Assembly (NCBI GenBank): GCA_944324385.1
Contig: CALUWD010000011.1
Coordinates: 1 to 48,859 of the forward strand
DNA length: 48,859 nt
Direction of reading: 5' to 3'
Origin: Candidatus Gastranaerophilales bacterium
GTDB taxonomy: Bacteria; Cyanobacteriota; Vampirovibrionia; Gastranaerophilales; Gastranaerophilaceae
Shown: piece by piece, positions 1 through 48,859 of the stretch
How positions within the stretch are numbered: position 1 is the first letter of the stretch
Layout: every line of letters begins with the position of its first letter
Made by a program: the position numbers and the translations under genes
The notes under the pieces: model-generated
The model's input: only the letters and a program-made list of their open reading frames with translations
What the model was told of the DNA's origin: nothing
Databases searched by the model: none

Positions 1-1
1 T

Positions 2-1180
2 GCCCTTAATTTGGGATATTTTTTAACAGAACATTTAAGCAACCCCGAGCTTGCACATAAAATTGGTGACAAGGTAAGGGATAAAAACGAAAGTTTAAAG
101 GAACAGCTAAGAGAGCTTGTCTCTATTTATTCTATTGATAACACTTTATCGCTTTTGGGTTTTAAAAACGATGAAGATTATGTTATTTATAATTCGATAG
201 CAAAAACAATTAAGCTCATGCTTTCTCTTGAAGAATGTAATATTTACCTTTCAAATAAAGGTGAGGAACTAAAACTCAGGGGAAATAGCGAAGATAAAAT
301 TGACCGAAAAATTGAAGATTATATTCTAAATTGTCATAAAGATGAAAAAGATATTGTCTTTGAAAAAGACGGCATGCAAATAAGTGTTTTTCCAATGAAA
401 AACAATTTTGAATGCATTGGCTCAATTGAGATTATAAGAAGCGCGCAAAGACCCCTTGAGGAGCAATTTGCGCAGCTTATAAAAATTACCGCAGGGCTTT
501 TTGTAACATCTTTAGGGTTGCAAAAATTAATTGATGAAGTTAATAGGTTGATTGCTCAAAAAATTGTTTCAACATCGGAACTGCAAAACTTGCGTGCTCA
601 ACTGACAGCTATTATTGGTGATTTGGGCGATCAACAACAGGCTTTTGTTGAAAAGCTTGCCTATGCTGTTGATTGCAAGGGTAAATACAAAAATAATCAC
701 TCTAAAAGAACTGCAGAACTCTCAAGGGAAATTTGTCATTACCTTGAATTAAACGAAAAAACAACTGATTTAATATATTATGCAGGACTTTTACAAAATA
801 TTGGAAAAATCACTCTGAGTGATGATTTATTCTGCAAGAAAGAAAAGCTTACAAAAGAAGAATGGAAAAAGCTTGAAGAACACCCAAATGCTGGTGTAAG
901 CTTGCTTATGAATATAAACTTTATGTCAGAAGTTGTCCCCTACATTCATTATCAGCGCGAGCGTTGGAATGGTCAGGGCGCGCCTGAGGGTCTAAATGGC
1001 AACTCCATTCCTTTTGGTTCAAGGATAATTGCTGTAGCTGATGCATACTGCGCTTTGCTTGAAGACAGGCCACAAAGACAGGCGCTAGAGGCAAAAGAAG
1101 CTATTGAAATTCTAAAAAGTGAAAGTGGAATTAAGTGGGATCCAGCTGTTGTGGATGCACTTGTGAAATTAAAATCTTAG
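2..1180 (+). CDS. Degenerate HD-GYP domain protein with N-terminal GAF-like region, 5' end cut by window
   Basis: The frame is open from base 2, so the true start lies outside the window; a TTG at 11 is the first possible start. Residue numbers count from that TTG. Residues about 50-170 look like a GAF-type sensor region, followed by a helical linker (170-220) and an HD-GYP-type domain (225-380). The fold signature is clear: NHSKR at 229-233, EEHPNAG near 291 and IIAVADAYCALL near 340. The catalytic signatures are changed: the HD pair is QN (262-263), the HHE motif reads QRE (315-317), and GYP reads GAP (323-325). Active HD-GYP enzymes hydrolyse cyclic-di-GMP with these metal ligands, so this copy is probably catalytically dead and may bind a ligand or partner instead. 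It is followed by a terminator. Confidence 0.8.
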   Translation, partial: ALNLGYFLTEHLSNPELAHKIGDKVRDKNESLKEQLRELVSIYSIDNTLSLLGFKNDEDYVIYNSIAKTIKLMLSLEECNIYLSNKGEELKLRGNSEDKIDRKIEDYILNCHKDEKDIVFEKDGMQISVFPMKNNFECIGSIEIIRSAQRPLEEQFAQLIKITAGLFVTSLGLQKLIDEVNRLIAQKIVSTSELQNLRAQLTAIIGDLGDQQQAFVEKLAYAVDCKGKYKNNHSKRTAELSREICHYLELNEKTTDLIYYAGLLQNIGKITLSDDLFCKKEKLTKEEWKKLEEHPNAGVSLLMNINFMSEVVPYIHYQRERWNGQGAPEGLNGNSIPFGSRIIAVADAYCALLEDRPQRQALEAKEAIEILKSESGIKWDPAVVDALVKLKS

Positions 1181-1204
1181 CATAAGTTAAGAAATAGTTA
1201 GACT

Positions 1205-1238
1205 AACTCCCTTTTTAAAGAAGGGGGTTTTATTTTTT
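1205..1238 (+). terminator. Rho-independent terminator after the HD-GYP-like gene
   Basis: A 9-bp stem (1205-1213 with 1221-1229, one G-U pair) and a 7-base loop are followed by a T-rich tract to 1238. It lies between two convergent genes. Confidence 0.75.
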
Positions 1239-2759
1239 TCTTTTTTTATCTCTATGTGCTGGGTATCCATATGCAAAATAAATTATAATTCCTAAAATAA
1301 TCCATACAGGGAAAAGCATGGAGGATGTTTTTAGTGTTTTAAGTGAATAAATAATTAATCCTGCGCAAAATACTATTCCTAAAATTGGGAAAAGTGGTAC
1401 AAATGGAACCTTAAAGGGTCTTTTTCTGTCTGGGTCAGTTTTTCTTAGAATTAAGACGATGATACAAATTACAATAAAGGATGTAAATGTACCAAAGTTG
1501 CAAAGTTCTGCTGATATATTTAAATCCATAAATAGAGAACCAATAATAACAACAAGCCCGCAAATCCAAGTTAGTAGGTTTGGTATCCTTGTTTTTCTGT
1601 TTACAATTCGAAGTGTGCGGGGCAAGAATTTATCACGGCTCATAGCGTAAAGAATTCTTACTGTACCTAGTTGGTAAACTAATAATACCGATGTTAAACC
1701 TGCTATTGCGCCTGCTGAGATAAAACCTGCAAACCAGTCTTTGCCAACAAAATGCATAGCGTGCGCTATTGGAGCTTGAATGTCAATTAATTTATATGGT
1801 ACCATACCTGTTAAAACAAGCGCAACGCCAATGTATAGAGCAGTACATATTGCAAGCGTGCCTAAAATACCAATTGGAATGTCTTTTTGTGGATTTTTTG
1901 TTTCTTCTGCAGTTGTTGAAATTGCATCGAAACCAATGTATGCAAAGAAAATTAAAAATGCCCCCATAAACACGCCTGATAAGCCGTTTGGCATAAAAGG
2001 TGTCCAATTTTCAGGTTGTACGTATTTTGCACCTACAAGGATAAAAGTTGAAATTATAAAAAGATTTATTGCAACCATAACGCCTGCAAAACGAGTAGAT
2101 TCCTTAACTCCTTTAATAAGTATTAGGGTTAAAAATACTACAATAAATATTGCGGGGAGATTTATTGCAAAAGGTATTTTATCAAACAAAAATGGTACTT
2201 TATCGTGTATATCAAAGCCAAATCTGTCGCACATTACGCTGATTGAGCGATAGTCATTTCTTAGCCAAATAGGAAAATGTGTTATAAAATCAGGCAAAAC
2301 ATGTTTAAAACCTTTTAAAAATTGTGCAAAATAACCACTCCAAGCACTTGCTATTGTTATATTACCAATTGCATACTCCAGCATTAAAATCCAACCTACA
2401 ACCCAGGCCATAAACTCGCCCATTGTAACATAGGTGTATGTGTATGCTGAGCCTGCTATTGGAATCATAGCTGCTATTTCAGAGTAACAAAGAGCTGAAA
2501 AAATACTTGCAATTGCTGCTAATATCATTGAAAGAATGATTGCAGGGCCTGCGCCTGCGCCTTCAGGGCCTCCTACAATTGCACTACCTACAATTGTAAA
2601 AATTCCAGTGCCGACAACTGCACCTATTCCTAAAATAATTAAATCAAAAGCACCTAATGTTTTTTTAAGCTCTGATTTTTTAGCAGTTTCAATTACATCG
2701 TCAACTGATTTTTTTTCAAAAAGGTTGTTTACAAAATTTTTTAATTTGTTATTTTCCAT
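1230..2759 (-). CDS. APC-superfamily amino acid permease (CAT type), second of a tandem pair
   Basis: A 509-residue integral membrane protein with about 12-14 hydrophobic segments. The first transmembrane segment carries the APC-family signature GIGAVVGTGIF (44-54), preceded by KKTLGAFDLIIL as in cationic amino acid transporters (YfnA/YhdG/CAT type). The C-terminal region RKRPFKVPFVPLFPILG is also typical of this subfamily. It should be a proton-coupled importer of amino acids in the inner membrane; the substrate cannot be read from sequence. It overlaps the upstream permease gene by 11 bases and the two are close paralogues, so a tandem duplication is likely. No strong Shine-Dalgarno site is visible, consistent with translational coupling. 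It ends at a bidirectional-looking terminator. Confidence 0.9.
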   Translation of the reverse strand: MENNKLKNFVNNLFEKKSVDDVIETAKKSELKKTLGAFDLIILGIGAVVGTGIFTIVGSAIVGGPEGAGAGPAIILSMILAAIASIFSALCYSEIAAMIPIAGSAYTYTYVTMGEFMAWVVGWILMLEYAIGNITIASAWSGYFAQFLKGFKHVLPDFITHFPIWLRNDYRSISVMCDRFGFDIHDKVPFLFDKIPFAINLPAIFIVVFLTLILIKGVKESTRFAGVMVAINLFIISTFILVGAKYVQPENWTPFMPNGLSGVFMGAFLIFFAYIGFDAISTTAEETKNPQKDIPIGILGTLAICTALYIGVALVLTGMVPYKLIDIQAPIAHAMHFVGKDWFAGFISAGAIAGLTSVLLVYQLGTVRILYAMSRDKFLPRTLRIVNRKTRIPNLLTWICGLVVIIGSLFMDLNISAELCNFGTFTSFIVICIIVLILRKTDPDRKRPFKVPFVPLFPILGIVFCAGLIIYSLKTLKTSSMLFPVWIILGIIIYFAYGYPAHRDKKRKK

Positions 2760-4320
2760 TATTTTCTGATTTTCTTTGTTTTTTATAACTGTAAGTAAAG
2801 TAGATTAACATTCCAAGTGCAAGCCAAAGCGGGAAAAGCACTCTTGATGTGGTTAAAAACTGCATAGAATAAATCATAAGACCGCCGCAACAAACTACGC
2901 CCAAAATTGGGAATAGCGGTGAAAATGGTACTTTAAATGGTCTTTTTCTATTGGGGTCTGTTTTTCTTAAAATCAACACTGCTATACACACGATTATAAA
3001 CGATGTAAATGTGCCAAAATTACATAGCTCTGCTGCTGTTGATATGTTTAAAAATAATGTGCCAAGCATGCAAATTAGAGCTGTTAAAACTGTAATCACA
3101 TGTGGAGTTTTATATTTTTTGTGAACTGATTTTAATATTGAGGGCAAATAGTTATCCCTGCTCATTGCAAATAAAATCCTTGTGCTTGCAAGCATTAGAA
3201 CCAAAAGTACTGATGTAAGCCCAGTAAGTGCACCAAGTGAAATTAAACCTGCAACCCAATCTTGTCCTGCAAGGCGCATAGCGTGAGCTATCGGGGCGTG
3301 GGTGTCGATTTGACCAATGGGGACCATGCCTGTAAGGACAAGACCTACAAGTACATATACAATTGTACAAACTGCCAATGAACCAATAATGCCTATAGGA
3401 AGGTTTTTTTGCGGGTTTTTAGTTTCCTCTGCCGCTGTCGCTATGGCATCAAAGCCGATGTATGCAAAGAATATTATAAATGCACCCATAAAAATACCTT
3501 CAAAACCGTTTGGCGCAAATGGCACCCAGTTTTCAGGTTTTACATAAAAAGCGCCAGTAAATACAAACAAAGCAATTACGGCTAATTTAATAATAACCAT
3601 AATTCCAGCCATATTTGTAGATTCTTTAATGCCTTTAATAAGTATTGCAGCCATAAGACAAGTTATTATTACCGCTGGCAAATTAAAGCAAATTGGAATT
3701 CCTGCAAAATTTGGGATTATGCTTGCTGTATCAAGCCCTTGTTTGCTTAATAAATTAACTGCACTGCCATAGTCATTTATAAGCCATACAGGCGGGTTTG
3801 TAATAAATGAGGGCAAGAAAGGAAAACCTTTTAAAAATTGTATTAAATATCCTGTCCAAGCGTTAACCACTGCAATGTATCCAACAAGATATTCAAGCAT
3901 TAATACCCAGCCGACAATCCAGGCTAAAAATTCACCCATAGTGGCGTATGTGTATAAATAAGCTGAACCTGCAGCAGGTATCATAGAGGCAAATTCGCTG
4001 TAGCACATTGCAGAAAAAACGCAAGCCAGTGATGCTAAAATCATGGACAAAACTAAGGCAGGGCCTGCACCTGCGCTTTCAGGTGATCCTGCCGCTGCAA
4101 TACCAACAACTGTAAAAATACCTGAACCAATGATTGCGCCAACGCCCAAAATTATAAGGTCGAACGCTCCAAGGGTTTTTTCCAGTCCGCCCTTGTTTGC
4201 ATTTTCAATCATTTCATCGGGGTTTTTTGTTTTAAATAAGTTTTTTACAAATTTGCTTATTGCTCCGACTTCAAATTTTTCTTCGCACGCATTGTGCAAG
4301 TTGTTGTTAATCTCTTTCAT
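2749..4320 (-). CDS. APC-superfamily amino acid permease (CAT type), first of a tandem pair
   Basis: A 523-residue paralogue of the downstream permease, alike along its whole length: the same LEKTLGAFDLIILGVGAIIGSGIF start region, the same SAGAGPAL stretch and the same RKRPFKVPFSPLFPILG tail. Predicted amino acid:proton symporter in the inner membrane. It starts 19 bases after the glyQ stop codon, so glyQ and both permeases form a probable transcription unit, linking amino-acid uptake with glycyl-tRNA charging (association only). An AAAGG sequence abuts the ATG directly, too close for a normal Shine-Dalgarno, so the start is not certain. Confidence 0.9.
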   Translation of the reverse strand: MKEINNNLHNACEEKFEVGAISKFVKNLFKTKNPDEMIENANKGGLEKTLGAFDLIILGVGAIIGSGIFTVVGIAAAGSPESAGAGPALVLSMILASLACVFSAMCYSEFASMIPAAGSAYLYTYATMGEFLAWIVGWVLMLEYLVGYIAVVNAWTGYLIQFLKGFPFLPSFITNPPVWLINDYGSAVNLLSKQGLDTASIIPNFAGIPICFNLPAVIITCLMAAILIKGIKESTNMAGIMVIIKLAVIALFVFTGAFYVKPENWVPFAPNGFEGIFMGAFIIFFAYIGFDAIATAAEETKNPQKNLPIGIIGSLAVCTIVYVLVGLVLTGMVPIGQIDTHAPIAHAMRLAGQDWVAGLISLGALTGLTSVLLVLMLASTRILFAMSRDNYLPSILKSVHKKYKTPHVITVLTALICMLGTLFLNISTAAELCNFGTFTSFIIVCIAVLILRKTDPNRKRPFKVPFSPLFPILGVVCCGGLMIYSMQFLTTSRVLFPLWLALGMLIYFTYSYKKQRKSENNGK

Positions 4321-4339
4321 CCTTTAAGAATTTTCCAAT

Positions 4340-5215
4340 CTACTTTTTAAGTAAAGGAAAACCTAGGCTCTCCCTTTGTTTCACATATAATTGAGCAACG
4401 GCGGCTGCCATTGTTCTTACTCTGTTAATATAATTAACTCTTTCGTCTTTTGAAATAACACCTCTTGCGTCAAGCAAATTAAAAGTGTGTGAACATTTTA
4501 GAACCCAATCGTAAGCAGGCAAAACAATTCCAGCTTCAAGGGATGAAAAAGCTTCCGCTTCGCATAAATCAAACATTTGAAATAATCTCTCGGGTGTTGA
4601 ATATTCAAAATTATATTTAGATTGTTCTATTTCATTTTGTAAATATATGTCCCCGTATTTTAGTTCGTTATTCCACATAACATCATAAACTGAATTAACA
4701 TTTTGCAAATACATTGCAATTCGCTCTAGACCGTAAGTTATTTCAAGTGCAACTGGTTTTACTTCCAATCCGCCTACTTGTTGAAAGTATGTAAATTGGG
4801 TGATTTCCATACCATCAAGCCACACTTCCCAACCGACACCTGCAGCACCTAAAGTAGGGCTTTCCCAATTGTCTTCGACAAATCTTACATCGTGTTTAGA
4901 TAAATCTATTCCTATTGCTTCAAGTGACTTTAAATAAATATCTTGAGCGTTATCGGGTGATGGTTTTAAAATCACCTGATATTGGAAGTAGTGCCCTAAT
5001 CTGTTTGGGTTTTCGCCATATCTAGCATCAGTTGGGCGTCTGCAAGGTTCAATCATTGCAACGCTATATGGTTCAGGGCCTAATGACCTTAAAAATGTTG
5101 CAGGATTCATAGTAGAGGCACCTTTTTCAATGTCATAAGGTTGCTGAATAATACAGCCGCAATCTGACCAATATTTTGATAAATTTAATACGAGTTCTTG
5201 AAAATTTATTGTCAT
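4340..5215 (-). CDS. glyQ: Glycyl-tRNA synthetase alpha subunit
   Basis: A 291-residue class II aminoacyl-tRNA synthetase subunit, full length for GlyQ. Visible family blocks are [21 protein letters not shown] near the start, [50 protein letters not shown] and [11 protein letters not shown]. It charges tRNA-Gly with glycine in the cytoplasm as an alpha2-beta2 enzyme. The beta subunit gene glyS, often adjacent, is not in this window, so it must lie elsewhere. The -10 hexamer ends six bases before the ATG, so there is no leader and no room for the T-box riboswitch that controls glyQS in Firmicutes. Confidence 0.97.
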
Positions 5216-5221
5216 AGTTCA

Positions 5222-5250
5222 ATTCTATTACAAGTGTATAATTTACGCAA
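5222..5250 (-). promoter_or_regulatory. Promoter of glyQ, leaderless layout
   Basis: On the minus strand, TTGCGT (5245-5250), a 17-bp spacer and TAGAAT (5222-5227), then six bases to the glyQ ATG at 5215. Transcription should begin at or next to the start codon. Confidence 0.55.
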
Positions 5251-5275
5251 ATAAAAAATAGATAAAGATTTACAT

Positions 5276-5304
5276 TTGACCGTTTTTCTTTGACTTGCTA
5301 TAAT
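5276..5304 (+). promoter_or_regulatory. Near-consensus sigma-70 promoter, leaderless layout
   Basis: TTGACC (5276-5281), 17-bp spacer, TATAAT (5299-5304), then six bases to the ATG at 5311. This is the best promoter match in the window. The expected transcription start coincides with the start codon. Confidence 0.8.
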
Positions 5305-5310
5305 TTGGCA

Positions 5311-5973
5311 ATGGAAAAAGACTTAAAATTTAATGTTTCGGGCAATAATAATAAAGTAATTTTGGTTAAAAATGGAGTTGAAATTCCATATAAAAATTTA
5401 AACGGAATAAAGATAGATATTAAGGGTAGCGATAATAAAGTTGTAATTGAATTGCCTTCAAACTTTATAGCAACATCTATTGTCATTTTGGGTGATTCAA
5501 ATTATTTGCATATAAAACCCACAAAACACAGAACAATAAGACATACGACTTTTGGACTTGATAATGGCGCTACTATAAAGATAGGTAGCGGACTTTCCGT
5601 GTATCGAAAATTAAATATTGTTTCTAAAAATCATAAGGTTATAGAGATTGGTGATGAGTGTATGATAGCTCGTGATGTTGTAATTAGAAATGATGACGGG
5701 CATGTCATTTTGGATAATAAAACAGGTGAAGTATTAAATATTCCTGATGATATTTTTATAGGCAATAAAGTTTGGATTGGGCTTCGTTGCGTTATTTTAA
5801 AGGGTGCAAGAATTTCAGATGGCTCTGTTGTGGGGGCTATGTCGCTTGTGAATAAAAAATTTGAAGAGAAAAATATTCTTATTGCAGGAGTACCTGCAAA
5901 AAAGATAAGAGGCGATATATCCTGGCAAAGAGCAAATTATGCTCAGTACAATAATAAAAAAGAGTCCTCATAG
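5311..5973 (+). CDS. Hexapeptide-repeat acyltransferase (left-handed beta-helix)
   Basis: A 220-residue protein starting at ATG 5311; the reading frame extends upstream to a TTG at 5290, but that lies within the promoter. The N-terminal ~90 residues are beta-rich with NNNKV and GSDNKVVI repeats. From about residue 85 there are hexapeptide repeats of the left-handed parallel beta-helix type, ending in IGNKVWIGLRCVILKGARISDG and the classical tail VPAKKIR. Proteins of this XAT family O- or N-acetylate sugars or antibiotics, often in polysaccharide synthesis; the acceptor here is unknown. It is a single-gene unit with its own strong promoter and a terminator that overlaps the stop codon. It has no Shine-Dalgarno site. 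Confidence 0.85.
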   Translation: MEKDLKFNVSGNNNKVILVKNGVEIPYKNLNGIKIDIKGSDNKVVIELPSNFIATSIVILGDSNYLHIKPTKHRTIRHTTFGLDNGATIKIGSGLSVYRKLNIVSKNHKVIEIGDECMIARDVVIRNDDGHVILDNKTGEVLNIPDDIFIGNKVWIGLRCVILKGARISDGSVVGAMSLVNKKFEEKNILIAGVPAKKIRGDISWQRANYAQYNNKKESS

Positions 5974-5984
5974 AGGACTCTTTT
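5958..5984. terminator. Bidirectional terminator overlapping a stop codon
   Basis: A 12-bp stem with a 3-base ATA loop (5970-5972), flanked by A-tract and T-tract, so it can work for both convergent genes. The acyltransferase stop codon lies in the loop and right arm. Confidence 0.85.
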
Positions 5985-5986
5985 GT

Positions 5987-7021
5987 TTATAGGTTTTTAT
6001 TATCGTAGTCTATTCTGCCAATTAGCTTGTTTAATTTTTTAGCTACATCTTTAAATTGTTCGATACTCAAGCTTTGAGCCCCATCGGATGAAGCATGGTC
6101 AGGGTCATGGTGTACTTCAATCATAAGACCATGAGCACCGGCAATTAATGCAGCTTTGCCCATTGGCTCAATTAAATATCTTTTGCCTGTACCATGAGAT
6201 GGGTCAACTATAATTGGCAAATGTGAGTATTTTCTAATAATAGGCACTGCTGCTATATCAAGAGTATTTCTTGTAAAGTCATTATCAATACCTTTTATAC
6301 CTCTTTCGCAAAGAATAACATTTGGGTTTCCATTGTAAACAACGTATTCCGCAGCAAGCAAAAACTCTCTTATTGTTGCAGCTGGCCCTCTTTTAATCAT
6401 TACAGGCTTATCAATTCTACCCAATGCTTTTAGCATTTTAAAGTTTTGCATATTTCTTGCGCCAACTTGCAATACATCTGCGTATTTGCATACAAGTGGT
6501 ATGTCCATAGTATCCATAATTTCAGTTACTACAAGCAAACCCGTTTCTTTTCTTGCCTGTGCTAAATATTCAAGCCCTTTTTCTTCCAGGCCCTGAAAAT
6601 CGTAAGGTGAAGTTCTTGGTTTAAAAGCGCCGCCTCTTAAAAACTGGCAACCCATTTCTCTTGCAGCCTGTGCTACTTTCAAAAGTCCGTTATAGTCTTT
6701 TTCAACACTACAAGGCCCTGCCATAAGAACAGGTCTTTCAAGACCACCTATTTTTACGCCGTTTTTAAATTCGATAACGGTATCTTCTTCTTTTGTGCTT
6801 CTTGAAACAAGCTTGTAGGGTTCTTGTATAACTTTAACTTCTCTAACGCCTTCAAAAGTGTTTATACTTGTTGAGTTAACTTTTGTTTTGTCACCCAAAA
6901 CAGCTACAACTGTGAGGTGCTCGCCTCTATTAATGTTAACTCTCAAGCCTTTTGACTGAATGTAGTCAACAACTTGTCCAATTTGTTCTTCTGTTGCTTT
7001 CGGCTCCATTACGACTATCAT
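5987..7021 (-). CDS. aroF: 3-deoxy-7-phosphoheptulonate synthase (DAHP synthase), type I beta
   Basis: A 344-residue enzyme that condenses phosphoenolpyruvate and erythrose 4-phosphate, the first step of the shikimate pathway. Residues 1-70 form the N-terminal ferredoxin-like regulatory domain seen in the Thermotoga-type enzymes, where it gives feedback inhibition by aromatic amino acids. The TIM barrel follows with VLMAGPCSVE, FLRGGAFKPRTSPYDFQG, KRGPAATIREFLLAAEY, CERGIKG and PIIVDPSHGTGKR, all conserved substrate and metal sites. A GGAG Shine-Dalgarno lies eight bases before the ATG. The later pathway genes aroB, aroK and aroC are about 16 kb away in another operon. Confidence 0.95.
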   Translation of the reverse strand: MIVVMEPKATEEQIGQVVDYIQSKGLRVNINRGEHLTVVAVLGDKTKVNSTSINTFEGVREVKVIQEPYKLVSRSTKEEDTVIEFKNGVKIGGLERPVLMAGPCSVEKDYNGLLKVAQAAREMGCQFLRGGAFKPRTSPYDFQGLEEKGLEYLAQARKETGLLVVTEIMDTMDIPLVCKYADVLQVGARNMQNFKMLKALGRIDKPVMIKRGPAATIREFLLAAEYVVYNGNPNVILCERGIKGIDNDFTRNTLDIAAVPIIRKYSHLPIIVDPSHGTGKRYLIEPMGKAALIAGAHGLMIEVHHDPDHASSDGAQSLSIEQFKDVAKKLNKLIGRIDYDNKNL

Positions 7022-7060
7022 ATATATACTCCAACTTAGTACTGTAACAAAGTAATATTA

Positions 7061-7098
7061 AAGCACAAAAATAACATTTTAGTGAAATTTTTGTGCTT
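7061..7098 (-). terminator. Probable terminator after the NFxG membrane-protein pair
   Basis: A 12-bp stem (7061-7072 with 7087-7098) with a 14-base loop downstream of the gene ending at 7126. The downstream tract on the minus strand is only moderately T-rich, so termination efficiency is uncertain. Confidence 0.45.
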
Positions 7099-7125
7099 TT
7101 TAAAGTTTATAAAACTTATTATTTT

Positions 7126-8076
7126 TTAATCGTCGTCTTTGTCATCATCGTCATCGTCATCTTTTTCAGCCTTTGCATTAACTTCATTTGCTTTTTTGTC
7201 GGCATCTTTAGATTCAATAGGCTTTTGTTCTGCTGGCGTTGACGATTTTTGAGTGTTGTCTTTTGGGGTGTTTTGTGATTTTTCTTTTATCATTTTAACG
7301 ATTTTTCCTGCAACCGGAACCATAAGAACGGTAACTAAAAATCTTACAGTAAACGCAAATATTGTTAGAGATTTTGCTTTTTCAAATCGTTTTGTATAGT
7401 CTTTAATTTTTGTTCTAAATTCTTTTGATTTTAATATATCATCTGCAAATTCTTGAATATTACGTCCGTTTAGTTCTTTTTCAATGTTTGGGACTTTTTC
7501 AATTACATTATCAAGAACTTGCTTACCTTTTTCAAGGCATAGAGCACCTTTAACCCTGTCTAAAACAACGTCGCTTCCTTTGTCTATAAGGGCTGCCATG
7601 GTTGATGAAACAACGGTTATTGCAATATTGTTTACCATAAGTGGCATTTTTCTTTCTTCTTCAATTTTTTTAGATTTTCTTGTGTTGTTTACATAGAAGA
7701 AAGTAATTGCAATTGATGCTAAATCTGCCATTCTTGCTGAAATCTTTTTAAAGTGGCTTAGCCCTATGACTATTTTTTTAGAAAGTTCGGTGTTTGCAGT
7801 TTTGCCTATGGTCCAAGCAATGCCGGATGTTATTTTTTCTTCCACTTTGTCTGTATGTTTTTTTATCGCTTTATAAGCTTCTGCATCGGTTATGTATTTA
7901 GCTAATCTACTTTGTTTTTTGTTTCCAAGTTCTTCGGCAGTTTTTAATAACACATTTTCAAATGCTGAATCTATTGATTGTGTAATAACTTTTTGTACAT
8001 CATCTGAATATTTGCTAATAGAAGATGCGCCTTTAAAGTTTGTATTTCTATTTTGAACCATGGGAGTTAATTGCAT
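7126..8076 (-). CDS. Membrane protein of unknown function with N-terminal NFKG motif and Asp-rich tail
   Basis: I do not recognise a characterised family. The 316-residue protein has an NTNFKG motif at 11-16, a helical soluble region (20-110), hydrophobic segments at about 115-131, 148-166 and 234-260, a polar linker rich in Lys, Pro and Ser, and an extremely acidic end (306-316, nearly all Asp). It overlaps the upstream gene by 10 bases, and that gene has the same architecture, so they are probably co-translated paralogues acting together in the membrane. In its extreme C terminus the coding DNA is a GAT/GAC repeat. Function unknown. Confidence 0.75.
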   Translation of the reverse strand: MQLTPMVQNRNTNFKGASSISKYSDDVQKVITQSIDSAFENVLLKTAEELGNKKQSRLAKYITDAEAYKAIKKHTDKVEEKITSGIAWTIGKTANTELSKKIVIGLSHFKKISARMADLASIAITFFYVNNTRKSKKIEEERKMPLMVNNIAITVVSSTMAALIDKGSDVVLDRVKGALCLEKGKQVLDNVIEKVPNIEKELNGRNIQEFADDILKSKEFRTKIKDYTKRFEKAKSLTIFAFTVRFLVTVLMVPVAGKIVKMIKEKSQNTPKDNTQKSSTPAEQKPIESKDADKKANEVNAKAEKDDDDDDDKDDD

Positions 8077-8963
8077 TGATTTTCACCTCCCAAAAATTGC
8101 TTGTAAGTTTGTCTGTCTTTTTCAAGATTTATTGTGATCTTTGGTTGTTGTGCTTCCATTTGTGCTTTTTTTGCAGCTGCCCTTTCTGCTTTTCTTTTAC
8201 CAAATAAAAGATTTAAAAGATGAGGCATAAATGCAATAGTAATAGCAGCTTTTGTTGGTGTTATGGCTAAATCCGGAACTTTTTTGTAGAAAGTTGAAAA
8301 AGCGTCAGCTAAACCACCCGGCATTAACTTTTTGCCACTTTTTAGAGTTACTATAACCTCATCTCCAAATTCATTTGAATCAATAAGTTTTCTATACACG
8401 GGGTCGTGAATATATTTTGCAAGATTTTTTGTTACCTCTTTAACCCCTTTTGAAACGGGTGTAAGAATTAAATTTGAAAGGAAAAATCCAGTTACAGCCG
8501 CTACAATATTTTTTGTTGCAGCCATTTGTTTATCTTCTTCTTCTGCTCCTGGCATTGCAAGTACGCATATTGGTTTTAACATGCCTGCTAAGAATATCGT
8601 GATAATATTTTCAAATTTTGCCTCGTTATTTTTTACAAGCCTTAGGGCTTTGTTAAAAAAGCTGCCGTCAATAACTTTATAAGCTAAATTTCCAGGCTTT
8701 TTTATTCCTTTGTATTCTTTTACGCCTTCATTAATTAGTTTATTTAACGATTTTTGTATAATTTCAGCAGTATCGTTACTTAAACTTGCAGACCCGCTAA
8801 AGTTTACACTTTTAGCGGGTCTGTTGTTATATTCACAATTTTTTCTGCTTACACTTGGGCTATACTCGTATTCGCTTGCAACTTGCCTTATCTTGCCCTT
8901 TGAGTTTGAAACTCTAGGAGAAGAATTATGATATGGTTCGGTTGTTAAATGCTTTGTTTTCAT
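8067..8963 (-). CDS. Membrane protein of unknown function with N-terminal NFSG motif
   Basis: A 298-residue protein without a recognised family. A polar, basic N-terminal stretch leads to the VNFSGSAS motif (53-60), which matches the NFKGASS motif of the downstream partner. A soluble helical region follows, then hydrophobic stretches near 103-118 and 148-167 and one near 240-255, and a Lys/Ala-rich tail. The ATG is preceded by TATACT (minus strand, 8970-8975) with six bases between, so the mRNA may be leaderless; no Shine-Dalgarno is present. It is followed by its paralogue with a 10-base overlap. Confidence 0.75.
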   Translation of the reverse strand: MKTKHLTTEPYHNSSPRVSNSKGKIRQVASEYEYSPSVSRKNCEYNNRPAKSVNFSGSASLSNDTAEIIQKSLNKLINEGVKEYKGIKKPGNLAYKVIDGSFFNKALRLVKNNEAKFENIITIFLAGMLKPICVLAMPGAEEEDKQMAATKNIVAAVTGFFLSNLILTPVSKGVKEVTKNLAKYIHDPVYRKLIDSNEFGDEVIVTLKSGKKLMPGGLADAFSTFYKKVPDLAITPTKAAITIAFMPHLLNLLFGKRKAERAAAKKAQMEAQQPKITINLEKDRQTYKQFLGGENQCN

Positions 8964-9026
8964 GGTACTAGTATAAAGTAAAAAAATATTTTTCTTTGCT
9001 AGTATTAAAGCAATGATTTACAAAAT

Positions 9027-10016
9027 TTAATAATTTGCCAAAACGCTTGCACAATAATGATTTAAGTTTTTAGAAATATAATTTTCCAGTTTATCAACTA
9101 TTATTTTTTCTAAATTTATATCATAAAGCGCATTAATTTCTTTTATAAAAAAGCATGGACTTGTTATATTGATTTCAATTATTTTTCCGTCAATAACATC
9201 TAAACCTGCCATAACTACACCATCGTCAAGTAGTTTTTTTGAAATAACTTTTTCAATTTCCTTTTCTTTTGGAGTGAGTGAAGTTAATTTTAAATTTGCA
9301 TCACAATGTTCGTTAAACTTAAAATCGTCATTTGTTGCAACTTTTTGTACACTGTAGTCAAAGATTTCTCCGCAAATAAATATAATTCTTTTATCTCCGT
9401 TTTTAATTTCAGGTAAAAATTCTTGAACCATAACGGTAGTTTTACCATTTTCTGTTGCAGTGTTTATAATTGTGTTTGTGTTCTTGTCTCCATTGTACAA
9501 GTAAAATACACCGCTTGAAAAGCAACGATTAAGAGGTTTTATAACTATTTCGTTATTTTCTTTTAAAAATTCTCTTATAAGTTTAGAATCTGAGGTCACT
9601 ATGTTTTTCGGGGCAATTGATGGAAAATCATTGATGTATAGTTTTTCGTTTTTATTTCTTATTGCGTCAGGAGAATTTAAAACAAGGGTTTTTTGAGGGT
9701 TAACCATGCTTAAAATAAAGGTTGCGTTAATATAATTAATATCAACCGGCGGATCGGGTCTAAAAAATATTGTATCAAATTCATCTAATGATATGTTTTT
9801 AAGCTCTTTTTTTTTTTTTTTTTCATAACCGTTAAAAAAAGTATTTGCACAAAAACAAAAAGGTTTTGAATTTTTGATGTTTAGCATGTTTTTTGTAGCA
9901 ACAAAAACGCTGTAAGAACGCTTTAAAAACTCAACATTTAGCCAAAAATTTGTTACAAGTTTATTAAATTCAAAGTATTTAAATTCTAAATCATCAATAA
10001 TAAAAAGTATTCGCAT
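9027..10016 (-). CDS. gshB: Glutathione synthetase, GshB type
   Basis: A 329-residue ATP-grasp ligase that joins gamma-glutamylcysteine and glycine. Family blocks are visible: IFFRPDPPVDINYINATFIL (equivalent to the RKDPPFD region of GshB), VLNSPDAIRNKNEKLY, VIKPLNRCFSSGVF, VQEFLPEIKNGDKRIIF and GLDVIDGKIIEINITSP. The glycine-rich loop after KPL is unusual (NRCFSSG rather than DGMGGAG), so substrate preference may differ. No gshA is in the window. The gene carries a run of 17 A bases on its coding strand (residues EKKKKKE, about 66-72), a potential slippage site. Confidence 0.85.
   Translation of the reverse strand: MRILFIIDDLEFKYFEFNKLVTNFWLNVEFLKRSYSVFVATKNMLNIKNSKPFCFCANTFFNGYEKKKKKELKNISLDEFDTIFFRPDPPVDINYINATFILSMVNPQKTLVLNSPDAIRNKNEKLYINDFPSIAPKNIVTSDSKLIREFLKENNEIVIKPLNRCFSSGVFYLYNGDKNTNTIINTATENGKTTVMVQEFLPEIKNGDKRIIFICGEIFDYSVQKVATNDDFKFNEHCDANLKLTSLTPKEKEIEKVISKKLLDDGVVMAGLDVIDGKIIEINITSPCFFIKEINALYDINLEKIIVDKLENYISKNLNHYCASVLANY
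9807..9823. repeat. 17-base homopolymer within gshB
   Basis: Seventeen consecutive T on the plus strand (A on the coding strand) encode part of a Glu-Lys5 stretch. The length is enough for replication or transcription slippage. Confidence 0.95.
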
Positions 10017-10087
10017 AACAATATAAATTATATAATAAACAAAACGTACGATTTTAAAAATTTTTTTTATATAGTATAATTGCTGGC

Positions 10088-10297
10088 ATGAACAAATGTC
10101 CTTTTAACAATAATTTTTGCAACAGTGAGTGTGCATTGTTTATTTCAAAAGATGAACTAAACGAACTTGTTGTAAACAGACTAAAAGCAATAGGAGTTTT
10201 TAGTGATTCCAACGGTGGAATTTGTTCGCTTAAATCAATGGCATTAGCACAATCTCGCTACATATTTGAAAATACTACCGTATATAACAAAAATTAA
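10088..10297 (+). CDS. Small cysteine-containing protein of unknown function
   Basis: A 69-residue protein with cysteines at 4, 11, 15 and 46 (CPFNNNFCNSEC ... GGICSL), a spacing that would suit a small metal site, although no known family is recognised. The ATG is preceded by TATAAT at 10075-10080 with seven bases between and no Shine-Dalgarno, so the transcript is probably leaderless. It begins the long plus-strand run that reaches hpt at 19222; the next gene starts 16 bases downstream. Function unknown. Confidence 0.7.
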   Translation: MNKCPFNNNFCNSECALFISKDELNELVVNRLKAIGVFSDSNGGICSLKSMALAQSRYIFENTTVYNKN

Positions 10298-10313
10298 GAA
10301 AGATGTAATACAA

Positions 10314-11354
10314 ATGCATAAAGAAATTTTAATTGAAGATTTGAAAAAGAAAATAGCCCAATCGCCTAATTGTGATGAAAATTATAGAGCTCTTGCAAAT
10401 ATCTACGTAGCTGACGAAGATTACGAAAACGCGCTAAAGGTTTATGAAGAATTGCTTAAAAACTTTCCTGATGACATGCAGGCTCTCATAAATGCAGGTA
10501 GTATTTATTTTTATAAAAAAAATTATGAAAAAGCTATTGAAAATTATTTAAGGGCTAATAAATCAGACTCATCTTCATTTGCTGTTAATTATAACTTAGG
10601 AAATGTTTATGCTGAAATAGGCAGTTTTCAAAATGCACTTAAGTATTACAATAAAGCACTTGAAATAAAACCAAATACGGCAGATGTATATAGCGCAATT
10701 GGATTTTTATATCAGGATAATGAGGATTATCAAGAAGCAAGGAGATTTTACCAAAAAGCTATTGATATTGACCCTAATTGCCCTGAATATCATATAAATC
10801 TTGCAAATATTTATCAAAAAATTGATGAGTATGCTTCTGCTTGTGAACACTACAAAATAGCATATGAATATGACGAGTCAGATAAAAAGGCTTGCTTATG
10901 CCTTGCAAATGCATACGCTTCGCTTGAAAATTTTAGTGAAGCAGAAAAATATTTTGAATATACAACAAAAATTGATCCTAATTATTATCCTGCATGGGTA
11001 TGTTGGGCTATTGCTAAGGCTGATGAGGGCGATTTAGATAAAGCTATAATGTTATTTAAGCATGCCATAGAACTTGATGTTTCAAAACCAAATGCATATC
11101 TTTTGCTTGCTAATATACTAATAACTCAAAAACGTTATCAAGAGGCAATCGGGTTGTACGAAAAGGCGTTGAAATTAACAAATAATGGTACTAAAATATA
11201 TGTCCTTATGGCAAATGCCCATATGATGCTTGATGAGCCATCTATGGCTGCAAAATATTATAGGCTTGCCATGAAAGAAGAACCAGAAAATTTAGAGATA
11301 AAGCTTATTTACACTGATGTTGCAAATAATTTTATATTAAAAAAGGTAGGTTAA
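10314..11354 (+). CDS. Tetratricopeptide repeat protein
   Basis: About 346 residues made almost entirely of TPR units (around nine, each 34 residues, such as YEKAIENYLRANKSDSSSFAVNYNLGNVYAEIGSF and the following copies). No signal peptide or membrane segment is visible, so it is a cytoplasmic scaffold for protein-protein contacts. I chose ATG 10314 (MHKEILIEDL) over the upstream TTG at 10266, which would overlap the preceding gene. It stops one base before the Tic20-like gene, so the two are co-transcribed. The partner is unknown. Confidence 0.85.
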   Translation: MHKEILIEDLKKKIAQSPNCDENYRALANIYVADEDYENALKVYEELLKNFPDDMQALINAGSIYFYKKNYEKAIENYLRANKSDSSSFAVNYNLGNVYAEIGSFQNALKYYNKALEIKPNTADVYSAIGFLYQDNEDYQEARRFYQKAIDIDPNCPEYHINLANIYQKIDEYASACEHYKIAYEYDESDKKACLCLANAYASLENFSEAEKYFEYTTKIDPNYYPAWVCWAIAKADEGDLDKAIMLFKHAIELDVSKPNAYLLLANILITQKRYQEAIGLYEKALKLTNNGTKIYVLMANAHMMLDEPSMAAKYYRLAMKEEPENLEIKLIYTDVANNFILKKVG

Positions 11355-11771
11355 ATGAAATCAAGAGGTATAGGTTTTGCCCTTATAGAAAGAATAATTG
11401 CGGCACTATCTTATCTGACTTTTGGTATAGCAGGTGTTATTTGGATTATAGTTTGCTATATAGCTAAAAACACCATGTCGCCTTTTTGCTCTTACAATGT
11501 TTATCAGTCGATATTTTTTGCGTTTTTCTTGTATATTTTAACCCTTGTTTGCGAAATTGCAGCAGGGCTTTTGAGTGCTGTTCCTTTTTTAGGAGAAATT
11601 GTAAATAAATTTGCAATATTTTTCACCCAGACACCAATATTTTTTACCTACAGCTTGTGGGGATTAATTATTTTTGTTTTAACTTGTTATCTAGCAATAT
11701 TTGCGTTTTTTGGCAGATACCCTTATTTGCCATTTATTTCTGATGTTATAAATTCAGGCTTTAGGAGGTAA
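11355..11771 (+). CDS. Tic20/DUF4870-like membrane protein
   Basis: A 138-residue protein with four hydrophobic segments (about 10-35, 48-72, 80-100 and 100-122). The opening ERIIAALSYLTFG and the closing GRYPYLPFISDVI resemble the Tic20-like/DUF4870 family, whose chloroplast member Tic20 is part of the protein import channel and whose cyanobacterial members are of uncertain role. The assignment rests on motif resemblance only. The gene starts immediately after the TPR protein and its end carries the AGGAGG ribosome site of the next gene, indicating one operon. Confidence 0.55.
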   Translation: MKSRGIGFALIERIIAALSYLTFGIAGVIWIIVCYIAKNTMSPFCSYNVYQSIFFAFFLYILTLVCEIAAGLLSAVPFLGEIVNKFAIFFTQTPIFFTYSLWGLIIFVLTCYLAIFAFFGRYPYLPFISDVINSGFRR

Positions 11772-11773
11772 AA

Positions 11774-12184
11774 ATTAAAAAGTTATTTTTAATGGTGATT
11801 GTTTTTTTAAATTCCATTGCAACTTTTGCTATGGATTCTCCTTATTCATCAAGCGAATTTCAAGAAGTTTTAAAACATGATAATTATGAACCAAATTATT
11901 TTACCCTTATTTTTGGTTTGATAATTGTTATTTGTTTGATTTATTTTACGGGTTATTTTTATCAGAAACTTATTGGGGTAAATTCAAAGTTAAATAAAAA
12001 CGCAAATGGTGATGATGATTTTAATAAGGTAAAAATTATTTCAACGACACCATTGGGGCAAGGAAAAAATATTTTTGTTGTTGAAATAAAAAACAAACAC
12101 TTAGTTTTAGGTGCTACGGAAAATCAAATTAATCTTCTTAAGGAATTTGATAAAAGTAATTTTTCAGAGGGAAAAAGTGGGTAA
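11774..12184 (+). CDS. FliO-like membrane protein with apparent ATT start codon
   Basis: The best ribosome site in this operon, AGGAGG at 11763-11768, is five bases before an ATT at 11774. From that ATT the frame reads as a textbook signal peptide (KKLFLMVIVFLNSIATFA), while the first ATG at 11792 removes the lysines and has no Shine-Dalgarno. A second hydrophobic segment lies at about residues 44-64. The C-terminal part (ISTTPLGQGKNIFVVEIKNKHLVLGATENQINLLKEF) matches the FliO/MopB family, an inner-membrane factor for the flagellar export apparatus. No other flagellar gene is nearby, so it may be a remnant or a family member with another role. About 136 residues; its end overlaps neuB by eight bases. 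Confidence 0.65.
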   Translation: MKKLFLMVIVFLNSIATFAMDSPYSSSEFQEVLKHDNYEPNYFTLIFGLIIVICLIYFTGYFYQKLIGVNSKLNKNANGDDDFNKVKIISTTPLGQGKNIFVVEIKNKHLVLGATENQINLLKEFDKSNFSEGKSG

Positions 12185-13043
12185 GGTTGTAAAAATAGGA
12201 AAGTATAATGTTGGTGATTTGAGCCACTGTTTTATAATTGCTGAGATTGGGATTAACCATAATGGCGACATTAATCTTGCAAAAAAACTTATAAAAATGG
12301 CTCATGACTTAGGTGCTGACGCGGTAAAATTTCAAAAAAGAACAGTTGATGTTGTCTATACGCAACATGAACTTGAAATGGAACGTCCTAACCCTTTTGG
12401 CAATACCAATGGTGACTTAAAAAGAGGGCTTGAGTTTGGATATGACGAGTACAGGAAAATCGATGAGTACTGCAAAAGTCTTTCTATAATGTGGTTTGCG
12501 TCTTGTTGGGATGAAGAATCAGTTGATTTTATTGAACAATTCAACCCTCCTTGTCATAAAATTGCATCAGCTTGTCTGACTAACGACAAATTAATTTCAT
12601 ATATTAAAAACAAAGGTAGACCCATTTTGCTTGCAACAGGCATGAGTACGCAAGAGCAAATTGACCATGCTGTTGATATTTTAGGACAAGATAACCTTGT
12701 TCTTATGCACTGTACCTCTACTTATCCAAGCAGCGAGGCAGAGCTTAATTTAAATGTAATACCAAATTATATAGAAAAATACGAATGCCCTATAGGCTAT
12801 AGTGGTCATGAAAAAGGCGTTTTCCCTTCAGTGCTAGCTGCGTCAATGGGTGCATGTGCTATTGAAAGACATATAACAACAGATAGAACGCTTTGGGGCT
12901 CTGATCATCCGGCAAGCCTTGAACCGGAAGGTTTAAGGAGGCTGATACGCGATATAAGACTGCTAAATACAATTAAGGGCGATGGTAAAAAAGTTGTATA
13001 TGAGTCTGAATTGCCTATAATTAAAAAGTTAAGAAGGGTGTAA
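12177..13043 (+). CDS. N-acetylneuraminate synthase family protein (NeuB-type), TIM barrel only
   Basis: Condenses phosphoenolpyruvate with a mannosamine- or mannose-type sugar to give a nonulosonic acid. Hallmarks are IAEIGINHNGD, AVKFQKR, the KIAS loop, LLATGMST, LMHCTSTYPSS and GYSGHEKG, ending with IERHITTDRTLWGSDHPASLEP. I chose GTG 12177 because AGAGGG lies five bases upstream; the frame is open to an ATG at 12111 but that would overlap the FliO-like gene by 74 bases. At 288 residues it lacks the C-terminal SAF (antifreeze-like) domain of usual 340-350 residue NeuB proteins. A phosphatase of the KdsC/YrbI type follows two bases later, suggesting a phosphorylated product such as KDN-9-phosphate or sialic acid-9-phosphate. 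Confidence 0.88.
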   Translation: MGKVVKIGKYNVGDLSHCFIIAEIGINHNGDINLAKKLIKMAHDLGADAVKFQKRTVDVVYTQHELEMERPNPFGNTNGDLKRGLEFGYDEYRKIDEYCKSLSIMWFASCWDEESVDFIEQFNPPCHKIASACLTNDKLISYIKNKGRPILLATGMSTQEQIDHAVDILGQDNLVLMHCTSTYPSSEAELNLNVIPNYIEKYECPIGYSGHEKGVFPSVLAASMGACAIERHITTDRTLWGSDHPASLEPEGLRRLIRDIRLLNTIKGDGKKVVYESELPIIKKLRRV

Positions 13044-13045
13044 AA

Positions 13046-13525
13046 ATGCTAAAACTTTCTAAAGACATAAAACTTGTAGCTTCTGATTTTGACGGAGTTT
13101 TTACTGATGGCTCAGTATACATTGATGAAGATTTAAAGCAAGTTAAAAAGATAAATTTTTCAGATATTATGGGTGTTTCAAGGCTTATAAAAGCGGGCTA
13201 CAAATTTGCAATTATTTCAGGTGAAACCTCAAATATTCTAAACTATTTTAAAAACAAATTTAACATTGATGAAATCCATGGCGGTATTCGCCAAAAAGGC
13301 ATAGTACTCAGCGAGATAATGAAAAAGTATTCGCTAAGCCCTGATGAAGTTCTCTATATTGGTGATGATATAAATGATATTGCAGCTTTTGAGTGCGTAA
13401 CATATAAAATTGCACCAAAAAATGCAAATCCTATTTTAAAATTAAGAGATGACATACAAATTACTCAAAATTCAGGCGGGTATGGCGCATTTCGTGAAGT
13501 TGTTGATGAGCTTTTAAATTCATAG
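13046..13525 (+). CDS. HAD phosphatase of the KdsC/YrbI family
   Basis: A 159-residue C0-type HAD hydrolase with the nucleophile motif ASDFDGVFTDG, the ISGETS motif and the metal-binding GDDINDIAAFE. Family members remove the phosphate from KDO-8-phosphate, KDN-9-phosphate or N-acylneuraminate-9-phosphate. Its position directly after the NeuB-type synthase favours a nonulosonate 9-phosphate substrate, as in the Bacteroides KDN pair, rather than KDO. No cytidylyltransferase or KDO synthase is in this window. Its final codons contain the promoter of the next TPR gene. Confidence 0.85.
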   Translation: MLKLSKDIKLVASDFDGVFTDGSVYIDEDLKQVKKINFSDIMGVSRLIKAGYKFAIISGETSNILNYFKNKFNIDEIHGGIRQKGIVLSEIMKKYSLSPDEVLYIGDDINDIAAFECVTYKIAPKNANPILKLRDDIQITQNSGGYGAFREVVDELLNS

Positions 13526-13531
13526 TAAAAT
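13503..13531 (+). promoter_or_regulatory. Internal promoter for the TPR-lysC-ldpA unit, leaderless layout
   Basis: TTGATG (13503-13508), 17-bp spacer, TAAAAT (13526-13531), seven bases to ATG 13539. It lies over the end of the phosphatase gene. Confidence 0.5.
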
Positions 13532-13538
13532 TATTGTA

Positions 13539-15251
13539 ATGTTTAAGTTTTTTCAAAAAATTGCAAAGCAGGTAAATAAATTTAACTCTTTTGTAAACGA
13601 TTATAAAAGCGTTGGCAAGGAGGTTTCTCTACCATCGCATGCTTATGTAAATTGGGGAGTTCAGCTAATTGAATCAGGTAAAGAAGACGAAGCGCTTGAA
13701 AAGTTTTTACAAAGTGCTGATATGGTAAACTCTACTCCTGACGCGTTTGTTAATTTAGGTATAATCTGTGCCAAGAAAGCTGATTACGAGCAAGCATGTA
13801 AATTCTTTAGAAAAGCTATAAAAATAGACGAAACTTGCGCTAAAGCGTGGACACTTTTAGCGAGTGCATGTAGCGAGATGGGTAATTACAAAGAGGCAAA
13901 AAGGGCTTTTAAAATCTCACTTAAGCATGACAAAAGAAATTTCCAAACATACTTGAATCAAGGTATATTTTTTGCAAAAATCAACCAAACGCAAGACGCC
14001 CTTATAAGCTTAAGGCATGCCTATGCTTGCAATCCTCAGGAGGCTCAAAGTGTTTTTTTATCAGGCATTATATACTCTCAAATGAAAAATTATGATGATG
14101 CAATAAGGATGTTTAAGCTTGCAATTACTTCATCTCCTTTTCACTCGGAAGCTCTTTATCACCTTGCTTATTGTTATTATCAGCAAAAAAATTACGAGCT
14201 TGCAATTAATTATGCTAAAAAATCAAAAAGCGCAAGTCCTACAAAAATAGAAAATTTTATCATTATTGCAGAAAGCTATATGGCGCAAAAAAATAAAGAA
14301 GAATGCTTTAAAGCCTTTGAAGAAGCAAAAAAAACAGGACTTGTATCATATCAGCTTTTATATTCCAAAGGTGTTGCGTATCAGTCTTTTGAAATGTGGG
14401 AAGAAGCAATAGAGCCGCTAAAATCTGCTGTTGAGCTTGATAATACTAATTTTCTTGCATATTATGGACTTTCCCTGTCTTATTTAAAACTTGAAAAAAA
14501 TGAGCAAGCAGTAGATATTCTTGAAAAAGTTCTTGAGTTGAACCCTGAGCATACAATATCTATGTACAATTATGGGCAGCTGCTGTTTAAACAAAAGAAA
14601 TATGACGAAGCAATAAGTTGGTATAAAAAAGCCCTTGCGACTGACGCTAAACTTGTAAATATTTATTTTAATATTGCAAGCGCATACCAAATGAAGGGTG
14701 ATGTTCAAAGGGCGATTAAATACTGGGAAAAAACCGTCGAATACGACCCTAACAATGCAAGCGCACTGTTAAACCTTGCAAACACCTATTCAAGCCTAGG
14801 CGATGGCGCAATTGCAATAAGAAAAGCAAGAAGTGCTTATATGCTTGATAAAAGCAACACTGAAGTTATTATGGCATATGCAATTATCCTTATGAAAGAG
14901 AATGATATTTTCAGTGCAAAAGAAAAGTTTGAAGAAGCACTTAAGGTTAATCCCGATTTAACTGTTGCAAAATTTGCCCTTATCGAGTGTATGATTAAAA
15001 CAAACAAACCAAAAGAGGCAATGGCTGAGCTTGAAAAGTATCGAGAGGAATATGCTGATAAAAAAGAGTTTATGATGCTAAATCTTTTGGCATACGTAAA
15101 AATTGAAGAAATGGAACAAAATAATTATTTAGTTGAACAAATTATAAATATTTGTGATAAAATATTGACTACCACAGGCGAGGATGTCTGGGTTGAAAAT
15201 GTAAAAAATGAGTATTTAAAGAAGCAAGACAACGCTAACTGTAAAGGATGA
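13539..15251 (+). CDS. Tetratricopeptide repeat protein, 13 or more repeats
   Basis: A 570-residue protein consisting of TPR units from about residue 38 to the C-terminal region (for example ALEKFLQSADMVNSTPDAFVNLGIICAKKADY and YDEAISWYKKALATDAKLVNIYFNIASAYQMKGD). No signal peptide; a short helical N-terminus (MFKFFQKIAKQVNKFNSFVND) may contact a membrane or partner. No enzymatic domain is visible. It is the second large TPR protein in this run, and its stop codon lies just before the aspartokinase start, so expression is linked to lysC. Specific role unknown. Confidence 0.85.
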   Translation: MFKFFQKIAKQVNKFNSFVNDYKSVGKEVSLPSHAYVNWGVQLIESGKEDEALEKFLQSADMVNSTPDAFVNLGIICAKKADYEQACKFFRKAIKIDETCAKAWTLLASACSEMGNYKEAKRAFKISLKHDKRNFQTYLNQGIFFAKINQTQDALISLRHAYACNPQEAQSVFLSGIIYSQMKNYDDAIRMFKLAITSSPFHSEALYHLAYCYYQQKNYELAINYAKKSKSASPTKIENFIIIAESYMAQKNKEECFKAFEEAKKTGLVSYQLLYSKGVAYQSFEMWEEAIEPLKSAVELDNTNFLAYYGLSLSYLKLEKNEQAVDILEKVLELNPEHTISMYNYGQLLFKQKKYDEAISWYKKALATDAKLVNIYFNIASAYQMKGDVQRAIKYWEKTVEYDPNNASALLNLANTYSSLGDGAIAIRKARSAYMLDKSNTEVIMAYAIILMKENDIFSAKEKFEEALKVNPDLTVAKFALIECMIKTNKPKEAMAELEKYREEYADKKEFMMLNLLAYVKIEEMEQNNYLVEQIINICDKILTTTGEDVWVENVKNEYLKKQDNANCKG

Positions 15252-15253
15252 AA

Positions 15254-16513
15254 ATGGGAATCGTAGTTCAAAAGTTCGGCGGTACATCGGTAGCAGACGC
15301 CGAAAAAATCAAAAATGTAGCCGATGCGGTAATTAGGGAAAAATTAAACGGAAACAAAGTTATTGTTGTAGTTTCAGCTATGGGACACACAACAGACAAT
15401 TTAATTAAGTTATCAAAAGAAATTACAACAACTCCGCCTGATCGTGAAATGGATATGTTATTGTCAACAGGTGAGCAAGTTTCTATGTCATTGCTTGCTA
15501 TGGCAATAAATGAAAAAGGTCATAAGGCTGTAAGTTTAAATGCTATGCAGGTTGGTATTATGACTGAACCTAACCACTGTAGAGCAAGAATTGTAGATAT
15601 TAAGCATGACAGAGTTAAAAGACACCTTGATAATGGTGAAATAGTTATAATTGCAGGGTTCCAAGGCATAACAGATGACGGCGAAATTACAACGCTGGGT
15701 AGGGGCGGTTCAGACACGTCAGCTGTAGCGCTTGCTGCTGCATTTAAGGCAGATAGATGCGATATTTATTCTGATGTAGAAGGTGTTTATACTACTGACC
15801 CAAGAGTTGTACCAACTGCTCAAAAGCTTGAAGTTATATCTTACGAAGAAATGCTTGAGTTGGCGCGCGTTGGGGCAAATGTATTACATCCGCGCTCTGT
15901 TGAAACAGCAAAACTTTGTGATGTACCGATGAGAGTTCGCAGCTCTTTTAAACTTGATGACTTAGGAACACTAATAATAGGAGTAGATAAAATGGAATTA
16001 CATAAACCAGTTACAGGCCTTGCTTGCGATAGCTCTCAAGTAAGAATAGTTATTTGCGATGTGCCTGATAAACCGGGTAACGCTGGAAAATTGTTTACCT
16101 TGCTTGCAGATTGCGGTTTAAGTGTTGATATGATTATTCAATCTTACGCAAGAAGCACAGGCAATACAAATGATATAGCTTTCACAATCGATAAAAATGA
16201 TGTAGCTAAATTTGACGAAGTTATACCTGAAATTAAAAAAGTTTTAAACCCAAGCAATATTCACTTAGATGAAGATATAGCAAAAGTTTCAATTGTAGGT
16301 GCAGGCATGATAGACCGCCCTGGTATTGCTGCAACTATGTTTGAAACACTTGCAAAATTGGGAATAAACATTAAAATGATTTCTACATCTGAAATAAAAA
16401 TAAGCTGTCTTGTTGAAAAATGCCATGCAAAAGAAGCTGTTGTTGCTCTTTGCAATGTGTTTGAACTTGACGGTGCTGCAGTTGCTGATGTAAAAGGTGA
16501 TTTGCCTGTTTAG
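15254..16513 (+). CDS. lysC: Aspartate kinase
   Basis: Phosphorylates aspartate, the committed step to lysine, threonine, methionine and diaminopimelate. The kinase domain starts with VVQKFGGTSVAD and has SAMGHTTD, TLGRGGSDTSAVALAAA and EMLELARVGANVLHPR; two ACT domains (about 265-335 and 345-415) give allosteric control. Length 419 fits the monofunctional enzyme. I prefer the ATG at 15254 because AAAGG at 15243-15247 is six bases away, whereas it touches the ATG at 15248, which would give an ATGA overlap with the TPR gene. No lysine riboswitch is possible in this tightly packed context. Confidence 0.95.
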   Translation: MGIVVQKFGGTSVADAEKIKNVADAVIREKLNGNKVIVVVSAMGHTTDNLIKLSKEITTTPPDREMDMLLSTGEQVSMSLLAMAINEKGHKAVSLNAMQVGIMTEPNHCRARIVDIKHDRVKRHLDNGEIVIIAGFQGITDDGEITTLGRGGSDTSAVALAAAFKADRCDIYSDVEGVYTTDPRVVPTAQKLEVISYEEMLELARVGANVLHPRSVETAKLCDVPMRVRSSFKLDDLGTLIIGVDKMELHKPVTGLACDSSQVRIVICDVPDKPGNAGKLFTLLADCGLSVDMIIQSYARSTGNTNDIAFTIDKNDVAKFDEVIPEIKKVLNPSNIHLDEDIAKVSIVGAGMIDRPGIAATMFETLAKLGINIKMISTSEIKISCLVEKCHAKEAVVALCNVFELDGAAVADVKGDLPV

Positions 16514-17404
16514 ATGTTTAAACTAATTTGCGGACTAGGAAATTCGGATATTGAAAACATTAAAGCCCTTGTGAAGCTATATGCTAAAGCAGGGGCTTGG
16601 ATGTTTGATGTTTCTCCGTTTGCTCTAGCGGCGCTTAATGAGGCTATAGAAGAAATTGGTCTTAATAAAGCGAACTTTAAATATTGTGTTTCTATTCCTG
16701 TTGAGGGTGATGTTCATGGTAAAAAGGCAAAAATTTTACCAGATAAATGCAAGAAATGTGATAAATGTGTAAAAAAATGCCCGCAAAGTGCAATTTGCGG
16801 TTTTGTTGTAAATGAAAATAGATGCATAGGCTGCGGAATATGCAAAAAAGCTTGTTCCCATGGTGCTGTTAAATTGTTTGATAAAACAGACTACTATGAC
16901 GAGCTAAAAAAACTTTTAAAAACAAATTTAAAGCTTGATTGCGTAGAATTGCATGCCTCAGTTGCAAACAAAAATCTTGTCCTTAAAAAATTAAAAAAAA
17001 TATGTAAAAAATTCAAAGGCGAGATAAGCCTTTGTATTTCAAGAAAGCATTTTTCAACACTAGACGCGCTTGAAATTATTAATCAAGCAAAAGAAATTGC
17101 AAAAGATAATGCTGCTTTTTATGTTCAGGCAGATGGGAATTCAATGAACGGCGCAAACGCGCAATTAAGCTCTACTATTGAGTGCGCGGCTTTCGCACTT
17201 GCGCTTAAAGAATCCGGAATTGATGAAAAAAGTATAATTTTAAGTGGCGGAGTTAACGAATACACAAAAAAACTATGCAACGAGTTGTCGCTAAGTCCTC
17301 TTGCAATAGCTTTTGGAACATACGCAAGAAAAGCTGTTTTAAACCTTGAGAAAAACGAGGCTCTTGAAGTTGCAAAAAGGTTGGTAGAAAATGCCAATTG
17401 TTAA
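16514..17404 (+). CDS. ldpA: LdpA-like Fe-S protein (light-dependent period family)
   Basis: A 296-residue protein that begins FKLICGLGNSDIENIKALVKLYAKAGA, closely resembling the start of cyanobacterial LdpA. Residues 74-116 carry two [4Fe-4S] motifs: C79, C82, C85, C89 and C104, C107, C110, C114. The C-terminal half looks like an alpha/beta barrel (VQADG, LSGGVNEYT, LAIAFGTYARK) as in the LdpA C-terminal domain. In Synechococcus, LdpA adjusts circadian period according to redox state, and it binds Fe-S clusters. No clock genes are visible here, so a redox-sensing or quinone-related role is inferred. It abuts lysC and overlaps tilS by 14 bases. Confidence 0.75.
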   Translation: MFKLICGLGNSDIENIKALVKLYAKAGAWMFDVSPFALAALNEAIEEIGLNKANFKYCVSIPVEGDVHGKKAKILPDKCKKCDKCVKKCPQSAICGFVVNENRCIGCGICKKACSHGAVKLFDKTDYYDELKKLLKTNLKLDCVELHASVANKNLVLKKLKKICKKFKGEISLCISRKHFSTLDALEIINQAKEIAKDNAAFYVQADGNSMNGANAQLSSTIECAAFALALKESGIDEKSIILSGGVNEYTKKLCNELSLSPLAIAFGTYARKAVLNLEKNEALEVAKRLVENANC

Positions 17405-18692
17405 CAAGGTAAAGAATTTTTTAAAAGAATATAATGTAGGCACTAAGGTAATTTGCGCGCTTTCGGGCGGTTGCGATAGTGTTGTTATGACTCACATTCT
17501 GTCTAAATTAGGGCTTGAAGTTGTTGCAATACATCTAAATCACAACTGGCGAGGCGAAGAATCTTTGCGGGATGAAAATTTTTCAAGGGAATTTGCCAAA
17601 AGCTTAGGAATTGAGTTTTATAGTGAAAAACTTTCTTTTGACGTTAAAAAGACGGAAACTGACGCAAGAGAGGCAAGGTATTTATTTTTTAAAAGTTGTG
17701 CCGAAAAATTCAATTCTAAATATGTTTTTCTTGCGCACAATAAAAACGATAACGCTGAAACCCTTTTGTACAGGGTGATTAAAGGAACTGGTTTAAAAGG
17801 ACTTTGCTCTATTCCAAAACACAGAGATATTTTTTACAGGCCTCTGCTTGATGTTACACGCGAAGAAATTGAGGCCTATGCGAAAGAAAATAATTTAAAA
17901 TATGTTAATGATAGCTCTAATGACAGCATTAAGTACAAAAGAAATTTTATAAGAAAAGAAATTTTACCACTTGTTAAAAAAATTAATCCTGATGTAATTT
18001 GCGCTCTAAATAATCTATCGCAAGTTGCAAATATGCAGTATGAGATTGTTTTAAATGGTTTAAACAAGGCAAAAGAAGATATTTTTTTCAATGATAAAAT
18101 AATTCTTGAGAAATATTTGCTGCTCAGCGAGCCTTTAAAATATGAAATTATTAACGATTTTATAGGGGCTGATTTAAAATATCGCGATTTTAAAAGAATA
18201 AAATCTTACGTTGATTTTATTGAAAAAAATAAAACAAGCACTTCAAAAAAGTCTATTTGTAAGAATTTATTTTTAGAGATTTCAAACGGTTTTATTTTCA
18301 AATCTCATTTGCAAGATAAAAATATGCTTGAAATTCAAATATCGCAAGAAGGCGAGTACGCTTTTGGAGATAAAACAGTGGTTATTGAAAAAATAAATTC
18401 CATGCCTGATTTTAAAAATTTAAAAGACGCACATTTTGCAAATCTTGATTTTAAAAAACCTATAACCCTTAGGACAAGGCGCGATGGGGATATTTTTAAA
18501 CCATATGGGATGAGTGGCAAAATGAAATTAAAGGATTATTTAATTAATAAAAAAATTCCGCGACAAAATCGCGAAAATTTGCTATTATTGGCACAAGGAA
18601 AAGAGATTTTATGTATTTTAGGCGTGCAAATTTCTCAAGATATTAAGGTTAATGACAGTAAAAATTGTTATTTAATAAAAATTACGGAGTAA
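17391..18692 (+). CDS. tilS: tRNA(Ile)-lysidine synthetase
   Basis: Converts C34 of the CAU-anticodon tRNA-Ile to lysidine so that it reads AUA. The N-terminal PP-loop ATPase motif is ALSGGCDSVV (residues 23-32), followed by HLNHNWRGEES and LAHNKNDNAETLLYRVIKGTGLKGL. The C-terminal TilS-C domain is recognisable (TLRTRRDGDIFKPYGMSGKMKLKDYLINKKIP). Length of 433 residues is normal. AUA codons are frequent in this AT-rich DNA, so the enzyme should be essential. It sits in the common tilS-hpt order, overlapping the LdpA-like gene; the usual downstream ftsH is absent. Confidence 0.95.
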   Translation: MPIVNKVKNFLKEYNVGTKVICALSGGCDSVVMTHILSKLGLEVVAIHLNHNWRGEESLRDENFSREFAKSLGIEFYSEKLSFDVKKTETDAREARYLFFKSCAEKFNSKYVFLAHNKNDNAETLLYRVIKGTGLKGLCSIPKHRDIFYRPLLDVTREEIEAYAKENNLKYVNDSSNDSIKYKRNFIRKEILPLVKKINPDVICALNNLSQVANMQYEIVLNGLNKAKEDIFFNDKIILEKYLLLSEPLKYEIINDFIGADLKYRDFKRIKSYVDFIEKNKTSTSKKSICKNLFLEISNGFIFKSHLQDKNMLEIQISQEGEYAFGDKTVVIEKINSMPDFKNLKDAHFANLDFKKPITLRTRRDGDIFKPYGMSGKMKLKDYLINKKIPRQNRENLLLLAQGKEILCILGVQISQDIKVNDSKNCYLIKITE

Positions 18693-18694
18693 AA

Positions 18695-19222
18695 ATGTCA
18701 GATAAAGAATTAAAAGTTTTGATTGATGAAAAAACCCTTGTGACAAGGATCAAGGAAGTTGCATGTGATATAAACAATTACTATGGCTCAAAAGACGAAC
18801 TTACAATTGTTTGCGTCTTAAAGGGTGCTGTTATGTTCTTTTGCGAACTTGCAAAACATCTAAAAATGCCTGTCAGAATGGAGTTTGTTAGCTTATCAAG
18901 CTATGGTGATGCGCAAAAATCATCAGGCAAGGTGTCTGCTCTAAATTTGTCCTTACCTCCGCTTGAGGGCAAAAATGTCTTAGTTGTCGAGGATATAATG
19001 GATACAGGCTTGACGCTTAACTTTTTGCTTGATTTTATGCGCTCAAAATGCAAGGCAAAAGATGTTAAACTTGCAGTTATGTTCGATAAAAAATGTGCTC
19101 GAAAATATCCATTAGAACCTGATTTTTACGCTTTTGATGTTGATGATAAATTTATTGTAGGCTTTGGACTTGACTACCTTGAACTACACAGAAATTTACC
19201 ATATATTGGCTATTATGAGTAA
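18695..19222 (+). CDS. hpt: Hypoxanthine phosphoribosyltransferase
   Basis: Purine salvage: transfers phosphoribose from PRPP to hypoxanthine and guanine. The 175-residue protein has the PRPP loop VLVVEDIMDTGLTL and the typical VCVLKGAVMFFCEL and FIVGFGLDY motifs. ATG 18695 is chosen because GGAG at 18686-18689 is five bases upstream. The stop codon overlaps the end of the convergent spmB by ten bases. It follows tilS by two bases and closes the plus-strand run. Confidence 0.95.
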   Translation: MSDKELKVLIDEKTLVTRIKEVACDINNYYGSKDELTIVCVLKGAVMFFCELAKHLKMPVRMEFVSLSSYGDAQKSSGKVSALNLSLPPLEGKNVLVVEDIMDTGLTLNFLLDFMRSKCKAKDVKLAVMFDKKCARKYPLEPDFYAFDVDDKFIVGFGLDYLELHRNLPYIGYYE

Positions 19223-19749
19223 AAGAAAAGTCTTGAAACAACAATAGCGCAAATAATTCCAACAATATCAGCCAATATACCTGTTAAAATTGCGTGGCGA
19301 AATTTTTTAATACCAACTGCGCCAAAGTAAACTGCTATAACATAAAATGTTGTTTCAGAACTGCCTGTTATGACTGCGCTTAACTTTGCAGCATAAGAGT
19401 CTGCCCCATGGGTGTTTACAATTTCGCTAAAAAGCCCTAAGGTCGCGCTTCCTGATAATGAACGAGTTATCATAAGGGAAAGTGTGTCAGCCGGTATTTT
19501 TAAGGTTTCTAATGGAATTTTTAAAATATTGTATAAAAAATCGAGTGCGCCTGATGCCCTAAACATAGCTATTGCTACCATTATGGCAACAAGGTACGGC
19601 AGAATTTTAACCGCAACCCAAAAACCTTCCTTTGCCCCGTCACAAAAATCCTCGTACAATGGTGCTTTTTTATACACCCCATAAAGCAAAATAGTGCTTA
19701 TAATAACAGGTAAAATCCAAATAGAGATTGTGTTTAAAATTTCTTTCAT
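19213..19749 (-). CDS. spmB: SpmB-like nucleoside recognition membrane protein
   Basis: A 178-residue membrane protein with four or five hydrophobic segments. The segments GAKEGFWVAVKILPYLVAIMVAIAMFRASGAL and GSATLGLFSEIVNTHGADSYAAKLSAVITGSSETTFYVIAVYFGAVGI match the spore maturation protein B family (nucleoside-recognition/gate domain). In Bacillus the pair acts in spore core dehydration, but homologues are common in non-sporulating bacteria, where the substrate is unknown. It starts right after the spmA stop codon. No sporulation gene is seen elsewhere in the window. Confidence 0.9.
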   Translation of the reverse strand: MKEILNTISIWILPVIISTILLYGVYKKAPLYEDFCDGAKEGFWVAVKILPYLVAIMVAIAMFRASGALDFLYNILKIPLETLKIPADTLSLMITRSLSGSATLGLFSEIVNTHGADSYAAKLSAVITGSSETTFYVIAVYFGAVGIKKFRHAILTGILADIVGIICAIVVSRLFFYS

Positions 19750-20325
19750 CTAAAACACCCTCTCTAGAATTTTTGAAATTATGATTGCGCTAATAAATGA
19801 AATTGATGTAACTATTAAAACAGGTAGAATTATTTCAGTTGGGTTTTTTGCACCAGATGCAACAAGTATTGCAAGGACTGACGCCGGTACAAGCTGAAAA
19901 CCTGCAGTATTCATTGCAAGTAGCGTGCACATGGAGTTTGTCGCAACTTTTTTATCTCCCTTATTTTCTTTTTGCAAGTCCTCCATTGCTTTTATGCCAA
20001 AAGGTGTTGCGGCATTTGTTAAGCCAAGAGCGTTTGCGCTAAAATTAAGTGCAATGTTTGAAAAAGCGTCAGAGTCTTTTTTTACGTCTTTAAAGATTAA
20101 TTTCATTATGGGCGAAATTAAGCGAGAAAAAATATTTATTAAGCCCGAGTTTTTTGCAATTTTAACTATACCAAGCCAAAATGCCATTATGCCAATTAGC
20201 GAAAAAGCAATTGTAACGGCATTTTGAGATGATTTTAACATCGCATCAACCACATCTTCCATTTTGCCGTTTATTGCTGCAAAAATAAAAGATGCGATTA
20301 TCAAAAAAAGCCAAATACAGTTCAT
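19750..20325 (-). CDS. spmA: SpmA-like nucleoside recognition membrane protein
   Basis: A 191-residue partner of SpmB. Family features are KSSQNAVTIAFSLIGIMAFWLGIVKIAKNSGL and the strongly conserved LNFSANALGLTNAATPFGIKAMEDLQ, followed by ATNSMCTLLAMNTAGFQLVPASVLAILVASG. Expected in the inner membrane as a complex with SpmB. It follows the unknown gene ending at 20327 without a gap, so four minus-strand genes (21173 down to 19213) form one unit. Confidence 0.92.
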   Translation of the reverse strand: MNCIWLFLIIASFIFAAINGKMEDVVDAMLKSSQNAVTIAFSLIGIMAFWLGIVKIAKNSGLINIFSRLISPIMKLIFKDVKKDSDAFSNIALNFSANALGLTNAATPFGIKAMEDLQKENKGDKKVATNSMCTLLAMNTAGFQLVPASVLAILVASGAKNPTEIILPVLIVTSISFISAIIISKILERVF

Positions 20326-20326
20326 T

Positions 20327-21043
20327 TTAACCGCGCAGTTGGTTTGTGAAGTATGACTCGCCGCTTGAGCTTAAGGTGTATTTCAACATACCATCTTCTT
20401 CTATTGTATCTACAAAACCGCGATTTCTTGCATCGTCAACTATAGAAAGGTCTACCAATGTTCCTGTAGCAGGATAAAATTTTGAATTAAGTAGCTTTAT
20501 GCTAAAGCTTGGCATATTTAGTACACGTTTTAAGTAATACGCGCTAACTATGAACTCCGAAAAAACGTCATTGCTGTTGTTTGCAGCTAGAAACTCGCTC
20601 AAGCTCATAACATTATTTTGCTGTTGTGGCATTTCATAATGCTGCTGTGGTATTTCATAATGCTGTTGTGGCGGCATTGCTTGAGATGATTGTACAGCAA
20701 CCTGTGGTTGAGGAGCTTGTGTGTATTGGGTATACGCAGGTTGTTCAAAAACAGGTTGCTGTTCGTAAAAATGTGGTTGTTCCTGATAATGCGGTTGTTC
20801 TTGATACCTTACCTGCTCTTGAGCATATTGGCGCGGTTGTTGAAACTGCAGAGAGTCTTGTTGCGCTTGTTGGAATTGAGGGGTATAGTTATCTTTTTTC
20901 AGCTCATATGAATCACTGTGTATTTTGCATCTTAAAAAGTGCTCCATATACCTATCAATCTCATATGCAAGAAGTCTGCCACTTTTTGCAACAACCTCAA
21001 GTTGAGCGTCATTGCAAGTAATTTTTAAACGATATACACTCAT
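20327..21043 (-). CDS. Unknown protein with Gln/Tyr/Pro-rich linker and winged-helix-like C terminus
   Basis: I do not recognise a family. Three parts are visible in 238 residues: an N-terminal module (1-40, YRLKITCNDAQLEVVAK then a helix), a low-complexity linker rich in Gln, Tyr and Pro (about 55-150) with repeated YQEQPHYQEQPH and HYEIPQQ units, and a folded C-terminal region (155-238) of helices and a beta-hairpin that could be a winged-helix domain (SEFIVSAYYL, FVDTIEEDGMLKYTLSSSGESY). The N-terminal module resembles the 41-residue protein encoded just upstream. It lies four bases after that gene and directly before spmA. Confidence 0.7.
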   Translation of the reverse strand: MSVYRLKITCNDAQLEVVAKSGRLLAYEIDRYMEHFLRCKIHSDSYELKKDNYTPQFQQAQQDSLQFQQPRQYAQEQVRYQEQPHYQEQPHFYEQQPVFEQPAYTQYTQAPQPQVAVQSSQAMPPQQHYEIPQQHYEMPQQQNNVMSLSEFLAANNSNDVFSEFIVSAYYLKRVLNMPSFSIKLLNSKFYPATGTLVDLSIVDDARNRGFVDTIEEDGMLKYTLSSSGESYFTNQLRG

Positions 21044-21047
21044 CTAG

Positions 21048-21173
21048 TTAACCTTGTTTTTTAAGTATTTCTTCACGCCATTTTGCAAGCTGTTGCTCAA
21101 CAAATTCTGCATCATCTGACGATAATTCAATTTCTATTTCGCCTTTTTTCATTTTAAAAACATATTCTGCCAT
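21048..21173 (-). CDS. 41-residue protein similar to the N-terminal module of its neighbour
   Basis: A small gene with good translation signals: AGAGGA lies nine bases before the ATG at 21173. The product begins MAEYVFKMKKGEIEIELSSD and ends with an amphipathic helix (AEFVEQQLAKWREEILKKQG). The layout, a Tyr-x-x-Lys beta-hairpin followed by one helix, parallels residues 1-40 of the next protein (SVYRLKITCNDAQLEVVAKSG then YEIDRYMEHFL). The two may be diverged copies of one domain. It heads the operon containing spmA and spmB. Function unknown. Confidence 0.65.
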   Translation of the reverse strand: MAEYVFKMKKGEIEIELSSDDAEFVEQQLAKWREEILKKQG

Positions 21174-21376
21174 AGTATAATTCCTCTTTTTAATAATATT
21201 ATTATACAAGTTTTCTTTTTTAACAAATTTTTTAACAAAAATTTATATGTTATGTTGAAATATGTACAAAAATAATTAAAACTGTTAGTGTAATTCGGTC
21301 GTTTGAATGAATACTCTTTGATGTTACTCTATTATACTAAATATGGGAGTATCAGGTTCAAAATCGGGGATATATT

Positions 21377-23038
21377 TTGTACAATTCTATACATCCAATA
21401 AATATTACATATAGAAATCCAAGGCAGTCTTCCTCACTGTCAAATCCTGATGCTCAAAATTACGAACAAACTCCCGTATCATACGAAAATGGCAGTAATG
21501 GCAGAAGCAACAGAGAATTCCCTAATGGCACCAAAGTTGCGATTGATTACACAAAAAACACTGTAAATATATCTCAAATTGTAACTGATTTTAAAAGTAC
21601 GGTTATTGCAATCGGTGCTCCTGAAGACATTTCTAACGAGGTGAACTCCTACCTTACTCTTGTTGAAAAAGAGTCACAAAAGGCAAATCCTTCAAGAGAA
21701 ATTATTTTTTCAAATTTAATAAATGCGTCAAAAATTTCTGATGCTTATATTCATCAAGAGTTGTCCAAAAAAAACGGTAATGCTCCAAAGAATGTTGTTG
21801 AAGGCTGGATTGATGCCCTATTTAAACAAAGAGTTGAGCTAAAGGCCGATTCTACCCATATTAATCCTGATTTTCAACTAGATATTCCTGATAAAAAAAG
21901 AACTCAACAAGTACAACAACCTCAAACGCAAGCTAGTCAGGATGAGTTCAAAAAGGCTCAGCCTTTTGCAAGAGAAATACCAGCTGAAGATTTAATTGAG
22001 CCTCAAAGCGGTGAAGACTTTTCTTTGCTTGTTCAAGATGAAGTCAAGACTCAAGATGAAGCTGTTTATGACGAGCAAAATCTAGTACAGAGTCAACAAT
22101 ATTTTGAATCAAAAAAACAGATAAAAAACGATGATGTTATTGAATTTAGAACGATTGAACCTGTAAAATCAAATGTATATGAGCCTGAAATCGTCGAGGC
22201 GCTTGATATTGCACCCGTACAAGAAGTAGAACATGAAGTAAACATTGTACAAGAAACAAAATCAAAAAAGCCTTCTTATGTTACAAATGAGCACGACAGG
22301 GTTTTATCAAAATCCCTAAAAGATGCAAAGGCATATTTAACTCTTGACGATGATCCTGCACTTGCACTTGAAACAATTAACAATGCATTGGGTGAGGTTA
22401 ATTCTGATACAAATAAAAACTTGCGCGCTGCATTGCACTTTGAGCGTGGAAAAATATTTGATGATTACGATTATGTAAATTACGCGCTTCGCGATTATTA
22501 TGAAGCCACAAAATGCGATGATGACAATTTAAAATCTCAAGCACATCTGCGCATGGCAAGAATTTACGATGATTACGTTGACTTTGAACCTGCTGTTGAT
22601 CATTATCAAGATGCACTTGCATATAGTGGTGAAGCAAGTAATTTGCGTGCTCAAACAAAAATTCTAGGTGAGATGGCATCTATGTTTAGTGGGAGATATG
22701 ACCTAGAGAGTACCCAAATGCTCTCAAATTTAGCAATAGAGTCTGCAAAAGAAGTTGATGATCCAATTTTGCTTTCAAAAACATACTCAAGCGCTGCGAG
22801 AAACTATGAGTATTTGGGCGAGGATTTTAGAGCTCTTGATAATTTTAAAAATGCTGTTAAAGCAATTGAAGGTTTTGACGATGATTATGAAACTTATAAT
22901 TTGCGCGCACAAAATTATGAAGATGCGGCTGATGTAATGGATAGATTGGGAAATGTTGCTAAATCAGAGAGTCTTTTATCAAAAGCTCGTCTGTATCGTC
23001 AAAGAGCTCAGCTCGAGAATCTTTCAGAGGCAGTATAA
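21377..23038 (+). CDS. TPR-containing protein of unknown function, TTG start
   Basis: The 553-residue product starts at TTG 21377, supported by CGGGGA seven bases upstream; no in-frame ATG is near. The N-terminal ~40 residues are polar (NSIHPINITYRNPRQSSSLSN). Residues about 55-160 form a helical domain, about 170-305 a charged, Gln/Glu-rich linker, and about 310-550 degenerate TPR-like repeats (ALHFERGKIFDDYDYVNYALRDYYEATKCD and following). The last 80 bases overlap the convergent aroB gene tail to tail. No signal peptide. It is likely a scaffold protein; the partner is unknown. Confidence 0.75.
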   Translation: MYNSIHPINITYRNPRQSSSLSNPDAQNYEQTPVSYENGSNGRSNREFPNGTKVAIDYTKNTVNISQIVTDFKSTVIAIGAPEDISNEVNSYLTLVEKESQKANPSREIIFSNLINASKISDAYIHQELSKKNGNAPKNVVEGWIDALFKQRVELKADSTHINPDFQLDIPDKKRTQQVQQPQTQASQDEFKKAQPFAREIPAEDLIEPQSGEDFSLLVQDEVKTQDEAVYDEQNLVQSQQYFESKKQIKNDDVIEFRTIEPVKSNVYEPEIVEALDIAPVQEVEHEVNIVQETKSKKPSYVTNEHDRVLSKSLKDAKAYLTLDDDPALALETINNALGEVNSDTNKNLRAALHFERGKIFDDYDYVNYALRDYYEATKCDDDNLKSQAHLRMARIYDDYVDFEPAVDHYQDALAYSGEASNLRAQTKILGEMASMFSGRYDLESTQMLSNLAIESAKEVDDPILLSKTYSSAARNYEYLGEDFRALDNFKNAVKAIEGFDDDYETYNLRAQNYEDAADVMDRLGNVAKSESLLSKARLYRQRAQLENLSEAV

Positions 23039-24023
23039 GATTAATTTTTGAATCTTTAACCTTTTTGTCAGATTTCATAATCTCAATTATCTTATCAGGA
23101 TTTAATTTTTTCAATTTTGGTGTAAGCTCAAATTTATCAATTAAATTTATTCCATAGTCATGGTAGTTTTTGTCAATCAAGCCTTTTAAAAGTGATGTCT
23201 TAAGCGCCATTTTGATACCTGCTGCAACTGCTTGGCCATGTAGTATTTTATAGTTTGATATTTTTTCAATAGCATGGGCGTATGTGTGCCCGAGGTTTAA
23301 TATTGCCCTCAAGCCACTTTCTTTTTCGTCCTGTTCAACCACTGCAGCTTTGAGTGACACACAAGCGTATATTATTTGCTCGATTTTATTTTGAATTTCA
23401 TTTGGGTTTATATTTTCAAAAAGCTCAAAAAGATTAAAAAATTCTTTTGCACCGCAACTTTTTTCAATGAATGCGTATTTTATAACTTCACCCATTCCGC
23501 ACTGAAAATCATTGTGTGACAAGGTTTTTAAGACATCAGAGTCAATTAAAACTTTTTTAGGTTGATAAAAAGCTCCGACAAGATTTTTTCCGTGTTTATT
23601 GTTAAATCCTGTTTTGCCACCGACGGATGAGTCAACTTGAGAAAGCAGAGTTGTTGGTATTTGTATAAAATCAACCCCTCTTAGCGCACATGCAGCGCAA
23701 AAACCTGCCATATCGCCGATTACTCCGCCGCCAAAGGCTATAATGCAGTCTTTGCGCTCGATTCTATTGTCTAATAATTTATTTAAAATATATTCAATTG
23801 TCTTTAAATTTTTATATTTTTCGCCGTCTTTTATAATAACAGTTCTTGTTTTGTTGAATTTTGACAAAAATTCTGGATATATCTTTGCAATTTTATCATT
23901 GGTAATTAAAAAATATCTTCTATCTTCAAGCTGTTCTTTAATGTTGTCCAAAATTCCACGCTCGATTATTATAGGATAACTTAAGTCTGTTTCTTTTTTT
24001 AAATTAACGCACAAGTTTTTCAT
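22959..24023 (-). CDS. aroB: 3-dehydroquinate synthase
   Basis: Second enzyme of the shikimate pathway, converting DAHP to 3-dehydroquinate with NAD and a divalent metal. Motifs are KDGEKYKN, AFGGGVIGDMAGFCAACALRGVDFIQIPTTLLSQVDSSVGGKTGFN, GMGEVIKYAFI, LNLGHTYAHAIE and LHGQAVAAG with the zinc histidines. ATG 24023 is chosen because AGGAG lies just upstream; the frame runs on to a TTG at 24038. It overlaps aroK by 20 bases upstream and the convergent TPR gene by 80 bases at the 3' end. Last gene of the gmk-to-aroB operon. Confidence 0.96.
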   Translation of the reverse strand: MKNLCVNLKKETDLSYPIIIERGILDNIKEQLEDRRYFLITNDKIAKIYPEFLSKFNKTRTVIIKDGEKYKNLKTIEYILNKLLDNRIERKDCIIAFGGGVIGDMAGFCAACALRGVDFIQIPTTLLSQVDSSVGGKTGFNNKHGKNLVGAFYQPKKVLIDSDVLKTLSHNDFQCGMGEVIKYAFIEKSCGAKEFFNLFELFENINPNEIQNKIEQIIYACVSLKAAVVEQDEKESGLRAILNLGHTYAHAIEKISNYKILHGQAVAAGIKMALKTSLLKGLIDKNYHDYGINLIDKFELTPKLKKLNPDKIIEIMKSDKKVKDSKINLILPLKDSRAELFDDTDELLIKDSLI

Positions 24024-24516
24024 ATATTTCTCCTGCAATCTCTTTTGCGTTTTTGTTGTCAGTTATTATTTTTTCGCCTGATTTTTCATATTTTTCAAGC
24101 CTTTTTGATAAAATTTCCTCTATTGTATTTTTTGGATTTTGCGTATTTAAAAGAGGTCTGTGCTTTTGGTTTTTTATTCTGTTGTATATTGTTTCACTTT
24201 TTGCACTTAAATAAAAAACTTGCCCTAAGTCTTTTAAAATTTTAATATTTTCATCTTTTAAAATAACTCCGCCGCCTGTAGAAAGCACAAAATTACTTTG
24301 ATTTTCAAAATTTTTTAACTCTTGTGTTTCAATTTCTCTAAAGTACTTTTCGCCTTTTTGAGAAAAAATATCTGTAATTTTTCCATATTTGTTTTCAATA
24401 ACTTCATCAAGGTCAATAAAATCGTAATTTAAAACTGTCGCCAACTCTTTGCCGACAGTTGTTTTGCCAGAGCCCATCATGCCTGTTAAAATTACATTTT
24501 TAAATTCTTTTTGCAT
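24004..24516 (-). CDS. aroK: Shikimate kinase
   Basis: Phosphorylates shikimate at the 3-position. The 170-residue protein begins MQKEFKNVILTGMMGSGKTTVG with the Walker A loop, and has the shikimate-site residues in IDLDEVIE, FREIETQEL and STGGGVILKDEN, plus the lid RHRPLL-type segment KHRPLLNT. ATG 24516 gives the normal family length; the frame is open further upstream within aroC. It overlaps aroC by 17 bases and aroB by 20 bases, indicating tight translational coupling. Confidence 0.95.
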   Translation of the reverse strand: MQKEFKNVILTGMMGSGKTTVGKELATVLNYDFIDLDEVIENKYGKITDIFSQKGEKYFREIETQELKNFENQSNFVLSTGGGVILKDENIKILKDLGQVFYLSAKSETIYNRIKNQKHRPLLNTQNPKNTIEEILSKRLEKYEKSGEKIITDNKNAKEIAGEIYEKLVR

Positions 24517-25606
24517 TGTTTTGAAAGTTCTTTTTAATTTCTTCGTAATTGTCGCTGCCAAATTTTTCAAAAAACGCATCTAAAATAACTATCGCACACA
24601 TGTTTTTTGCAACAACTCCGCAAGCATGAACCGCAGCTGTGTCTGCTCTTTCAAAATGTGCTTCCACTTGTTCTTTTGTATTTAAATTAATTGATTTTAA
24701 GGCTTTTTTCATAGTGGGAATTGGTTTCATTGAGGCTGTTATGATTACATCTTCGCCATTTGTCATGCCGCCTTCTAGACCACCTGCATTATTTGTATGT
24801 CTTAATATTCTTTCATTTTCACCTAAAAATATTTCATCGTGGACATTTGAGCCAAAGCTATCTGCACATTTAGAGCCAAGGCCTATTTCAACACTTTTTA
24901 TTGCAGGGACACTCATAACAGCTTGAGCCAGTTTGCCATCAAGCCTTCTGTCCCAATGAACATGACTTCCAAGCCCGATTGGCAGGTTTTTTATTGTAAT
25001 TTTTACCCTTCCGCCAAGACTTTCACCAAGCTCTTGCGCCTCTTTTACTTTTGCTTCAAACTTTTCAGGGTCATTTTCGCCACCAAGGGAAATAACTTGC
25101 GAGTCAAATTCAATATCAAAATTTTTAAGAATATTTTGACAAATTGCACCAACTGCAACGCGCGTTGTTGTTTCTCTTGCACTTGAGCGCTCAAGGATAT
25201 TTCTAATGTCTTTTTGATTGTACTTTATTGCGCCTGCAAAATCAGCATGCCCAGGGCGAACATTTTCTATGGTTTTCGACTTTAAAAACTCTTTTTCTTC
25301 TTCGCTTAGCAAATTTATGTCTAATTTTTCAACACTCATTGGGATGAGCCAGTTTTTGTAATCTCGATTATTAATTTCTATGCAAATTGGTGCACCTGTT
25401 GTTTTTGAAAACCTAACGCCTGAATTAAAGTGAATTAAATCTGTTTCAATTTTCATTCTTCCGCCACGACCAATGCCGCCTTGACGAGCCTTTAGCTCAG
25501 AATTTATAAAATCAAAATCAAGTTCAAAATTAGCACCTACACCTTCAATTATGGCATTTAAGCATTCCCCGTGGGATTCTCCAGATGTTAAAAAACGAAT
25601 TGACAT
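24500..25606 (-). CDS. aroC: Chorismate synthase
   Basis: Last shared step of aromatic biosynthesis, producing chorismate from EPSP with reduced FMN. The 368-residue protein starts SIRFLTSGESHGECLNAIIEGV and has RQGGIGRGGRMKIE, RPGHADFAGAIKYN, ERSSARETTTRVAVGAICQ and GGLEGGMTNGEDVI, all FMN and substrate motifs. AAGGAG is seven bases before the ATG. aroA (EPSP synthase) and aroE are not in this window. It overlaps aroK at its end. Confidence 0.97.
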   Translation of the reverse strand: MSIRFLTSGESHGECLNAIIEGVGANFELDFDFINSELKARQGGIGRGGRMKIETDLIHFNSGVRFSKTTGAPICIEINNRDYKNWLIPMSVEKLDINLLSEEEKEFLKSKTIENVRPGHADFAGAIKYNQKDIRNILERSSARETTTRVAVGAICQNILKNFDIEFDSQVISLGGENDPEKFEAKVKEAQELGESLGGRVKITIKNLPIGLGSHVHWDRRLDGKLAQAVMSVPAIKSVEIGLGSKCADSFGSNVHDEIFLGENERILRHTNNAGGLEGGMTNGEDVIITASMKPIPTMKKALKSINLNTKEQVEAHFERADTAAVHACGVVAKNMCAIVILDAFFEKFGSDNYEEIKKNFQNNAKRI

Positions 25607-25615
25607 ATTTTCTCC

Positions 25616-26353
25616 TTACACATATGTCCAGGGCACTTGTTCGTGCGCTATTATTGTTTCTACCCCTGTTTTTGCAATTAGCCCTTGTATTAAAGGTAGC
25701 ACAGGTAATTCTGATTCAAAATGACCTATGTCAGCGACCGCAAAGCCATCTACTTCAAGCGCTGCGTGAAATTTGATGTCGCCTGTAATATATAAATCAA
25801 CATCGTAATCATTTAGCGTTTCAATGTTGCTTCCGCCTCCTCCTGCGCAAATTGCAACATTTCTTACCGTTTGAACATTTGAGGGGTTTATTAATTTTAT
25901 TCTTTCAGAATTTAGCGATTGTTTTATGCCTGAAACAAATTCATCTAGCGCAATTTCATCCTTTAGATGTGAAATTTTTATGTAATCGTTTACTGTTACA
26001 AGATTTTTTAAACCTAAAACTCCGCAAAGTGCGTCTGTTGTTGAGCCGTATGTTTTGTCTAAATTTGTATGCGCACTGTAGACGCAAATATTGTGCTTAA
26101 TTGCTTGAATGATTAAATTATTGTCGATTTTGCTAAGTTTGTGAAAAATTGGAGGGTGATGTGTAATAATAAGGTCGCAATCATTTGTTATAGCTTGCTC
26201 AAGCACTTCTTTTGTAAAGGAAAGCGCTATAAGCACACGATTTGTGTAATCATGGTGCAGGTTAATCTGCCAGCCTGTATTATCCCAACTTTCTGCAAGT
26301 TCAGGGGAGGCGTACCTTTCGATTTTTAAAATAATTTCATCTGTTTTAATCAT
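25616..26353 (-). CDS. Nif3-like dinuclear metal centre protein (DUF34/YqfO family)
   Basis: A 245-residue member of the Nif3 family of hexameric proteins that hold a two-metal centre. The metal-binding sequences IITHHPPIFH and the C-terminal DIGHFESELPVL are present, and YSAHTNLDKTYGSTTDAL is typical. The biochemical role of this widespread family is not settled; GTP cyclohydrolase-I-like and metal-handling roles have been proposed. It sits between coaBC, which it overlaps by eight bases, and aroC, nine bases downstream. GGAG precedes the ATG. Confidence 0.9.
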   Translation of the reverse strand: MIKTDEIILKIERYASPELAESWDNTGWQINLHHDYTNRVLIALSFTKEVLEQAITNDCDLIITHHPPIFHKLSKIDNNLIIQAIKHNICVYSAHTNLDKTYGSTTDALCGVLGLKNLVTVNDYIKISHLKDEIALDEFVSGIKQSLNSERIKLINPSNVQTVRNVAICAGGGGSNIETLNDYDVDLYITGDIKFHAALEVDGFAVADIGHFESELPVLPLIQGLIAKTGVETIIAHEQVPWTYV

Positions 26354-27509
26354 ATAATTTCTCCAAAATTGCGCGCGCTACATTTTTTTTGGTTGTTTTT
26401 TCGACCTTTTGTATGTTTTGAGATTTATCTATTATCCAGACTTCATTTTCGTCGCTTCCAAGAGCTGTTTTTGCTTCGTTTGCAACTATTATTTCACATC
26501 CTTTTGTCTTTAATTTTTCTTTTGCATTTTCTAAAACATTTTCACTTGAAAGGCAAAAACCAATCGCTGTTTGGTTTTGCGTTTTTTCTTCACACATTGT
26601 TTTTAAAATATCAGGGTTTTGAACAAGTTCTATTGTAAATTCTTCACCTGTTTGTTTTTTAGACATTTTATGCTGAGAATAATTTTTAACTCTAAAATCG
26701 CTAACTGCAGCAGCCATAATTAAAACATCGGCGTTATTTTTAATAAAAGCTTGCCTTGTTTGGCTGAGCATTTTTTCTGTGTCTGGTGTAATTACAACTT
26801 TATAGGGCTTTGTTGTTTCAAAAGTTGAAATAAGCGTTACATCAGCTCCCAATTCATAAGCGGAATCTGCAAGAGCTAAGCCCATCTTACCTGATGACGA
26901 GTTTGAGATGTAGCGCACAGGGTCAATAGGTTCTTTTGTGCCACCTGCAGTAATAACTATATTTTTACCCTTGAGCGGTTTTTCTTCATCTATAGAATTA
27001 AAAATTTTATCCAGCGAACATAACCTACCCTTATCACTTGTGCCACAAGCTAGAAAACCGCATTCAGGTTCTAATATTTTACAACCTGAATTTTTAAGTT
27101 TTTTAAGATTTTCTTGCACAAAAGGATTTTCCCACATGCCTGTATTCATTGCAGGTGCTAATATTGTTGGCTTTTTATATCCTAAATAAGCACAAAATAC
27201 CGATGTTAAAAGGTTGTCGCATATGCCATTTGCAATTTTACATAAAGTATTTGCACTTAGTGGCGCAAGAATAAAAAAATCTGCCCAGTCGCACAAGCTA
27301 ATGTGCTCTGTCTTATCTCTCGGGCTAAATTGCTCGCAATATATGCTGTTGCAGCTAAGTGTTTCAAGGGTTAATGGTGTAACAAAGTTTTTAGCGTCTG
27401 GTGTCATAACCACTTTTACATTATAATCTGCCCTTTTGAACATTCTAATTAATTCGCAAATTTTGTACGCTGCAATAGAGGATGTTATGCCTATAAGGAT
27501 GTTTTTCAT
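26346..27509 (-). CDS. coaBC: Bifunctional phosphopantothenoylcysteine decarboxylase / phosphopantothenate-cysteine ligase
   Basis: Two steps of coenzyme A synthesis in one 387-residue flavoprotein. The N-terminal CoaC domain shows GITSSIAAYK, an APAMNTGMWENP loop and the C-x-SDKGRL region; the CoaB domain follows with VITAGGTKEPIDPVRYISNSSSGKMG and AAAVSDFRV. It overlaps gmk by four bases (ATGA) and nif3 by eight. In many bacteria rpoZ lies between gmk and coaBC; here it is missing. Confidence 0.96.
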   Translation of the reverse strand: MKNILIGITSSIAAYKICELIRMFKRADYNVKVVMTPDAKNFVTPLTLETLSCNSIYCEQFSPRDKTEHISLCDWADFFILAPLSANTLCKIANGICDNLLTSVFCAYLGYKKPTILAPAMNTGMWENPFVQENLKKLKNSGCKILEPECGFLACGTSDKGRLCSLDKIFNSIDEEKPLKGKNIVITAGGTKEPIDPVRYISNSSSGKMGLALADSAYELGADVTLISTFETTKPYKVVITPDTEKMLSQTRQAFIKNNADVLIMAAAVSDFRVKNYSQHKMSKKQTGEEFTIELVQNPDILKTMCEEKTQNQTAIGFCLSSENVLENAKEKLKTKGCEIIVANEAKTALGSDENEVWIIDKSQNIQKVEKTTKKNVARAILEKLYD

Positions 27510-28078
27510 AGCATCCTCTCTTTTTCATAAATTTCTTGCAATGTACTAAAAGCTTTTTCAACTTTATCATTAATTACAATGTATTTATAATTTTTTGCTT
27601 CTTCAAGCTCGCTTTTTACAATATTTAAGCGCTTTAAAATCATATCTTCAGACTCTGTTTTTCTGCCTCTAAGGCGTTTTTCGAGTTCTTCCATATTTGG
27701 TGGCATAATAAAAATTGAAACACACTCAGGGTGCTCGCGCATAACTTTTTTTGCACCTTGAGCTTCTATTTCAAGAATTACACTAACCCCGTTTTTAAGC
27801 GAATTTAGAACAAACTCTTTTTTTGTGCCGTAGTAATTATCAGAGTATTTTGCCCACTCTAAAAATTCATTGTTTTCAATTTCTTTTTCAAATTCTTCTT
27901 TTGTTATGAAAAAATAATTTACACCATGTTTTTCACCCTGACGAGGTTTTCTAGTCGTTGCAGAAACAGAGTAAATGATGTCGCCTTTATTTTTTTCAAA
28001 GAATTTATTTAACACAGTTCCCTTGCCAACACCCGAGGGGCCTGTTATTACATATAATTTTGCCTTTTTGTCTTTCAT
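27506..28078 (-). CDS. gmk: Guanylate kinase
   Basis: Phosphorylates GMP to GDP. The 190-residue protein has the P-loop ITGPSGVGKGT, the GMP-binding SATTRKPRQGEKHGVNYFFI and the lid/adenine segment RLRGRKTESED. First gene of the six-gene minus-strand operon gmk-coaBC-nif3-aroC-aroK-aroB. TATAAT (minus strand, 28086-28091) ends seven bases before the ATG and no Shine-Dalgarno is seen, so the mRNA is probably leaderless. Confidence 0.96.
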   Translation of the reverse strand: MKDKKAKLYVITGPSGVGKGTVLNKFFEKNKGDIIYSVSATTRKPRQGEKHGVNYFFITKEEFEKEIENNEFLEWAKYSDNYYGTKKEFVLNSLKNGVSVILEIEAQGAKKVMREHPECVSIFIMPPNMEELEKRLRGRKTESEDMILKRLNIVKSELEEAKNYKYIVINDKVEKAFSTLQEIYEKERML

Positions 28079-28107
28079 AGAGGCTATTATACAACAATTT
28101 TCAATAT

Positions 28108-28136
28108 AAAAAAAGCGGTTTTTAAGCCGCTTTTTT
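28108..28136 (-). terminator. Terminator after the LysM/EF-hand gene
   Basis: A 10-bp stem (28109-28118 with 28127-28136) ending in runs of A and T on both sides; on the minus strand it sits right after the gene ending at 28138. It may also shield the gmk promoter. Confidence 0.8.
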
Positions 28137-28137
28137 C

Positions 28138-28938
28138 TTATGCATTAGCAAGAGTTTTTTGTTCTTCTTCGGGGTTATCCAAGTTGTCCCTTTTAATCAT
28201 TTTGTCTATTTCTTGGTCAATTTTGTTAAATGCTTCATACATATCTTCAATTTCTGTTGCATCAAGATTTGAGTCACCATTTGTATCTAGTGCATCAAAT
28301 GCTTCTTTTAATTGGGCTTCGTTTTGTGAGTATACTTCTCGTTTTTTTGCTGTCAAACCTTGGTTGTACCAATCTAGGAAATTGTCGTATGACACTGTTT
28401 CTTGTTCGTCTAGGCTTTTAAATTGACCGTTTGCTGTACTTTTAAGTTTTTCTTCGTATTTTTGTTGTTCTTCTTCTTTGGTCTCTTTGCTGCTAGAAGA
28501 TTCAGATGTTGTTGTTTCTTGAGTTTCTTCGGTTTCACTTGTTTCAAATATACTAGCTACGCCGCTTAGTAGTTTTTCAAGCCCTGATGCACTTTCGAGC
28601 ATATCAATAAAGCTGAAAATATTGTATTCTTGTTGTTCTTGATATGGGCTTTCATTTTGATAAGATAAGAACTCAAGTTCTTGCCCACCCAATGTGAAGA
28701 TAGGTCTGTTTGAATTTGTTGTGCTGTTAGTTGTTTCGTCTTGCTTTGTTGAAGATTCAAAAGTGTCAGTTGGCAATTTTAAAGATGCGCCAGTAAATAT
28801 TGTTGCGTTTTCGCTGCCTAGATTGTTTAGTTCAACAAGCTTGTCAATTACTTTTTGGATATCAGCAACGCTTTTTGCCCCACATTGTTGAGTTGCTATA
28901 CCCCAGAGAGAATCGCCATTTTGTATTGTGTAACTCAT
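28138..28938 (-). CDS. LysM and EF-hand domain protein
   Basis: Residues 1-56 form a LysM domain (YTIQNGDSLWGIATQQ...IFTGASLKLP), which binds peptidoglycan or related glycans. A low-complexity Ser/Thr/Glu-rich linker follows (57-170). Near the C terminus there is one canonical EF-hand loop with ligands D218, N220, D222, N224, D226 and E229. No signal peptide is visible although LysM proteins usually act outside the cytoplasm, so export by another route or a cytosolic role must be considered. GAGGT precedes the ATG. It is next to a second EF-hand protein, suggesting a calcium-related pair. Confidence 0.85.
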   Translation of the reverse strand: MSYTIQNGDSLWGIATQQCGAKSVADIQKVIDKLVELNNLGSENATIFTGASLKLPTDTFESSTKQDETTNSTTNSNRPIFTLGGQELEFLSYQNESPYQEQQEYNIFSFIDMLESASGLEKLLSGVASIFETSETEETQETTTSESSSSKETKEEEQQKYEEKLKSTANGQFKSLDEQETVSYDNFLDWYNQGLTAKKREVYSQNEAQLKEAFDALDTNGDSNLDATEIEDMYEAFNKIDQEIDKMIKRDNLDNPEEEQKTLANA

Positions 28939-29049
28939 TGTGACTACCTCACGTTTTTTGTATCTACATATTATATAAAACGTATATCAAAACGTGAAAT
29001 TTCAAAATAAAACAATTTTGTTACAAAAGTTAATATTTTTTGAATATTA

Positions 29050-29074
29050 AAAAAGCCGCCTTGATTAGGCGGCT
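29050..29074 (-). terminator. Terminator after the EF-hand gene
   Basis: A 7-bp GC-rich stem (29054-29060 with 29068-29074), 7-base loop, followed on the minus strand by a run of T. Confidence 0.85.
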
Positions 29075-29093
29075 GGTAAATACATACTTTAGA

Positions 29094-29747
29094 CTATTCT
29101 AAATATTGTTGAAATGATTCTATGTTGCTTCTAAAATTATCTGATGTATAGTCGATACCAAGAGAATCTGAGCTTATTTTGCCATCTACCGAGCCATCAG
29201 CATTATCTATTGCTGCGTAAAAGCCTTGCAGTTCATTTTTTTCCAGCATTCCATCGCCATCTATATCTATATTTTTAAATGTATTGTCTGCATATTCTTT
29301 TGCTGAGTCGTATTCTTCGCTTTCAAGTCCTTCTGTATAACCAAGCTGAGCTTCTCTGTATTCTTCTAAGCTTATGCCTTCTTCGCCATCTGTTTCCCAA
29401 GCATCCATATCACCTTGTGCAAGTTTTCCTGTTTGTTCATTGTAGGCTGGTATAAACGTTTCTCCATCTGAAATATCGTACTCACCTTCCATGAAATCAA
29501 ATGTTTTACCAATTTCCATTTCGCGTTTTAGGTAGTTTAATTCTGCTTCCATGTAGTCTATTTCAACTTGATTGGTTTTTTGCGATATTTCTTGTTGGTT
29601 TTCGCTAGTTGCTTGACCTTGAAGCAATTGTTGAATTTCATCAATTTGCCCTTCAATTTTTGTAAGTGCGTTTGAGTAAGTATGTGTATTTGCACCGTGT
29701 TTATTTAGCCAAGTTTGCATTTGGTTATAGATACCATTTGTAGACAT
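29094..29747 (-). CDS. EF-hand protein with coiled-coil N terminus
   Basis: A 217-residue protein of unknown specific function. Residues 26-80 are likely coiled coil (KIEGQIDEIQQLL and EAELNYLKREMEI). One canonical EF-hand loop lies at D161-E172 (DIDGDGMLEKNE), with degenerate Asp/Gly-rich loops near 118-129 and 181-190. The overall composition is very acidic. AGAGAGGA lies seven bases before the ATG, and it has its own terminator, so it is a single-gene unit. No signal peptide. The EF-hand style matches the LysM protein downstream. Confidence 0.8.
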   Translation of the reverse strand: MSTNGIYNQMQTWLNKHGANTHTYSNALTKIEGQIDEIQQLLQGQATSENQQEISQKTNQVEIDYMEAELNYLKREMEIGKTFDFMEGEYDISDGETFIPAYNEQTGKLAQGDMDAWETDGEEGISLEEYREAQLGYTEGLESEEYDSAKEYADNTFKNIDIDGDGMLEKNELQGFYAAIDNADGSVDGKISSDSLGIDYTSDNFRSNIESFQQYLE

Positions 29748-29832
29748 GTTTTTTTCCTCTCTTTTGTTTAACGTGTTACATTAATAAACAAAAGTTCGTG
29801 AAAAAAATTGACTTTTGTAAAGAAATATTAAA

Positions 29833-29854
29833 AAAGTGGGCTTAAGCCCACTTT
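29833..29854 (-). terminator. Terminator after rpoD
   Basis: Perfect 9-bp stem (29833-29841 with 29846-29854) with a TTAA loop and flanking A/T runs, just after the rpoD stop codon. Confidence 0.85.
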
Positions 29855-29860
29855 AAAATT

Positions 29861-30934
29861 TTAAACTTCAATGTATTCTTTTAATCTTTTTGAGCGGTTT
29901 GGATGTCTTAGTTTTCTTAGTGCTTTTGCTTCAATTTGTCTGATACGTTCGCGAGTAACACCAAAGAGTTGACCAACTTCCTCCAGCGTTCTTTGTCTGC
30001 CATCATCCATACCAAAGCGCAGCCTTAATACATCGCGCTCACGTGCTGATAGACTACCTAAAACTTCTGCTAAGTCTTCTCTTAAAAGTTCATGGGCAAC
30101 AGTTTTAACAGGGGCATCAGCGTCTTTATCTTCTATAAAGTCACCAAGGCGAGAGTCTTCTTCTTTACCAATTGGTGTTTCAAGAGATAGGGGCTCTTGA
30201 GCAACTTTTATGATTTCTCTTAGTTTATTAATTGAAATTCCCATTTCAACTGATAATTCTTCTTCGGTTGGTTTTCTTGCAAGCTCTTGCGCAAGTTTTC
30301 TTGTAACTTTTTTAAGTTTATTGATAGTTTCTACCATATGAACAGGGATTCTTATAGTTCTTGCCTGATCAGCAATAGCTCTGGTTATTGCTTGTCTTAT
30401 CCACCAAGTTGCATAGGTTGAGAATTTGTAACCTCTTTCATGGTCAAATTTTTCAGCAGCACGAATAAGGCCTAAGTTGCCTTCTTGAATTAAATCCAAA
30501 AATAGCATGCCGCGACCTACATACTTTTTAGCGATAGAAACAACTAAACGCAAGTTTGCTTGAACAAGTTTTCTTTTTGCAACAACGCCTGGGGCACCGC
30601 CTGCTACGATTTTTCTTGCTAAATCAATTTCTTCATCAGCTGTTAAGAGTTTAATTCTGCCGATTTCTCTTAAATACATTCTAACAGGGTCATCTACTGA
30701 AATTCCACGTGGAGGCGTAATATCGCCTTCTTGAGAATCGTCTTCGTCATCTTTATCAAAAAAACCGCCTGATAATCCTGCATCCATTTGGCTTACGCCA
30801 TGATTGCTTATAATGTTGCTAATATTGTCTGTTTCAAGACCTGTAGAGTCAAAATAGCTGTCTTCGCTCATTAGATCAGTGCTTTTATCAACAACGCTTA
30901 TAACTGAATCATCGGAATTTCTTTTTCTGCTCAT
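29861..30934 (-). CDS. rpoD: Primary sigma factor (RpoD/SigA)
   Basis: A 357-residue group 1 sigma-70 factor. An acidic N-terminal region (1-75) replaces a classical region 1.1; region 1.2 is [28 protein letters not shown], region 2 has [52 protein letters not shown], and region 4 has [30 protein letters not shown]. It directs RNA polymerase to TTGACA/TATAAT promoters, consistent with the promoter sequences seen here. The start overlaps the dnaG stop by one base (TAATG), with GGAG upstream. Third gene of the dgt-dnaG-rpoD operon. Confidence 0.97.
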
Positions 30935-32811
30935 TAAAATGTCTCCATTCTGTTTGCTTCAAATTGTTTATAAAGTAATTCAAGCTTTTCTTCTGCACTC
31001 AAACTTTTATCTTTAATTTTTTGCTTGAGTTCATTTTTCTCAAGTCTTTTGTTTATGTTGTTAAGCCTTTCAAAAATTTCATTAACGGCTTGTATATAAT
31101 TTTCATAGTCAAGATTTTCATATTCTGTTGATGAGAAAATTTCGTCTGATAATTTTTTTTGTATCTCTTTATTATTGTAAAACTCGCAAAAAAGTTTTTT
31201 TGCTAGTTCATCAATATTATTTACTTGACTAAGTGCTTTGTCAATAGTTGTAATTATGGCTAAATTTGCCTCATCGTGTGCTTTATAGGTACTTATTGCA
31301 TGGGTGTAAAAGTTCCTTTTTTCAGGTGTATTTGCAACAAAGGCAAGTTTTATAAGGTTGTTTTCCATAAGCTTGTATCTGGTTTTTAAATCTCTTGAGG
31401 CATGGCGCGAAATTAGCATTTGTGGCTCATTTTCATATTGTTCAAATGAATTGTTTTTGTATTTTGATTTTTGTACAAGAGATTTTAATATTTCTTCATC
31501 AATGTTTAATTTAAAAGAGGTGTTTTTAATGTAATCGGATAAAATTACAGGATTTTGAATTTCAGATAAAATATCGGCTATTTGCTGTACAATTTCGCTT
31601 TTTTGCTGTGGAGTGATATCTGTTGTTATTTCATTTAGTGTTTTATCCAGTCTGTAATCAAGGAATAGCGGGGCATTTTTGATGTGATTTTTGTATTCTT
31701 GAGCACCAAATTCCCTTATAAATTCATCAGGGTCCTTGCCTCCAACTTGTGAAACTACTCTGATTTCGCAAACTGAATCACTATTTTGAGAATAGCTTGA
31801 GTCGTATTGTTTAATGTCACCAAGGTTTGAGAAAATATTTTTAATAACCTCAGCCCCTGCTTTTGTTGCTTTTTGACCTGCAGCATCTGAGTCAAAAGCA
31901 AGATAAATTTTTCTTGAAGGGCTGTAGCGCGCAATTAGTTTAATATGCTGCGGTGTTAGTGCTGTTCCGCAAGAAGCAACGGCGTTTTGCACGCCTGCAA
32001 CATGGGCTGAAATCACATCAAAATAGCCTTCCATAATAATTACAGAATCTTCTTGTTTAATGTAGTCTTTAGCACGATTTAAACCAAAAAGCACATTACT
32101 TTTGTTGTAAATGGAAGAATCAGGCGAGTTTAAATATTTAGGGTTTTGTCCATCCATAATTGCACGCGCGCCAAAGGCTATTGTGTTTGAGTTTACATCC
32201 ATTATAGGGATAATTATACGGTTTTTAAATCTGTCTAAAAAATCGCCGTTTTTCTCGTACAAAAGCCCTGCTTTGTACATTTCGTCATTTGTATAGCCTT
32301 TTTCACGTAAATACTCTTTTAATTCAAAGTTTGAATTTGGTGCTAAGCCTAAGAAAAACTTACCTATTGCAATTTCGCCAACACCTCTTTTTTCAAGGTA
32401 TTCAAGTGCGCGTTCATTTTGTTGAAGTTTTTTATGGTAAAACTTCATAGCCTCATCCATTGCGCCTAAAAGTCTGTCTTTTTCCTGTTTGTACTTTTGG
32501 GTGTCTTTTGAACTTTTTGGCAGCTCAATTCCTAAGTTTTCAGCTTGTTCTTCTATAACTTCTTTAAAACTTTGGTTATTTATTTTCATTAAAAATGCAA
32601 GCACATCGCCACCTTCGCCACAGCCAAAGCATTTAAAAATTTGTCTTGAGGGTGTAACTACAAAAGATGGGGTCTTTTCGTTGTGAAAAGGGCACAAGCC
32701 ACTATAGTTGTGACCTGCTTTTTTAAGTACAACGTACTTTGAAATCACATCCACAATATCAAGAGAATTTTTTATCTGTTCAACTGCTTGGCCGTAAGTT
32801 ATTTCCGACAT
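30934..32811 (-). CDS. dnaG: DNA primase
   Basis: Synthesises RNA primers at the replication fork. The N-terminal zinc-binding domain ([11 protein letters not shown] ... CFGCGEGGD) is followed by the TOPRIM core with the catalytic glutamate in IIMEGYFDV and the DSDAAG aspartates. The C-terminal region (about 430-625) is a poorly conserved helicase-binding domain. The 625-residue length is normal. AAGGAAAT precedes the ATG, which lies 13 bases inside dgt. The dnaG-rpoD order is the conserved macromolecular synthesis operon; rpsU is absent. Confidence 0.97.
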
Positions 32812-33749
32812 ATTTCCTTGTGTGCTGCAATGGCAAACTGGTCGCTCATACCTGCTACATAGTCTATTGCGCCTTGTTCACCGTAAAGATTTTTGTAATA
32901 CTCAAACAATTCTGTAACTATTCTTTTGATTTTATTTTCTTCCAGCTTCGTTTTATCATTAAAATAAACATTTTTAAACATCCATGACCTTAAATTGTTT
33001 AAAAAGTTTACACAAAGTTCAGACATTCTTATTTCATCTTTATCGACACTATTTAAATACATGTCTTTTATGACTTTGTTTACTCTTTCAAATTTTGTTG
33101 TACCGAAATACTCTTGAAACTCTTGCGGGATGTCGTTTTCTGTGATTATTTCTTCTCTTATTGCATCTTCAATGTCATGATTTAAATAAGCAATTCTGTC
33201 TGCAATTTTTACAATTTGCCCTTCAAGCGTAAAGGGTTTTCCTATTCCTGTATGGTTTAAAATGCCATCCAGTGTTTCTTTTGTCAGGTTTAAACCCTCA
33301 AGAACTTCAACCACCCTTACACCATGGACATTGTGCTTAAAACCGTTTTTTGTTGCTTCCATAAGTGCTTCTTCGCCACTGTGACCAAAGGGTGCATGTC
33401 CTAAGTCATGACCAAGTGCTATTGCTTCTGTTAAATCTTCGTTTAAATTTAAAATTCTTGCAAGTGTTCTTGAAATTTGCGAAACTTCAAGGGTGTGAGT
33501 TAAACGTGTCCTCAGGTGGTCGTTTTTGGGTGTATAAAAAACCTGAGTTTTTCTTTTTAATCTTCTAAATGCTTTAGAATTTATAATGCGTTCTTTATCG
33601 GTTTGAAATTCCGTTCTAAAGGGGTCTTGTTGTGTTTCTTTTTTATTTCTGCCTTTAGAATTTACAGATTTTTGAGCAAACTGTGAAAGTGTTTCCTCTT
33701 TTTTGTACAAAAGTTCTTTAATGTTGTTCAAATCGTTAACTGAAGGCAT
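32799..33749 (-). CDS. dgt: dGTPase-like HD-domain triphosphohydrolase
   Basis: A 316-residue HD-superfamily hydrolase that removes triphosphate from dNTPs. Motifs are FRTEFQTDKERIINSKAFRRLKRKTQVF, RTRLTHTLEVSQISRTLAR and the catalytic GHDLGHAPFGHSGE, with DRIAYLNHDIEDA further on. First gene of dgt-dnaG-rpoD, overlapping dnaG by 13 bases. TAAAAT (minus strand, 33756-33761) ends six bases before the ATG with no Shine-Dalgarno, another candidate leaderless start, though the -35 region is poor. Confidence 0.93.
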   Translation of the reverse strand: MPSVNDLNNIKELLYKKEETLSQFAQKSVNSKGRNKKETQQDPFRTEFQTDKERIINSKAFRRLKRKTQVFYTPKNDHLRTRLTHTLEVSQISRTLARILNLNEDLTEAIALGHDLGHAPFGHSGEEALMEATKNGFKHNVHGVRVVEVLEGLNLTKETLDGILNHTGIGKPFTLEGQIVKIADRIAYLNHDIEDAIREEIITENDIPQEFQEYFGTTKFERVNKVIKDMYLNSVDKDEIRMSELCVNFLNNLRSWMFKNVYFNDKTKLEENKIKRIVTELFEYYKNLYGEQGAIDYVAGMSDQFAIAAHKEICRK

Positions 33750-33827
33750 ATAGAAATTTTAACACAAACTTTATAACATACATATTGAAATTTAAAATTT
33801 CTAAATTATACTAGTTGTAAGGTTATT

Positions 33828-34787
33828 ATGTTGGGTCAATTGATGAGCAACAAAAAGTTATTTGGGGACATCATCTTTGAAATTCAAGATGAGATTAAAA
33901 AATCTCAAGATAACTTCGCCTCCTTATTTTTGAACCTTAAAGCACAATATTCTAAAGAAGAACTGTCTGAAATTTATTCAAAACTTTTGGGGGAAATTAA
34001 AGCCCCTAATTTTTTAAAAGTTTTAATTAAAGAGATTGATAAATTAAGACATCCTAAAAATCTTGATGATTTAATTGATTTTATTTTAGATTGTGATTCA
34101 AAAGATTTTCAAGATACAAGCGAATACTTGAATTTAAAAGTGTTTTGCATAAAAGCTATTTCAAACTATAAAGACATTAAGGCAGTAACACCCCTTTTGT
34201 ATTGCTTGAATAATAAAAATGAAAATTACAAATTTCGTCTGGCTGCAGCTGAAGCTTTGGGTAAAATTGGCGATAAAAATGCGGTTGAATCACTTATTGA
34301 TGTTGTATCGGATGAAAATGAAAAATCAGTATATGTGCGTGAATCTGCTGCTCTTGCGCTTGGTATGATTGGGGACGCACGCGCACTGGATGCTTTTGTG
34401 AGTATTTTAGAGGCAAAGAAAACCTTTCTTGATAAATTCACCTTTTTAAAGGAAAGAATTATTGAGGCTTTAAATAAAATAGATTTTTCAAATAATAAAA
34501 GGGCAATTGCGGCACTTAAAGAGGCGCTAAACGATGAGTCGGCGCAAGTAAGAATAAACGCAATAGAATCTTTGATGAACTCAAAAGTAGCGCAAGCACC
34601 TGATTTAATTTGGAAAATGCTCTATGATAACGAGCAAGAGGTTCGAAAAAATGCGGTTATTGCGCTTTATAACCTTGAGGGGCGCGACGTGCTTATAAAA
34701 ATTATTTCAGATGAAACACTAAGCCCTGACTGCGCTCAAGAAGCACAAGATGTGTTGTTAGAGATTGACGAGGAAGAAGATGAGTAA
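33828..34787 (+). CDS. HEAT-repeat protein (PBS lyase HEAT-like)
   Basis: A 319-residue helical repeat protein. HEAT-like units are visible from about residue 110 to the end (AVTPLLYCLNNKNENYKFRLAAAEALGKIGDKNAVESLI, SAALALGMIGDARALDAFVSIL, ALNDESAQVRINAIESLM, KMLYDNEQEVRKNAVIALYNL). PBS-lyase HEAT repeats were first described in phycobilin lyases, but the repeat is a general scaffold. TATACT at 33807-33812 and AAGG before the ATG suggest its own promoter with a short leader. It ends within the start of queC (8-base overlap). Partner unknown. Confidence 0.85.
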   Translation: MLGQLMSNKKLFGDIIFEIQDEIKKSQDNFASLFLNLKAQYSKEELSEIYSKLLGEIKAPNFLKVLIKEIDKLRHPKNLDDLIDFILDCDSKDFQDTSEYLNLKVFCIKAISNYKDIKAVTPLLYCLNNKNENYKFRLAAAEALGKIGDKNAVESLIDVVSDENEKSVYVRESAALALGMIGDARALDAFVSILEAKKTFLDKFTFLKERIIEALNKIDFSNNKRAIAALKEALNDESAQVRINAIESLMNSKVAQAPDLIWKMLYDNEQEVRKNAVIALYNLEGRDVLIKIISDETLSPDCAQEAQDVLLEIDEEEDE

Positions 34788-35454
34788 AAAGGGTGTAGTT
34801 CTTCTCTCGGGCGGTTTAGATAGTCTTGTAAGTATTGCCGCTACCGGTGACTTTTGTAATGTAGAATTAGCTCTTACTTTTGATTATTCCCAGCGCGCAG
34901 TTGAGGAGGAAATAGAAGCCTCATCTAAAATTGCGGATTTTTATGGTATAGAACACAAGGTTGTAAAATTACCATTTTTATCTGAAATTACAAATAATGC
35001 GCTCGTTGATGATTGTGCGAATTTAGAATTTAAAACACTGGATGAAAATAGTGCAAAAGCAGTCTGGGTGCCAAATAGAAACGGTTTGTTTTTAAATATC
35101 GCAGCGAGTTTTGCGGATGCAAAAAAATATGACTATATAATAATTGGTGCCAATAAGGAAGAAGCTGGGACTTTTCCTGATAACAGTGAAGAATTTTTAT
35201 TAAGGGCTGATGAATTTTTTAAATTTTCTACTATGGTTCAGCCAAAGATACTTGCACCGCTAAAGAATTTAGAAAAATACGAGATAATAAACTTGGCAAT
35301 AGAAAAATCTGTGCCGCTTGAGTTTTTAAAAAGTTGTTATAATTCTAAAGAAATTTCTGGTAAAAAACACTGCGGCAAGTGTGAATCTTGTAAAAGGTTG
35401 CACAATGCTATTTTAAAAAGTGTTAACAAAGACTTGCTAAAACTCTTTTTTTAA
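34780..35454 (+). CDS. queC: 7-cyano-7-deazaguanine synthase
   Basis: Converts 7-carboxy-7-deazaguanine to preQ0, a queuosine precursor, with ATP and ammonia. The PP-loop motif is LLSGGLDSLVS (residues 8-18), VPNRNGLFLNIAASFA is characteristic, and the C-terminal zinc site is formed by four cysteines (SCYNSKEI ... CGKCESC). ATG 34780 gives 224 residues; the upstream TTG at 34765 is inside the HEAT gene. The other queuosine genes queD, queE and queF are not visible here. A DUF366 gene follows 20 bases later. Confidence 0.95.
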   Translation: MSKKGVVLLSGGLDSLVSIAATGDFCNVELALTFDYSQRAVEEEIEASSKIADFYGIEHKVVKLPFLSEITNNALVDDCANLEFKTLDENSAKAVWVPNRNGLFLNIAASFADAKKYDYIIIGANKEEAGTFPDNSEEFLLRADEFFKFSTMVQPKILAPLKNLEKYEIINLAIEKSVPLEFLKSCYNSKEISGKKHCGKCESCKRLHNAILKSVNKDLLKLFF

Positions 35455-35474
35455 AACACAATAAAATTGTGGGT

Positions 35475-36032
35475 ATGAAGAATTTATTTATCGATAAAGA
35501 AATAAAATATACAGGAAAAGAACTTTCGCCTCATTGGATATATAAAAATTTTAACATTTGTGGCGACTGTATAGTGGCGTTTGTTGGCGAGGTAGATGTC
35601 AGACTTGATGAGATGGTTGATATTGAAGATGTTATTAATGTTGAGCCTATTTCATCAAAAAAAATGCTTAACTTTATAATTGAGTGTTTTGATTGTTCTT
35701 TATCAGAAATGGTCTGGCGCCAAAGGCTTTTCGTTGCGATAATTAAAGAAACTCTTGAAAAATACGGTAAAAAAGTTGAGCGTCAAGGCGATGATTTATT
35801 TTTCAATGGTAAAAAACTTTCAGTCTCTATTGCTACAAAATCAATAACTTCAACACTTGTACACACTGCACTAAATGTCGTATCTCAAGGTGCACCAATT
35901 GAGGTGTCGTCTTTAGTTGATATGGGAATTGACAATATTGAAAAATTGGCTCAAGATGTAATGAGTGCTTTTTGCGCTGAAGTTGAAAGTATTTATTTGG
36001 CTAAATGCAAGGTAAGAGGTGTAATTGAATAA
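35475..36032 (+). CDS. DUF366 family protein
   Basis: A 185-residue protein with the DUF366 hallmark near its start (IKYTGKELSPHWIYKNFNICGDCIVAFVGEVDV, then MVDIEDV). The biochemical function of this family, known from archaea and bacteria, is not established. ATG 35475 is preceded by TAAAAT at 35462-35467 with seven bases between and no Shine-Dalgarno; the frame also opens at GTG 35469. It follows queC and overlaps the SPOR gene by one base (TAATG). Placement next to queC could mean a link to deazaguanine metabolism, but that is inference. Confidence 0.8.
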   Translation: MKNLFIDKEIKYTGKELSPHWIYKNFNICGDCIVAFVGEVDVRLDEMVDIEDVINVEPISSKKMLNFIIECFDCSLSEMVWRQRLFVAIIKETLEKYGKKVERQGDDLFFNGKKLSVSIATKSITSTLVHTALNVVSQGAPIEVSSLVDMGIDNIEKLAQDVMSAFCAEVESIYLAKCKVRGVIE

Positions 36033-36745
36033 TGAGTATGAATTCTCCTGATTATCTTACATATAAAAAAAGTAAAATTCGCCCAAGCGAAGAGCAAAAA
36101 AAACGCACTTCGAATTATCGTATTGCACTGTGGATTTTTATTATCACATTTTCTGTAATGTTTGCAATTGTGGTCCAAGTTGTTAGAAAATATGCGACAA
36201 GAATTGATATTGAGTATGGCAGAAACGCTGATTCGATGTCAAAAGAGGCTGATAACTCCATACTTTCGCAAGGTTTCGGTTCAGATGCAAAAAAATTAAT
36301 TGATAAAAGGTTGAAACTTATCCAGCTTGAAGAAAATGCACCCAACGAGGCAAAAATTATTTCTGAAGAAAAAGAAAAAAATGAAGTAATTGACTTTGAG
36401 CAATTTGCCCAGATTAAGGAGTCTGGAGAAGCTGATGACAGTGTATCTTTTGATAGTATTGATACTAAAAAGCCTCAAGATGTGGGTGAAACAGATGTAA
36501 GTAAAAATAATCCAAATGTTGGGGTTTATTCAAAAGTTTTAATTGGTAAATATGCAACATTTGAGGATGCAAGAGGTGCACAGGAATCTGTTCGTCAGGC
36601 AAACCATGGAACAACCCCTTTTATAAGGAAGGTTGGTGATATATACGCACTGCAAGTTGGCTCTTATCAGGATTTAACAACTGCAAAACAAGTGGCGTCA
36701 AAATTTAGAGCTGAAAACTTTGACGTTTGGATTTATCAGCAGTAA
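36032..36745 (+). CDS. SPOR-domain membrane protein
   Basis: A 237-residue bitopic protein. A short basic cytoplasmic end (1-29) leads to one transmembrane helix (about 30-51), a charged periplasmic linker (55-160), and a C-terminal SPOR domain (about 165-237: YSKVLIGKYATFEDARGAQESVRQ ... YALQVGSYQDLTTAKQVASKFRAENFDVWIYQ). SPOR domains bind denuded peptidoglycan at division sites, so a septal or cell-wall role is likely. It overlaps the DUF366 stop codon by one base and so is co-transcribed. Confidence 0.88.
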   Translation: MSMNSPDYLTYKKSKIRPSEEQKKRTSNYRIALWIFIITFSVMFAIVVQVVRKYATRIDIEYGRNADSMSKEADNSILSQGFGSDAKKLIDKRLKLIQLEENAPNEAKIISEEKEKNEVIDFEQFAQIKESGEADDSVSFDSIDTKKPQDVGETDVSKNNPNVGVYSKVLIGKYATFEDARGAQESVRQANHGTTPFIRKVGDIYALQVGSYQDLTTAKQVASKFRAENFDVWIYQQ

Positions 36746-36770
36746 TTTTGCCTGCTTAATATTTCTATAC

Positions 36771-36798
36771 TTGATTTTTAATATTTTTATTTTATTAT
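36771..36798 (+). promoter_or_regulatory. Probable promoter of rpmB
   Basis: TTGATT (36771-36776), 16-bp AT-only spacer, TATTAT (36793-36798). Gives a leader of about 30 bases with AAAGGA before the rpmB ATG. Confidence 0.4.
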
Positions 36799-36833
36799 TA
36801 GACTAAGATATTATCACTTGAAAGGATGCAAAT

Positions 36834-37025
36834 ATGTCAATTGTATGCGAAATATGCGGAAAAAAATCTATTAAAGCAGCAAAAATTTCCTTCTCTCATA
36901 AACAACACGTACACAGACAACTTCCAAACTTGCACAAAGTAAAAGCAATCGTTAACGGTGTTGTTAAAAGAGTTCGCGTTTGCTCATCTTGTATTAGAGC
37001 GGGAAAAGTTAAAAAAGCTATATAG
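36834..37025 (+). CDS. rpmB: 50S ribosomal protein L28
   Basis: A 63-residue ribosomal protein starting SIVCEICGKKSIKAAKISFSH with the usual NLHKVKAIVNGVVKRVRVCSSCIRAGKVKK. Four cysteines (CxxC near the start and CxxC near the end) mark the zinc-binding form of L28. AAAGGA Shine-Dalgarno upstream and a strong terminator downstream make it a single-gene unit. Confidence 0.96.
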   Translation: MSIVCEICGKKSIKAAKISFSHKQHVHRQLPNLHKVKAIVNGVVKRVRVCSSCIRAGKVKKAI

Positions 37026-37043
37026 GTTACTTTCTTAAAGTTT

Positions 37044-37071
37044 AAAAAACGACTCCAATGAGTCGTTTTTT
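37044..37071 (+). terminator. Terminator after rpmB
   Basis: A 12-bp stem (37044-37055 with 37060-37071) with CAAT loop and T run. Confidence 0.9.
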
Positions 37072-37125
37072 TGTGCGCAATTTTTCTCTCAAAAATGTTT
37101 TTTTAATACATAAAGGAGAGAGTTT

Positions 37126-37506
37126 ATGTCAGATTATGGTTCATACAGATATATGGGTTTCTGGTTTCAACCCGACCCTGTAAATATAGAGCAAGCAGAT
37201 ACTTTTGGTAATAATAAATTTTTAGAAAAATATTGGAGTGCAGACACATATACACAAATGCCTTCAAATAGTATGCCCAATTTATTTGAAAATTATTTTA
37301 ATTTCAATTTTGACTTTGATTCTTATCAAAATTCAAATTGCAACAATTATTTCAGTTATGATGAAATTTTAAGTAATTTTAATAATCAATTAAACAATAG
37401 CAGCGCACAGAATACAACAAAAAGCAATTCTGCAATTGGCTTAAGTACAGGCGAGACAACTGCACAAATAAATTATAACGATTATTTTAATTCAATTTTT
37501 AGTTAG
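37126..37506 (+). CDS. Asn/Phe/Tyr-rich protein of unknown function
   Basis: A 126-residue protein with no recognised family. It is unusually rich in asparagine, phenylalanine, tyrosine and serine (NYFNFNFDFDSYQNSNCNNY), has no hydrophobic segment and looks disordered. A very strong Shine-Dalgarno (AAAGGAGAG, spacing about six) suggests high expression. Its end overlaps the convergent rex gene by eight bases. Compositionally it recalls a surface or prion-like low-complexity protein, which is inference only. Confidence 0.65.
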   Translation: MSDYGSYRYMGFWFQPDPVNIEQADTFGNNKFLEKYWSADTYTQMPSNSMPNLFENYFNFNFDFDSYQNSNCNNYFSYDEILSNFNNQLNNSSAQNTTKSNSAIGLSTGETTAQINYNDYFNSIFS

Positions 37507-38119
37507 AAATTTTATAAGAAAAATGTAAAAAATTTCCCATTAAGTTTTCATTCCAAACTTCAACACCTTCTGGAACATCAAGAACTGACGGGGAAAAATT
37601 CCAAATATATTTTATGTTCGAATCTACAAGAAAATTTGCAATTTGTTGGGCAGCACTTCTAGGAACTGTCAAAAGTACCATTTGCACGCCCATTTCTTTT
37701 GCTAATTGTGGCAGTTTTGAAATGTGAAAAACCTCTTTTTTATTTATCGTAACACCAACTTTAAGTGGGTCGTTGTCAAATAATGCCATTACATTTAAAC
37801 CATAGTTTAAAAAATTATCGTATTTTGCAAGCGCAAGCCCTAAATTGCCTGCTCCTACTATAAAAGCATTTTTTGGTTGTTCAAAGCCCAGAGTTTTTTC
37901 AATTGCCTTTTTTAAATCCTCTACAAGATAGCCAACACGAGATTTTCCGCTGTTTTCTAGTAATGATATATCTTTCCTTACCTGCGAATCATCTATTTTT
38001 AATAAATTAGCAATTTGAGAAGATGTTATTGTGTCTGTTTTTGAGGCAATAAAATCACTTAAAATGCAATGGTAAAGGGTAAGCCGATTTATTGTTTTAT
38101 CCGAAATTTTTTCTTTCAT
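37499..38119 (-). CDS. rex: Redox-sensing transcriptional repressor Rex
   Basis: A 206-residue repressor that releases DNA when NADH rises relative to NAD+. The N-terminal winged helix shows ITSSQIANLLKIDDSQVRKDISLLENSG; the Rossmann domain has FIVGAGNLGLALAKY and VALFDNDP-type LFDNDPLKVG, and the C-terminal WNFSPSVLDVPEGVEVWNENL. All match the Rex family. It lies directly downstream of adhE, separated by the adhE terminator, and a perfect Rex operator lies at the adhE promoter. Its own promoter is not obvious; T-rich sequence precedes the ATG. Confidence 0.96.
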   Translation of the reverse strand: MKEKISDKTINRLTLYHCILSDFIASKTDTITSSQIANLLKIDDSQVRKDISLLENSGKSRVGYLVEDLKKAIEKTLGFEQPKNAFIVGAGNLGLALAKYDNFLNYGLNVMALFDNDPLKVGVTINKKEVFHISKLPQLAKEMGVQMVLLTVPRSAAQQIANFLVDSNIKYIWNFSPSVLDVPEGVEVWNENLMGNFLHFSYKISN

Positions 38120-38124
38120 AATTT

Positions 38125-38161
38125 TAAAAATACCAGATAGCGCAACTTGCGCTATCTGGTA
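38125..38161 (-). terminator. Terminator between adhE and rex
   Basis: A 13-bp perfect stem (38131-38143 with 38149-38161) with a 5-base loop and a T run on the minus strand, right after adhE. Confidence 0.85.
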
Positions 38162-38173
38162 TGAACTTTTAAT

Positions 38174-40867
38174 CTACACTTCGCCGTTGTAAGCTTTGAT
38201 GTACATTTCTCTAATTTCTTTCATTAGAGGATATGCAGGGTTTGCACCTGTGCATTGGTCGTCGAATGCTAATTCTACAAGGTTGTCTAATTTAGCGTAG
38301 AATTCTTCTTCTGATACGCCCATATCTCTTATTGAAAGAGGTATTTCAAGTTCTTTTTTCAAGTTTGTAATAGCATCGATTAACAAGTTAACTTTTTCAT
38401 CTTCGCTATTTCCACCTAATCCTAAGTTATCAGCAACTTGAGCATATTTTGTTTTAGCATTGGGGAACTTGTATTGAGGGAATGCTGCTTGCTTTCTTGG
38501 GCAATCGTTAGAGTTGAAACGAATTACTTGATTTAATAGCATAGCGTTTGCAATACCGTGAGGAATGTTAAACGCTGCACCCAATTTGTGAGCCATTGAG
38601 TGGCAAACACCCAAGAATGCGTTAGCAAATGCCATACCTGCAAGAGCTGATGCGTAGTGAATTTTTTCTCTTGCGATAGGATCATCCTTACCAAATTTGT
38701 AAGAACGTGGTAAGTATCTGAAGATTAACTTAGCAGCTTCAAGTGCAGGTGAGTTTGTAAAGTTTGTAGCCATTGAGCTTGCGTAAGCTTCTAGTGCGTG
38801 GCTTAGTGCGTCAATACCTGATGCAGCGCAAAGACCTTTTGGCATAGAATCTACAAAGTTAGGGTCGATAATTGCCATCTCAGGTGTTAGAGCGTAATCT
38901 GCAAGAGGATATTTGATGTGTGTTTTATCATCTGTAATAACCGCAAAAGGTGTAACTTCAGAACCTGTACCTGATGTTGTAGGAATTGCAACCATTGTAG
39001 CTTTTTTGCCAAGAGCAGGAAGGTCGCAAATTCTTTTTCTGATATCCATAAATCTCATTGCAACATCTTCAAATACTGTTTCAGGTTGTTCATACATTAA
39101 CCAAATAACTTTAGCAGCATCGATTGGTGAACCACCACCAAGAGCGATAATTACGTCTGGTTTATATACGTTAACCATTTGCATTGCTTCATTAATTGTA
39201 GATAATGTAGGATCGGGTTTAACGTCAAAGAAGATTTGGAAATCTACGCCAATTTCTTCTAATACTTTTGTAACGTTGTAAACAGTGCCTGAGTCAAATA
39301 AGTATCTGTCTGTTACGATAAATGCTCTTTGTCTACCTTTTAATTCACGAAGTGCTAAATCTGTTGCACCACGTTTAAAGTAAACTTTTGGCGGAACTTT
39401 GAACCATAACATGTTTTCTCTCCTTTCGGCTACTGTTTTGTAGTTTAATAAGTGTTTAATACCGACGTTTTCGCTTACTGCGTTACCGCCCCATGAACCG
39501 CAACCGATAGTTAATGTCGGATCTAATTTAAAGTTGTAAATATCACCGATAGCACCTTGAGATGCAGGTGAGTTAATTAAAATTCTACCTGTGTGCAATG
39601 TTTTTGCAAATTTTTCAATTCTTTCAGGTTTTCTTTCATCTGTATAAAGAACTGAAGTGTGACCTGCGCCGCCAGCGTCTACTAAAGTGAACGCAATATT
39701 TACAGCGTCATCAAAATCGCAAGCTCTGTACATAGCAAGAACAGGTGATAATTTTTCATGTGCAAAAGGCTCATCCATTGAATAATCACTTACTTCGCCA
39801 ATAAGAACTTTTGTGTCTTCAGGAACTTCAAAACCAGCCATTTGAGCAATTTTGTAAGCAGGCTGACCAACGATACCGGCATTTAATCTGCCTTCTGGGA
39901 ACATTGTGTTTCTTAGTGCTTGTTTTTGATCTTCGTTACAGAAGTAAGCACCTCTGTACATAAATTCATTTTTAATTTCTTCATAAACACTGTCTACAGC
40001 GATAACTGCTTGTTCCGATGCGCAAACAACGCCATTATCAAATGTTTTTGATAAAAGAATCGAAGAAACTGCCATTTTAATGTTAGCTGTTTCATCAATA
40101 ATAGCAGGAGTGTTACCAGGGCCAACACCAAGAGCTGGTTTGCCTGATGAATAAGCTGCTTTAACCATTCCGGGACCGCCTGTAGCTAAAATCATATCGA
40201 TTTTTGGGTGGTGCATTAATTGGTTAGATAATTCAACTGACGGTTCATCAATCCAACCAATGATATCTTTTGGAGCACCTGCTGCAACTGCTGCATCAAG
40301 AACTATTTGAGCAGCTTTAATTGTAGCTTTTTTAGCTCTGGGGTGGGGTGAAAATACAATTGCGTTTCTTGTTTTTAAGGCAATTAATGATTTAAAAATT
40401 GCTGTTGAAGTTGGGTTTGTAGTAGGAACAATACCTGCTAAAACACCAATAGGTTCAGCAACTTTTTTGATTCCGTTTGGCTTATCTTCTTCAATAATGC
40501 CGCAAGTTTTGCAGTTTTTGTATTTATGATAAATATACTCTGAAGCAAAGTGGTTTTTAATAACTTTATCTTCTACAATACCCATGCCTGATTCTTCATG
40601 AGCCATTTTTGCAAGAGGAATTCTTGCTTTGTTTGCAGCAAGCGCTGCAGCTCTAAAGATTTTATCAACCTGTTCTTGAGTGTAAGTAGCAAAAACTCTT
40701 TGTGCAGCTTTTGCTCTTTCAATAACTTGATCTAAATCTTCAGCGCTTGTAACGGGTCGGCGTTGTTCGCCTTGAACCTTTTCAAGTTCCATGTTTTCTT
40801 GTGTCATGTTTTTCTCCTTATTACATAGCTCTTTTTTTGTTTTATTTTTGCCAAAATTAAAAAACAT
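38174..40867 (-). CDS. adhE: Bifunctional acetaldehyde-CoA/alcohol dehydrogenase
   Basis: The main ethanol-forming enzyme of fermentation, reducing acetyl-CoA to acetaldehyde and then ethanol with two NADH. The N-terminal aldehyde dehydrogenase domain has VPTTNPTSTAIFKSL, GPGNTPAI and the catalytic cysteine in DNGVVCASEQAVI; the C-terminal iron alcohol dehydrogenase domain has ALGGGSPIDAAK, GTGSEVTPFAVI, GIDALSHALEAYAS and GVCHSMAHKLGAAFNIPHG with the iron histidines. 897 residues from ATG 40867 (GGAG five bases away); a second in-frame ATG at 40807 has an even stronger AAGGAG and gives 877 residues. Expected to form filaments (spirosomes). Expression should be controlled by Rex through the operator at 40884-40901. 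Confidence 0.97.
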   Translation of the reverse strand: MFFNFGKNKTKKELCNKEKNMTQENMELEKVQGEQRRPVTSAEDLDQVIERAKAAQRVFATYTQEQVDKIFRAAALAANKARIPLAKMAHEESGMGIVEDKVIKNHFASEYIYHKYKNCKTCGIIEEDKPNGIKKVAEPIGVLAGIVPTTNPTSTAIFKSLIALKTRNAIVFSPHPRAKKATIKAAQIVLDAAVAAGAPKDIIGWIDEPSVELSNQLMHHPKIDMILATGGPGMVKAAYSSGKPALGVGPGNTPAIIDETANIKMAVSSILLSKTFDNGVVCASEQAVIAVDSVYEEIKNEFMYRGAYFCNEDQKQALRNTMFPEGRLNAGIVGQPAYKIAQMAGFEVPEDTKVLIGEVSDYSMDEPFAHEKLSPVLAMYRACDFDDAVNIAFTLVDAGGAGHTSVLYTDERKPERIEKFAKTLHTGRILINSPASQGAIGDIYNFKLDPTLTIGCGSWGGNAVSENVGIKHLLNYKTVAERRENMLWFKVPPKVYFKRGATDLALRELKGRQRAFIVTDRYLFDSGTVYNVTKVLEEIGVDFQIFFDVKPDPTLSTINEAMQMVNVYKPDVIIALGGGSPIDAAKVIWLMYEQPETVFEDVAMRFMDIRKRICDLPALGKKATMVAIPTTSGTGSEVTPFAVITDDKTHIKYPLADYALTPEMAIIDPNFVDSMPKGLCAASGIDALSHALEAYASSMATNFTNSPALEAAKLIFRYLPRSYKFGKDDPIAREKIHYASALAGMAFANAFLGVCHSMAHKLGAAFNIPHGIANAMLLNQVIRFNSNDCPRKQAAFPQYKFPNAKTKYAQVADNLGLGGNSEDEKVNLLIDAITNLKKELEIPLSIRDMGVSEEEFYAKLDNLVELAFDDQCTGANPAYPLMKEIREMYIKAYNGEV

Positions 40868-40883
40868 TTTTTCTCCGAGTTAT

Positions 40884-40901
40884 TTGTGATTTATTTCACA
40901 A
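40884..40901. promoter_or_regulatory. Rex operator upstream of adhE
   Basis: TTGTGATTTATTTCACAA, a perfect TTGTGA-N6-TCACAA palindrome that equals the known Rex consensus. It begins four bases downstream of the adhE -10 box, so bound Rex would cover the transcription start. Confidence 0.9.
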
Positions 40902-40905
40902 TATG

Positions 40906-40934
40906 ATTTTAAAACAAAAAATACTAAATTGCAA
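40906..40934 (-). promoter_or_regulatory. adhE promoter
   Basis: On the minus strand TTGCAA (40929-40934), 17-bp spacer, TAAAAT (40906-40911). Predicted start near 40899 inside the Rex operator, leaving a 30-base leader. Confidence 0.7.
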
Positions 40935-41038
40935 GTGTATTTTTTACACATCTTACAACTTTATATAATTTTAATATCAAGTTAACAACTTTTTACTTTG
41001 AGTTTTTGATTTTTTTGATAAAATAAGTTTGGTGAAGT

Positions 41039-42040
41039 ATGATAAATCAAATTACTTTAAGCGATATATTTATGGTTCTGGGCTTTTCGCTCTCGCTTTA
41101 TGCATGCGTTTCTAATGATGTTATTCAAACTCTTGGAACTTTTTTAAGCACTACAAGAGAAAAACCGGCATGGTTAATTTGGTTATTTGCATGTACTGTT
41201 TTGGTTTTAACTTTTGTTTGGGGCTGGTATATTGATGATGGCGATATGGCTTTTGGCAGGTTGGATAGAATTCCTTTTGCCGAGCATTTTTACTGGTGGC
41301 ATGTTCTACCGCCCATTATTCTAATATTTTTAACCAAAAAAGGCATTCCTGTCGCAACAGCCTTTTTAATATTGAGCATTTTTTCTTCAGGAACTGTTAT
41401 AAGCTTAATGCTTGCAAAGTCATTTTTAGGCTATGTGATGGCATTTACAATTTCAATAATCTTATACTTCATAATTTCAAGACCTCTTGAAAAAAAATTC
41501 TTGTATACCAAAGGGAAACCAATATCAAAATGGTGGTATGTAACCAAATGGAGCGCAACAGCATATCTCTGGTCAATGTGGCTTATGCAGGATGCAGCAA
41601 ATCTTTATGTATATTTACCAAGAAAACTTGATTTTGCCCAGATGATTACTACTCTTGCTATTTTTGTAACATTTTTAGGTTGGATAGTTTATAAGCGAGG
41701 CGGTGAAATTCAAAATATTGTGAAATTAAAAACGAATACTCAAGATATCCGTTCTGCAACAATAATCGATATTACTTATGCTTCCATTCTTCTTTATTTC
41801 CAAAATGTAAACAATATTCCAATGTCTACTACCTGGGTGTTTTTAGGACTTTTAGCAGGTCGTGAAATTGCCATGTATAACAGATTAAGATTTGAAACCC
41901 AGAAAAAAGTATATAAACACGTTGCTAAAGACTTTACAAAAGCACTTATCGGTCTAATTGTTTCAATGATTGTTGTGTGTTTAATAAATCATTTTAATGT
42001 AATTATAAAAGTAGTTCACACTTACCTGCATCTTGACTAG
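41039..42040 (+). CDS. Polytopic membrane protein, distantly PiT-like
   Basis: A 333-residue membrane protein with about eight to ten hydrophobic segments. Two places recall the duplicated signatures of PiT-type phosphate transporters: VSNDVIQTLGTFLST (24-38; compare GANDVANAFGT) and IPMSTTWVFLGLLAGREIAM near 270-290 (compare PVSTTHVITG). I take it as a distant, uncharacterised relative rather than a proven phosphate transporter. Its 3' end overlaps the convergent Fe-S gene by 38 bases. TAAAAT at 41019-41024 may be its -10 box. Confidence 0.65.
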   Translation: MINQITLSDIFMVLGFSLSLYACVSNDVIQTLGTFLSTTREKPAWLIWLFACTVLVLTFVWGWYIDDGDMAFGRLDRIPFAEHFYWWHVLPPIILIFLTKKGIPVATAFLILSIFSSGTVISLMLAKSFLGYVMAFTISIILYFIISRPLEKKFLYTKGKPISKWWYVTKWSATAYLWSMWLMQDAANLYVYLPRKLDFAQMITTLAIFVTFLGWIVYKRGGEIQNIVKLKTNTQDIRSATIIDITYASILLYFQNVNNIPMSTTWVFLGLLAGREIAMYNRLRFETQKKVYKHVAKDFTKALIGLIVSMIVVCLINHFNVIIKVVHTYLHLD

Positions 42041-43109
42041 TCTTTGACTGTTTTTTTAATGTTACAGCGCAAAAAGTGTTTATAAAATCGTTTAAATCCA
42101 TAACTTTTGGGATTTTATTATTTTTATTTATCAATTTATTGATAAACATTGAAAATTGTAAGCTCCAAAGGCAGGTAGGGCACGATGTTAAGACAAAGTC
42201 TGCTTTTGTGTTGATTATATTTTTGGCTTTTTTCATTGAAATTGAGTAGGCAATTTTTGGGTGTCGTATAAAAAAATCACCCCCAAAGCCGCAACATGAG
42301 TCAGCTTTTTCCATTTGCTTGTAGTTTATATTTTTGATTGATTTTAATATGTTTTCAATTTCTTCTAATTTAACTCCGCTGCTTTTTAAGTGGCATGGCA
42401 TGTGATAAGTTATTTTATAATTTTTCTTTGCAACAAATTCAATTTGTTTATAAAAATCTGTATAAAATACAAGTTTTTCTTTGTTTTTGGGATTTTTAAA
42501 AGGATAATTTTTAACTGCACTATAACAAGTCGCACAATCAAATACCACCATTTGTGCATTTTCAATTATTTTTTCATTATATTTAACTATTTTTTTGTAA
42601 ATGTCTTCCCTGCCTTTTGTTAAATAAGGTAATGCACAGCATTCAAAGTTCCCATTTTTAAGCTTTACCCCTTGCAGTTTAAATTCTTTTTTTAATTTTT
42701 TTGCAATACAGCCTTCAAAATATAAAATATCTGATTTTTTTTCATAAATTGGTGTTTTTTTAAAAAAGCTAAAAAAGCTCAAGGCTGAGAGTTTTAAATT
42801 GAATACAAATACTGAATTTAAAAACCTTCCCAACAAGTTTATTTTTTTTTCTTTATTAAAAACACCTGTTGTATCAACTCCTGACGGGCAGTTTAGCTTG
42901 CATTTGTCGCAATTCAAACATAAATCAAAATTTTTTAGAATTTTGGAGTTTAATTTTAAATCGCCCTTTTTGAGTCCCCAAATTTGCATAAGCTTGCCAC
43001 GTGCTGTTGTTTTTTCGTCTTTAATTTCTTCAAAAACAGGGCAAACGCCTTGACACAAGCCACAACGGGAACATTTCAATATATTTTGTTTTACTTCGTC
43101 ATTATGCAT
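42003..43109 (-). CDS. Fe-S oxidoreductase subunit, GlcF/HdrD-like
   Basis: A 368-residue protein with two N-terminal [4Fe-4S] ferredoxin motifs (CSRCGLCQGVCP at 13-24 and CLNCDKCKLNCP about 60-72) and two CCG domains (FEGCIAK ... FECCALP; YHMPCHL ... DSCCGFGG ... TSCPTC), the architecture of glycolate oxidase iron-sulfur subunit GlcF and heterodisulfide reductase HdrD/LldE-type proteins. It should pass electrons between a dehydrogenase and quinone or disulfide. No flavoprotein partner (GlcD/GlcE) is next to it. ATG 43109 is chosen (TTG 43127 lies in the promoter); TATACT ends six bases upstream. Tail-to-tail overlap with the neighbouring gene. Confidence 0.85.
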   Translation of the reverse strand: MHNDEVKQNILKCSRCGLCQGVCPVFEEIKDEKTTARGKLMQIWGLKKGDLKLNSKILKNFDLCLNCDKCKLNCPSGVDTTGVFNKEKKINLLGRFLNSVFVFNLKLSALSFFSFFKKTPIYEKKSDILYFEGCIAKKLKKEFKLQGVKLKNGNFECCALPYLTKGREDIYKKIVKYNEKIIENAQMVVFDCATCYSAVKNYPFKNPKNKEKLVFYTDFYKQIEFVAKKNYKITYHMPCHLKSSGVKLEEIENILKSIKNINYKQMEKADSCCGFGGDFFIRHPKIAYSISMKKAKNIINTKADFVLTSCPTCLWSLQFSMFINKLINKNNKIPKVMDLNDFINTFCAVTLKKQSKTSQDAGKCELLL

Positions 43110-43115
43110 ACTTGT

Positions 43116-43144
43116 AGTATAATTCAATTATGAAACAAGCTCAA
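43116..43144 (-). promoter_or_regulatory. Promoter of the Fe-S gene; -10 shared with a divergent promoter
   Basis: Minus strand TTGAGC (43139-43144), 17-bp spacer, TATACT (43116-43121), six bases to ATG 43109. The plus-strand TATAAT at 43118-43123 overlaps it and lies six bases before ATG 43130. Confidence 0.6.
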
Positions 43145-43300
43145 TCTATTCTTGAATTTACCATAATAGTTGCTTTTGTACTTGTTTTTGTGAGTATATT
43201 TTTAAATAGTTTTAGAATAAAAGGCATAGAACAAAAAGCAACATTTGGTGTTATGGATAAAGGCTCAAACACAGTAGTAGTGCCGCCTATGACACCGTAG
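43130..43300 (+). CDS. 56-residue pilin-like or TadE-like small membrane protein
   Basis: ATG 43130 to TAG 43298-43300. The product begins MKQAQSILEFTIIVAFVLVF: a short polar leader, Gln-Ser, a glutamate at the fifth residue after it, and a long hydrophobic helix to about residue 26. This resembles TadE/Flp and type IV pilin-like N termini (compare GQSLVEFALV). The remaining 30 residues are polar and end in VVVPPMTP. TATAAT lies six bases upstream, leaderless in layout. It is followed nine bases later by two alcohol dehydrogenase genes. No pilus genes are nearby. Confidence 0.55.
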   Translation: MKQAQSILEFTIIVAFVLVFVSIFLNSFRIKGIEQKATFGVMDKGSNTVVVPPMTP

Positions 43301-43309
43301 GGGACAACA

Positions 43310-44284
43310 ATGAAAAGTGCAAAATTAATTGATTCCAAGGTGAAAATTATTGATATTGAAAAACCCTCACTAGAGGGCAAAGGCGCAATAATAAAAGTTT
43401 TGGGCTGTGGACTTTGTGGCTCTGATATTGTAAAAATAAAGCACGCAACAAAAGATAACGAGCAGCAAATTAAATTAGGGCACGAAGTTGTAGGACAAAT
43501 TGTTGAAATAAACTCGAATGCTTCGTTTAAAGTTGGTGACATTGTTGCGCTTGGGCATCATTACCCATGTTTTAATTGTGATTTTTGTCGCATTGGCGCA
43601 TATTCAATGTGTGAAACTTTTAAAAAATCAAATATTTCCCCTTGCGGATTTTCTGAATATATAAAAGTTGATGAAAATCATCTTAAATACACTGTTTACA
43701 AGGTTCCTGATAATATTGAACATGAAGAAATTTCTTTTTTAGAGCCGCTGGCATGCATTGTAAGAGCAATAAGGCGCGCAGGGTATGAGCTAAACAAGGA
43801 TAACTCAAAATCAAATGCGCTTGTTTTAGGCTTAGGCTCAATCGGTTTTTTAACTGTTCAGGCTCTTAAAGCTTTTGGAGTTAACGCTTATGGATACGAT
43901 ATAAATAATGAGCGCATGGAATTTGCTTCAAGGTTTGATATTTCATATAAAAAAGATAAATATGACGTTATTTTTATGACCTCAGGTTCGTCTAAGGCAA
44001 TTCCAACTGCTCTTGAACATGTTCGAGATGGCGGGAAAATAGTTGTATTTTCATCCATTGAAAATGAAGAAGGTTATAAAAATAATGATATTTATTATAG
44101 GGAATTAAGCATTATTGCCAGCTATTCGCCATCTCCAGAAGATTACAAAATTTCTTATGAGTTTTTGTGTAATAAAAAAGTCAATGTTAAAGGTATAAGT
44201 ACTGTTTACACTCTTGACAATTTAGCGCATGCGATTGAAGATAATATTTGCGGAAAGATTTTTAAGGCTTATATAAAAATATGA
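43310..44284 (+). CDS. Zinc-dependent alcohol dehydrogenase family protein (MDR), first of pair
   Basis: A 324-residue medium-chain dehydrogenase/reductase. Catalytic zinc ligands are C36 (CGLCGSD) and H58-E59 (GHEVVG) with the downstream glutamate in FLEPLACIV; the structural zinc site is C87, C90, C93 and C101. The NAD(P)-binding loop is VLGLGSIGFLTVQAL. It oxidises or reduces an alcohol or polyol whose identity cannot be read. It overlaps the next MDR gene by four bases (ATGA), so the two are translated together and may act in one pathway or as a heteromer. Confidence 0.85.
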   Translation: MKSAKLIDSKVKIIDIEKPSLEGKGAIIKVLGCGLCGSDIVKIKHATKDNEQQIKLGHEVVGQIVEINSNASFKVGDIVALGHHYPCFNCDFCRIGAYSMCETFKKSNISPCGFSEYIKVDENHLKYTVYKVPDNIEHEEISFLEPLACIVRAIRRAGYELNKDNSKSNALVLGLGSIGFLTVQALKAFGVNAYGYDINNERMEFASRFDISYKKDKYDVIFMTSGSSKAIPTALEHVRDGGKIVVFSSIENEEGYKNNDIYYRELSIIASYSPSPEDYKISYEFLCNKKVNVKGISTVYTLDNLAHAIEDNICGKIFKAYIKI

Positions 44285-45318
44285 AAATGAAAGCTGTAAT
44301 GTACTATGCGCCAAAGGATATTCGCTATGAAGAAGTGAATGTTAAAATGCCTCAGGAAGGTGAAGTTTTGGTTAAAGTTGAGGCGGCTTTAACATGCGGA
44401 ACTGATGTCAAGACCCTAAGGCGCGGTCACCCTGTATTAATTAAAAAAACACCCTCAGGCTTTGGGCATGAATTTGCAGGTACAATAGTGCAACTGGGCG
44501 AAGGTGTTGAAAACTTTAAAATTGGCGATAGAGTTGTTGGTGCAAATTCCGCTCCTTGTGGAGAGTGTTTTTTCTGCCGTCGTGGCGAAGAAAATCTTTG
44601 TGAAAATTTGAATTTACTCAATGGTGCTTATGCTCAATATATAACAATTCCAAAAAGAATTGTCGAGAAAAATCTGTTGATAATTCCTGATGATGTCAGC
44701 TTTAGGCGCGCGGTATTTTGTGAACCGCTTGCAAATGTTGTACATGGAATAGAAAGAACACCTATTAAAAAAGGCGATACTGTAGGAATTGTAGGCATTG
44801 GCCCGATTGGTCTTATGTTTGCCCGCCTTGCAAAGCTAAAAGGTGCAAAAGTTATAGCTATGGGCAGAAACCCGCTTAAATTACAAATGGCACGCGAGTT
44901 TGCTCAAGCTGATGAAGTTATTGATTTAAAAAAACATCCCGATCCGAAAGATTTAATTATGACAATGACAGAAGAAGGCAGGGGTCTGGATGTTGCAATC
45001 GAGTGTGTCGGATTACCCGAAATTTGGGAAAGAATGTTTGCACTTGTGCGCCGTGGAGGTGTGGTACATCTTTTTGGCGGGTGTTCTGCAGGAACTAGTG
45101 TAAATATTGATACGCGTAGGTTGCATTATGATGAAGTTAATATTATTAGTGTTTTTCATCATACGCCAAAATATTTTAGGCGCGCACTAGAGCTTATTTC
45201 AAGCGGCGAGGTTGATGTAGAGAAATTAATTACAAAAACCATGCAAATGAAATATGCAAAACGTGCGCTTGAAATGCATCAAAATGGTGAAGCAATAAAG
45301 GTTTTGTTAGAGAATTGA
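44281..45318 (+). CDS. Zinc-dependent alcohol dehydrogenase family protein (MDR), second of pair
   Basis: A 345-residue medium-chain dehydrogenase with the full zinc set: catalytic C39, H63, E64; structural C93, C96, C99, C107. The coenzyme loop is VGIVGIGPIGLMFARLAKLKGAKVIAMGR; a glycine or arginine rather than an acidic residue after the second strand suggests NADP(H) may be tolerated. Closest in style to L-threonine/sorbitol dehydrogenase-like enzymes; substrate unknown. An alternative start is ATG 44287. It ends exactly one base before the convergent gene. Confidence 0.88.
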   Translation: MKMKAVMYYAPKDIRYEEVNVKMPQEGEVLVKVEAALTCGTDVKTLRRGHPVLIKKTPSGFGHEFAGTIVQLGEGVENFKIGDRVVGANSAPCGECFFCRRGEENLCENLNLLNGAYAQYITIPKRIVEKNLLIIPDDVSFRRAVFCEPLANVVHGIERTPIKKGDTVGIVGIGPIGLMFARLAKLKGAKVIAMGRNPLKLQMAREFAQADEVIDLKKHPDPKDLIMTMTEEGRGLDVAIECVGLPEIWERMFALVRRGGVVHLFGGCSAGTSVNIDTRRLHYDEVNIISVFHHTPKYFRRALELISSGEVDVEKLITKTMQMKYAKRALEMHQNGEAIKVLLEN

Positions 45319-45693
45319 TTAAATAAATTCATCCAATCTGCTTTTTCTGACCATCTTTTTATTCTTGTTTGCTTCTTCCGAGGCTTTAGTATAGGCTTCA
45401 AATATTTTTTCAGCTTTCAAATCAGTGTAGAAAAGGGGTATTGTGCTTTTGCCTTCGTATTTTTTGTTGCCTATATTTTTTTCGACTTTAACACCTATCT
45501 GCGCGCTTTCTGCACCATTGAGTAGAAAAATTTTAACAGTATCGTCTATTTCATTTTGCTGCAATTTATGCAGTGCTCTTTTTAGTGTTGTGGCGTCCTT
45601 GCTGCCGATTATTTCTTCTGGAGTTTGGTTGTAATTTTCAATAATTTTAACTCTGGATGCGAAGTTTACCCCTGACAGATTGTTTACTTTCAT
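45319..45693 (-). CDS. Small protein of unknown function with N-terminal NFAS motif
   Basis: A 124-residue protein that I do not recognise. It begins MKVNNLSGVNFASRVKIIENYNQTPEE; the VNF motif near the start recalls the VNFSG and NFKG motifs of the membrane-protein pair at 7.1-9.0 kb. The rest is mixed alpha/beta and soluble, ending in a Lys/Arg-rich helix (EEANKNKKMVRKSRLDEF). GGAG precedes the ATG at good distance. It forms a single-gene unit, converging with the second alcohol dehydrogenase. Confidence 0.7.
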   Translation of the reverse strand: MKVNNLSGVNFASRVKIIENYNQTPEEIIGSKDATTLKRALHKLQQNEIDDTVKIFLLNGAESAQIGVKVEKNIGNKKYEGKSTIPLFYTDLKAEKIFEAYTKASEEANKNKKMVRKSRLDEFI

Positions 45694-45748
45694 AATTTCT
45701 CCAATTTTTTTGTTACTCTGTTATTTTAAAACCCGTAAATATTTTTTA

Positions 45749-45779
45749 TTGACTTGTAAGCTTGAACTGGTATTATAAT
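45749..45779 (+). promoter_or_regulatory. Promoter of the tRNA-Phe array
   Basis: TTGACT (45749-45754) with either TATTAT (45771-45776, 16-bp spacer) or TATAAT (45774-45779, 19-bp). Start expected near 45785, six to seven bases before the first tRNA-like unit and about 275 bases before the intact tRNA. No other good promoter lies in between. Confidence 0.6.
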
Positions 45780-45791
45780 CTTATAGACTTT

Positions 45792-46060
45792 GCCGCGTTA
45801 GCTCCGAGTGGAGCGAAAGCGAAACGGAGTTAAAAAAGTAGAGCTTGCTCTACCAACTCCATTGAAAATTAAATAGATCTGCTGCGTTAGCCCTTGTTGA
45901 GTGAAACGAAACAAGAACATAAGAAAATTCACTAACTGAGCTGATGAGGATTTTGAAAATTAAATAGATTTGCCGCGTTAGCTCCGAGTGGAGCGAAAGC
46001 GAAACGGAGTCAAAAAAGTAGAGCTTGCTCTACCAACTCCATTGAAAATTAAATAGATTT
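45792..46060 (+). repeat. Three tandem ~90-base units carrying tRNA-Phe 5' fragments
   Basis: Units at 45792-45880, 45881-45971 and 45972-46060 (89, 91 and 89 bases) each begin with the first bases of the adjacent tRNA-Phe (GCCGCGTTAGCTC, or GCTGCGTTAGCCC in unit 2) and end in the same AT-rich spacer (about 17 bases) that precedes the intact tRNA. Units 1 and 3 are nearly identical. Between these ends lie hairpins, including a 7-bp stem at 45838-45853 whose right arm continues as the exact reverse complement of 11 bases of the tRNA D-arm. None of the units can fold as a tRNA. Confidence 0.85.
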
Positions 46061-46133
46061 GCCGCGTTAGCTCAGTTGGTAGAGCAAGGGACTGAAAATC
46101 CCTGTGTCCTTGGTTCGATTCCGAGACGCGGCA
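46061..46133 (+). tRNA. tRNA-Phe (anticodon GAA)
   Basis: A 73-base cloverleaf with a 7-bp acceptor stem (GCCGCGT/ACGCGGC), D-arm GCTCAGTTGGTAGAGC, anticodon stem AGGGA/TCCCT with loop CTGAAAA, variable GTGTC, T-arm with TTCGATT and discriminator A. The 3' CCA is not encoded. It is the only intact tRNA in the window and sits as unit four of a ~90-base array. Confidence 0.95.
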
Positions 46134-46169
46134 AATTTTTGTCTTATTTAGTCGGACAAATTATGTCCA

Positions 46170-46223
46170 CAAGGGACTTGCACAGTCCTTGCGTCCCGTG
46201 CAGTCGATTCCTAAGACGCGGCA
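46170..46223 (+). repeat. Diverged copy of the tRNA-Phe 3' half
   Basis: The stretch from CAAGGGACT to GACGCGGCA repeats the anticodon-stem to discriminator part of the tRNA 90 bases downstream, and the spacer after it (46224-46242) matches 46134-46152 with one change. The 5' half is replaced by a small hairpin (46153-46167). It contains mismatches in the stems and is not a functional tRNA. Confidence 0.75.
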
Positions 46224-46286
46224 AATTTTTGTTTTATTTAGTTTATGTAGGTTGGGTGAAACCCAACAACTTTGTAATTAAATGAC

Positions 46287-46384
46287 CAGTTTGATTTGTA
46301 CGGATACTTTGATTATTTTGGAGAGCCCGCTCTGCGAGGGCGTTTTCAGGTCGGAAAATTAAGTTTACTCAAAAAATCAAACTG
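46287..46384. repeat. Short inverted-repeat element, MITE-like
   Basis: A 10-base sequence (46287-46296) and its reverse complement (46375-46384) enclose about 80 bases that contain a GCCC/GGGC hairpin near 46325-46341. The rest of 46385-46566 is AT-rich and I see no gene or clear signal in it. Confidence 0.35.
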
Positions 46385-46566
46385 TCTCTAACCAGTCTTT
46401 TTGTGACTTGAAATTATAAATAGTATTTTAAATTAGTCTGAAACATAATGAAAATACAAAAAATTAATGCACTAGATTCTTAACTGAGTTATTATTAATA
46501 TAGGCACTTAACCTACAGGACATTAAGAAAATAATCTTTGTAGAATCAGCTTAACGTAAATTTTAA

Positions 46567-47556
46567 TTAATATCCCGTCCTGTAGCCCCTATTCCCAATA
46601 TGGTCATTCGATAGAAATATTGAAAAATTGGCATACTCTTTGTCGGGGGTATAAAAATAAAATTTGCTAGTGTTTTTGATTGCAGCTTTATATTCTGCAG
46701 GCAATAGTTCTTTAAAAACAGGTGCTGTTAGAATTTCGCCATAAATATTTTTATATGATACAAATTTTTTCATATATTTTAATGGTATAAACGGGCTAAA
46801 AACATCCCCATGTCTTAAATTATTAGTATTAGTTAATTGGATAAAAATAACAGGACCATTTCCTGCAGAAAGTTTTGCCAAGACACCATTTGGCAGTATT
46901 TGTATAACTTTTGCCATACTTGCATAGACTGTAGAGCAGTTTAAGTATTTACTGGTTTCAGAGGCAAAATACGGAATCATATCAAGGTTAGCTATTTTCT
47001 TTGAGTGCTTTTGTTCATATTGAATACTGTATTCTATAATTTCTTGCCGCATATCAACTATTTTAAGTTGGTAATTATTTGCTTCTTGTATTATTTCAGG
47101 CAGTACTTCAGCTGAATTGATTTTGTATTTTTTTAAATAATTGGTATAATAATAATTAAAATAATTTTCTTCTATATCTTTATTTAAATTATATTTATTT
47201 TCAATTTTAAGTATTTTATTGTACAAATAATCAGAAATATTTAAATTTTCAGAAAGAACAATTAGCTGTTCCGCATATTTACTGTTTTGCTGCATATTGT
47301 TTTTATTTTTTAAAAATTTCTTATAAATATCAACTGAGTTATTGTAGTTGTTTATAATATATTCTTCAATCGTTAAATCACTTTTTTTAGTTTGTGAATT
47401 ATAACACTCTTTCTTATTTTTTATTTCATCTAACATTGCTAAGTTATCAGATTTAAATTCCGCTAATTTGCTTTTCTTTATACGAGTTGGTCTTGCTTCT
47501 ACATAACTTAGATTGAAAGTAAAAACTAAAAGCAATACAATTAATATTCTTTTCAT
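46567..47556 (-). CDS. Secreted protein of unknown function
   Basis: A 329-residue protein with a clear Sec signal peptide: MKRILIVLLLVFTFNLSYVEA, likely cleaved after residue 21. The mature part is largely helical and charged (25-200, many Lys, Asn, Tyr and Glu), then a beta-rich region (about 215-290) with VYASMAKVIQILPNGVLAKLSAGNGPVIFIQLTN. I do not recognise a family. AGAAGGG precedes the ATG. The gene is very AT-rich even for this window and lies alone between repeat-rich stretches, which fits recent acquisition. Confidence 0.75.
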   Translation of the reverse strand: MKRILIVLLLVFTFNLSYVEARPTRIKKSKLAEFKSDNLAMLDEIKNKKECYNSQTKKSDLTIEEYIINNYNNSVDIYKKFLKNKNNMQQNSKYAEQLIVLSENLNISDYLYNKILKIENKYNLNKDIEENYFNYYYTNYLKKYKINSAEVLPEIIQEANNYQLKIVDMRQEIIEYSIQYEQKHSKKIANLDMIPYFASETSKYLNCSTVYASMAKVIQILPNGVLAKLSAGNGPVIFIQLTNTNNLRHGDVFSPFIPLKYMKKFVSYKNIYGEILTAPVFKELLPAEYKAAIKNTSKFYFYTPDKEYANFSIFLSNDHIGNRGYRTGY

Positions 47557-47777
47557 AAAACCCTTCTTATTTATAAGAATATTAGCATAAATATTTGTAT
47601 TTTATAAGTCCGTAGTTTGTGGCTCATTATAAATCGGGTTAGCAATTCGAATATAAATGCATTACCGGTTTAAATTATCAGTAGTCAGATGTGCTGTTAT
47701 ATATATCAACTGTTAATATGCACCTGCACAGTCCTTACATCCCGTGCTGTCGATGTAATTAAACGACCAGTTTGAGT

Positions 47778-48046
47778 CAAATTCTTGCCGAAGGCGAATT
47801 TGACAGGAGCAAAAAAGCGTAAGCCGTGTGTGAAAATAAAGACAAGCGATGAGCTTGGCTTTATTGAAACCAATCGATGGCGACGTTTCAAATTCTTGCC
47901 GAAGGCGAATTTGACAGGAGCAAAAAAGCGTAAGCCGTGTGTGAAAATAAAGACAAGCGATGAGCTTGGCTTTATTGAAACCAATCGATGGCGACGTTTC
48001 AAATTCTTGCCGAAGGCGAATTTGACAGGAGCAAAAAAGCGTAAGC
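47778..48046. repeat. 111-base tandem repeat, two full copies and a partial third
   Basis: Units begin at 47778, 47889 and 48000; the first two are identical by eye and the third keeps only its first 47 bases. Each unit folds into three hairpins: 47778-47802 (7-bp stem, loop TTGCCGAAGGC), 47835-47865 (loop CGATGAG) and 47864-47891 (7-bp stem). The period is a multiple of three, so long frames stay open on both strands, but no ribosome site or protein family supports coding. The rest of 47557-47777 holds only the right-hand direct repeat. Confidence 0.9.
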
Positions 48047-48055
48047 TAGGGTGAA

Positions 48056-48245
48056 GACCAAAACGATGAGTTTTGGTCGTAACTTTTGATGGGCGATGCA
48101 CACAATCCGTTAGCGAAGTATGAGCTTACGGATTAGAAATGCCCTTGGGGTGCGTAGGATATCGAGCACATCGGTGCGAGATACCTACAGGAGCAAGCGA
48201 ACGCCTATTGCGAGCAAGCCCGTTGAGGGTTGCGAGCCCGCAATA
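48056..48245. repeat. Cluster of hairpins next to the transposase remnant
   Basis: Four perfect or near-perfect hairpins follow each other: 48056-48078 (8-bp stem, loop CGATGAG), 48104-48134 (7+3 bp with one mismatch, loop GAAGTATGA), 48154-48188 (5+4 bp with a bulge) and 48206-48245 (7-bp stem). Stems differ completely, while loops share GCGA, CGATG and GAGC words. Base composition is more GC-rich than the surrounding DNA. Confidence 0.7.
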
Positions 48246-48859
48246 ATCCAAGACGAAAAACTCCAAGATGAATTAATTAAAGAAGCAACTCAATCAAATT
48301 GCACCGCATTAGTTCCTTTAAACTCAACAACTAAATACCCGACATTTATTTCAGAGAGCGCAAAATTAACGGCACTTGCTAGAGTAGATATTGTAAAAGC
48401 TCTTCAGAATATGAGAGCTAAATACAAAACTAAAAAAGAGGCTGATTCAATATTTTTAGATTTATACAACTCCGGTTTGTAGATAAAGTAGAAGCATATA
48501 TTGAAAGAGATATTTCAAAATTGGAAGTTGGTGATGTACTTATTGCTGATGGACATACTCTAAACTTTCAAGTAATTAACCCTTTTACAGGAAAACCGAC
48601 CAGAGCAACACTTGTTGGTTTTTTAGATTGGAAATCAACAGCACTTGTCGGATATGAAATTATGATGAGTGAGAATAACTCAATACTACATTGGAACAAG
48701 TATTGAAAATAAACCTGCTTGGATGAAACGAGGAGAAAAACTCCATAAAGATATGCACAAAAAACTCACTAATAATTACATTCCAACTGTACAAGAATTA
48801 ATAAAATACATTGATTGTTACCTAGATTTTCACAATTCAAAACCTTGTCCGAACGCTCC
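48246..48859 (+). pseudogene. Broken Mu-type DDE transposase, cut by window end
   Basis: Three pieces of one protein lie in shifted frames. Piece 1 (48246-48482) is an N-terminal helical region (IQDEKLQDELIKEATQ ... SIFLDLYNSGL). Piece 2 begins around 48470 in another frame (VEAYIERDISKLEVGDVLIADGHTLNFQVINPFTGKP) and holds the first catalytic aspartate of the Mu/rve core (ADGH), reaching ALVGYEIMMSENNSI. Piece 3 (from 48699, first frame again) is the distal C-terminal part (IENKPAWMKRGEKLHKDMHKK ... YLDFHNSKPCPN). The second aspartate and the glutamate should lie between pieces 2 and 3 and are missing, so the gene is dead through a frameshift plus an internal deletion. The 5' end is obscured by hairpin repeats. 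Confidence 0.75.

Follow-up and report, generated by a model that had tools for sequence, protein, structure and literature searches.

Palindromic units with copies of tRNA gene ends in Candidatus Gastranaerophilales

Introduction

Close to the end of a contig from a Candidatus Gastranaerophilales bacterium, several small hairpins appear to share their loops on stems that differ from each other. This raises the question of what kind of DNA produces such hairpins, and whether they belong to a folded RNA, to a mobile element or to both. The window analysed here is the complete contig of 48,859 nucleotides, which is part of an assembly of 1.69 Mb in 42 contigs (genome G000). The relatives used for comparison are named Candidatus Gastranaerophilales or Candidatus Galligastranaerophilus. 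In an earlier note on this DNA, the hairpins were taken as signs of selection on a structured nucleic acid, or of a hairpin-recognising element such as a REP-type or IS200-like passenger.

Recurring loops in the window and in relatives

A check against the window sequence located all of the hairpins described in the earlier note. CTCCGAGTGGAGCGAAAGCGAAACGGAG is present both at 45802-45829 and at 45982-46009, CTTGTTGAGTGAAACGAAACAAG is present at 45893-45915, and the word CGATGAG was found at 47847, 47958 and 48064, each time within complementary stems. The segments 45789-45891 and 45969-46071 are tandem copies of 103 nt with 97% identity, and the hairpins at 47835 and 47946 are likewise tandem copies, over 111 nt at 100% identity, belonging to a 111-bp unit which is repeated 2.4 times from 47777. 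The recurrences in the pairs 45802/45982 and 47835/47946 are therefore not independent. When an identical loop on a clearly different inner stem was required, no qualifying pair was obtained in the window alone, since the GAGTG..CGAAAC loops are unequal in length and the two CGATGAG stems have inner bases in common.

The claim of recurring loops on unrelated stems thus failed by the strict test in the window, but it was confirmed in the relatives. There, at least five complementary stems of unrelated sequence occupy the CGATGAG scaffold, namely GACCAAAA/TTTTGGTC, AATAAAGACAAG/CTTGGCTTTATT, GTTTTAGTGTCG/CGACCTAAAAC, GCCTTAAGGGCTTG/CAAGACCGTAAGGC and ATCTTGAGCTTT/AAAGCGAAAGAT, with the loop GATGA in most and GTTGA in one. 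The GAG..CGA-type loop is kept in the tRNA-Phe units of the relatives on four stems (TTGTT/AACAA, TTGGTT/AACCAA, TCGGTT/AACCGA and TCAACTT/AAGTTGA), and the same hairpin form occurs in the Asp and Leu-tag units and, with a weaker stem, in the Lys unit. Re-dealing the GAG..CGA stems gave 0 of 10,000, a value which is illustrative only because the hairpins were picked by hand. Since the loop test in the window alone was negative, the evidence comes from the surroundings of the hairpins and from the relatives.

The tRNA-Phe locus

The first half of the region is organised by a tRNA-Phe gene and by copies of tRNA ends, both of which were absent from the earlier note. The following features were identified:

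45749-45776, + strand: promoter-like site upstream of the array, TTGACT, 16 nt and TATTAT preceded by TG (consensus match only)
45792-45880, + strand: upstream unit 1, with a 5'-end copy (45792-45804), a hairpin (45802-45829), a fold-back palindrome (45838-45853) overlapping the antisense D-arm (45847-45858), and a leader (45862-45880)
45881-45971, + strand: upstream unit 2, with the 5'-end copy GCTGCGTTAGC (45881-45891), a hairpin with GAG..CGA loop (45893-45915), an antisense D-arm with changes (45930-45949), and a leader from 45953
45972-46060, + strand: upstream unit 3, with a 5'-end copy (45972-45984), a hairpin (45982-46009), a palindrome (46018-46033), an antisense D-arm (46027-46038), and a leader (46042-46058)
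46061-46133, + strand: intact tRNA-Phe (GAA) gene, identified by ARAGORN and by Rfam (RF00005, 69.8 bits)
46134-46224, + strand: downstream unit, with a trailer, a hairpin-rich insert, the 3'-end copy GACGCGGCA (46215-46223) and then a trailer copy

Three tandem units of about 90 nt (45792-46060) thus abut the 5' side of the tRNA-Phe gene, and one mirror-like unit is located on its 3' side. The upstream units begin with 11-14 nt from the start of the tRNA, GCCGCGTTAGC(TC), with the shorter form given above in unit 2. The antisense D-arm reads GCTCTACCAACT, or CACTAACTGAGCTGATGAGG with few changes. Each upstream unit is closed by the leader TTGAAAATTAAATAGATTT, which also precedes the real tRNA-Phe and which we take to be similar to the boxA element of cyanobacterial rRNA spacers.

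This arrangement, with a promoter-like site ahead of the array, is compatible with a role in RNA. The upstream units might be cis-acting structured tRNA leader RNAs which contain the boxA-like TTGAMAATTRAATA and affect transcription, folding or processing, with the antisense D-arm acting as a switch by pairing either with the unit head or with the tRNA. On the evidence discussed below, we consider such a leader function rather unlikely. Terminators on the + strand were also considered and rejected, since terminator-like matches are confined to the minus strand. A hammerhead ribozyme, suggested by CTGATGAG..GAAA near 45942, was rejected as well: its stem II is unpaired, the core is missing in other lineages, and there is no Rfam match.

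Architecture of the units

The units upstream of tRNA genes follow a common plan, consisting of tRNA nt 1 to 11-19, one or more hairpins, an antisense copy of nt ~7-22 or ~15-30, an AT-rich leader, and then the next unit or the tRNA itself. In units with antisense nt ~15-30, a short sense piece precedes the antisense stretch and gives rise to a fold-back palindrome, and one class of units consists of a fold-back palindrome of tRNA nt ~20-33. The downstream plan is the mirror image, with a trailer or terminator, an antisense T-arm, one or more hairpins, and a duplicate of the tRNA from nt ~60 through its 3' end, with CCA if the gene encodes it. In many units the antisense stretch is able to pair with the duplicated end and thereby close the unit into one hairpin; this was also seen for downstream units, for example Pro-ggg and Arg-tct, along with several weaker cases.

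The hairpins share further traits. GNA triloops are enriched, with 9 of 49 in hairpins of upstream units compared to 3 of 468 elsewhere in the window. Symmetric GA/GA internal loops on the tRNA strand are among the commonest upstream (6/78), and their complement, TC/TC, is the commonest downstream (7/86). This strand polarity is not strict, because other genera have a class of 190-205 nt in which the downstream GA words stand on the tRNA strand.

The symmetry of the plan, together with the partly reversed polarity of the GA/GA loops, is what would be expected if a polymerase switched strand at the D- or T-loop of a folded single-stranded tRNA gene, copied back and returned. Such template switching would duplicate the gene end, invert a piece of sequence and create small hairpins, slippage would add tandem copies, and a mobile element at the tRNA genes would be unnecessary. 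In agreement with this, the breaks lie close to the mature end of the gene and to its D- or T-loop, and the inverted piece matches the local tRNA, up to the palindromes of nt ~20-33. However, the hairpin part does not originate from the tRNA, and its form (GAG..CGA and GNA loops) recurs across different tRNAs. Moreover, the modules M1 and M2 described below are common to different genes, and the pattern is concentrated in one genus, so that we regard template switching as an improbable origin of the units.

For Val, Gly, Arg-ccg and Phe, where the duplicated head and the tRNA differ, the antisense matches the real tRNA and not the head, and it tracks the real tRNA also in lineages with a different acceptor stem, as would be expected of a leader RNA. 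Against such a function, mismatches in the closing helix comprise 46 G.T and 35 A.C, a G.U bias which is not decisive for selection at the RNA level. In addition, several of the mirror-plan units downstream (Glu, Val and Gly-gcc) are located past an apparent terminator, so that a leader function cannot explain the downstream units.

Distribution among tRNA genes

For three species of one genus, 30 tRNA genes each were surveyed in G000, G014 and G008, and as a cross-control each tRNA was compared to the flanks of other tRNAs in the same genome. The results, in the order G000, G014 and G008, were:

own 5'-end copies upstream: 14/30, 16/30 and 12/30 (cross-control 0.1-0.5%)
own antisense D-arm upstream: 10, 14 and 11 of 30 (cross-control 1.0-2.5%)
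own 3'-end copies downstream: 7, 5 and 4 of 30 (cross-control 0.1-0.2%)
own antisense T-arm downstream: 4, 6 and 5 of 30 (cross-control 0.7-1.6%)

These own-versus-other-tRNA controls rule out a chance origin of the copies. An assembly artefact is unlikely, since units of differing sequence recur in many independent assemblies.

The plan of units with tRNA ends is concentrated in this one genus and is rare in other genera. In a sample of other genera of the family, 5' copies were identified at 3 of 22 tRNAs, and G034, from another family, had none upstream of 32 tRNAs and two downstream. No tRNA outside the family had own-end copies in the phylum sample. In G027, also from another family, a Phe unit of the same plan was found (L047), with a leader sequence of its own. 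In the literature searched, no account of this pattern of hairpins and tRNA ends was found, and the statement in the earlier note that no named family is known holds for Rfam, where the units gave no family match.

The 3' copies (nt ~60-76) are positioned and sized like typical attachment cores, and the 3' ends of tRNA genes frequently serve tyrosine recombinases as attachment sites. Integrative elements that entered and were lost again repeatedly could thus have left tandem end copies with short remnants between them. This is highly unlikely, since copies of the 5' end are more numerous than those of the 3' end, each insert is a short, structured unit with antisense of its own tRNA, and the pattern extends to nearly half of all tRNA genes.

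Gain, loss and conservation

Orthologous tRNA genes were found both with and without units. For tRNA-His, the site is empty in G014 and carries one unit in G008, and two units plus one degenerate unit are present in G000. For tRNA-Asn, G008 is empty and G014 filled; upstream of Arg-cct, G000 is empty and both G014 and G008 are filled. The tRNA-Phe gene has no unit at four loci of relatives (L064, L065, L066 and L068). That close relatives have orthologous tRNAs free of units argues against a leader function; in favour of it, the same tRNAs tend to keep their units across species.

Mean conservation was higher for inserts than for the flanks ahead of the arrays (0.80 versus 0.57 for G000-G008, and 0.77 versus 0.49 for G014-G008), based on few loci, with two pairs setting different unit types against each other. 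Stem changes between species are compensatory: TTGGC/GCCAA is replaced by TCGGC/GCCGA in the Val unit, AAGAGGGT/ACCCGCGA by ACGAGGGT/ACCCTCGA in the Ile unit, and GCGC/GCGC by GTGC/GCAC and then GCAC/GTGC in the Pro unit. Both the conservation and the compensatory changes would suit a leader RNA. They also support the earlier proposal of selection on a folded nucleic acid, as pairing is preserved despite diverged flanks and hairpins are swapped within a constant scaffold. Most inserts are far closer to the orthologous unit in other species than to inserts of other tRNAs in the same genome, which implies that most are old and that recent movement is shown for a few modules only.

The modules M1 and M2

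The second array of the window, 47777-48194, consists of one partial and three further copies of the module M1, followed by part of a second module, M2:

47777-47810, + strand: 3' part of M1, slot II hairpin CAAATTC..GAATTTG and CAGGAGC end
47817-47921, + strand: M1 copy 1, slot I hairpin 47835-47865 with CGATGAG
47928-48032, + strand: M1 copy 2, identical to copy 1
48039-48194, + strand: long variant of M1 on the same scaffold, in which slot I holds another hairpin (48056-48078) and slot II is longer
48195-48253, + strand: M2 fragment; in relatives, M2 adjoins tmRNA and tRNA-Ala genes

M1 is composed, in order, of GCGTAAGCC, the slot I hairpin, AAC..GATRGGCGACGT, the slot II hairpin and CAGGAGC. 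Among 16 aligned versions, the words of the scaffold are largely kept and slots I and II are occupied by unrelated stems; in slot I, most versions have the loop GATGA, and one group has GTTGA. The pattern GATRGGCGAYGT-N10-40-CAGGAGC, which misses the window's own copies because their slots are longer or altered, was found in ten genomes of the genus, with up to seven copies (in G013), and in none of 24 surveyed genomes outside the genus. M1 is mostly intergenic, with some copies located just after stop codons, and it is also the insert of the tRNA-Tyr 5' unit. Longer M2 copies adjoin tmRNA genes (L011 and L012) and a tRNA-Ala gene (L013), and the tmRNA 3' end is present at L016; the M2 copies are then followed by each gene's own 3' end, CTCCCGCCGTCTCCA or CTCCCGTACGCTCCA.

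Movement of M1 is evident from a viral contig (L310/L335), where the module lies in frame within a Mu-type transposase of 671 amino acids. Exactly these 24 M1 codons are missing from the homologues L336 (96% identical), L337 and L338 (81%). CAGGAG is present on both sides of the insertion; since it is also M1's own end, a target duplication at this site is not proven. With this pair of filled and empty sites, and with hairpins exchanged in a constant scaffold, the suspicion of a hairpin-based mobile element voiced in the earlier note finds support. In the viral search, the M2 and Phe-type patterns gave no match and M1 matched one contig. A wider viral spread was rejected, as the 25 matches of a looser pattern fell mostly in GC-rich coding sequence, at about the number expected by chance.

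Candidate enzymes

Intergenic palindromes with recurring loops and in many copies are also typical of REP elements and BIMEs with their TnpA-REP. The possibility that a Y1 transposase (TnpA-REP or IS200-like) moved the present units is barely credible. No match to Y1_Tnp (PF01797) was obtained in G000, G008, G013 and G014, which are all 99% complete and carry units or modules, so that the REP-type or IS200-like passenger of the earlier note is not supported and is largely refuted; the units differ from REP/BIME also in being tied to the ends of RNA genes. Repeats derived from retroelements were rejected too, since reverse transcriptase is patchy and does not track the units: PF00078 was not detected in G001, G003, G006, G007, G013 and G015, all carriers of Phe units and several of them incomplete. 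From both results, no enzyme can be named.

A model for the origin of the units

The reading we prefer, with a likelihood just below even, is that both arrays belong to one lineage-specific family of modular palindromic insertions, which would be tolerated since the duplicated end spares the RNA gene. In this view, each insertion at an RNA gene is bounded by duplicates of the end of that gene (mature nt 1 to ~11-19, or ~60 to the 3' end), which leaves the tRNA or tmRNA gene itself intact. It brings small hairpins, often with GNA loops or of the stem-GAG..CGA-stem' form, along with the antisense D-arm on the 5' side or the T-arm on the 3' side. Copy number would shift by recombination between the repeated ends, and the related modules M1 and M2 would spread between genes, and in the one observed case into a reading frame. 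The duplicated ends would then represent target-site duplications, and the helix of duplicated end and antisense arm may prevent the duplicate from disturbing the real tRNA, which would be shielded by the closed hairpin. End copies, antisense segments, tandem arrays and own-tRNA specificity are observed directly, as are orthologous sites with and without units, an in-frame insertion together with its empty counterpart, and conserved folding with compensatory changes; a single process is presumed to lie behind both kinds of array.

Several observations stand against the insertion reading. Where head and tRNA differ, the antisense matches the real tRNA, although a simple closing helix would not call for this, and no transposase or recombinase is tied to the units. 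Most inserts are old, with recent movement seen for a few modules only, and the CAGGAG repeats at the transposase site do not prove a target-site duplication.

Comparison to known repeat systems

In E. coli, the repeats at tyrT and tyrV (rtT RNA, rttR/tpr locus) show a similar organization. As here, tandem units carry a copy of the end of the adjacent tRNA, and an antisense of the tRNA end closes the unit into a hairpin. With the same script, 3'-end copies (nt 67-85) were found for tyrV at +160 and +338 and antisense (nt 68-77) at +60, +238 and +416; for tyrT, a 3'-end copy was found at +157, in a unit that contains GAGCGAAAGCGA. In the fold of the E. coli unit, a closing helix surrounds small hairpins. 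The control cluster argX-hisR-leuT-proM gave no end copies. In E. coli, only one locus and its 3' side are involved, as far as checked, whereas here about half of the tRNA genes of the genus are affected, mostly on the 5' side, plus tmRNA. The Rfam RtT description did not match among the Rfam results of the units. By analogy, the units appear to be of the tyrT-repeat kind, outside the Rfam family, and they stand apart by occurring also on the 5' side, by their spread across the genome and by being linked to mobile modules.

We know of no account of how the tyrT repeats of E. coli arose. A tentative and possible extension is a general process of insertion at bacterial RNA genes, in which the mature end of the gene is duplicated around a palindromic module that closes on itself, at the 5' or the 3' side, and the gene stays intact. 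E. coli tyrT would then be an isolated case and this genus a genome-wide outbreak, with the antisense arm taking an active part in target recognition or insulation. A tyrT-like plan which is genus-wide, on both gene sides and represented by empty and filled orthologues makes origin, target choice and effects on tRNA expression testable by comparison. As tRNA genes are essential and compact, repeated insertion of folded DNA that spares the gene is of importance for tRNA processing, genome instability and mobile elements. M1 and M2 represent a type of DNA family that keeps pairing but not stem sequence, with exchangeable hairpins in a constant scaffold.

Rickettsia palindromic elements (RPE) are known to insert in frame into protein genes. 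To our knowledge, they have neither end copies nor antisense arms of their own tRNA. Compared by description, this repeat family (PMC2694212) resembles the present modules as dispersed palindromes, and for M1 only, by the in-frame location in one viral reading frame. Palindromic amphipathic repeat coding elements (PARCEL) encode an amphipathic motif of 25 residues (PMC2996958); leaving the motif aside, they are similar to the 111-bp repeat of the window in being tandem palindromic repeats compatible with coding, and differ from M1, which lies mostly between genes. The 111-bp repeat corresponds to 37 codons and is open over 92 codons.

Downstream Units and the E. coli tyrT Repeats

In E. coli K-12 tyrTV (L309, 1267-1823), the plan of the repeats matches that of the downstream units from the genus of the window, with an antisense piece, small GA-rich hairpins and a 3'-end copy being common to both. 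A downstream class of 170-205 nt, containing for example TTGCTC..TCGCG..AACGGC and GCTCGTTCGCGCTCGAACC, was identified in genera other than that of the window: in G034, a genome from another family, at loci L173 (Asp) and L184 (Pro-cgg), and in other genera at L201, L210, L292 and L293.

Matches to the units are often located at contig ends (G005 C3, G013 C19, G002 C9, G012 C107, G014 C6 and others). It is therefore probable that short-read assemblies break at the arrays and that the copy numbers are underestimates.

Modules at Other Genes

As read from the sequence, a copy of the palindromic module M1 at locus L353 appears to have taken the place of the 3' end of a gene, the product of which resembles an enoyl-ACP reductase. 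A further module (AACTTTCGAAGCTTGAGCCATACTCCGACGGAGTAGGCGAAAGC..) is common to tmRNA and tRNA-Ala, being located just after the 3' ends of these genes in different species (L016, around 554-784; L013, downstream of tRNA-Ala).

Surroundings of the Two Arrays

46273-46294 and 47754-47775: dispersed repeat TGTAATTAAAYGACCAGTTTGA..GTACGGATACTTTGATTATTTTGG..GGTCGGAAAATTA
46570-47556, (-) strand: 329-aa gene between the tRNA-Phe array and the module array
48266-48859: disrupted remains of a gene for a Mu-type transposase (ADGHTLNFQVINPFTGKPTRATLVGFLDWKSTALVGYEIM), as judged by translation

The 329-aa gene gave no match in Pfam. The module array lies immediately before the transposase remnant, pieces of which are spread over several frames up to the contig end. 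The dispersed repeat is a separate one, with copies present close to tRNA-Phe and at other places throughout the genus.
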